From Gemmatimonadales bacterium (lineage in GTDB: Bacteria; Gemmatimonadota; Gemmatimonadetes; Gemmatimonadales; GWC2-71-9), in assembly GCA_025937755.1 (NCBI GenBank), contig JAICQR010000007.1, positions 1 to 41,773 on the forward strand: a stretch of 41,773 nucleotides of DNA, in the 5' to 3' direction. The first letter of the stretch is position 1. Every line of letters begins with the position of its first letter. This document shows, one piece after another, positions 1-41,773 of the stretch. The notes below the pieces were generated by a model. It did not search any database. It saw only the letters and a program-made list of their open reading frames with translations, and had not been told where the DNA came from. The position numbers and the translations under genes were made by a program.

Positions 1-81
1 CAGCAGGAACGTGAGGGCCAGGAAGGCGACCGACCATCCGATCGCGGCGGCGCGGGTAAGCCCGCCCTGGGCCGCGCTCAA
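1..81 (-). CDS. Possible 5' end of a membrane protein CDS running off the left edge
   Basis: Reverse complement reads TTG AGC ... = (M)[26 protein letters not shown], overlapping the bioY stop; hydrophobic. Only 27 codons visible. Confidence 0.3.
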   Translation of the reverse strand, partial: MSAAQGGLTRAAAIGWSVAFLALTFLL

Positions 82-632
82 AGGCGCGGCCGAAGTCGCG
101 AGCCCGCCAGCACCAGCAACGCTGCCAGCCCGACCTTGAGCAGGTCGCCCGTGAGAAATGGCACGAAGCCAACGTCGAACGCGCGGCTCGTATCGCCGCC
201 CAGCAGCGCCAGCCAGGCAAATCCTCCAGCATGGATCGCCCCCATCGCGAGCGCGAGGCCCGCCACCAGTCGCAGCAGCCCAGGCCGTGCGGCACTCCAG
301 CCCGCGATCGCAGCCGCGATGGGGAACGCCAGCAGATAGCCACCGGTAGGACCAATCAGGCGGGCAGCGCCAGGCGCCCCAACAGGAGCGAACACCGGTG
401 CGCCCAGGGCGCCGACCAGCAGATAGAGCACCAGCGCTGAAACGCCGCGGGCCGGGCCAAGCATGGCACCCACCACCAGCACGGCCAGCGGCTGCAGCGT
501 CATCGGCACGGGCGAGAACGGCAATGGCACGGCGACCTGCGCCGACACCGCCACCACGGCGACCGCGGCGGCGATCGTGACGGCCTGCTGGCCGGTGCGC
601 AGCCGGGAACCGGCGAACGTGGTGTCGGTCAT
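78..632 (-). CDS. bioY: BioY-family biotin transporter substrate-binding subunit
   Basis: 184 aa hydrophobic protein with BioY-like motifs ([43 protein letters not shown]). Confidence 0.9.
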
Positions 633-1819
633 CCGAGCTTCTCCACGGAAAGGGCGACTGCGTTGCCACCACCCAGGCAGAGCGTGGCGAGGCCGGTGGA
701 CTGCTTACGGTCATCCAGTGCGTACAGCAGCGTGGTCAGGACCCGCGCGCCGCTGGCGCCGATCGGATGGCCGAGAGCCACCGCGCCACCATTCACATTG
801 ACGCGGTCCCAGTCCCATCCCAGTTCCCGGCCATCGGCCAGGGCTTGCACAGCGAAGGCTTCGTTGGCCTCGATGAGATCGTAATCTCCGATCGAGGTGC
901 CCGCCTTTTCCATCAATTGCTTCACCGCCTTGACGGGAGCGAAGAACAGGTCACGGGGTGCGCCGCCGGCCGTCGTGTAGGCCGTAATGCGGGCGAGCGG
1001 CTTGAGGCCATGCGCCGTGGCAAACGCGAGCGAGGTTACGACCGTGGCGCTGCCGCCATCGTTGAGACCGGGCGCATTGCCCGCGGTGACGGTGCCGTCC
1101 TTGCGAAACGCGGGCTTGAGCCGGGCCAGGGTCTCGGGCGAGGTGTCTTTTCGGGGCGATTCATCCTGATCGACCACGGTCACCCCGCCCCTGCCCTTCA
1201 CTTCCAGCGGCACGATCTCGGCGTTGAACCGTCCGGCCGCCTGCGCCGCAACGGCCTTCTGGTGGCTCTCGACCGAGAATGCATCCTGTTCCTGCCGGCT
1301 GATGCCCGCCTTTTCCGCCGTGTACTCGGCGTACTCACCCATGTGATTGCCGCCGAACGAGTCCCACAGCCCGTCGTGAATCATTCCGTCCACGATGGTC
1401 TGGTTGCCCGCCTTGATGCCATTGCGATAGCCGTAGAGGTAATGCGGCGCGGACGACATCGATTCCTGGCCGCCAGCGACGATGCACTGGGCGTCGCCTG
1501 CCTTGATGGCCTGGGCCGCCAGCATCACTGCCTTGAGTCCCGACCCGCAGACCTTGTTGACGGTGATGGCGGAAACGGTGTCGGGCAAGCCGGCGGCGAT
1601 CGCGGCCTGACGGGCGGGAGCCTGGCCGCTGCCACCCTGCACCACCTGGCCCATGATCACTTCTTCCACGGCTGCGATATCGATTCCAGCACGCGCCACA
1701 GCCTCGCGCAGGGCCGCGGCCCCGAGCTGTGGCGCCGTAAAGGACGAAAGTGCACCGAGATACCGCCCTATCGGTGTCCGGACTGCGGACACGATGACGG
1801 GCGTAAGCTGGTCGTTCAC
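629..1819 (-). CDS. Acetyl-CoA acetyltransferase (thiolase)
   Basis: 396 aa; thiolase motifs [56 protein letters not shown]; 4-bp overlap with bioY. Confidence 0.95.
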
Positions 1820-1869
1820 ACGAAAATCCCGATCTTGAGAAAGGACGCTTGCTACGTCCGGAAAATAGC

Positions 1870-3804
1870 CTAGTGGGCCCGCCGTGCCACCTCGTCCAGC
1901 AGGCGCTCCCGGAAGTCTGCCACCGCGAGAACCTCCTGCTTGGCGCCGGTGCCGCGGGCCCGGACAGCCACTGTCCCGGCCTCGGCCTCACGCTGCCCCA
2001 CCACCGCCATGTACGGCACCTTGTGCACTTCCGCATCGCGGATCCGGTAGTTGAGCGTCTCGCTGCGCTCATCCACATGCACCCGGAGTCCTGCCTGCTT
2101 GAGCCCGGCCGCGAGTTCCTTCGCCGCCGGCAGCTGCGCATCGCTGATCGGCACCACCCGCACCTGCTCGGGCGCCAGCCACAACGGAAACGCACCGGCG
2201 AAGTGCTCGATCAGGTTGCCGATGAACCGCTCCAGCGTGCCGTAGATGGCGCGATGGATCATCACGGGCCGATGCGGCTTGTTGTCGGTGCCGGTGTATT
2301 CCAGCTCGAAGCGTTCGGGCAGCTGGAAGTCGAGCTGGATGGTGGGGCCTTGCCAGAGCCGTCCGATGGCATCGCGGAACTTGATGTCGATCTTGGGTCC
2401 GTAGAACGCCCCACCCCCTTCGTCCATCCGGAACGGAATCCCGCTGCGTTCCAGGGCCGCCTTGAGCATGGCCTCAGCCTTGTCCCAGGCAGCGTCGTCG
2501 CCCAGCCGCTCAGGCGGGCGGGTGGACACCTCGAAGTCGAGCTCGAATCCGAAGGCGTCACGCACCAGCCGCTCCACCTGGCTCAGGCACAGGAGGATCT
2601 CGTCTTCCGCCTGGTCCATGGTGCAGAAGATGTGGGCGTCATCCATGCTGAGCCCGCGCACCCGGAGCAGACCGTGCAGCACGCCCGACCGCTCGTTGCG
2701 GTATACGTTGGCCACCTCCGACAGCCGGAGCGGCAGGTCGCGGTAGCTGCGCTGCTGGCTCTTGTAGATCAGGCAGTGCATCGGGCAGTTCATGGGCTTG
2801 ACCCGATACTTCACGTCCTCATCCTCGCCGGCGCCCGCTCCCATCGCGGGATACTGGTTGGCAGCATAGAGCGGCAGGTGCCCCGAAATCCTGAACAGTT
2901 CCTCTCTGGTGATGTTCGGGGTGTACACCAGCTCGTATCCGCTGCGAACGTTGTCATCCTCGACTGCGCGGCTCAGGAGCCACTTGACCATGGCGCCCTT
3001 GGGGTGCCAGAAGACCAGCCCGGGACCAACCGCATCCTGGATCGAATAGAGGTCCAGCTGCTTGCCGAGCACCCGATGGTCGCGCTTGCGGGCTTCCTCG
3101 AGCCGGTTCAGGTACTGCTCCAGGTCTTCCTTCTTGAACCACGCCGTCCCGTAAATGCGCTGCAGCATCTGCCGCCTTTCATCGCCACGCCAGTACGCGC
3201 CCGCGGCATGCAGCAGCTTGAAGTGCTTCAGCCGGCCGGTCGACGGCACATGCGGCCCGCGACAGAGGTCGGTGAACGGACCATCGGTGTAGATCGTTAT
3301 GGTCTCGTCATCGCCCAGCTCGCTGATGCGCTCGAGCTTGAGCGGGTCATCGGCAAAGCGGCGATTGGCGCCCTCACGATCCACCACCTCCCGCACAAAG
3401 GGGAAGTCGGACTTCACGACCGCTGCCATTCTGCTCTCGATGTTCTCGAGATCCTCCGGCGTGAACGGCCGCGGCACTTCGAAGTCGTAGTAGAAGCCGT
3501 CTTCGATCGACGGCCCAAACCCGATGCCCGCGCCGGGAAACAGCTCGCGCACGGCCGTCGCAAGCACGTGCGCCGCCGAATGGCGCAGCACGCCCAGCGC
3601 ATCAGGATCGCGGTCAGTGAGGATGGCCAGCGTCGCGTCTGATTCGATGGGCCGGTCCAGGTCGCGGATGGTGCCGTCGATCCGCGCCGCCAGTGCGGCG
3701 CGGGCAAGGCCTGCGCCGATGGACTCTGCGACCTGGCGCGCCGAGGTGCCGGCCGGCACTTCTCGCACCGAACCATCCGGCAGCGTCAGCTTGATCATGC
3801 TCAC
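1870..3804 (-). CDS. thrS: Threonyl-tRNA synthetase
   Basis: 644 aa full-length ThrS (TGS domain, HSAAHVLA, class II motifs, [31 protein letters not shown]); GTG start. Confidence 0.97.
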
Positions 3805-3953
3805 GGTGCCACCTCGACCGCGGCGGGTGGCATCACCGGATCTGAATCGGGTGCCAGCATGAAGTACGCCGCCAGGCCGGCCACCAGAATGACGGCGACG
3901 ACCAGCCAGCGACTCAGGTCCCGGAAGGTCACGCTGACCCGTTCATCGGACAT
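3801..3953 (-). CDS. Small single-TM protein (50 aa), translationally coupled to thrS
   Basis: Manual translation [50 protein letters not shown]; its TGA overlaps the thrS GTG start. Below the ORF-track size cut-off. Confidence 0.6.
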   Translation of the reverse strand: MSDERVSVTFRDLSRWLVVAVILVAGLAAYFMLAPDSDPVMPPAAVEVAP

Positions 3954-4051
3954 CTCGACCATCCCCACATGAGGGCTTGAGGTGCGTGCTCGATCTGCAA
4001 TCAGGGTGTTAACTTAACGCGGCAGGAACCCGATTGGCACGAGGAGCTGAA

Positions 4052-4486
4052 GTGAGACCCAGACATCATATTTCCGGCACCGAGATCGTGGCGCTCGGCC
4101 TGGGGGGCTTTCTGGCGGGTGCGCTGGCTGGGATCGCCCTCAGCGCCTGGACCGGCGGCATCAATCGTGAGCGGATTACCCGGGTGGCACGGAGAGTCCG
4201 GAAACCCGCGGTCCCCATGCCGCCGGCCGGCAGCGACGCGGTCCGCGCGGCACAGGAAGCGCTGCTGGCGGATCCTGCCCTGGCCACCCTGGGCCTCCGG
4301 GTAGCCGCCCAGGCTGGTGCGGGAATCGAGCTGCGGGGGTGGGTAGCATCGCGCGCGCTCCGAGCTCGTGCTGCACGGGTGCTGGTGGCCGCCGGCCTCG
4401 GACCAGTATCCAATGGATTGCTGGTGCGGGGAGAGGACGACCGCGACGTGATTCCGATGATGCCTCGCAGCGACCAGCACGCATGA
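4052..4486 (+). CDS. BON-domain-like small membrane-anchored protein
   Basis: GTG start after GAGGAG; N-terminal TM (IVALGLGGFLAGALAGIALSAW) and a C-terminal stretch resembling a BON domain (ALATLGLRVAAQAGAGIELRGWVASRALRARAARVLVAAGLGPVSNGLLV). Confidence 0.6.
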   Translation: MRPRHHISGTEIVALGLGGFLAGALAGIALSAWTGGINRERITRVARRVRKPAVPMPPAGSDAVRAAQEALLADPALATLGLRVAAQAGAGIELRGWVASRALRARAARVLVAAGLGPVSNGLLVRGEDDRDVIPMMPRSDQHA

Positions 4487-7167
4487 CCGAGCCGCTCGAC
4501 CCTCAATACGACCCATCCGGCATCGAGCGCCCGCTCTACGAGAGTTGGGAGCAGCGCGGTTTCTTCCAGCCCCGGCCGTCGTCCCGGAATCTCCCGCCCT
4601 ACGTGATCATGATGCCGCCGCCCAATGTGACGGCGCAGTTGCACATGGGCCATGGCCTCAACAACACCGTGCAGGATGCGCTGGTGCGCTTTGCCCGCAT
4701 GCGCGGCCGGGAGACCCTGTGGCTCCCCGGTACCGACCATGCCGGTATCGCCACCCAGAACGTGGTGGAGCGGCAGCTGGCCAAGGAAGGTCTCACCCGG
4801 TTCGATATCGGAAGGGATGCTTTCGAGGCACGGGTGTGGGAGTTTGTCCGGGAGACGGGCTCGACCATCCTGCACCAGCTCCGCACCATCGGCTCGAGCT
4901 GCGACTGGAGCCGAACCTACTTCACGCTCGATCCCGACCTGTCGGTGGCCGTGCGCGAAGCGTTCGTGCGGCTCTACGAGCAGGACCGCATCTACCGCGG
5001 GCTGTACATCATCAACTGGTGTCCCCGCTGCCTCACGGCACTGTCCAATGAGGAAGTGGACAAGGTCGAAGAGTCAGGCCACCTGTGGCACCTCCGCTAC
5101 CCGCTGGAGGCGGGCGGCCACCTGACAGTTGCCACCACCCGGCCGGAAACCATGCTGGGCGACACCGGCGTGGCGGTCCACCCGGAAGACCCGCGATACC
5201 GCGACCTGATCGGCACCGAGGTACTGCTTCCGCTGGTGGACCGGCGCATCCCCATCGTGGCCGACGAGGCCGTGGACCGCGCGTTTGGCACGGGCGCCGT
5301 GAAAGTGACACCGGCGCACGATCCGGTGGACTTTGAGATCGGCAAGCGCGCCGGGCTCGAGAGCCTGGACATCATGACGCCCGACGCGCGCATGAACGAC
5401 GCGGTGCCGGAGCGGTTCCGGGGTCTCGACCGCTACGACGCGCGGAAACTGGTGGTGCGCGAGTTCGAGCAGTTGGGCCTGCTGGAGAAGATCGAATCCC
5501 ATCAGCACGCCGTGGGGCATTGCTATCGGTGCGGCACCGTGATCGAGCCGCGACTTTCCGAGCAATGGTTCGTGCGGATGCAGCCCCTGGCAGAGCCGGC
5601 TCTCAAGGCCTATCGCGATGGACGCCTGCGCTTCATTCCCGAGCGGCGGGGCGACGAATATGCGATGTGGATGGAAAACATCCGCGACTGGACCATCTCA
5701 CGTCAGCTGTGGTGGGGCCACCGGATTCCGGTGTGGTACTGCGATGCACCCGGGTGCGGCAAGGTCACGGCCAGCCGCGAAGACCTCGCCTCCTGCCCCG
5801 ACTGTGGCGGGCCCGTGCGCCAGGACGACGACGTGCTCGATACCTGGTTCTCTTCCTGGCTGGTGCCATTGAGTTCGCTCGGCTGGCCCGACGAAACGCC
5901 GGACCTCGAGCGCTATTACCCCGGCACCACACTCGTCACCGCGCCCGAGATCCTGTTCTTCTGGGTGGCCCGGATGGTGATGGCGGGATGCCAGTTCCGG
6001 AATGACATTCCGTTCGACACGGTGTATCTGCACGGTACGGTGCGTGATACCCAGCACCGGAAGATGTCCAAGTCGCTGGGCAATGGCATCGATCCGCTCG
6101 ACGTGGTGGATCGCTATGGCGCCGACGCGTTGCGCTTCGTGATTCTGTCCGGCATGGCGGTTGGCACCGACCTGATCCTCGACCCCGAGGACCTCGACAG
6201 TTCGTTCGCGGCAGGCCGCAACTTCGCCAACAAGCTGTGGAATGCAGGACGGTTCATCCTTTCCAACTTCGACGGACCGGTGCGCCCGCTCGCTGGCGCA
6301 TATGCCAACACGGTGCGCAGGGACGAGCTCACGTTGGCCGACCGGTGGATCATCGCGCGCTGTGATGCGATGGTGCGGGAAGCGACCGACGCCTTCGAGC
6401 GGTTCCGCCTCAACGATGCAGCAGGCGCGGCGTACCGTTTCATCTGGAGCGACCTCGCCGACTGGTACATCGAGCAGGTGAAGCCGCGGCTCTACGGGAG
6501 CCGCCCCGGCGGCGATGTGGCTCGCGCTGTGCTGGCCCGCACCTTCGACACCGCGCTGCGGGTGCTGCATCCGGTCATGCCGTTCATCACCGAGGCGCTC
6601 TGGACCCGGCTGCCGGGCCGGGCTGGCGGCCAGTCGCTCATGGTGGCCGCGTGGCCGGAGCCGGACGCCCGTGCGCGCGACAATGCCGCCCTTCGCGACT
6701 TCGCGCTGGTGCAGGAGCTGATTGGCGCGGTGCGCCAGCTGCGGGCCGAGTATCGGGTCACCCCGGGCAGGCAGGTGGCGGTGCACGTCGCGCCGGCCTC
6801 CGCCGCTGCCCGCAACGCATTCGAGGCCGAGCGCGACACGGTGGAGCGGCTGGCCAGGGTGGGGCCGCTCCATCTTGAGGGTGACGGCGCGGGCCCCGAA
6901 GGCGGGCATGCAGTGCTGCCTGACGGCACCGCGATCGTGGTGCCACTGGGAGAAGCCATCGACCTCGAGAAGGAGTGTGGCCGGCTGGGCGAGGAAGCCG
7001 CGCGCCTGGATCGGCTGGTGGCATCGCAGCACGCGAAGCTGGCCAACCAGCAGTTCGTCTCGCGCGCCCCGTCACACGTAGTGGCGGGTGAGCGCGAGAA
7101 GCTGGCAAGCTGGCAGGAACAACTCGGAGTTCTCGCCGCCAAGCGCCAGGCACTGGGCTGCGGATGA
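4483..7167 (+). CDS. valS: Valyl-tRNA synthetase
   Basis: MTEPLDPQYDPSGIE start; class I motifs PPPNVTAQLHMGHGLNNTVQDALVRF, KMSKSLGNGIDPLD; C-terminal coiled-coil arm. ATGA overlap with the upstream CDS. Confidence 0.97.
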   Translation: MTEPLDPQYDPSGIERPLYESWEQRGFFQPRPSSRNLPPYVIMMPPPNVTAQLHMGHGLNNTVQDALVRFARMRGRETLWLPGTDHAGIATQNVVERQLAKEGLTRFDIGRDAFEARVWEFVRETGSTILHQLRTIGSSCDWSRTYFTLDPDLSVAVREAFVRLYEQDRIYRGLYIINWCPRCLTALSNEEVDKVEESGHLWHLRYPLEAGGHLTVATTRPETMLGDTGVAVHPEDPRYRDLIGTEVLLPLVDRRIPIVADEAVDRAFGTGAVKVTPAHDPVDFEIGKRAGLESLDIMTPDARMNDAVPERFRGLDRYDARKLVVREFEQLGLLEKIESHQHAVGHCYRCGTVIEPRLSEQWFVRMQPLAEPALKAYRDGRLRFIPERRGDEYAMWMENIRDWTISRQLWWGHRIPVWYCDAPGCGKVTASREDLASCPDCGGPVRQDDDVLDTWFSSWLVPLSSLGWPDETPDLERYYPGTTLVTAPEILFFWVARMVMAGCQFRNDIPFDTVYLHGTVRDTQHRKMSKSLGNGIDPLDVVDRYGADALRFVILSGMAVGTDLILDPEDLDSSFAAGRNFANKLWNAGRFILSNFDGPVRPLAGAYANTVRRDELTLADRWIIARCDAMVREATDAFERFRLNDAAGAAYRFIWSDLADWYIEQVKPRLYGSRPGGDVARAVLARTFDTALRVLHPVMPFITEALWTRLPGRAGGQSLMVAAWPEPDARARDNAALRDFALVQELIGAVRQLRAEYRVTPGRQVAVHVAPASAAARNAFEAERDTVERLARVGPLHLEGDGAGPEGGHAVLPDGTAIVVPLGEAIDLEKECGRLGEEAARLDRLVASQHAKLANQQFVSRAPSHVVAGEREKLASWQEQLGVLAAKRQALGCG

Positions 7168-8387
7168 AGCTTCTGGCGGGGTTGGTGCTCGTGGCGCTGG
7201 TTGCCTGCGCCCGGATCGAGCCGCCCCCGGGCGGTCCGCCCGATCAGGCGCCCCCTCTCCTGGTGGCGGTCACGCCGGACAGCATGGCGTCGTTGCCGGG
7301 CTTCGATGGGGAAGTCGAGTTCCGGGTCAACGTAGTCGTCAGCGAGGGCAGCAGCCCCAGCAGGGGCACTGGCACCGGGGACCTCGAACGGCTGGTGCTG
7401 CTGTCGCCCACCGACCGGGTACCTGACGTCAGCTGGAAGCGGAACCGTATCACGGTGCGCCCGCGGGAGGGCTGGCGCCCGAATACCGTGTACCGGGTGG
7501 AACTGCTGCCTGGCGTCATGGACCTCCGCAACAACCGGGCGATTTCCCTCGGCAGGACGCTCACGTTCACTACCGGCGGCGAGACGCCCCGCGACACGCT
7601 GGCAGTGCGGGTGTACGACTGGACCACCGGACGTCCCGCCGCGCGCGCACTGGTGGAAGCCTTCCTCCTTCCCGACAGCCTTCGCTACCGCTTCACCACC
7701 GACTCGGCGGGCCGACTGCTGGCGGCACCATTGCCCGCCGGCCAGTTCATGGTCTACGCCATCATCGACGCCAACAGCAACAGCCTGCGGGAGGAGCGCG
7801 AGGCGTTCGATAGTGTCACCGTGGCCACCGGCGCCGACAGCGTGGAACTGTGGACCTTCGCGCACGACACCGTGCCGCCGCGGATCCGCGAGGCCCTCTC
7901 GCGTGACAGCATCACGGTCGCAGTGCAGTTCAGCCAGTCGTTGCATCCGTCGGCGCGGTTCAGCGCCGACTCGGTGAGCGTGTGGCGGCTCGCCGACTCC
8001 AGCGCCGTCGACGTGGAATGGCTGTTGAGGGAGGCCGAGGCCGACAGCCTGCAACGCGCCGCCCGGGATTCAGCTGCTGCGGCTGCCGAAGGCGACACGA
8101 CGCTTCGGCGTCCGCCTGCCGACACGACGGTCGACGCCGGGCGGCTCAAGCCGGGTGCACTCCCCGGAGCACGGGGCGCGGAGACCCCAAGCCGGGCGCC
8201 GCTGAGCGACCGGGTCCTGCTCCGGCTGGCAGCGCCGATGGATTCCGCCGGACGATATGGCTTCTCCATTCGCGGTGTACGCAACGTCACCGGCGTGAGC
8301 GCGACCACCGAGGGGCGCTTTGTGGCTCCCGAACCGCGACCCACCATGGCCGCGCCGGTGGTAGACTCCCTGCCCCGACGGCCATGA
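7164..8387 (+). CDS. Lipoprotein with N-terminal Ig-like (SbsA/Big_5-type) domain
   Basis: Lipobox LVALVACARIEPPPGGPPDQAPP; Ig-like strand pattern VTPDSMASLPG...VEFRVNVVVSEG...LTFTTGG. ATGA overlap with valS. Confidence 0.7.
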   Translation: MKLLAGLVLVALVACARIEPPPGGPPDQAPPLLVAVTPDSMASLPGFDGEVEFRVNVVVSEGSSPSRGTGTGDLERLVLLSPTDRVPDVSWKRNRITVRPREGWRPNTVYRVELLPGVMDLRNNRAISLGRTLTFTTGGETPRDTLAVRVYDWTTGRPAARALVEAFLLPDSLRYRFTTDSAGRLLAAPLPAGQFMVYAIIDANSNSLREEREAFDSVTVATGADSVELWTFAHDTVPPRIREALSRDSITVAVQFSQSLHPSARFSADSVSVWRLADSSAVDVEWLLREAEADSLQRAARDSAAAAAEGDTTLRRPPADTTVDAGRLKPGALPGARGAETPSRAPLSDRVLLRLAAPMDSAGRYGFSIRGVRNVTGVSATTEGRFVAPEPRPTMAAPVVDSLPRRP

Positions 8388-9769
8388 CCGACACGCGGCG
8401 CAACCTGCCGTCCATCGAGCGACTGCTCACGGACCCCGACATTGCCGCGCTGCTCGACCGTGCCCCGAGGGAGGAAGTGGTGCAGGCGGCCCGTGAGGCT
8501 GTGGCTGCGGCCCGCAGCAGCCGAGACCTTGAGGATCGCAACTGGGCGTCCGAGGTGGCGGACCGCCTGGCGGCCCGCGGCCGGAGCAGCCTCCGGCCGG
8601 TCATCAACGCCACCGGGGTTGTGCTGCATACCAATCTCGGACGTGCCCCGCTGGCGGACGCGGCACTTCGCGCGATGCACGAGATTGGTCGCGGCTACTC
8701 CACCCTCGAATACGACCTCGACGCCGGCATCAGGGGGCATCGGTCTGATCACGTCCGCGAACTCGCCTCGCGCCTGACCGGCGCCGAGGACGCGCTGGTG
8801 GTCAACAACGCCGCCGCCGCGCTGGTCCTGGCGCTAGCGGCGCTGGGTGGCAGCGGCGGCGTCGCCATATCGCGCGGCGAGCTGATCGAAATTGGCGGAT
8901 CGTTCCGGATTCCCGACATCCTGCGCGCCACCGGGGCGCGGCTGACCGAGATCGGAACCACCAACCGCACCCATCTCGACGATTACGCGAAGGCACTCGA
9001 TGCCGGTGCCAGCTGCGTGCTGGTCGTGCACCGTTCCAACTTCGTCCAGTCAGGCTACGTCCACGCCCCCTCCCCGACCGACGTGGCGAAGCTCGCCAGA
9101 CAGCGGAGCGTGCCCTGCATTCACGATCTCGGCAGCGGTCTCCTGCTCGAGCTCGAGGGGTCTCCACTGGCAGACGAACCAACCCTGGGCGAGGCAGTTG
9201 CCGCCGGGGCCGACATTGTCATCGCGAGCGGCGACAAGCTGCTTGGCGGCCCGCAGGCCGGGATCATGGTGGGGCGGCGTGACGCGGTGGCCGCCTGCCG
9301 GTCGCATCCCCTCGCGCGCGCCGTTCGGTCGGACAAGTTCACGCTCGCTGCACTCGAGGCCACACTGCGACTCTACCAGGAACCGGATCGCGCCCGTCGA
9401 GAGATCCCCGTGCTGGCCATGCTGACCGCCACGCCGGCGGCAGTGGCGGCTCGGGCGCAGCGGCTGGTGGTGCAGTTGCCTGCTGAGTTCGACCCCAGGA
9501 CCGAGGATGGGACATCCGCGGTCGGTGGCGGCGCGGCGCCTGCGGTGAACCTGCCCACGACGCTGGTGACGCTGGCACCGGGCCCGCTCGGGGTGCAGGG
9601 ACTGTTGCTGCGGCTCCGCTTGGGCGAGCCCGCGATCGTGGCTCGTGCCGAGGGTGATCGCGTGGCGCTGGACCCCCGGACGATGACCGAAGAGGACCTG
9701 GTACCCACCGCCCGGGCGATCATCAACGTTGGCGTTGACCCGGCGGCAGAAGCGGATGAGCTTTCCTGA
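8384..9769 (+). CDS. selA: L-seryl-tRNA(Sec) selenium transferase
   Basis: LRPVINATGVVLHTNLGRAPL, EIGGSFRIPDILRATGARLTEIGTTNRTHLDDY and PLP-Lys motif SGDKLLGGPQAGI; start inside the longer ORF 7982-9769, ATGA overlap with the upstream CDS. Confidence 0.95.
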   Translation: MTDTRRNLPSIERLLTDPDIAALLDRAPREEVVQAAREAVAAARSSRDLEDRNWASEVADRLAARGRSSLRPVINATGVVLHTNLGRAPLADAALRAMHEIGRGYSTLEYDLDAGIRGHRSDHVRELASRLTGAEDALVVNNAAAALVLALAALGGSGGVAISRGELIEIGGSFRIPDILRATGARLTEIGTTNRTHLDDYAKALDAGASCVLVVHRSNFVQSGYVHAPSPTDVAKLARQRSVPCIHDLGSGLLLELEGSPLADEPTLGEAVAAGADIVIASGDKLLGGPQAGIMVGRRDAVAACRSHPLARAVRSDKFTLAALEATLRLYQEPDRARREIPVLAMLTATPAAVAARAQRLVVQLPAEFDPRTEDGTSAVGGGAAPAVNLPTTLVTLAPGPLGVQGLLLRLRLGEPAIVARAEGDRVALDPRTMTEEDLVPTARAIINVGVDPAAEADELS

Positions 9770-9783
9770 GGCACACGCCACAC

Positions 9784-9805
9784 GCCGGGGCCGTTCGGCC
9801 CCGGC
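9784..9805. other. Perfect stem-loop (9-bp stem, GTTC loop)
   Basis: GCCGGGGCC-GTTC-GGCCCCGGC between the selA stop and a 58-aa ORF; no T-run follows. Confidence 0.7.
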
Positions 9806-9823
9806 TATCAGAGAGGAGCGAGA

Positions 9824-10000
9824 ATGGGCAAGCGGGATGATGAACGCATCGCACGGCTGGCGGCCAAGAACGCGGCCAAGCCGGCGGTGCCCAAAGCCGA
9901 ACGCGACAAGCAGTTCGACTCGACGTTGAAGCACCGGCCGGAAGAACAGTCCAAGGAGACCAAGGACCTGTTCAAGGAAATGAAGCGGCGAGAGTTCTGA
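9824..10000 (+). CDS. Small highly charged protein (58 aa)
   Basis: Strong RBS (AGAGGAGCGAGA) then MGKRDDERIARLAAKNAAKPAVPKAERDKQFDSTLKHRPEEQSKETKDLFKEMKRREF*. Not in the ORF track (too short). Confidence 0.75.
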   Translation: MGKRDDERIARLAAKNAAKPAVPKAERDKQFDSTLKHRPEEQSKETKDLFKEMKRREF

Positions 10001-10004
10001 AGGG

Positions 10005-10985
10005 TCAGTTTCGTTCCGGACGCGACTCGCGCTCGTTCCAGTGCCAGGCAGCTGCCGGACCCACGAGCTCAACCCCTCCGACCCAGCGCTGAATCCCTCG
10101 CAGTTCGACGGCGTCTCGCCGTTCGTCGAGGACGCTGTCGCCCTCCGGGGTCAGGCGAAGTTCAGAGTCGCCGTAGGACCCCTTCGCTTCCGGCCAGGGA
10201 AGCCGGGACGAGAGCAGCGGCATCGGTTCCGCTGCCAGCTTCGCCACCACGTGATACAACATGATGTCGCCCATCCACGGCGCCTCTTCAGCAGCCTGGA
10301 CTGCGCCGAATGTCTCTGCCGCCGTCAGCGGGCCATCCACCAGCGCTCCCAGCACCAGCCGCTCGGTCAACGACAGACCGTCTCTCACCCACGGCAGTTC
10401 CTGCAGATGGCGGCGCATCGCCGCGGACGCGAATGGCAGCGCCAGCCGCTTCTCCTTGACGATCGCATCCAGCGCCAGCGGCTCCGGCCGCCGAAACGCA
10501 GCCCAGGTCCGTGCTCCAGCCATGAGCATTTCAACGGTGACCGGAATTCGAGACGGGAAAATGGCGCGGAGCTGCTCAGGGCCAAGACTGCCCAGCCCGA
10601 AAAAGCGCTCGCCTGTCGGGTGGGCACTCAGCGTAACGAGCGAGAGCCGGGTGGCGCCCAGGTCGCGGGTCGAGAACCAGGACAGCAGCCGGGCGAGGAT
10701 CGCCTGATCGAAGAGGTCATGTTCGAACCACAGGACTACGTCGCGGAAGTCGCGGAAGCCGGCCAGCCGGTGGTCCATCGAGGTCAGCTGGCGCCGCACG
10801 TCCTCAGCCTGTTCGCCATACGCATTGGCGATGAACCGGGAACGGACGTCATACCACGCCTCTCCCTCCACGTGGGCCGGGGTTGGGCCCTGCGCCAGCG
10901 GATCCACCCACGCCAGGTACTCGCCGGTGATGCCGGCCTCGACAAGGGTGGGCTGGATGTCGTGCCCACAGCGGATGTGCAGCAT
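10005..10985 (-). CDS. DUF1835-domain protein
   Basis: 326 aa; MLHIRCGHDIQPTLVEAGITGEYLAWVDPLAQGPTP...VLWFEHDLFDQAILARLL matches the DUF1835 pattern. Confidence 0.7.
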   Translation of the reverse strand: MLHIRCGHDIQPTLVEAGITGEYLAWVDPLAQGPTPAHVEGEAWYDVRSRFIANAYGEQAEDVRRQLTSMDHRLAGFRDFRDVVLWFEHDLFDQAILARLLSWFSTRDLGATRLSLVTLSAHPTGERFFGLGSLGPEQLRAIFPSRIPVTVEMLMAGARTWAAFRRPEPLALDAIVKEKRLALPFASAAMRRHLQELPWVRDGLSLTERLVLGALVDGPLTAAETFGAVQAAEEAPWMGDIMLYHVVAKLAAEPMPLLSSRLPWPEAKGSYGDSELRLTPEGDSVLDERRDAVELRGIQRWVGGVELVGPAAAWHWNERESRPERN

Positions 10986-11014
10986 GCGGGAGGATGCAGA
11001 GGGACGGGGAGGGC

Positions 11015-11089
11015 GTCAAGAGTCGAGAGTCGAGAGTCGAGCGTCGAGAGTGCGACGCTTCTCCCAACTCTCGACTCTGGACTCTCGAC
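11015..11089. repeat. GTCGAGA heptamer tandem repeat plus inverted copies
   Basis: GTCAAGA GTCGAGA GTCGAGA GTCGAGC GTCGAGA (11015-11049), then inverted TCTCGAC TCTGGAC TCTCGAC (11069-11089). Confidence 0.9.
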
Positions 11090-11931
11090 TAGTAAGTGAA
11101 CGTCCCGATTTCCCGGTCCGGGTTGATGGTATCGTCGCCTACAAAGCTGCCGGTAAAGACCTGGGGCTGCTGGCCGGTAAGCGCAACGGTCACCACGTAA
11201 TCGGAGCGCGGCACTCCGCAGTCGGCCCAGTAGTCCACCACGACCCGATAGTCGCCGGCGGGCGCGGTGCCGCTGGCCCAGACGATGTTTTCATTGTTGG
11301 TGTTGTCGATGTCGCAGCCAGGATTGGAGTCCAGGTCCAGCTCGCCGCCGCTGGCCGCCGTTCGGTTGGCCCAGTACACCTCTTCTCCGCTGGGATCGAA
11401 AACGTGGAGGTCCACATCACTGGCGCCAGTCCAGGAAATGCTGACCTGGACATCGCCGGTGCCCACCCGAAACATCCGCAGCGACTGCTCGCTATAGGCG
11501 CCGATCGTGGTGCCGTCGCCGACGGCGTACTGGAGGCGCTGGGTGCCGGCGGGAACGTCGGGCGACACCCCCAGCACCAGATCCGCAGTCGACGTCCCTG
11601 CCGGCAACGCCAGCAGGTAGTAGCCGTCCGCGCCTGCCATCGCGACAATCACTGTGTTGAAGGCGGCGCCGGCGTCGAGTTGTACCGCGGCGCTACCGCC
11701 ATTGACGGCGGTGCCCTGGGCCGGAACGGATGGCGCCGCGGAACCGCCAGCTTCCGGGGCCACGCCCGCTACCAGCACCGCCGAGACCGTACCGTCTGCA
11801 GTGGTGACCCGGGTAACGATATCCCCAATCGAGAACGCAGGACCCAGCAGTTCCGGGCCCTTGCAGCTCGCGATCGAGCCCGCGAGCAGCAGAGCAGATG
11901 AAACTCGGGTGGCAATGGCAATGGCCTTCAT
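11089..11931 (-). CDS. Secreted lipoprotein with DUF2135/YfaP-like domain
   Basis: Lipobox LAGSIASC; ISWTGASDVDLHVFDPSGEEVYWANRTAASGGELDLDSNPGCDIDNTNNENIVW. Confidence 0.7.
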   Translation of the reverse strand: MKAIAIATRVSSALLLAGSIASCKGPELLGPAFSIGDIVTRVTTADGTVSAVLVAGVAPEAGGSAAPSVPAQGTAVNGGSAAVQLDAGAAFNTVIVAMAGADGYYLLALPAGTSTADLVLGVSPDVPAGTQRLQYAVGDGTTIGAYSEQSLRMFRVGTGDVQVSISWTGASDVDLHVFDPSGEEVYWANRTAASGGELDLDSNPGCDIDNTNNENIVWASGTAPAGDYRVVVDYWADCGVPRSDYVVTVALTGQQPQVFTGSFVGDDTINPDREIGTFTY

Positions 11932-12151
11932 GATGCGTCCTTCCAGGGCGGCAGCGGTGAATCGACCGAATCGGGGGTGACACCGCCGATTGAAGCAACT
12001 GCCGTTCCAACGAGAAGTTGCCTGAAGCGCGTTCCCTTAAACTCATGGAGCGCTTGACGTTATCGGCAGCTGACATGACGCCTGCAGACGCTCGCCCCAA
12101 GGGTTCCTCTCGCGCTATGCGAATGTCGTTGCTGCGGTTACCTTTGCGGCC

Positions 12152-12769
12152 ATGTCGTTCCGGGTGGCGGTAGCGGCGTCGGGCAGCGGCAGCAATCTGG
12201 GCGCGCTGCTCGATGCGTTCCCTCCGCGCTCCGGCAGCCCGGTAGAAGTCGCGCTGGTGCTCAGCAACCGGCGCGAGGCCGGTGCGTTGGCCCGGGCGCG
12301 CGCGGCGGGCGTTCCTCTGCACCTGCTGGCTGATCCCGACTCGGCGGACGAATGGATCACAGCGCTCCGTGCGGTGTCGGCCGATCTTCTGGTGCTGGCG
12401 GGCTATCTGAAGCTGGTGCCGGCTGGCGTCGTCGCTGCCTACAGCGGCAGGGTGATCAATATCCATCCTGCCCTTCTTCCCGATTTCGGCGGAGCCGGCA
12501 TGTACGGCCTGCGGGTCCATCGCGCCGTCCTTGAGTCGGGCGTGCGCCGCAGCGGTGCGTCGGTGCATCTGGTGGACGAGGCCTATGACCGCGGTGCGGT
12601 GCTGGCGCGGGCCTACGTGCCGATTGAAGAGGGCGACACGCCGGAACTTCTGGCTACCCGTGTGCTCGCGGCGGAGCATCGCCTGCTCCCCGCCGTCGTC
12701 GCCGCAGCTGCGCGCGCCGGCCGGCCAGTCCCCCTGGACGACAACACTGTGGCGGAGATGACTTCGTGA
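12152..12769 (+). CDS. purN: Phosphoribosylglycinamide formyltransferase
   Basis: VAVAASGSGSNLGALLDA, NIHPALLPDFGGAGMYGLRVHRAVL, GASVHLVDEAYDRGAVLARAYVPIEEGDTPE. Confidence 0.93.
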   Translation: MSFRVAVAASGSGSNLGALLDAFPPRSGSPVEVALVLSNRREAGALARARAAGVPLHLLADPDSADEWITALRAVSADLLVLAGYLKLVPAGVVAAYSGRVINIHPALLPDFGGAGMYGLRVHRAVLESGVRRSGASVHLVDEAYDRGAVLARAYVPIEEGDTPELLATRVLAAEHRLLPAVVAAAARAGRPVPLDDNTVAEMTS

Positions 12770-12779
12770 GGATGAGTGG

Positions 12780-14309
12780 ATGCCCCGCGCGCTGATTTCG
12801 GTAAGCGACAAGCGCGGGATTGTGGGATTTGCGACCGGGCTGGTGAGCCGAGGCTGGCAGATCGTCTCGACCGGCGGCACCGCGGCGGCGCTCCGCGAAG
12901 GGGGAGTCCCGGTCACCGCGGTCGATGCGATCACCGGTTTTCCCGAGATCCTGGACGGACGGGTCAAGACGCTCCACCCGGCGATCCACGCCGGCCTGCT
13001 GGCGCGGCGGGACCAACCGGCCCACATGGCGGCACTCGGAGCCAACAAGATCGAGCCCTTCGATCTCGTCGCCGTCAATCTGTATCCCTTCCATGCCACC
13101 ATTGCGCGGCCCGGCGTCACCTTCGAGGACGCGATCGAGAACATCGACATCGGCGGGCCGTCGATGCTGCGGTCGGCCGCGAAGAACCACGAGTCGGTGC
13201 TGGCAGTGGTGGACCCGACCGACTACCGGGCGGTGCTCGAACTGCTCGACGCCGGGCCGGTGCCAGCCGAGGTGCGTCGTGACTTCGCCGCCAAGGTCTT
13301 CGCTCATACCTCCGAGTATGATGCCGCGATCGCACGGTTCCTTACCTCGGAGCACAACGAGCTTCCCGGCCGCATCACCCTGGCCATGGAGCGACAGCAG
13401 CTGCTGCGCTATGGCGAGAATCCGGGTCAGCGCGCCGCGCTCTACGTCACCGAAGAGCCACGCGGGATGCGCGACCTCGCCCAGCGCCAGGGCAAGGAAC
13501 TTTCCTTCAATAACCTGCTCGACCTCGATGCTGCGATGATCGCGGTGTCCCGGTGGGGCGCAACCCCCGCATGCGCGGTCATCAAGCACACCACGCCCTG
13601 CGGCATCGCGATCGGCGGCTCCGCCGCCGAAGCATTCGAGCGTGCCCGCAGCACCGACCCGATGTCGGCATTCGGCTCGGTGGTCGCGTTCAATACGGTG
13701 GTGGACCAGGCCACCGCTACTGCAATGGCCGACCTCTTTGTCGAGGTGGTCGTGGCGCCCGCCTTCCAGGAAGAAGCACTCGCCACCTTTGCCCGCAAGA
13801 AGAACCTGCGGGTGGTCGAGCTGCCGGCTGCCGACGGGGTGGGGCAGCTGGACTACAAGCGGGTGCGTGGCGGCTTTCTGGTGCAGGACATGTTCGTGCC
13901 CGATCCCAGTGAGGCCGCATGGACCGTGGTCAGCGGCCGATCGCCCGATGAGCGCGAGTGGAACGACCTCCGCTTTGCGTGGCTCGCGGTGGCATCGGTC
14001 AAGTCGAACGCGATCCTGCTGGCGCGCGATGGCCGGGCTATCGGTATCGGCGCCGGCCAGATGAGCCGGGTCGATGCCAGCTTCCTCGCCGTGCACAAGG
14101 CGCGCGAGGCCGGCCACTCGACCAGTGGCGCCGCACTGGCGTCGGATGCGTTCTTCCCCTTCCCCGACGGCGTGGAGCAGGCGGCTGAAGCCGGCATCAC
14201 CGCCATCATCCAGCCCGGGGGTTCGGTGCGCGACGCCGATGTGGTGGCCGCGGCCGATTCAGCCGGCATTGCAATGGTGTTCACTGGTAGCCGGCAGTTT
14301 CGGCACTAG
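12780..14309 (+). CDS. purH: Bifunctional AICAR formyltransferase / IMP cyclohydrolase
   Basis: MPRALISVSDKRGIVGFATGL, DGRVKTLHPAIHAGLLARRD, KHTTPCGIAIG, PGGSVRDADVVAAAD. Confidence 0.97.
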   Translation: MPRALISVSDKRGIVGFATGLVSRGWQIVSTGGTAAALREGGVPVTAVDAITGFPEILDGRVKTLHPAIHAGLLARRDQPAHMAALGANKIEPFDLVAVNLYPFHATIARPGVTFEDAIENIDIGGPSMLRSAAKNHESVLAVVDPTDYRAVLELLDAGPVPAEVRRDFAAKVFAHTSEYDAAIARFLTSEHNELPGRITLAMERQQLLRYGENPGQRAALYVTEEPRGMRDLAQRQGKELSFNNLLDLDAAMIAVSRWGATPACAVIKHTTPCGIAIGGSAAEAFERARSTDPMSAFGSVVAFNTVVDQATATAMADLFVEVVVAPAFQEEALATFARKKNLRVVELPAADGVGQLDYKRVRGGFLVQDMFVPDPSEAAWTVVSGRSPDEREWNDLRFAWLAVASVKSNAILLARDGRAIGIGAGQMSRVDASFLAVHKAREAGHSTSGAALASDAFFPFPDGVEQAAEAGITAIIQPGGSVRDADVVAAADSAGIAMVFTGSRQFRH

Positions 14310-14334
14310 TCTCACGTCTCACGCCCGGACGCCC

Positions 14335-16494
14335 GTGACAGAGTCCTCAGCTCCTCCCTATCGCTGGTCGCTCCTCGTGGGCGCCGTGGTGTTCGCGGTC
14401 TACCTGGTGACCCTGGCACCGACCACGGCGTTCTGGGACACGTCGGAGTACATCGCCGCGGCCAAGGTGCTGGGGATTCCCCATCCTCCCGGCAATCCGC
14501 TCTTCACGCTGATGGCGCACGTCTGGGGACTGCTCCCGCTGGCGGCTTCGTATGCGGTGCGGATCAACATCTTCGCCGCGGTCACCAGCGCGGTTGCCGC
14601 GGCGATGTGGTTCCTGGTGGCCGAGCGGTGGATGCGCGACATCGTGCCCCACCGCGCCATCCGGCTCGGAGCAGCAGCGGCCGGCACCCTAGTCGGCGCC
14701 GCGGCGTGGACCGTCTGGAACCAGTCCACTGTGAACGAGAAGGTCTACACCGTCTCGCTGATGACGATCGCCATCGTGGCCTGGCTGACCCTCCGCTGGG
14801 CGGATGCCGAGCCGGGCCCCCGCCGCGACCGGCTGCTGATCCTGATGGTATACGTGATGGCGCTGAGCAGCACCAATCACATGATGGGCGTACTGGTGCT
14901 GCCGCTGGTCGCGGTCTACGTCCTGTTCACTGACTGGCGCAGCCTGCTCAAGCCCGCAGTGATCACCGCCATCGTGCTGGCCATCGCAGTTGGCATTTCG
15001 ATCAACTACGTCTACCTCCCGATGCGCGCCGGGCAGTATCCGCCCATCAACGAGGGTGAGCCGGCCGGATTCTTCAGCCAGGCGCTCAAGGACGTCCTCA
15101 GCCGGGAGCAGTACGGCAAGCCGTCGGTTTTCCAGCGCATGGCCGATCCCGTCGCGCAACTCCGTAACTACCTGCAGTACTTCAGCTGGCAGTTCGCCCG
15201 CGACTGGGGCGCGCTGCGGGCGGTGTTCACCATCGTCTTTGCCGCGCTGGGACTGACCGGGCTGTGGGCGCTCATCCGCTCAAGGCTGCGTGACGGGCTC
15301 GCCGCGGCGGCGCTGCTGTTCACACTGACGCTGCTGCTGGTGTTCTACCTGAACTTCCGGTATGGCTATTCCATCGACCAGGGCCTCGAGCTCGATCGGG
15401 AAGTGCGTGAGCGCGACTACTTCTTCATCGCGTCGTTCTCGTTCTTTGGAGTGCTGGTGGCATTGGGGTTGGGTGCCACCATGCGGGCGATGGTGGATTG
15501 GCTGGGTGACAGGGGCACCGAACGGAGCCGCTGGCTCGCGACCACTCCCATCCTGCTGCTCGGCCTGGTACCACTGGTGGCCAACCGGCTGACCGCGAGC
15601 CGGGCTCATGAAACCGTGGCCCACGACTTTGCCGTGGACCTGCTCGAGTCGGTGGAGCCCTACGGCATCCTGATCACGGCCGGAGACAACGACACCTTCC
15701 CGCTCTGGTTTGCCCAGGAAGTGGAGGGCGTCCGGACCGATGTCACGCTGGCCAACCTGTCGCTGATGAACACCCGCTGGCACCTGCGCCAGATCCGCCG
15801 GAGGCCAACGCCTGACTTTGACCCGTCCACGGCGGCCGAACTCTGGCTGCCCCGTCCCGACGAGCCGGTCCAGGAGCTCCGCGATACGTCGCGCGGGAAT
15901 CTTCGCGCCCTGCGGTGGCCCAAGCCGGCCAACGATGTGCTGGCGCTGTCGGAAGTCGAGTTGAGCGACACCACGATCCTGCCGGACGTGGTGGCGGCAC
16001 CCGACGGCGTGGTCCGGGTGGGCGAGGTGCAGATCCGCTTCGGCACCGAGGTCCTCCTGCTCGCGGACGTGGTCACGGCGCTGCTGATCAGCAACAACCT
16101 CGGCAAGCGGCCGATCTACTTCTCGTGGAGCGCTGCCGGCTATCCCGACCAGACGCTGGGCCTGAGCCCGTACCTGGTGACCCATGGCTTCGTGCGGCGG
16201 CTACTGGAACAGCCGGTCGAAGTCAGCGACTCCATCGTGGCTTCGCCCCTGCTCGGCTTTGTGAACGTCCCGCGAACCAACGCACTGTTGTGGGACACGT
16301 ATCACTGGGAAGCCGCCACCAGGGAGCGCCCCCATGGGTGGGTGGACCCACCGTCCGGCAGCATCCTGCAGTTGTATTCCATCATTTATGGCGGCATGGC
16401 GCCCATCCTGGCAGAGGAGGGCCGGCCCGAGTTGGCCGCGCGGGCGGATTCTATTGCCGGAAAAGTGAGGCAGGCGCTCAATCCGGGACGGTAG
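14335..16494 (+). CDS. DUF2723 family membrane protein (TMEM260-like, putative glycosyltransferase)
   Basis: GTG start; VYLVTLAPTTAFWDTSEYIAAAKVLGIPHPPGNPLFTLMAHVW plus multiple TM segments. Confidence 0.8.
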   Translation: MTESSAPPYRWSLLVGAVVFAVYLVTLAPTTAFWDTSEYIAAAKVLGIPHPPGNPLFTLMAHVWGLLPLAASYAVRINIFAAVTSAVAAAMWFLVAERWMRDIVPHRAIRLGAAAAGTLVGAAAWTVWNQSTVNEKVYTVSLMTIAIVAWLTLRWADAEPGPRRDRLLILMVYVMALSSTNHMMGVLVLPLVAVYVLFTDWRSLLKPAVITAIVLAIAVGISINYVYLPMRAGQYPPINEGEPAGFFSQALKDVLSREQYGKPSVFQRMADPVAQLRNYLQYFSWQFARDWGALRAVFTIVFAALGLTGLWALIRSRLRDGLAAAALLFTLTLLLVFYLNFRYGYSIDQGLELDREVRERDYFFIASFSFFGVLVALGLGATMRAMVDWLGDRGTERSRWLATTPILLLGLVPLVANRLTASRAHETVAHDFAVDLLESVEPYGILITAGDNDTFPLWFAQEVEGVRTDVTLANLSLMNTRWHLRQIRRRPTPDFDPSTAAELWLPRPDEPVQELRDTSRGNLRALRWPKPANDVLALSEVELSDTTILPDVVAAPDGVVRVGEVQIRFGTEVLLLADVVTALLISNNLGKRPIYFSWSAAGYPDQTLGLSPYLVTHGFVRRLLEQPVEVSDSIVASPLLGFVNVPRTNALLWDTYHWEAATRERPHGWVDPPSGSILQLYSIIYGGMAPILAEEGRPELAARADSIAGKVRQALNPGR

Positions 16495-16501
16495 GTCCTG
16501 G

Positions 16502-16572
16502 GGCGGTACGGCGGTAGGGCGATAGGTGCTCGCGCCGATGTCTCCTGGAGGCGGCGTAGCGGCCTATCGCCC
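16502..16572. repeat. GGCGGTAN octamer repeat with distal inverted copy
   Basis: GGCGGTAC GGCGGTAG GGCGATAG (16502-16525); GGGCGATAGG 16517-16526 is perfectly inverted as CCTATCGCCC 16563-16572. Confidence 0.85.
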
Positions 16573-16667
16573 AAGGCGGACATCAGGGGCGGTCTGTTGA
16601 CCGCCCGATGCCCGCCGCCGAGCCGCCGGAAGGAGACTCGGCGCGAGCGGCGGGAGCCCACGATCGG

Positions 16668-17195
16668 CTATGTGCCGTTGGAAACCTCGCCGGAGCCGAC
16701 GGTGACGCGCTCGCCCCGCCGCTGCTCCACGCGGCTCTTCAGCTCGATCTGCCGAGGCCGCGCCTTCTCGGCCTTGGGCAGCACAACCGTCAACACACCG
16801 TCAGAGATGTCGGCCTCGATCTCATCGGCATCGACGGTCGACGGCAACGAGAAGGTGCGCTCGAAGCTGCCGTAGCTCCGCTCGTACCGATGCACGCGGT
16901 CAGCCTTCTCTTCCGCCTCCTGCCGCTTTTCGCCCCGGATCGTGAGGACGTTATTCTCGAGCTGGAGATTTACGTCACCCGGATCCACACCAGGGACCTC
17001 CATCACCAGCTTGATTCCATCCTTGTCCTCGAAGATGTCGCAAGCCGGAACCCACGCGGCAGTCAGCGCGCTCTCGAATCGCTGGCCGAACGGCCCGTTG
17101 CCGAACGTATCACTGAACGCATCGTCCAGTGCGGTCGAGAGCCGCCGGAGGTTCTGGAGGCCGTCGGTACGACGGCGCAAGGTCGTCGGAAACAT
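16668..17195 (-). CDS. Hsp20 / alpha-crystallin family small heat-shock protein
   Basis: WVPACDIFEDKDGIKLVMEVPGVDPGDVNLQLENNVLTIRGEKRQEAEEKADRVHRYERSYGSFERTFSLPSTVDADEIEADISDGVLTVVLPKAEKARPRQIEL; SD AAAGGAGGACAGGATG. Confidence 0.95.
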   Translation of the reverse strand: MFPTTLRRRTDGLQNLRRLSTALDDAFSDTFGNGPFGQRFESALTAAWVPACDIFEDKDGIKLVMEVPGVDPGDVNLQLENNVLTIRGEKRQEAEEKADRVHRYERSYGSFERTFSLPSTVDADEIEADISDGVLTVVLPKAEKARPRQIELKSRVEQRRGERVTVGSGEVSNGT

Positions 17196-17408
17196 CCTGT
17201 CCTCCTTTGAGTTGAACGTGAACGGCCGGCGCTTGCCGCCGGCGCCGCGTCCACGTGCCAGCAGCGCGCGTGCCGGCCTTTTCGGCCGCTCCGACAGGCG
17301 GAATCGGCAAAATTGGCAGCGGGCAGCCGCGTTGCGCTGTCAAAAATGCACGCGTCAGGGACGGCTGGAGGAGGCGAGCGGCGGCAACACTACGGCTAGT
17401 TTTGAGTG

Positions 17409-18227
17409 ATGCGGATCCTTCCTCCACTGCCGCCGCTGCTGCTGGTCCTTGTGGCTTGCGCCGTCTCGGCGGACAACCGCACGGAGATCATCCTCGCGAC
17501 GACGACCAGCGCCTACGAGACCGGACTGCTGGACACCCTCATTGACCAGTTCACCGCCTCCACCGGGATCGAGGTCAAGCCGATCGCTGTGGGATCCGGC
17601 GCGGCACTCATGATGGCCGAGCGGGGCGATGCCGACGCGACGCTGACCCACGACACGACGGGCGAGGCCCGCTATGTCGCTGCAGGGCATCTGGTGGAAG
17701 GTCGGCGCCTGATGCACAACGATTTCCTGCTGGTGGGTCCGGCTGCCGATCCCGCGGGGGCCGCAGGCATCACCGATGCAGTCGAGGCCATGCGGCGAGT
17801 GGCGGCGAGGGGTCCGTTCGTGTCGCGGGGCGATGGATCGGGCACCGAGTCGCGGGAGCTGGCCCTGTGGCAGGAAGCGGGCGTGTCAGCGGATTCAGTC
17901 CATGGACGGGTGGAAACCGGCCAGGGCATGAGCGCCACGCTGTATGTCGCGAACGACCGGCAGGCCTACACCCTGGTGGATCGTGCTACCTGGCTGACGC
18001 TTGGCAACCGGGTCGACCTGGTGCCGCTCTCGGAGGGTGATCCCCGCCTTCGCAACGACTACAGCGTGTACCTGGTCAACCCGGAACGCCACCCCGGGAC
18101 GCGCGCGGCGCCGGCCCGCAAGTTTCTCGAGTTCATGGTTTCGCGGGCAGCGCAGCGAGTGATCGCCGGGTTCGGTCGCGAGCGGCTGGGCGGCCAGCTG
18201 TTCATTCCGGACGTGCTGGATGAATGA
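17409..18227 (+). CDS. tupA: Tungstate/molybdate ABC transporter substrate-binding protein (TupA-like)
   Basis: IILATTTSAYETGLLDTLIDQFTASTGIEVKPIAVGSGAALMMAERGDADATLTHD; adjacent permease and ATPase. GTG at 17406 is an alternative start. Confidence 0.85.
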   Translation: MRILPPLPPLLLVLVACAVSADNRTEIILATTTSAYETGLLDTLIDQFTASTGIEVKPIAVGSGAALMMAERGDADATLTHDTTGEARYVAAGHLVEGRRLMHNDFLLVGPAADPAGAAGITDAVEAMRRVAARGPFVSRGDGSGTESRELALWQEAGVSADSVHGRVETGQGMSATLYVANDRQAYTLVDRATWLTLGNRVDLVPLSEGDPRLRNDYSVYLVNPERHPGTRAAPARKFLEFMVSRAAQRVIAGFGRERLGGQLFIPDVLDE

Positions 18228-18915
18228 CCTGACGACCGCGCTGGGCGAGGCGTGGCGCCTGCTGCTCAGCGGTGACGCCGAGATCTGGGAGATCATCCTC
18301 CGGACCCTGGCCATCTCGCTATGCGCCACAGCCCTCGCGATGATCCTGGGCGTGCCGCTCGGCTACGGGCTCGCACGCGGAAGATTTCCCGGCCGGACGC
18401 TGGTGCTTGGGATGGTCAACACCGCGATGGGCATGCCCCCGGTGGTGGTTGGCCTGGTGGTGTGGCTCTTCTTCACCCGCAGCGGTCCCTTCGGCGGCAG
18501 CGGCCTGCTCTATACCCCGCAGGCGATGGTCCTCGCCCAGTTCCTCATTGCTACTCCGCTGGTCATCGGCTTTTCCGCCGCCAGCATTCAGTCGCTCCCT
18601 CCGGCCCTGCCCGACCTGCTGACCTCCCTCGGTGCCGGGCGATGGCGACGCCTGTGGCTGCTGAGCCGGGAAGCTCGGCTGGGTCTGCTTGCCGCGGTGA
18701 TGGCCGGGTTTGGAGCCGTGATCTCGGAAGTCGGCGCGTCGATGACCGTAGGCGGCAACCTGCGCGGGTCGACCCGCGTACTCACCACAGCCATCGTCAC
18801 GGTCACTGGACGGGGAGAGATGGCCACCGCGATCGCGTACGGCCTGATCCTGCTGGTGCTCGCATTTGCCGTCACGCTGATCCTGACCTTCGTGCAGCAG
18901 CGGCGCGACGCATGA
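18220..18915 (+). CDS. tupB: Tungstate ABC transporter permease (TupB-like)
   Basis: AMGMPPVVVGLVVWLFF...ISEVGASMTVGGNLRGSTRVLTTAIV; multiple TM. Confidence 0.85.
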   Translation: MNDLTTALGEAWRLLLSGDAEIWEIILRTLAISLCATALAMILGVPLGYGLARGRFPGRTLVLGMVNTAMGMPPVVVGLVVWLFFTRSGPFGGSGLLYTPQAMVLAQFLIATPLVIGFSAASIQSLPPALPDLLTSLGAGRWRRLWLLSREARLGLLAAVMAGFGAVISEVGASMTVGGNLRGSTRVLTTAIVTVTGRGEMATAIAYGLILLVLAFAVTLILTFVQQRRDA

Positions 18916-19862
18916 GCGACGTCGGGCTGCACCAGGTGAGCTTCCAGCGAGACGGACGGACCGTCCTCGACGTCGAGAGTCTTCGCTTCCCCTCCCGCAG
19001 TATGACGGCGGTGCTGGGGCCCAACGGTGCCGGCAAGACCACCCTGCTGCGGCTGGTTGCCGGGCTCGAGCGCCCGGCCGCCGGTCATATCACGATCGGT
19101 GGCGAGCGGCTCAGCCGCGACGGCGCACCCCGCACCGCGCTGGCACTGTCGGACGCAGTGTTCGTTCGGGGAACCGTGCGGCGTAACCTGGATCTGGGAC
19201 TGGCGCTTCGCGATGTGCCAATGGCCGAACGCGAGATTCGGGTGCGCGATGCGGCCGACGAGTGCGGCATCACCGACCTGCTGGACCGGCCTGCGCGACA
19301 GCTATCGTCGGGCGAGGCGCAGCGGGTAAACCTCGCCCGCGCGCTTTGCTTGCGAGCCGAGGTGATCCTGCTGGACGAGCCGCTGGCCGCGGTAGACCGG
19401 CTGACGCGCCGGGCGCTGCTCGACGACCTGCCCCGGCTCCTCCGCGCTGCCGGTGCGACGGTGATTCTGGTGACCCACGATCGGGAAGAGGCATTCCGGC
19501 TGGGCGAGCGGATCGTGGTGATGGTGGGTGGTCAGGTGCGCGCCGAAGGCGCGCGCCGGGACCTGCTGATGGCGCCGCCCGATGCCGACACCGCCGGGTT
19601 GCTGGGATTTCTGCTGCTGGAAGATGCCGACGGGCCGGTGGCGGTGGCTCCCGGAGAACTGCGCGCCGGCCCCGGCGCCGGCGGGCCCCAGGTTGGCTTC
19701 ACCCTGCAGGTGGCGGATGTCCTCGACCTCGGTCGCCAGCGACTGGTGACCGGCACCATCGGCGGCCGGCCAGTGGAGCTGACGCTGCCGGAGAAGGCGC
19801 CGTCGCCCGAGAAGGGCGCGATGTTTCCGGTGCATGCCAGGTCGGTGGTGCGGCTGCGGTAG
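18912..19862 (+). CDS. tupC: Tungstate ABC transporter ATP-binding protein
   Basis: Walker [18 protein letters not shown], signature LSSGEAQRVNLARAL, Walker B VILLDEPLAAVD; ATGA overlap with the permease. Confidence 0.85.
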   Translation: MSDVGLHQVSFQRDGRTVLDVESLRFPSRSMTAVLGPNGAGKTTLLRLVAGLERPAAGHITIGGERLSRDGAPRTALALSDAVFVRGTVRRNLDLGLALRDVPMAEREIRVRDAADECGITDLLDRPARQLSSGEAQRVNLARALCLRAEVILLDEPLAAVDRLTRRALLDDLPRLLRAAGATVILVTHDREEAFRLGERIVVMVGGQVRAEGARRDLLMAPPDADTAGLLGFLLLEDADGPVAVAPGELRAGPGAGGPQVGFTLQVADVLDLGRQRLVTGTIGGRPVELTLPEKAPSPEKGAMFPVHARSVVRLR

Positions 19863-19894
19863 GGCGGAAAGGCGGTCGGGCGGTCAGGCGCTGA
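19863..19894. repeat. GGCGGTNN octamer tandem repeat
   Basis: GGCGGAAA GGCGGTCG GGCGGTCA GGCGCTGA immediately after the tupC TAG stop; GCGGTAG overlaps the stop itself. Confidence 0.8.
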
Positions 19895-19940
19895 GCGCAG
19901 CGCGAGGGCCGCGGCGTGGCACGACATTGTTGACACTTAC

Positions 19941-19969
19941 TTGCCGCTGCCCCGTCTCGCCTCTAGACT
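19941..19969 (+). promoter_or_regulatory. Putative sigma70-like promoter for tRNA-Ser
   Basis: TTGCCG (19941-19946), 17-bp spacer, TAGACT (19964-19969), mature tRNA begins at 19978. Confidence 0.4.
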
Positions 19970-19977
19970 CCGCCCGA

Positions 19978-20064
19978 GGCGTGGTGGCCGAGTGGTTTAA
20001 GGCAGCGGTCTTGAAAACCGCCGAACGGGTAACCGTTCCGTGAGTTCGAATCTCACCCACGCCG
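19978..20064 (+). tRNA. tRNA-Ser(TGA)
   Basis: Acceptor GGCGTGG/CCACGCC, GGCCGAG D-arm, anticodon loop CTTGAAA, long variable arm, GTGAGTTCGAATCTCAC T-arm; CCA not encoded. Confidence 0.95.
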
Positions 20065-20103
20065 CTGGTACGATCCTCCTTCACCTCAACCGACGAGGCT
20101 CGC

Positions 20104-21204
20104 ATGACACGGAAGGTCACCGTGCTTGCCGCGCTCTGCATGCTCGCCGGCTGCACGCCCGCCGCCGAACGGTCGACTGGCGCTGATTCGACCGCTCAGC
20201 CCAACGTTGCCGCACCCCGCGCCGACTCTGCTCGGCGCGCTGGCGCACCACCCGACACCACTCCCCCCGCTGACATCTCCCACGGCGAGGCGCCCGTGGG
20301 CGCGCCGGGCGCGTCGCCTGCGCCGGTGTCGGCTCGGCTGGCTCCTCGCGAGCCGGGTCGCCTGCACCACGTTCGGATGGAGATGCGCCACGCCACGGTG
20401 GAGATCGCGTCCGGCGTGAAATACGCGGCGTGGACCTTCGACGGCAAGGTGCCTGGTCCGGTACTGAGGGTCCGCCAGGGAGACACCGTTGCCTTTACCC
20501 TCGTCAACAAGGCGGACATCCCCCACAGCATGGATTTCCACGCCGCCGAGATCGCACCGGACAAGTACTACCGGAACCTGATGCCGGGTGACTCGATCCA
20601 GTACCGCTTCGTCGCGCGGGTGCCAGGGGCGTTCCTGTATCACTGCGGAACTGCACCAGTCGCCATGCACATCGCCAATGGCATGTACGGCGCGCTGATC
20701 GTGGACCCGCCGACGCCGCTGCCCCGGGCCGAGGAGCTGGTCTTCGTCCAGAGCGAGTTCTACCTGACCCGCAATCGGAACACCGAGGGCGCCTACATGC
20801 TCGACTGGTTCGAGATGCTGGGTCAGGCTCCAGATCACGTCGTCTTCAACGGCAGGGCCGCGCAGTACTCCACCCACCCCATCGACGTCGAGCCCAACAA
20901 GCTGCTCCGGCTCTACGTGGTCAACGCCGGTCCCAACCGGACCTCGGCGTTCCATGTGGTGGGTGGCATCTTCGAGCGGGTGTTCCTCGACGGTTCGATG
21001 GCCAACCCGCTTCGCGGAGTGCAGACGGTGGGAGTGCCAATGGGTGGAGGTTCCATTTTCGAGATCCGCCTCAGGGAGGCCGGGGAGTATCCCTTTGTCT
21101 CGCACGCCTTCGCCGACGCCACCAAGGGCGCTGTGGGTGTCCTGCGCGCGGTGGATCCGAATGCCCCTGCCACAGCCCGTACCGGCCCGCCGATGCAGCA
21201 CTGA
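20104..21204 (+). CDS. Two-domain copper protein resembling class II (AniA-type) nitrite reductase NirK; lipoprotein
   Basis: Lipobox CMLAGC; Cu-ligand motifs HSMDFHAA, YHCGTAPVAMHIANGMYGALIV, SAFHVVGG, VSHAFADATKGAVGVLRA. Confidence 0.75.
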   Translation: MTRKVTVLAALCMLAGCTPAAERSTGADSTAQPNVAAPRADSARRAGAPPDTTPPADISHGEAPVGAPGASPAPVSARLAPREPGRLHHVRMEMRHATVEIASGVKYAAWTFDGKVPGPVLRVRQGDTVAFTLVNKADIPHSMDFHAAEIAPDKYYRNLMPGDSIQYRFVARVPGAFLYHCGTAPVAMHIANGMYGALIVDPPTPLPRAEELVFVQSEFYLTRNRNTEGAYMLDWFEMLGQAPDHVVFNGRAAQYSTHPIDVEPNKLLRLYVVNAGPNRTSAFHVVGGIFERVFLDGSMANPLRGVQTVGVPMGGGSIFEIRLREAGEYPFVSHAFADATKGAVGVLRAVDPNAPATARTGPPMQH

Positions 21205-21249
21205 GGCACCCTTGCGTCCCCCTGTCTGCCCGGCGAACTTGAGGCCCCG

Positions 21250-21340
21250 GGAGTCGTGGCCGAGAGGCTGAAGGCGGCGGTTTGCTAAACCGTTATAGGG
21301 CCTAAAAGCCCTATCGAGGGTTCGAATCCCTCCGACTCCG
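21250..21340 (+). tRNA. tRNA-Ser(GCT)
   Basis: Acceptor GGAGTCG/CGACTCC, anticodon loop TTGCTAA, long variable arm TAGGGC-CTAAAA-GCCCTA, GAGGGTTCGAATCCCTC T-arm. Confidence 0.95.
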
Positions 21341-21343
21341 CTG

Positions 21344-21364
21344 TTCCCACTTCCCACTCCCCAC
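21344..21364. repeat. TTCCCAC heptamer tandem repeat
   Basis: TTCCCAC TTCCCAC TCCCCAC, then TCC-ATG of gltX. Confidence 0.85.
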
Positions 21365-21367
21365 TCC

Positions 21368-22798
21368 ATGCCCCGCGTCCGCTTCGCCCCATCCCCTACC
21401 GGCTACCTCCATGTCGGTGGCGCCCGCACCGCTCTCTTCAACTGGCTCTACGCCAGGAAGACCGGCGGCACCATGGTGCTGCGTATCGAGGATACCGACC
21501 GGGAGCGGAGCACCGACGCTCATACCCAGGTCATCCTCGAGGGGCTCACCTGGCTGGGCATCACTTGGGACGAGGGGCCGCTGTTCCAGGGCGCCAACCT
21601 CGAGCAGCACCAGGCGGATGTCCGCGCGCTGCTCAACGCCGGGAAGGCCTATCACTGCTTCTGTACCCGCGAGGAACTCGAGGCGCAGCGGGCCACAGCG
21701 GCCGCGCAGAAAACCGGCTTCCGTTACAACGGCCGGTGCCGGTCGGTCACGCCGGACGAAGCCGCGCAGCGGCTGGCCGCCGGTGAGGAAGCCACCGTCC
21801 GGATTCGCATGCCTGACGAGGAACTTGCGTGGGACGACGCGGTGCACGGCCGGATCAGTTTTCAGGGTCACGACCTCGACGACTTCGTGGTCCTGCGAAG
21901 CGACGGCACGCCCATCTACAACCTCGCGGTGGTATCCGACGACATCGCCATGCAGATCACTCATGTGATCCGGGGTGACGATCACGTCTCCAACACGCCG
22001 AAACAGATCGCGATCTACCGTGCACTGGGCGCGCCGGAGCCGGTATTCGCCCACGTCCCCATGATCCTGGGAAGCGACGGGAAGAAGCTCTCCAAGCGCC
22101 ACGGTGCAACTGCTGTCGGCGACTACCAGGACCAGGGCATCTTCCCCGCCGCCATGCGCAACTTCCTGGCGCTGCTGGGCTGGTCACCGGGCGGCGACCG
22201 CGAGATCCTGCCGGAAGCAGAAATGATCGAGCTGTTTTCGCTTGAGGGGATCCAGAGCAAGCCGGCGGTGTTCGACACCGCCAAGCTGGAATGGATGAAC
22301 GGGCAGTACCTGTCGGCAACACCCGCCGCCGAGCTGCTTCCTGCGGTGACACGCCAATTGGGTCTTCTTGGCGTCGACTCGGGAAGCCGACCGCTGGAGC
22401 CGCTGATCGACGGAGTGAAAGCTCGCTCCCGGACCATCCTGCAGCTGGCAGAGCAGGTGGCAGTGCGCCTTGCCGGGCCCAGGGGCGAGCCCGACGCCCG
22501 CGGGATCGCGCTGCGCAAGAAGCTGGGTTCCGCGTTCGCCGAGCACCTGCGGCGCGCTGTCGCCGTGCTTGAATCGCTCCCGGACGATCAGTGGAGAGCT
22601 GAACCCATCCTGGCGGCGCTGACCGCGAGCGCCGAATCCGCGGGAGCGAAGCTGGGCGACGCGCTTCAGCCCATCCGTGTGGTGCTCACGGGCAGTACGG
22701 TCTCGGAGCCAGTCAACGAGTTGCTGGTGCTGGTGGGACGGGAGGCCGCGCTGGAGCGGCTCGGACGAGGCGCCGCCGAGATGGAGAGCGTGGGTTGA
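21368..22798 (+). CDS. gltX: Glutamyl-tRNA synthetase
   Basis: RVRFAPSPTGYLHVGGARTALFNWLYAR, MILGSDGKKLSKRHGATAV. Confidence 0.97.
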   Translation: MPRVRFAPSPTGYLHVGGARTALFNWLYARKTGGTMVLRIEDTDRERSTDAHTQVILEGLTWLGITWDEGPLFQGANLEQHQADVRALLNAGKAYHCFCTREELEAQRATAAAQKTGFRYNGRCRSVTPDEAAQRLAAGEEATVRIRMPDEELAWDDAVHGRISFQGHDLDDFVVLRSDGTPIYNLAVVSDDIAMQITHVIRGDDHVSNTPKQIAIYRALGAPEPVFAHVPMILGSDGKKLSKRHGATAVGDYQDQGIFPAAMRNFLALLGWSPGGDREILPEAEMIELFSLEGIQSKPAVFDTAKLEWMNGQYLSATPAAELLPAVTRQLGLLGVDSGSRPLEPLIDGVKARSRTILQLAEQVAVRLAGPRGEPDARGIALRKKLGSAFAEHLRRAVAVLESLPDDQWRAEPILAALTASAESAGAKLGDALQPIRVVLTGSTVSEPVNELLVLVGREAALERLGRGAAEMESVG

Positions 22799-23997
22799 TG
22801 CGCCGCTCGGCGCTTCCACTCCTCTCCCTCTGGCTGGTTACCGCCTGTGCCGGTGGAGCGCTTCCTCCGGCGACGCCGGCACCCGGCCCCGTGCCGGCGC
22901 CTCCGCTCCCGGAGGCGCCGCCGGTGGTGGTCGAGACACCCGAAGCACTGCCGGAGCCGGCACCACCTGCCCCGGCTCCGAAGGTCGCGAGCATCACGCT
23001 CGCCTTTACCGGCGATATCAACCTCGGCACTGCGACGCTGCCTGGCGGCATTCCGCCGGATAGTGGCCGCGGGGTCCTCCGCGCGGCGGCGCGGTACCTC
23101 ACCGGTGACCTCGTGGTTGGCAACCTCGAAGGTGTATTCGCCGACACCGGCATTTCGGAGAAATGCATCCGGCGACGCGGCAACAAGATCGAGGAACGCC
23201 CCAATTGCTACGCTTTTCGCACCCCGACCTGGCTCGCGCCCCGGCTGGTTGATGCCGGCTTCACCCATCTCAACCTCGCCAACAACCACTCCGGTGACCT
23301 CGGCACCGCCGGTCGCGCAACCACGCTCGAAACGGTGCGCACGCTGGGTCTGGTGCCGTATGGGCTGACCGGCAGTATCGCACTCGACACCCTCACCCGC
23401 GGTGATAGCATCAGCACCGTGGCGCTGATCGGTTTCGCAACCTATCCCTTTGCGTACAACCTGCTCGACCTCGAGCGAAGCCGGGCGGTCGTCGATTCGG
23501 TGCGGCAGCTCGCGGACGTGGTGATCGTCACCTTTCACGGCGGCGACGAAGGCAGCGATGCGCTCCACGTGCCGGAAGGCCCCGAGTTTCTGGGGAACGA
23601 GCCGCGAGGCGAGCTCCGCCGGTGGGCGCGGGTGGTGCTCGACGCCGGCGCCGATGCCGTCATCGGTCACGGGCCTCACGTGCTGCGGGGCATCGAGTTC
23701 CATGACGGCAAGCCAATCGTCTATTCGCTCGGCAACTTTGCCACCTACCGCGGCTTCAGCGTGAGTGGCCCGCTTGGCATCACCGGGGTGCTGTCGCTGG
23801 AACTGGGCGGCGATGGCACCTTCCTCACCGGGCGCTTTGTGCCGATGCACCAGGCGCCACGCCGAGGGCCCGCACCCGATCCCGCGGCACGCGCCATCGA
23901 GTTGCTCCGGCGGCTCTCGGCCGAGGATTTTGGCCCCCGCGCGGCACGGGTGCTCGACGACGGCTCCATCCTCCCGCCTGCCTCCGCGAACGACTAA
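22798..23997 (+). CDS. CapA-family (PGA_cap-like) lipoprotein
   Basis: Lipobox WLVTACAGG; ITLAFTGDINLG, GNLEGVFADTG, NLANNHSGDLGTAG, IGHGPHVLRGIEFHDGKPIVYSLGNF. Proline-rich linker after the signal peptide. Confidence 0.88.
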   Translation: MRRSALPLLSLWLVTACAGGALPPATPAPGPVPAPPLPEAPPVVVETPEALPEPAPPAPAPKVASITLAFTGDINLGTATLPGGIPPDSGRGVLRAAARYLTGDLVVGNLEGVFADTGISEKCIRRRGNKIEERPNCYAFRTPTWLAPRLVDAGFTHLNLANNHSGDLGTAGRATTLETVRTLGLVPYGLTGSIALDTLTRGDSISTVALIGFATYPFAYNLLDLERSRAVVDSVRQLADVVIVTFHGGDEGSDALHVPEGPEFLGNEPRGELRRWARVVLDAGADAVIGHGPHVLRGIEFHDGKPIVYSLGNFATYRGFSVSGPLGITGVLSLELGGDGTFLTGRFVPMHQAPRRGPAPDPAARAIELLRRLSAEDFGPRAARVLDDGSILPPASAND

Positions 23998-24005
23998 GCT
24001 TCGGC

Positions 24006-24635
24006 ATGAGCGAGAATCGACCTGGAGGTCCCTCCCCCGTCGCCATCGCGGCGAGCCAGAACCCGGTGCAGCTCCGCGCGGGGCTGATCGACGACGACCG
24101 CACGCCGTCGGGCATGGTGTGCATGGCGACGTGGCGCGAGGAAAAGCTGGTGGCGCGGTGCGTCCTTCCGCCGGAGACCTGGGAGCAGATCGACGATTTC
24201 GGGTTGCTGGCCGATCCGGTGCAGGTTGTGCTGCTGGCCCGCGAGGCGCCCCCGGGGCTTCAGTGCCAGCTGTTCGCCATCGTGCCGCTGCCGGAAGACC
24301 TGGAGGAGGACGACGACGAAGAGGAGGAACTGGAGGAGGATGAGGATGAACCGTGGGCGGCGAGCGTTCCAAGCTCGGCCTACGAGAAAGTCATTGCCGA
24401 GGAAGGGGACGAGGAGGAAGACGAAGAACCACGGGTGGCGACGTTGCCGCTGGGCACCATCGTCCGGTACAGCCATGACCGGGTGCACCCGGACAGCCTG
24501 CCGCACGAGGCGGCTGATGTGCTGCGCAAGGTGATCGAGGGACAGACAGCCGAGATGGTGGACCGGGCGCTCGCCCGTCTGTTCGACGAGATGATCGAGC
24601 GGGAAAGCGAGGCCGGAGAGGGCGACGCCGTCTGA
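24006..24635 (+). CDS. Hypothetical protein with Asp/Glu-rich tract
   Basis: 209 aa ORF; EDLEEDDDEEEELEEDEDEPW and EEGDEEEDEEP tracts. Confidence 0.7.
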   Translation: MSENRPGGPSPVAIAASQNPVQLRAGLIDDDRTPSGMVCMATWREEKLVARCVLPPETWEQIDDFGLLADPVQVVLLAREAPPGLQCQLFAIVPLPEDLEEDDDEEEELEEDEDEPWAASVPSSAYEKVIAEEGDEEEDEEPRVATLPLGTIVRYSHDRVHPDSLPHEAADVLRKVIEGQTAEMVDRALARLFDEMIERESEAGEGDAV

Positions 24636-24640
24636 CGCCG

Positions 24641-25084
24641 TCAGACCATCGCGCGGCTCCTGAATCGCCAGAGCCGTTCGAGCATCCGGTCCAGAAAGCC
24701 GTGAATCACGAAAGCATTGACCGCATCTGACGTGCCCGCCGCATCGGCGCCCCACAGACCGGCCCGCTTCTGCTCAGCCTCGAAATCACCCTGGATCCAG
24801 ACCCGCTCGTCGGCGGTGTAGAGCATCGGCAACCGGGGAAAGAACTGCTGGGTCACGGCGTTGACGCCCGGGCCCCCGATGGCAATCGTGGGATGGCGCT
24901 GGAGCACATCGCTCGCGTAATACTCCTCGTCCCCGGTGATCACCGCGCGCCGTCCCCACTGGCCGTCGCCCCGCCTGGCGATCTCGGCGCCGAGCCACTC
25001 CGCGAGCGGACGCTCGCGATCCCGGGCACTCTCGGAGGACCCGGTGACCAGCACGATCGTCTCTGCGTCGTCAAGCAATCTCAT
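24641..25084 (-). CDS. Hypothetical protein
   Basis: 147 aa; overlaps upstream 25081-25974 by 4 bp; IAIGGPGVNAVTQQFFPRLPMLYTADERVWIQGDFE; no family recognised. Confidence 0.65.
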   Translation of the reverse strand: MRLLDDAETIVLVTGSSESARDRERPLAEWLGAEIARRGDGQWGRRAVITGDEEYYASDVLQRHPTIAIGGPGVNAVTQQFFPRLPMLYTADERVWIQGDFEAEQKRAGLWGADAAGTSDAVNAFVIHGFLDRMLERLWRFRSRAMV

Positions 25085-25957
25085 GGAGCCAGTGGCTGCA
25101 GTGTGGGTTCCTTGTCACTCGGTGGCGGAGTCCGGCGATTTCGCTCGAACTCACGCTCTGCCTGCTTGCGTTCACGAATCTCCCGAATAGTGGTCTTGAA
25201 CTCGGCGAGATTGCTGGACCGCTGCGACGCCTGACGCAGGTCCTCGTACAGCCATTCCGAACGATCAAAGGCGAGAGCTTCATTGCCACCGTACGGAATG
25301 GGCAGGAGCGCCAGCAGCGCGGCCGGAACCTTGAGCCCGGCCACGTGGATCCACTTCGAGTCCAGGCCGAATTTGGCACCGGCGATGTTCGTGGTCCAGC
25401 TGGGCAGCTGCACGCCGCGCGAGGCCGGATCTGCGGCCAGTGAGTCCAGAAACTCCTGGATCACCCGGGTCACCACACTGTCGGCCAGCTCACGGGGATC
25501 TCCCGTCAACCGGGCCGCCAATTCGCGGGGCGGAAGAGGCAGCGGCCGGACCCAGAGCTTGCCACTCGCCAGTGCGGCGCCGATCCGTCCCGGCGCGAGC
25601 CCACCTGCGCTGGCCTCCGGCTCAGTTCCGGACGCCGCTCCATCGGTGTCACGGACGGCGGCGCTCGAATCTGGCCTCCCGCGCTGCGCGGCAGCCGGAG
25701 TGCCGGCCGGTCGCTGCGTTGCCTGGGCTCGCCGCCTGGCTGCCGGCGCTGCTTCGGCGGGAGATGGTTCGGCCGGTGGCGGCTGAACCGGCTCGAGGTA
25801 TACCGGCAATTCCACCATCCGCATGTCGGACGCCGGTGTCTCCAGGCTGACCTGAACCCGCGCAAGGCTTACCACCACCGCGAGCACGATCGCGTGCGCC
25901 AGCAGGCTTGCCGCGAACGCAGGCCAGCCGGCCCGACGATCGCGTGGCAGCTCGAGC

Positions 25958-25974
<17 letters not shown>
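25081..25974 (-). CDS. TonB-N-terminus-like single-TM protein with novel C-terminal region
   Basis: Short cytosolic N-term, TM (FAASLLAHAIVLAVVVSLA), Pro/Ala-rich linker (YLEPVQPPPAEPSPAEAAPAAR); C-terminus does not look like a TonB CTD. Confidence 0.65.
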
Positions 25975-27153
<1,179 letters not shown>

Positions 27154-27154
<1 letters not shown>

Positions 27155-27768
27155 CACTCTGCCTCCTGCAGCACGGGGTTGGCCAGCACGCCCACACCCG
27201 GGATCTCCACTTCGATGAGGTCGCCATCGGCCAGGCGGCCGGTCCCGGCCGGCGTACCGGTGGCAACAAGGTCCCCCGGCTCCAGCGTCATGACGCCGCT
27301 GATATAGGCCAGAAGGTCGGGAATGCCGAATACCATGTCGCTCGCAATCGCCCGCTGGCGTTCCTCGCCGTTCAGCCGGGAGACGATCTCCAGTGACTGC
27401 CAGTCCACACCGGGAAGGATGGGAACGCCAACCGGGCAGAATGTGTCGAATCCCTTCGCCCGTCCCCACTGACCGTCGAGCTTCTGCAGGTCGCGCGCGG
27501 TCACGTCGTTCACGCAGGCAAATCCACCGATCGCCGCTTCGGCCTCCGCCAGCGACGCCCGCCGCAGCCGGCGTCCCACCACCACGCCGATCTCGGCCTC
27601 GAACTCGACGTGCTGCGACGCGGCGGGCAGCATGATGGGCTCGCCCGGGCCAATCACGGCGCTGGGCGGCTTGAAGAACAGCATCGGCCGCTCGGGCACG
27701 GCATTGCCCAGTTCCGTGGCGTGCGCGGCGTAGTTGCGGCCCACACAGACGATCTTGCCGGGCGTCAT
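27154..27768 (-). CDS. Fumarylacetoacetate hydrolase family protein
   Basis: KIVCVGRNYAAHATELG, FEAEIGVVVGRRLR, GYVNDVTARDLQ-like segment (ACVNDVTARDLQKLDGQW), GDLVATGTPAGTG. Confidence 0.92.
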
Positions 27769-30245
27769 ACCGCGGCCCCGATCCCGAACCGGGCGAAAAA
27801 GTCCTCACAGCGTGTCAGCACGGCAGTCCAGTTCCCCACGATCTGCTCCGCGTTGGGAAGTCCGTTCAGCACCAGCGGGCCGTATCGCTTCGTGACGATC
27901 CGGCGGTCGAGCAGGAGCACGACACCCACGTCCTGCTCGGTGCGGATCAGGCGGCCGAAACCCTGCTTGAGCTTGAGCGCGGCATGGGGAAGGAGGTAGT
28001 TGGTGAACCCGTTCTGCCCCTGCGACTCCAGACGTTCCAGCCGGGCGGCGGTGAGCGGCTCGCTCGGTACCTTGAAAGGTAGCTTGGTCAGCACCAGCGC
28101 CCTGAGCGCCCGTCCGGGCACATCGACGCCCTCCCAGAAGGAGTCGGTGCCCAGCAGGATCGCGTTCCCCGCCTCGCGAAACCGGCGCAGCAGCTGGTCC
28201 CGCTGCCCATCGCCCTGCACCAGCAGGGGCCAGCGCGCGCCAATGACCGGGCGGAGCCGGTCGGCGGCGCGACGAAGCGCCGCGTGGCTGGTAAACAGCA
28301 CGAACATGCCGCCGTCGGAGGCCGACGCGAGTTCGCGCACGATCCGGGCGACGGCTTCGTCATGCCCCGCCTCATCTTCCCGGGGATCGGGAACATCGTC
28401 CGGAATCCCGAAGAGGCAGTGCGAGGGAAAGTCAAACGGCGATGGCAGCGTCTCCCGCACCGTCACCGGCGACGATTCGCCGGTAAGCCCCAGCCGTGAC
28501 TCCAGAAACTCGAACTCGCCGCCAGCTGCGAGCGTGGCGCTCGTGAGCACGACCGTGTCCAGCCGGTCGAAGACCAGCTCCCGCAGCACCGCTGCCAAAT
28601 CCAGCGGAACTGACGACAGCGCAACATCCTGCTGCTTCCGCCCACTGCGTTCCATCCACCGCACCGCGGCGGGGCCGCCCGGCACCGGGCGCAGCGTGCG
28701 ATTGAGCCCGTCCGACAAGGCCTCGATCCGGCGCATCACCGCGCGCAGTTCGCGCAGCAGTTGGCCCTGGCGCTCGGTCTCGTTGACCTGCGCCAGCCGG
28801 TCGGCGACGGTCTCGATCAGGTCGCGCATCGCCCGGTACGAGGCCAGCGCCGAGTCCAGCTCAAAGGCGAGCCCATCGGACCAGACTTCGTCGCCGGCAA
28901 AGTCGTCATCCAGCCGCAGCTGCCCGCCCTGCGCCTTGTCGAGCCGCGCCAGCAGCCGGAGAAACAGCTGATCGGTGGCGCGACGCGCGTCGCCCACTGC
29001 CGGCAGCAACCGCTGGGTCAGGAGGTCGAGGCTGGCCTTGCTGAGGAGATCGCTGCGGGTGGCGAGCTCGCGCGCGAGCGTGGGCAGCAGCCCGCGGCCG
29101 TTGCGCTCGAAGCGCGCCAGCAGGCGCCGGGCCGCCCGGCTCGACACCTGGGTGCCGAGATGGCGCGCGGCGACATCCTCGAGGTGATGACCTTCATCGA
29201 GAATCAGCCGCTGGTACGGCGGCAGCACGGCGGCCTCCTGCCAGTTGTCAGCCGCCTGCCGCACCGCGAGGTCAGCCGCGAGCAGGTGATGGTTGACCAC
29301 CACGATGTCGGCTTCCGCTGCGCGACGCCGGGCGCGGAACAGAAAACAGCGGTCGAAGTAGTCGCACTTGGTCCGGGTGCAGAGGTCGGCCTCGGCGCTC
29401 ACCTCGTCCCACACATCCTGGCTGGGCGACGCCGGAAGCTCGCTGAGCGTTCCGTCGGCGGTGCGGCCGGCCCACTCGGCCAGGTCGTACAGTTCGGTCA
29501 GGCGGTCCTGTTCCAGCAGCGTGCGCTGAGCCTGGGTGGCGCTGGCGAGCCGGGAAAGGCAGAGGTAATTGCGCCAGCCCTTGAGCAGCGCGAACGTCGG
29601 CGTGTAGTCGTCGTCGGCCAGCGCCTTGCGCAGCAAGGGGAGATCCTTGCCAACCAGCTGCTCCTGCAGATTGATGGTGTTGGTGCTGACCACGGTGCGT
29701 TCGCGGTTGGCCCGCGCCCACGCAAGCGCCGGCACCAGGTAGGCAAAGGACTTTCCTACGCCGGTGCCCGCCTCGAGCAGCAGCACGCCCCCGTCGTTGT
29801 ACCCGTCAGCCACGTAGGCCGCCATGTCGCGCTGGCTGGGCCGGTCTTCCCACGCGCCCAGCGATCGGGCAATCGCTCCTCCTTCGCCCAGGGTGCCGAG
29901 CACGTCGAAGGGATCGACCCGCACCCGTTCGAGTTCACGGGGCACTTCCACCACGACGTACAGGTCGCTCGCGTCATTGGGGATGATGCCCAGCCCGATG
30001 CCCTCGTCGTGGAGCCGCGCAGCGACATGGAGATCAGCCCCCGACGGCTCCAGTACACCACTGGGATGATTGTGGAGCAGCATCTCGCCCCGCTGTGCCA
30101 TGCCCGAGAGCGCCAGCACGGCTTCCACGGTGCCCCGGGCCACCGGCCGCGCGGCAGTGACAACGCCGTCGCGGTCCACGATGGCCGCAAAGGACACTTC
30201 GCGCCCCCCGGCCGCAGCGATTTCTGCGGCGAGCAGGGCGCGCAC
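27765..30245 (-). CDS. N-terminal JAB/RadC-like (MPN+) domain fused to DinG/XPD-family Fe-S helicase
   Basis: N-term MLLHNHPSGVLEPSGADLHVAARLHDEGIGLGIIPNDASDLYVV; helicase Walker A EAGTGVGKSFAYLVPAL, DEGH box, Fe-S-type cysteines (NYLC...DLCTRTKCDYFDRC). Start uncertain (GTG at 30245, possibly an upstream non-ATG codon). Confidence 0.88.
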   Translation of the reverse strand: MRALLAAEIAAAGGREVSFAAIVDRDGVVTAARPVARGTVEAVLALSGMAQRGEMLLHNHPSGVLEPSGADLHVAARLHDEGIGLGIIPNDASDLYVVVEVPRELERVRVDPFDVLGTLGEGGAIARSLGAWEDRPSQRDMAAYVADGYNDGGVLLLEAGTGVGKSFAYLVPALAWARANRERTVVSTNTINLQEQLVGKDLPLLRKALADDDYTPTFALLKGWRNYLCLSRLASATQAQRTLLEQDRLTELYDLAEWAGRTADGTLSELPASPSQDVWDEVSAEADLCTRTKCDYFDRCFLFRARRRAAEADIVVVNHHLLAADLAVRQAADNWQEAAVLPPYQRLILDEGHHLEDVAARHLGTQVSSRAARRLLARFERNGRGLLPTLARELATRSDLLSKASLDLLTQRLLPAVGDARRATDQLFLRLLARLDKAQGGQLRLDDDFAGDEVWSDGLAFELDSALASYRAMRDLIETVADRLAQVNETERQGQLLRELRAVMRRIEALSDGLNRTLRPVPGGPAAVRWMERSGRKQQDVALSSVPLDLAAVLRELVFDRLDTVVLTSATLAAGGEFEFLESRLGLTGESSPVTVRETLPSPFDFPSHCLFGIPDDVPDPREDEAGHDEAVARIVRELASASDGGMFVLFTSHAALRRAADRLRPVIGARWPLLVQGDGQRDQLLRRFREAGNAILLGTDSFWEGVDVPGRALRALVLTKLPFKVPSEPLTAARLERLESQGQNGFTNYLLPHAALKLKQGFGRLIRTEQDVGVVLLLDRRIVTKRYGPLVLNGLPNAEQIVGNWTAVLTRCEDFFARFGIGAAV

Positions 30246-30265
30246 GCCAGGCGCAATGCGGTCGC

Positions 30266-31558
30266 TCAGGTCTTGAGTTCCTTCTTCTTTGCGGCGGGAA
30301 AGAGCACGTTGTTCAGGATCAGGCGGTATCCCGGCGAATGGGGATGCAACGCGAGGTCGGTGGGCGCGTCACCGATCTGGTGCTGGGGGTCTTCGGGATC
30401 GTGGCCACCGTAGAAGGTCCAGGTCCCCTGCCCCACTTCGCCCCGGATGTACTTGACCCACGGCGCGCCAGGCTCCTCCGCCATTACCGTCACGCCGGGC
30501 TTGAGCGTCCGCCGGTTGAACGACGTGGTAAGGCCGTAGAAGTCGGGAATGACCTGGCGATGGTTCTGCACCAGCATGGTCGGCACCGGGTCGATCTTGG
30601 CGCTGAAGTCGAACAGCGTGAACGCACCGAGCTCCTGGCGGCGATCAGGCGAGTTGACCTGGTGGCCGTCGATATCGGAGAACACCGCCATCGTGGGGCT
30701 CTGCTCCAGCCGGGCATTCTCGAATGCCAGTCCTCGCGACCAGTCCATCCGGGCGTTGGCATCGGCGGCCATCGGCGTACCATCGGCGAAACTCGCGGCG
30801 ATGTCGGTTCCGGCCGACGCCAGCGCCAGGTCGATCGTCTCGGTCGCGGTGCACATGGCGAAGAGAAATCCTCCCTGCTCCACGAAACCGGCGATGCGTT
30901 GCGCCACTGCCCGCTTCTCCTCGGGCACCGACGAGAATCCCAGGGCACGGGCCATGTCCTGGTTGCGCTGCATCATCTCGGTGAGCCACGGCGCGCCGGC
31001 ATAGTTGAGGACGAACTTGGAAAACTGGCCGGTGAAGTCCTCGTGATGAAGGTGGAGCCAGTCGTAGTCCGGCAGGCGGCCCTGGATCACTTCCTGGTCC
31101 CACACCTTTTCATACTTCACGCCCGCGTATTCGAGTGCCATTGTCACTGCGTCGTCCCACGGCGCGGCGTTGGGCGGAGAATAAATCGCCACGCGGGGCG
31201 CCTTCTCCAGCGGCACCGCGTCCATGTTGGCCTGCTCAATCTCGGCGCGGATGCTGGTGACCGCCCCGGCGTCGGCGTCGTGCACGGTCACTCCGGCAAG
31301 CGCCGCATCGCGCGCTGTTGCCGCACTGCCGGGCAGCAGGAACGAGCCGCTGCGGTAGTTGAGCAGCCATTCCACCTTCTCGCCCCGCTCCAGCGCGCGA
31401 AAGGCGACGCCATAGGCCTTGAGGTGATCGGCCTGGGTGTCATCCATGGGCGCAAGCAGCCAGGGCGCGCGGATTGCGCCCAGGCCGCGAAGCGGCGCGG
31501 GGAGCGCCAGCGCGGCGACGGCGGCTGCCGTGGTGCCCATGAAGCGGCGTCGTATCAT
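30266..31558 (-). CDS. Tat-type exported conserved protein, possibly ThuA/GATase-like fold
   Basis: RRRFMGTTAAAVAALALPAPLRG signal; MDDTQADHLKAYGVAF, GGFLFAMCTATETIDLAL, HPHSPGYRLILNNVLFPA. Family resembles proteins I recall being mislabelled asparagine synthetase B. Confidence 0.6.
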   Translation of the reverse strand: MIRRRFMGTTAAAVAALALPAPLRGLGAIRAPWLLAPMDDTQADHLKAYGVAFRALERGEKVEWLLNYRSGSFLLPGSAATARDAALAGVTVHDADAGAVTSIRAEIEQANMDAVPLEKAPRVAIYSPPNAAPWDDAVTMALEYAGVKYEKVWDQEVIQGRLPDYDWLHLHHEDFTGQFSKFVLNYAGAPWLTEMMQRNQDMARALGFSSVPEEKRAVAQRIAGFVEQGGFLFAMCTATETIDLALASAGTDIAASFADGTPMAADANARMDWSRGLAFENARLEQSPTMAVFSDIDGHQVNSPDRRQELGAFTLFDFSAKIDPVPTMLVQNHRQVIPDFYGLTTSFNRRTLKPGVTVMAEEPGAPWVKYIRGEVGQGTWTFYGGHDPEDPQHQIGDAPTDLALHPHSPGYRLILNNVLFPAAKKKELKT

Positions 31559-33291
31559 GTCGGTGGCACGGCTCCCTTCGCTTCATCCAGCGCACGGCGG
31601 GCTTCCGGCACCGTCGCGCTCTCTGGCCACGTGAGAATCAGGTGTTCCAGCAGGCCTATCGCTTCAGCGGACCTCCGCTGTGCCAGCAGCAGTCGCGCCA
31701 GTTCCAGCTCCGCGGCCGGGGCGGTGGCGGGCAACGCCGAGGCGGCGGCCTTTCGCAAGAGTGCCTCGGCGTCGGTGGAGTCGCCCAGCGAGCCGCGCAC
31801 CGATGCGGCGAGCAGCGTCACCCCAGCGCCGCCCTTCTCGGCGGGAAGCGCGTCGCCGACTTGCTCCAGCACCTTCGCGCCACGAGCAGAGTCGCCCTGC
31901 TCCAGCGCCAGTAGCGCGGCGCCGAGCGCAGGCAACGTGTCGGCGGTGAGGGGCTGCACCAGCGCCAGCAAGGCGGTGCGGTGCGCAGCCTCCTCACGCG
32001 ATCCGGCATACGGTCCGGCGGCCCGGAACAGGTCCACGGCAGTCTTGATATCCCCGCGAAACAGGGCGAGGCGACCTCTGGCGGCGAGACCCTCCACCGT
32101 ACTGTCACCGGCCAGCGCCGCCGCGCCGCGGTCGAGCTGCCCCGCGCGGGCCCAGCCGAGTGCGATGCTCCGGCGCAACGCCTGCCATTCGTCGGCCGGG
32201 AGACGGTCTCGCAGCTTTGCCAGCTCGGCTTCTGCTTCGGCTGGTTTTCCCTCGGAGAGCAGCACACCAATGAGCGTGGAACCAGCACTGGCCGCTGCTG
32301 CCGATCCACTACGTCCAGCTGGCAGGGCAGCGAGCACCCGGCGGGCGGCTGCCTGGTCTCCAGCCTGCTGGTATGCCTGCGCCGCCTCGACCCGGGCCCG
32401 CGCCGCCGCATCGCCTGAGTTGCGCCGAGCCAGTTCCTCCAGTGCCGCGCCGCGGGCACGCGCAGCATCGGGCCGCGTCTGGAGTCCGCTCGCGAAACCC
32501 CGCAAGGCCTCGGAGGCGCGCACCCGATCCGACGGCAGCGCGGCGATCAATACCTTGACCGCTTCGTCGGGATCTCCCCAGCGAGCGAGCAGTCCGGCTT
32601 CCAGCTCGCGCGCCTCGAGGGTGCGCTCCGTGCCCAGCGCCGTTCGGACGGTGGCGCGTTCCCGGACCGGCACCGGCGTCAGGGCGGCCAGGGCTGTCAG
32701 GCGATAGCCAGGGAGCTCGCGCGCAGCAGCGAGCCACTCGCGGGTGGCGCCCGTCCAGTCGCCTTCGCTGGCGCGCAACTGCGCCATGTCGTACGCCATG
32801 GCGTTGTCGTTGCCAAGCTGGACTCGGCCCCACTCCACGGCCCGCTTGGCCTCGGCCCGCTGTCTGGTGCGCACCAATGCCTGTACCAGTTCCCGGTACG
32901 GTGCCGGCTCGCCCTTCGCCATTGCGCTCCAGCCGGCAACCGCCGCTCGCGCGCTGTCGACGTTGCGGTGCGTCACCCAGGCACGGACCAGCACGCTGTA
33001 AGCCGCGGGACTCGGCGCGCGCGCGACGGCGGCCTGCGCCGGGACCAGCATCTCGCCGCTACGATTCAGCGGCTCCAGCGAACGCTCGAGGCCCATCAGT
33101 GCGGTGGCGTCCGCCTGGTTGGCCGCGAGGGCACGCTGGTAGGCCACCGCCGCCGCGGCGAAGTCGCCACGGCGCTCGGCGTCAAGCGCCACACCCAGAT
33201 CGCCAGGAACCTGCGGGCGCTGTGCCATCAACGGCGGGGCGATGCCCACCAGCAGCGTCAACATGAACACGAACGACGCGACCCGAGTCAT
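31555..33291 (-). CDS. Exported TPR-repeat protein
   Basis: Signal peptide; Ala-rich helical repeats (LGVALDAERRGDFAAAAVAYQRALAANQADATALMGLERSL). Confidence 0.8.
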   Translation of the reverse strand: MTRVASFVFMLTLLVGIAPPLMAQRPQVPGDLGVALDAERRGDFAAAAVAYQRALAANQADATALMGLERSLEPLNRSGEMLVPAQAAVARAPSPAAYSVLVRAWVTHRNVDSARAAVAGWSAMAKGEPAPYRELVQALVRTRQRAEAKRAVEWGRVQLGNDNAMAYDMAQLRASEGDWTGATREWLAAARELPGYRLTALAALTPVPVRERATVRTALGTERTLEARELEAGLLARWGDPDEAVKVLIAALPSDRVRASEALRGFASGLQTRPDAARARGAALEELARRNSGDAAARARVEAAQAYQQAGDQAAARRVLAALPAGRSGSAAAASAGSTLIGVLLSEGKPAEAEAELAKLRDRLPADEWQALRRSIALGWARAGQLDRGAAALAGDSTVEGLAARGRLALFRGDIKTAVDLFRAAGPYAGSREEAAHRTALLALVQPLTADTLPALGAALLALEQGDSARGAKVLEQVGDALPAEKGGAGVTLLAASVRGSLGDSTDAEALLRKAAASALPATAPAAELELARLLLAQRRSAEAIGLLEHLILTWPESATVPEARRALDEAKGAVPPT

Positions 33292-36200
33292 CGTGGTGCC
33301 GGCTCCGTGAGCACACGGAAATATTCCACCACGAGCCGGCGCTCCGCCGGCGAAAGCCGCTGGAGTTCATCCCAGTCGGGAAGCCTGGGGCGGTCCCCTT
33401 CGCGCAGCAGGCGGTCGCGCAGTGCCGGTGGCAGCAGGATCTCGCCCGGTTTCGCGCTGGTACTCTCCCGCTCCTTCTGCTCGTCGCGCTCTTCGCCCTC
33501 GAGGGTCCGGCCCGCGTCGAGCATCCGGCGGAACAGCCGCTGCTGCCGCTCGACCGTCTGCTGCGACAGCCTGCCGCTCTCGAGGTCCCGGGCCAGCGCC
33601 TTGGCTTCCTCCGCCAGCGCCCCTGCCGACGGCATGCCACCCTGCGCCCGGAGCCGTTCGAGTTGCTCCGCAACTGCGCGCTGGGCGGCCGCGGCCTGCG
33701 CCAGTTGCCGGCCCATCTGGCCCTGACCCGCACCTGCCATCGGCAGCAGTGACGCCGCCTGCTGTCCCGCCTGTCCCTGCTGCCCCGCCAGCTGGCTCAT
33801 GCGCTGCATCGCTTCCTGCATGCCCGAACCGGAGCCCGAGCCCGCTACGTCATCGCGCGACCGAACCATGTAGTACGCCGCCACGGTCAGCGCGTCCACC
33901 GCCCCACCCGCATGTGTGGTGGCAGTTCGATTGTCGGGAACGGCAGTTGCGAGTGCCGCCCGGGCGCGGGCCATCTCCTGCTGCGCGACCGCAAGCGCGG
34001 GGAGAATGCGAGAAGACACCAGGGCATTCCGGCCTGCCGTTGCCTGCATCTGCGCCAGCACTCGGGCCACGCCATCCTCCAAAGCGCCCTGGGTGGCACG
34101 GGTGTCCGCCGTGGTCTCGCCACCGGTAAACTGACGGCCCAGCTGCAGCTGCCGCTGGGTCAGACGGCTGGTCTCCGCCAGCGCCAGGTCCAGCGCAGCG
34201 AGCACTTCTTCGCGCCATTCATCCTGCATCCCATCCCGCGCCTCCTCCAGCTGCGGGCCCAGCGGGGCCAGCATCTGCTCTGCCTCCTTGCCCGACTGGC
34301 TCGCCCCCTGGCGGTTGCCGGCACTCATCTGGTCCGACGCTTCCTGCATCTTCTGCGCGGCGTGCGATGCCTGCTCAGCTGCCTGGTTGAGTTCTGACTG
34401 GGCTGCCTGGGCAGCATCCTGCGCCGCTGCTTCGCGGAGGTCGGCCGCGAGCGAATCGGCCCGCTCGGCCAGCGCCTGCTCCCACTCCATCGCGGTCCCC
34501 GAGTCGGCGGTGGCTACTTCGGCGTTCCACTGCGCCTGTTCCTTGGCGAGCTCCTTCGCCTCTTCGGCAAGCGCGGTCATCTCGCCCTCGAGGGCGGCGC
34601 GCTCGAACAGCTCGCGACTGCGCTCGAGCGCATCGCGCAACTGCTCCTGCGCCCGGGCCAGTTCTTCGAGCGACTGCCGTGCCTGCTGCGCGTCCAGCTG
34701 GCGCAGCGCCTGTTGCAACTCCGCCAGCTTCTCGCGGAGCTCGGGCGTCAGCGCCTGTTCCAGCTGCTGCCGCACTTCCTCCAGCCGCTGGCGGAACGCG
34801 GGATCGTCCAGCCCAGCCCGCTCGACGGCTTCTTCCAATTGCCGGACAGCCTCCTGCAGCTGCTCCGCCTCCTGCACCAGCTGTTCGGTGGCCTGCGCCG
34901 CGGCCTCGGCGCGCTGCGCCTGCTCGAAACTGAGCGACGCATCCGACTTCTCTCCCGCGCTGTTGCTGTTACGGGGCTGTTCGCGGGAGAGATCCTCGGT
35001 GGTGCGAGCGACATCGCGGCTCCGGTCCGAAAGCGAGTCGAGCCGGCTCGAGATCTCGGCGATGGCTTCGCGCCGGGCATCACGAAGGTCCCCCTCGGTG
35101 GGAACGCGCAGCAGGTACTCGCGCGAACGCCCGGTCTGTGCCGAGGGTGAATTGTCCACGGCGATGGCGCGATAGCGCAGGGTGTCACCCGGTGAGAGCC
35201 GGAAGCCTGCCAGGGCGAGCTCATGTCCCAGGATGGCGTGCTCGGGCCGCCCGTCCAGCGCGATGGGGATTCGGGTTGCCTGAGTCGAGCCATTTCGGCG
35301 AGCCTCGAGGTACACCGCCGACAGACCGTAATCGTCACGTGCATCCAGCACGAGCGGCAGCCGCATCGAGAGCGGGGCAACCGTATCGGCGCCGGGCACC
35401 GGGAGGTCGATCGAAGGTGCGCTGTCGGGCACCAGCCGTACCGGCAACTGCACTGGATCGCCACCCAGGGGCGCACCCGATGCGGTAGTCAGCAGCAGCG
35501 CGTAGACACCGCTGGCTGTGGGCCGAAAACTTCCACTGAATCCATTGCCATCAACGGTGAGCGAGTCGGCTCCGGCGTCCCGCCTCCACTGCGCAGCGAC
35601 CAGTGCGGTCGTCGCTTCTCCCCTGGTGTCGAGGCGGGTGCCTGCCGGCAGCAGGATGGTATCACCGGCGGTGGGGATCGGCTCGTCCTCGAGTCCGAGG
35701 TAGCGCGGATAGCGTGCAGTGACGAGCAGCGAACCCAGAAAGGCCGGCAGCCGCACGCGAACATGCAGCGTGTCGGAAGACTTGCCGCCACTGGTGGCGC
35801 GTGCGTGGAGATCCGCGCGGAGATCGGGGAAGGCGCGCTCCGCGACACCCAGTGAATCGAGCCGTATGGCGACGGGGGTCCAGCTCTCGCCCGTCGCACG
35901 GGTCCACAGCACGGCATCGCGCCGGCCGGGAGCCTCGATCCGAAGCCGCACGTCGGCTCCGCGATCGACCGCGTCGGCGCTGGCCGACAATCGCACCGGC
36001 TGCGCTGCATCACGCAGTGCCCGCGCCGGACTCCAGAGCGCGCGCCCCGGTCCGCGCCATGGCTGGGCACTGCCCAGCAGCGCTCCACCCAGCAGCAGCA
36101 CACCCACGCTGCGAAGCAGCCTGGTGCCCAGCGGACGAGACACAGGCTCCAGGGCTGCAGCACCATCGCGGCGGAGTTCTTCCGCCCGTGCACCATCGGC

Positions 36201-36551
36201 GAAACCAAGCAGGGTCAGGCTGGTGCCGGGAGCCGGTGCCTCGAGCAACGACGTCAGCGAGCCGAGCCGCCAGCCACCGCCACGCTCGAGCCAATGCGCC
36301 ACGCTTGCGGTCGAGTAGTCACTTGCGCGACGTCGCGACCGCAGGAATGCCAGCAGCATCAGTACCACCACCACCAGCCAGGCCGCCGGCACCCACGACG
36401 GAGCCACGAACCAGCCCAGCCGCGCCCCCCACGCCGCGAGGCCCAGGACCAGCAGTGCGAGACCCACCGCCAGCGTTGCGCCTGCCATCCCGCTGCGCAT
36501 GGCCAGCGGGCTGGCCAACTGCCCCAGCTCGGTTCGTGTGGCGCTGCTCAC
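33288..36551 (-). CDS. DUF4175-like large membrane/coiled-coil protein
   Basis: 1087 aa; two N-terminal TMs, beta-rich region, long Gln/Glu/Ala coiled coil; next to a DUF4159 gene. Confidence 0.75.
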   Translation of the reverse strand: MSSATRTELGQLASPLAMRSGMAGATLAVGLALLVLGLAAWGARLGWFVAPSWVPAAWLVVVVLMLLAFLRSRRRASDYSTASVAHWLERGGGWRLGSLTSLLEAPAPGTSLTLLGFADGARAEELRRDGAAALEPVSRPLGTRLLRSVGVLLLGGALLGSAQPWRGPGRALWSPARALRDAAQPVRLSASADAVDRGADVRLRIEAPGRRDAVLWTRATGESWTPVAIRLDSLGVAERAFPDLRADLHARATSGGKSSDTLHVRVRLPAFLGSLLVTARYPRYLGLEDEPIPTAGDTILLPAGTRLDTRGEATTALVAAQWRRDAGADSLTVDGNGFSGSFRPTASGVYALLLTTASGAPLGGDPVQLPVRLVPDSAPSIDLPVPGADTVAPLSMRLPLVLDARDDYGLSAVYLEARRNGSTQATRIPIALDGRPEHAILGHELALAGFRLSPGDTLRYRAIAVDNSPSAQTGRSREYLLRVPTEGDLRDARREAIAEISSRLDSLSDRSRDVARTTEDLSREQPRNSNSAGEKSDASLSFEQAQRAEAAAQATEQLVQEAEQLQEAVRQLEEAVERAGLDDPAFRQRLEEVRQQLEQALTPELREKLAELQQALRQLDAQQARQSLEELARAQEQLRDALERSRELFERAALEGEMTALAEEAKELAKEQAQWNAEVATADSGTAMEWEQALAERADSLAADLREAAAQDAAQAAQSELNQAAEQASHAAQKMQEASDQMSAGNRQGASQSGKEAEQMLAPLGPQLEEARDGMQDEWREEVLAALDLALAETSRLTQRQLQLGRQFTGGETTADTRATQGALEDGVARVLAQMQATAGRNALVSSRILPALAVAQQEMARARAALATAVPDNRTATTHAGGAVDALTVAAYYMVRSRDDVAGSGSGSGMQEAMQRMSQLAGQQGQAGQQAASLLPMAGAGQGQMGRQLAQAAAAQRAVAEQLERLRAQGGMPSAGALAEEAKALARDLESGRLSQQTVERQQRLFRRMLDAGRTLEGEERDEQKERESTSAKPGEILLPPALRDRLLREGDRPRLPDWDELQRLSPAERRLVVEYFRVLTEPAPR

Positions 36552-37240
36552 CCGCCGTACCCCACGGCATAGGCGAAGAGATTCACACCCATGCGCAGCG
36601 CCAGCTCCCGCTTGTCCGGCGGATCGTCGTGCACTTCAGGATCTTCCCAGCCGTCGCCGAGATCGGTTTCGTAGGTGTAGTACACCGCGAGGCGACCGTC
36701 GATGAACAGCCCCAGGCCCTGGGCCGGCTTGCCGTCATGCTCGTGCACCTTGGGAATGCCCTGGGGAAAGTCGTACACCAGATGATAGATCGGATGATCT
36801 ACCGGCACGTCGACCAGCTCCCGATCAGGAAGCAGCCGTGCGAGTTCCCGCCGAATGCTCTGGTCCATGCCGTAGTTGTCGTCCACGTGCAGGAAGCCGC
36901 CCTGGTTGAGCCATTCGCGCAACCGCTCCAGGTCGGCGTCGCTGAAATGCACATTGCCGTGACCGGTCATGTAGAGGTACGGCTCGCTCCACAATTGCTC
37001 GGAAGCAAGCGTCACCACCCGCTCGCGATCGGCAACCTTGAGCGTGGTCCGCTCACGGATCGCCCGCAGCAGGTTCGGAATGCTCGATGGGTTGGCATAC
37101 CAGTCGCCGCCGCCTTCGTACTGCAATCGGGCAATGGTCGCCTGGCCAGCGCTGGCGGCAGCTTCCTGCGCGTGCGCCGACCCCGCCGCACCCAGCCACG
37201 CGGCCAGCAGGGCGCCCACAAGCGTCAGCAATCGTCCCAT
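36548..37240 (-). CDS. DUF4159 domain protein, exported
   Basis: Signal peptide; ATIARLQYEGGGDWYANPSSIPNLL, YLYMTGHGNVHFSDADLERLREWLNQGGFLHVDDNYGMDQSIRREL. Confidence 0.85.
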   Translation of the reverse strand: MGRLLTLVGALLAAWLGAAGSAHAQEAAASAGQATIARLQYEGGGDWYANPSSIPNLLRAIRERTTLKVADRERVVTLASEQLWSEPYLYMTGHGNVHFSDADLERLREWLNQGGFLHVDDNYGMDQSIRRELARLLPDRELVDVPVDHPIYHLVYDFPQGIPKVHEHDGKPAQGLGLFIDGRLAVYYTYETDLGDGWEDPEVHDDPPDKRELALRMGVNLFAYAVGYGG

Positions 37241-37247
37241 GATGCCT

Positions 37248-38081
37248 TCATGAACCCAGGTCCGTCACGATGCGATAGGCCTCATTCCGCCCCAGCCCGA
37301 ATTCGCTGCCCAGGCGCGCCGCGGTGTCCCTGCGGGACAGGCCAGATGCCAGCAGCTCCTCGGCCCGGGCCCGGCTGACAGCGGGATCGGGTGCGGTGGA
37401 CGGCGCTTCGGGCGCCCCGCCGAGAATCACGGTGACTTCGCCCCTCGGCTCCGTACCGGCGTACGCGGCCGCGAGCGTGCCCGTGGTACCCGTACGGATT
37501 TCCTCGTGAATCTTCGTCAACTCGCGAGCGACCACGGCGCTTCGATCTGGCCCGGCCAGCTCCACCAGGTCGGCGAGCAGGGCTCCGACTCGTCCCGGCG
37601 CCTCGAAAATGACCACCGGCCAGGGCTCGGAGGCGGCGCGTTCGAGCAGCCGCCGCCGTTCGGAGCCCTTCCGCGGAACAAAGCCGAGAAAGAGATAGCG
37701 GTCGCCGCCGAGGCCTGCTGCCGAGAGCGCCGTGGCCACGGCCGACGGCCCCGGAATGGGGACGACCTCGTGTCCGGCGGCGCGCACGGCACGCACCAGC
37801 TCGGCACCCGGATCGCTGATCAGCGGAGTGCCGGCGTCCGACACGAGTGCCACGTCGCGCTGCCCATCCAGCACCGCCAGCAGCGTGTCGATGCGCCGTG
37901 CTGGCGAGTGAGCGTGAAAGGAAAGCAGCCGGGGAGATGCACCAATGTGGGCGAGCAGGATGCCGGAGCGCCGGGTATCCTCGGCTGCGACCGTATCAAC
38001 GGATCGCAGGACCTCGGCGGCCCGAGCCGTGAGGTCCTGCAGGTTGCCTAGGGGAGTGGCGACAACGAAGAGAGTAGCCAA
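37248..38081 (-). CDS. rsmI: 16S rRNA (cytidine-2'-O)-methyltransferase
   Basis: TLFVVATPLGNLQDLTARAAEVLRSVDTVAAEDTRRSG, ALVSDAGTPLISDPGAELVRA, IPGPSAVATALSAAGL. Confidence 0.95.
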   Translation of the reverse strand: MATLFVVATPLGNLQDLTARAAEVLRSVDTVAAEDTRRSGILLAHIGASPRLLSFHAHSPARRIDTLLAVLDGQRDVALVSDAGTPLISDPGAELVRAVRAAGHEVVPIPGPSAVATALSAAGLGGDRYLFLGFVPRKGSERRRLLERAASEPWPVVIFEAPGRVGALLADLVELAGPDRSAVVARELTKIHEEIRTGTTGTLAAAYAGTEPRGEVTVILGGAPEAPSTAPDPAVSRARAEELLASGLSRRDTAARLGSEFGLGRNEAYRIVTDLGS

Positions 38082-38084
38082 GCC

Positions 38085-38423
38085 CTACGCGAGATGCTTC
38101 TTGATCCGCTCCTCGATCGCCGCTTTTGGCACGGCCCCCACCATGGTGTCCACATGGCGGCCGTCCCGGAAGAACAAGAGGCTCGGAATAGAGCGCACGT
38201 TGAAACGGTACGTCGTGGCTTGATTCTGGTCCACGTCGAGCTTGGTGATCCGCGCCTTGCCGGCGTATTCGCCTGCGAGCTGCTCGAGCAGGGGGGCGAT
38301 CACCTGGCAGGGGCCGCACCAGGTCGCCCAGAAGTCGACGAGGACGAGGCCGGTTGCGCCCTCGACCTCCTGCGCGAAGTTCGCATCGGTCACATGGGTC
38401 AGCTGGGTGTTCGTTGCAGTCAT
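38085..38423 (-). CDS. trxA: Thioredoxin
   Basis: DFWATWCGPCQVIAPLLEQLA, KLDVDQNQATTYRFNVRSIPSLLFFRDG; start ATG at 38423 preceded by GGAG. Confidence 0.95.
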   Translation of the reverse strand: MTATNTQLTHVTDANFAQEVEGATGLVLVDFWATWCGPCQVIAPLLEQLAGEYAGKARITKLDVDQNQATTYRFNVRSIPSLLFFRDGRHVDTMVGAVPKAAIEERIKKHLA

Positions 38424-38444
38424 CCTGTTATTCTCCAAGGCATG

Positions 38445-38461
38445 CCGGCCTTTCGGGCCGG
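38445..38461 (-). other. 5'-leader stem-loop of trxA
   Basis: Minus-strand CCGGCC-CGAAA-GGCCGG about 20 nt upstream of the trxA start. Confidence 0.6.
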
Positions 38462-38521
38462 GTGAATCAGTGATCACGGCGCCGGCAACCGCCGGCAGAC
38501 TCCCGCTCGGAGATCCCCCGG

Positions 38522-38941
38522 ATGGCGGAACCCCGCATCGCGCATATCGGAATCGCGGTTCCGGACCTGGCCGCCGCGTCCGCCTTCTATCTGGAGGTGC
38601 TGGGGATGACTCCCCATTCGCCGGAAGAGGCCGACGGCGCCGCCATCCTGTCGTTTCCTTTTGGTGAGTCGGAGGTTGAACTTCTCGCGCCTCGCGACCC
38701 TGATGGCCCCATCGCACGATTTCTCGAGCGGCGCGGGCCCGGCATCCACCACGTCTGCTATCGCGTGGCCGACCTCGAGGCCACGCTCGAGCGCTGCCGC
38801 CGGAACGGCTACCGTCTGGTCGATGAAACGCCGCGCGCCGGCGCAGGGGGCCGGCGCGTTGCGTTCATCCACCCAAAGTCCACCGCCGGCATTCTCATCG
38901 AACTCACTGAGGATGAAACGCCGGAAGGTTCCCGAGGCTAG
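38522..38941 (+). CDS. mce: Methylmalonyl-CoA epimerase (VOC family)
   Basis: RIAHIGIAVPDLAAASAFYLEVLGM...GPGIHHVCYRVADLEATLERCRRNGYRLVDETPRAGAGGRRVAFIHPKSTAGILIELTE. Confidence 0.9.
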   Translation: MAEPRIAHIGIAVPDLAAASAFYLEVLGMTPHSPEEADGAAILSFPFGESEVELLAPRDPDGPIARFLERRGPGIHHVCYRVADLEATLERCRRNGYRLVDETPRAGAGGRRVAFIHPKSTAGILIELTEDETPEGSRG

Positions 38942-39423
38942 GTACCGGGCTGTGCTCCAGCTGCCGGCGCCTGCGAGCAGTTGGTGCCGGGCCCGCCAAT
39001 CTTGGCGAGATCCAGCGCCTGGACCACCCATTTTCCGTCAGCCCGCACCGCAGTGAACGGCGCGATCGCTTCGCATCCGTTGCGGGTGAACTCCACCTGG
39101 AGGACTCGGCGATCACTGGCTTCGCCGTCCTGGGTGTTCGAGAGAATGCGGTAGGGCAGGTCCCGGAGATACGCCTGCATCACCACGATGCGGCGTTCGT
39201 AATCGGAAGGTTCGCCGGTGGCAGCGGCTGAGCCCTTGGACGTGCCCCAGTGCTGCGCCATCTTGACCAGGTCGCTGTCTGCGACGGCCTGGAGGAAGCC
39301 CTGAACCGCGGCTTCGGCTCCGGCCTGCGGGCTGGCTGGCGCCTGGGCCATGGACGAGCGCGCGCCGCTCGAACAGGCCATCAGGACCAGCGCGGGAACG
39401 ACCAGCCAGGTACGCTTGTGCAC
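38938..39423 (-). CDS. Small exported lipoprotein of unknown function
   Basis: GTG start; [24 protein letters not shown] lipobox; 161 aa. Confidence 0.7.
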
Positions 39424-39485
39424 ATTGCTCTCCCGAACAGGGTTCACGACGGAATAATAACGGGTTGCTGAACCGGCCACCATTT

Positions 39486-40193
39486 ATGCGCCTGTACGTC
39501 AACATCGATCATGTGGCCACCGTGCGGCAGGCCCGGCGGACCGACGAACCGGACCCGGTGACTGCGGCGGCACTGGCCGAAGCCGGCGGCGCCGATGGCA
39601 TCACTGCCCATCTCCGCGAGGACCGCCGCCACATCCAGGACACGGATGTGGAACGCCTCGCAAGCTCCGTGCGCACGGTGCTGAACCTGGAACTGGCCAC
39701 CAGCCCCGACATCGTCGCGCTGGCCCGCCGCCTCCGTCCCTTTCAGGCGACGCTGGTGCCCGAACGGCGGGAAGAGATCACCACGGAGGGCGGTCTCGAT
39801 CTCAGTACACCGCATCCAAAGCTGCGAGAGGCCATCGTTGCCCTGCAGGAGGCCGGGATCCGGGTGTCGCTCTTCATCGATCCCGAACCTCACGCCATCG
39901 AAGCCGCTGCGGCCCTGGGTGTGCCCGCTGTTGAACTGCACACCGGCCGTTACTCTCACGGGGGTGACCCCGCATCGCTGGCCGGACTCGCGGCGGCCAC
40001 GCTGCATGCGAAGAGCCTTGGCCTGGCCGTGCATGCCGGCCACGGGCTCACCTATCGCAATGTGACACCGGTCGCTGCCATTGCCGGTATCGAGGAACTC
40101 AACATCGGACACAGCATCGTGAGCCGTGCTCTCACGGTCGGGATGCAGGCGGCGGTGGAAGAGATGCGGCTCCTCGTGGGCCCGTCGCGTTGA
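39486..40193 (+). CDS. pdxJ: Pyridoxine 5'-phosphate synthase
   Basis: [77 protein letters not shown]. Confidence 0.96.
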
Positions 40194-40207
40194 CCGCCTC
40201 GCGGCGG
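40194..40207 (+). terminator. Possible hairpin after pdxJ
   Basis: CCGCC-TCGC-GGCGG immediately after the stop; no T-run, so weak. Confidence 0.25.
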
Positions 40208-40254
40208 CTGCCTACTCTACCATCCGTGCGACCAACCCCTCTCGCCGAGGCCGC

Positions 40255-41773
40255 ATGAACGCACCGCTGGGATCAGCCGATTTCTTTGCGCTCGAAGCGG
40301 GTGAATGCCTCGATCGCCTGGAAGCGATCATCACGGCCGAGGACGGACCCGACGCCTCCGAGATGCTCCGGGCCGCGCGCGCGCTTCGGGGCTCGGCGCT
40401 GATGGCCAACCAGACGCCGATCGCGCGTGTCGCCGCCGGCTTCGAGGCGCTGGCGCGCGCGGTTCGCGACCGGGGTCGCGAGTTCGAACCGGCGACGCGC
40501 GAGCGTGCGGCGCAGGCGGTGGACGAAACCCGCCAGCTGGTGCGGCGGGTGAAGGAGTGGAATGAGGGCGACGCGCTGCGGGCGTCCCGTGCCGCCACCG
40601 ACCTCGAGGCGCTGGCCGGCGGTGCCATCAGCGATCCGCGCGCGCGGCTGGCGGGCGGGACCCAGGGAGCCAACGCCGGCGTGCGGGCCTTCGTGGCCCG
40701 GGAGGGAGCGCTGATCGCCAGCGCCCTCGACCGCGCAGCCCGGGCACTCGAGGCCACACCGGAAGCGCGGGAGCCGCTCTACGCCGTGCTGCGGCGAATG
40801 CAATCGCTCCGTGGCCTTGCCGAGCTTGGCGACCTCTCGCCGCTGCCGGAAGTGCTCGATGGAATCGAGTTCGCCGTAGGCGACCTCACCCGCCTGTTTG
40901 CACCGCCGGAGGGCGTTCCGTCCCTGCTCGATGCGGCGGCCGCGGCACTCACGCGCATCGCCCGGGATGTGGCGGAACACGGGGCGCCGGCACCCGACCC
41001 CGACGAAACCCGCCGCTTCACCGCCCTGCTGCTTCGTGCATTCAGCAGCGAACGTGATGTAATCCCCATCGAGACGATGCTCGTTGCCGAGGCCGGTGCC
41101 ATTCAACGGTCGTCGGCCCAGCCCCAGTTCGCCCCGCCCGGTCCGCTCGGCGCGGTCGAGCTGGTGAGTCACGGCGAACATTTCGTTCAGTTGGCGGACC
41201 GGTTGCAGGCGACTGACGGCACTACCACCCGCGACCTGCGGCTCTACGGGCTGCTGCCGTCGCTGCGCGCTGCCTCGGTGGCCGGCCCCGACCCGCTCAC
41301 GCCGGCATTGATGCGTTTCAGCGAAGCCGCCCGCGAGGCGATCGCTGATGGCGCCGCGCGAGCCCATGCCGACGGCTTCGCGACGCTGCTGCGCAGCGCA
41401 GGCGAGGCGCTCAAAGCAGTCGCAGACGACGGCCTCAGCGCGTCGCTGGCAGCGCGCCTCGACGCGGTGGCCTCCGGAGTGGCGGCGCTCGCCCCTCCTG
41501 ACGGAGGCGGGCGCCCCCCGGAACCCGCGTCCGCTCCGGAGCCACGACCGGCAGTGGAGCCCGACATCGTGGACATTGCCGAACTGGCGTACGACGGCGA
41601 ATCAGTGATCGCACCGGCCACCACCGAGGCATCGAAGGCAGCGCCGGATGTGGTTCCCATCAGCGCTCTTGAGCCCGACGGCCGGCTGCCACTGGAAGCC
41701 GGGTTCTCGCGCTACCGCGCGTTGGTGAGCAATGAAGCCTCCGTTGCGGAGACCCCGGCCGAGGCTCGCGTCG
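40255..41773 (+). CDS. Partial CDS: HPt/CheA-N-terminus-like protein, runs off right edge
   Basis: Manual translation from ATG 40255: MNAPLGSADFFALEAGECLDRLEAIITAEDGPDASEMLRAARALRGSALMANQTPIARVAAGFEALARAV..., no stop through 41773; absent from the ORF track. Confidence 0.8.
   Translation, partial: MNAPLGSADFFALEAGECLDRLEAIITAEDGPDASEMLRAARALRGSALMANQTPIARVAAGFEALARAVRDRGREFEPATRERAAQAVDETRQLVRRVKEWNEGDALRASRAATDLEALAGGAISDPRARLAGGTQGANAGVRAFVAREGALIASALDRAARALEATPEAREPLYAVLRRMQSLRGLAELGDLSPLPEVLDGIEFAVGDLTRLFAPPEGVPSLLDAAAAALTRIARDVAEHGAPAPDPDETRRFTALLLRAFSSERDVIPIETMLVAEAGAIQRSSAQPQFAPPGPLGAVELVSHGEHFVQLADRLQATDGTTTRDLRLYGLLPSLRAASVAGPDPLTPALMRFSEAAREAIADGAARAHADGFATLLRSAGEALKAVADDGLSASLAARLDAVASGVAALAPPDGGGRPPEPASAPEPRPAVEPDIVDIAELAYDGESVIAPATTEASKAAPDVVPISALEPDGRLPLEAGFSRYRALVSNEASVAETPAEARV

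Follow-up and report, generated by a model that had tools for sequence, protein, structure and literature searches.

In Xanthomonas and Nostoc, dispersed 7-base repeats (GGGAATC and GGGGAYT, respectively) were reported as G-quadruplex sequences without being linked to any gene (PMC4692102), and the GTCGAGA arrays analyzed here share with them a 7-base unit, a dispersed and mostly intergenic distribution and a sense-strand position near stop codons. Xanthomonas also possesses 70-75 convergent inverted pairs (PMC4692102), which have their counterpart in the inverted convergent pairs of the genome studied here (14 '+-'). Unlike these heptamers, GTCGAGA lacks runs of G, and quadruplexes therefore cannot account for dispersed heptamers in general. 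Sporadic heptamer arrays across distant phyla, as seen here, are also known for the TAACTGA repeats of Beggiatoaceae, cyanobacteria and Bacteroidetes, for which horizontal transfer was proposed and which were read as translational sites; these repeats differ in lying mostly upstream of start codons, in one orientation, and no link was made to genes for the 23S rRNA intervening-sequence protein (PF05635, hereafter S23p) (PMC4679880). The heptanucleotide and octanucleotide sites of Geobacter metallireducens resemble the present repeats in forming several families per genome with many opposite-strand pairs, and differ in having been interpreted as regulator binding sites (PMC2700814).

A second set of described systems brings in a protein. 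The intervening sequence (IVS) of the Coxiella burnetii 23S rRNA combines an S23p ORF, preceding GACAGAT heptamers and a terminal inverted-repeat stem and is a suspected selfish element; the same source quotes an earlier proposal that rRNA IVSs are mobile elements, and gives the S23p homologue XCC0516 as a ring-shaped pentamer (PMC4990558). S23p ORF, heptamers and terminal inverted repeats are likewise the plan of the S23p elements found here, which lie between protein genes, in contrast to the Coxiella IVS, which sits inside 23S rRNA and is excised by RNase III; gene-less copies are also far more numerous here than among rRNA IVSs. REP sequences, palindromes scattered through intergenic DNA, owe their spread to a gene that is bordered by copies of the repeat and encodes a REP-associated tyrosine transposase (RAYT), a Y1 transposase. 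The S23p gene between copies of its own repeat looks similar, and the systems differ in that S23p has no known catalytic site and in that its repeats are tandem 7/8-mer arrays whose unit varies between elements.

The repeat block in the window

The window is the whole stretch of 41,773 nucleotides that was analyzed, taken from contig JAICQR010000007.1 of a Gemmatimonadales bacterium (the source genome). The block and its neighbours comprise:

11015..11051, plus strand: (GTCGAGA)5.3 array, one arm of the pair, from the sequence
11052..11066, no strand: spacer between the arms (about 18 nt), within the inner GCGTCG..CGACGC hairpin at the turn
11067..11090, minus strand: inverted (GTCGAGA)3.4 array, sense to the minus-strand gene 11089-11931 and beginning at its stop codon
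11089..11091, minus strand: TAG stop codon of the gene preceding the array, from the sequence and ORF list
11089..11931, minus strand: 280-aa ORF upstream of the array, called a lipoprotein in the earlier note, with no Pfam match
10005..10985, minus strand: 326-aa ORF downstream of the array pair, with no Pfam match

As the earlier note had described, five contiguous 7-mers stand at 11015-11049 (GTCAAGA, GTCGAGA, GTCGAGA, GTCGAGC, GTCGAGA) and three inverted ones at 11069-11089 (TCTCGAC, TCTGGAC, TCTCGAC), with the inner GCGTCG..CGACGC inverted repeat between them. The overlap it saw between the last inverted copy and the TAG stop amounts to one base, or two in the register AGTCGAG. The plus arm is antisense to both flanking genes and precedes the start of the minus-strand gene 10005-10985 by 29 nt. 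Two-unit GTCGAGA matches (≤2 mismatches) number 9 in the window against 0.51 expected, a count that 0 of 100 shuffles reached. The strong folding expected from the earlier note was also recovered, in both orientations, with predicted energies of -47.8 kcal/mol on the plus strand (z -4.3) and -51.7 on the minus strand (z -6.9). The earlier note had offered a terminator as one possible role, but a standard intrinsic terminator is not supported, given the missing T-run at the block and the absence of any terminator-like site within 10500-12500.

Two tRNAs were the only Rfam matches in the window, the block matching no known RNA family, and a literature search with the exact sequence of the block returned no match. 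The block sits between two protein genes and so, by rRNA gene context, is not an rRNA IVS, and no PF05635 gene lies between its plus and minus arrays, which leaves a derivative without the gene as the only way it could belong to an S23p element. G-quadruplex potential is absent from the GTCGAGA arrays, which contain no run of two or more Gs, and for this reason the block, judged from its letters, is grouped with dispersed heptamers in the broader sense and not with the quadruplex kind. Other arrays also occur in the window: an inverted AAGTGGG array (21344-21367) ends at the start of gene 21368, just after the tRNA at 21250-21340, and 8-mer arrays of GGGCGGTA and AAGGCGGT (16501-16526 and 19856-19890) start about 8 nt or less from plus-strand stop codons.

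Dispersed arrays, their polarity and gene ends

The source genome is a 2.32 Mb draft, 80% complete, in which the two-unit word GTCGAGAGTCGAGAG (≤1 mismatch) has 48 matches against 0 for the reversed control, in keeping with the expectation of arrays above chance. A 743-kb sample (80 contig stretches of the source genome plus the window) possessed 60 seven-mer and 52 eight-mer arrays, compared with 0 in a first-order Markov simulation, the leading units being GGGAAGT/GAGAAGT, CGGCGGCT, GAGTGTGG, GTCGAGA and GGGCGGTA/AAGGCGGT. Several 7-9-bp repeat families besides GTCGAGA are found in this genome, and the window block is one among hundreds of comparable repeat blocks there. Arrays were identified by a purpose-written detector with arbitrary thresholds and genes by our own simple codon model, in place of a standard gene caller, both applied to genomes that are mostly drafts and whose contig ends frequently fall at arrays. 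Among 60 relatives, GTCGAGAGTCGAGAG was matched in 1, on which ground vertical inheritance within the family was rejected.

Further observations concern individual families. Three source-genome contigs (C1, C9 and C28) end or start inside AAGTGGG arrays, and array copy numbers in the draft are therefore underestimated. The 29 CGGCGGCT arrays lie largely within coding sequence, their unit being stop-free in every frame. Arrays of GAGTGTGG are often followed by a common palindrome, GGAGTCTTGGGCAGTGTGGTG (L186 6987, L194 2405, L216 7338 and L229 6218), a core that possibly defines a sub-family. The spacers of two GGGCGGTA pairs (L187 19177-19225 and L255 15201-15248) hold similar hairpins, CGGGGATCC..GGATCCCCG, followed by TTT and terminator-like.

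With unit orientation assigned by a purine- or G-rich strand convention, neighbouring arrays with the same unit length and at most 100 bp apart in the source genome comprised 14 '+-' pairs, including that of the window, 0 '-+', 2 '--' and 1 '++'. Arrays were commonest in convergent intergenic regions (21 of 41), followed by tandem (44 of 185) and divergent ones (11 of 69). Within tandem regions the sense array lay a median of -0.5 nt from the stop codon, with 28 of 30 closer to the stop, and arrays positioned -2 to +8 nt from a stop codon were sense in 41 cases versus antisense in 10 (p 1.5e-5). The minus array of the window belongs to this sense set starting at the stop codon, and the outer ends of arrays that flank S23p genes likewise begin at stop codons. 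The tie to gene ends that the earlier note had suspected is therefore borne out.

Evaluating GTCGAGA in other phyla, a scan of one genome per species placed a GTCGAGA 22-mer in at least 120 stretches. Among the matches listed, many stretches belong to a handful of draft genomes from distant groups, including Acidobacteria, Thermoanaerobaculaceae, Prevotella, Limisphaerales, Myxococcales and Thiobacillus. Whole-genome counts in such distant genomes reach 151-176 (controls 0-1), and the arrays of other phyla possess the same features, with 32 '+-' pairs, 0 '-+' and starts at stop codons.

Arrays around S23p genes

Four of the five PF05635 genes of the source genome are flanked by arrays, and the array family differs each time:

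C162 (L318): PF05635 gene between plus and minus GTCGAGA arrays
C133: PF05635 gene, flanking unit GAGTGTGG
C42: PF05635 gene, flanking unit CGGCGGCT/GGCGCCTC
C91: PF05635 gene, flanking unit GGGAAGT, the contig ending on one side

The nearest solved structure to S23p is that of XCC0516 from Xanthomonas campestris (2GSC). To our knowledge, the S23/four helix bundle family, common in several phyla, has no known function.

For a wider comparison, PF05635 genes of Gemmatimonadota, Acidobacteriota and Bacteroidota were chosen blind to arrays, as the best-scoring matches. Among these, arrays lay within 300 nt of PF05635 in 28 of 30 Gemmatimonadota loci (2 of 141 control windows) and in 27 of 29 Acidobacteriota loci (8 of 141), a control that is too lenient because 300-nt windows are mostly coding; a crude ORF-based intergenic control offered too few gaps. 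Our preferred control, which used codon-model calls and only the other intergenic regions of the same loci, gave 38 of 55 PF05635-flanking regions versus 3 of 15 others in Gemmatimonadota (p 0.0009) and 37 of 53 versus 5 of 18 in Acidobacteriota (p 0.002). Arrays thus occur in 20-28% of other intergenic regions, against which the enrichment near S23p is about threefold. An inverted word of at least 12 nt was common to both PF05635 flanks in 21 of 30 Gemmatimonadota loci (control 1 of 57) and 17 of 29 Acidobacteriota loci (control 1 of 56). Strict arrays were not enriched at PF05635 in Bacteroidota (7 of 51 versus 3 of 20, intergenic control); of the flanks there, 52 of 60 (controls 23 of 120) showed their best periodicity at 7 or 8 nt. 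On plasmids, S23p loci possessed clear arrays in Nostoc, Geminocystis, Pseudanabaena and Gemmatirosa, and weak or degenerate ones in Calothrix and Azospirillum. S23p genes near cas genes were noted earlier (PMC3936711), and an S23p gene of a Pseudanabaena galeata plasmid (L442, 968-1663) lies between cas6 and cas4, accompanied by long AAAAGCT/AAAAGCC arrays, both adjoining arrays running in the same direction and inverted arrays lying further upstream.

The unit CAGGTAT surrounds one S23p gene in genome G233, which holds 235 copies of it, against 38 in a congener and 0-1 in each of ten other related genomes (controls 0). The correlation of unit with S23p ancestry was weak (Mantel r 0.17, p 0.001) and confined to close relatives; a unit is shared chiefly where protein identity exceeds 60%, and identity between the S23p of the source-genome GTCGAGA element and other GTCGAGA-like S23p proteins is no more than 32-40%. 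A strict code between protein and repeat was dropped as a strong claim, units being common mainly to S23p proteins more than about 60% identical. The source-genome families GGGCGGTA and GGCGGTCAA have no S23p gene carrying that unit in the draft assembly, and three GTCGAGA-rich drafts (G063, G065 and G067) possess S23p genes, but these are flanked by other units.

The guaB-guaA intergenic region, compared across 31 Thiobacillus genomes, revealed arrays with and without the gene. Genomes G069, G160 and G134 have a small ORF between GTCGAGA arrays, confirmed as PF05635 in G069 (L332), whereas in many other Thiobacillus CAGGGAT or TTAGGGA heptamers flank the native terminator with no S23p gene, and G161 has the terminator alone. 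For arrays that flank a terminator and enclose no S23p gene, a single insertion is no simple explanation. Across this region (L286-L316) the unit varies by species (CAGGGAT, TTAGGGA, GTCGAGA) while arrays persist on both sides of the terminator; eight genomes (L288, L294, L296, L297, L301, L304, L311 and L315) have another ORF there and no heptamer arrays.

At the same sites of Nostoc plasmids, S23p gene and arrays are present or absent as one unit, directly behind a stop codon. Site B1 is empty in four plasmids, where the stop of gene 1 is followed by 3 nt and the ATG of gene 2, and is filled in L452 and L454 by arrays and an S23p gene, the first array beginning at the stop codon of gene 1. 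One gene boundary further along the same operon, at site B2, the stop codon abuts the next ATG in L453, and L443 has a different S23p gene with different arrays. Site A, between traM and a hypothetical gene, is filled in L445 and L451, empty in L448 and L450, and occupied in L449 by arrays without an S23p gene. In L457 an S23p gene is itself broken by an S23p-less array pair with a different interior, an insert with 114 matching places in 47 cyanobacterial plasmid records. Neither this nested insertion nor the family B junctions had a clear target-site duplication, and the several short border repeats seen there are of uncertain assignment to the target. Mobile units and their position at stop codons are demonstrated by these filled and empty sites, which are Nostoc ones, away from the window copy.

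Origin of the window block and competing explanations

We consider it probable, at roughly 0.62, that the window block belongs to a small mobile element akin to rRNA intervening sequences and is one of its S23p-less, non-autonomous copies. Counting against this are the lack of a clear target-site duplication, the repeat families without a matching S23p gene (in draft assemblies), an enrichment only about threefold over other intergenic regions, its absence for strict arrays in Bacteroidota, the terminator-flanking arrays of Thiobacillus species that have no S23p gene and the weak co-inheritance of unit and S23p. The inverted arrays would be the ends of this element, and S23p, a small helical protein which we infer to be the driver of movement, may recognize the hairpin formed by the arrays, in either DNA or RNA, and may promote spread in cis and trans via a putative nuclease or polymerase; we know of no transposition enzyme or active site for S23p. 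Insertions would persist mainly at gene ends, and arrays would begin at stop codons because insertions survive mainly there. The window copy would then fold into a long hairpin just after the upstream gene's stop codon, and whatever it did to the mRNA would be a by-product; a 3'-end hairpin function is possible as a secondary role.

The position of sense arrays at stop codons, their richness in convergent regions (21 of 41) and their strong folds would also be expected of a functional gene-end structure, in which a post-stop hairpin or purine-rich tract stabilizes the 3' end, terminates transcription or keeps antisense transcripts out, and S23p genes lie between arrays merely as small genes of such regions; the Thiobacillus arrays, which flank a conserved terminator at one site despite unit changes, agree with it as well. 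We nevertheless hold this to be unlikely, since the window block has no U-tract, many arrays are single and unable to form a long stem, one array pair interrupts a gene, and in Nostoc arrays and S23p gene were gained together, even at a site without intergenic space.

Slippage is harder still to reconcile with these data. Under it, 7-8-bp units expand by polymerase slippage and are purged from coding sequence, thus accumulating in short intergenic regions, and inverted partners arise by template switching. Such a process would not carry a single unit to dozens of loci per genome, cannot yield '+-' pairs alone (14:0 and 32:0), predicts no tie to one gene family and sits poorly with the G233 unit being near absent from ten related genomes. 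In many bacterial genomes heptanucleotides outnumber all other long simple repeats, with polymerase slippage proposed as the cause (Mrazek 2007, as cited in PMC4679880), and Coxiella strains do differ in copy number by whole units (PMC4990558); we still judge the idea improbable, already weakened as it is by the polarity, the S23p link and the joint gain in Nostoc. The earlier note's variant, a slippage product later inverted, leaves the dispersal, the 14:0 and 32:0 polarity and the Nostoc gain of arrays with gene unexplained. Slightly less probable again are regulator binding sites spread by selection, an idea put forward for the TAACTGA repeats of Beggiatoaceae and the paired heptamers of Geobacter, with S23p as a possible regulator that autoregulates its own gene. 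Opposite-strand heptanucleotide pairs in Geobacter were called global regulator binding sites (PMC2700814) and S23p genes do lie within their own arrays, but the usual position is the gene end and not the promoter, several unrelated families share one genome, and arrays and gene were gained as a unit.

Beyond the window copy, the mobile-element reading raises, as a tentative proposal to which we give somewhat less than even odds, a widespread and unrecognised class of elements with inverted 7/8-bp array ends, S23p as agent, insertion behind stop codons and no recognised transposase. Neither dispersed heptamer arrays nor rRNA IVS elements are new in themselves, and connecting them appears to be new; the open-access literature, to which our search was confined with subscription journals outside its scope, held no paper connecting S23p genes with heptamer arrays between protein genes, and novelty is uncertain to that extent. 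If true, the new class would cover together the heptamer repeats of many phyla, the rRNA intervening sequences and the S23/four helix bundle family. Reports of dispersed heptamers go back decades (Calothrix, Xanthomonas, Nostoc, Beggiatoaceae, Geobacter), offering differing explanations and no agent, and their tie to S23p would provide a testable role for both and place rRNA intervening sequences in the same class. The Nostoc plasmids with filled and empty sites would be an easy system in which to test a mobile element that has no known transposase.
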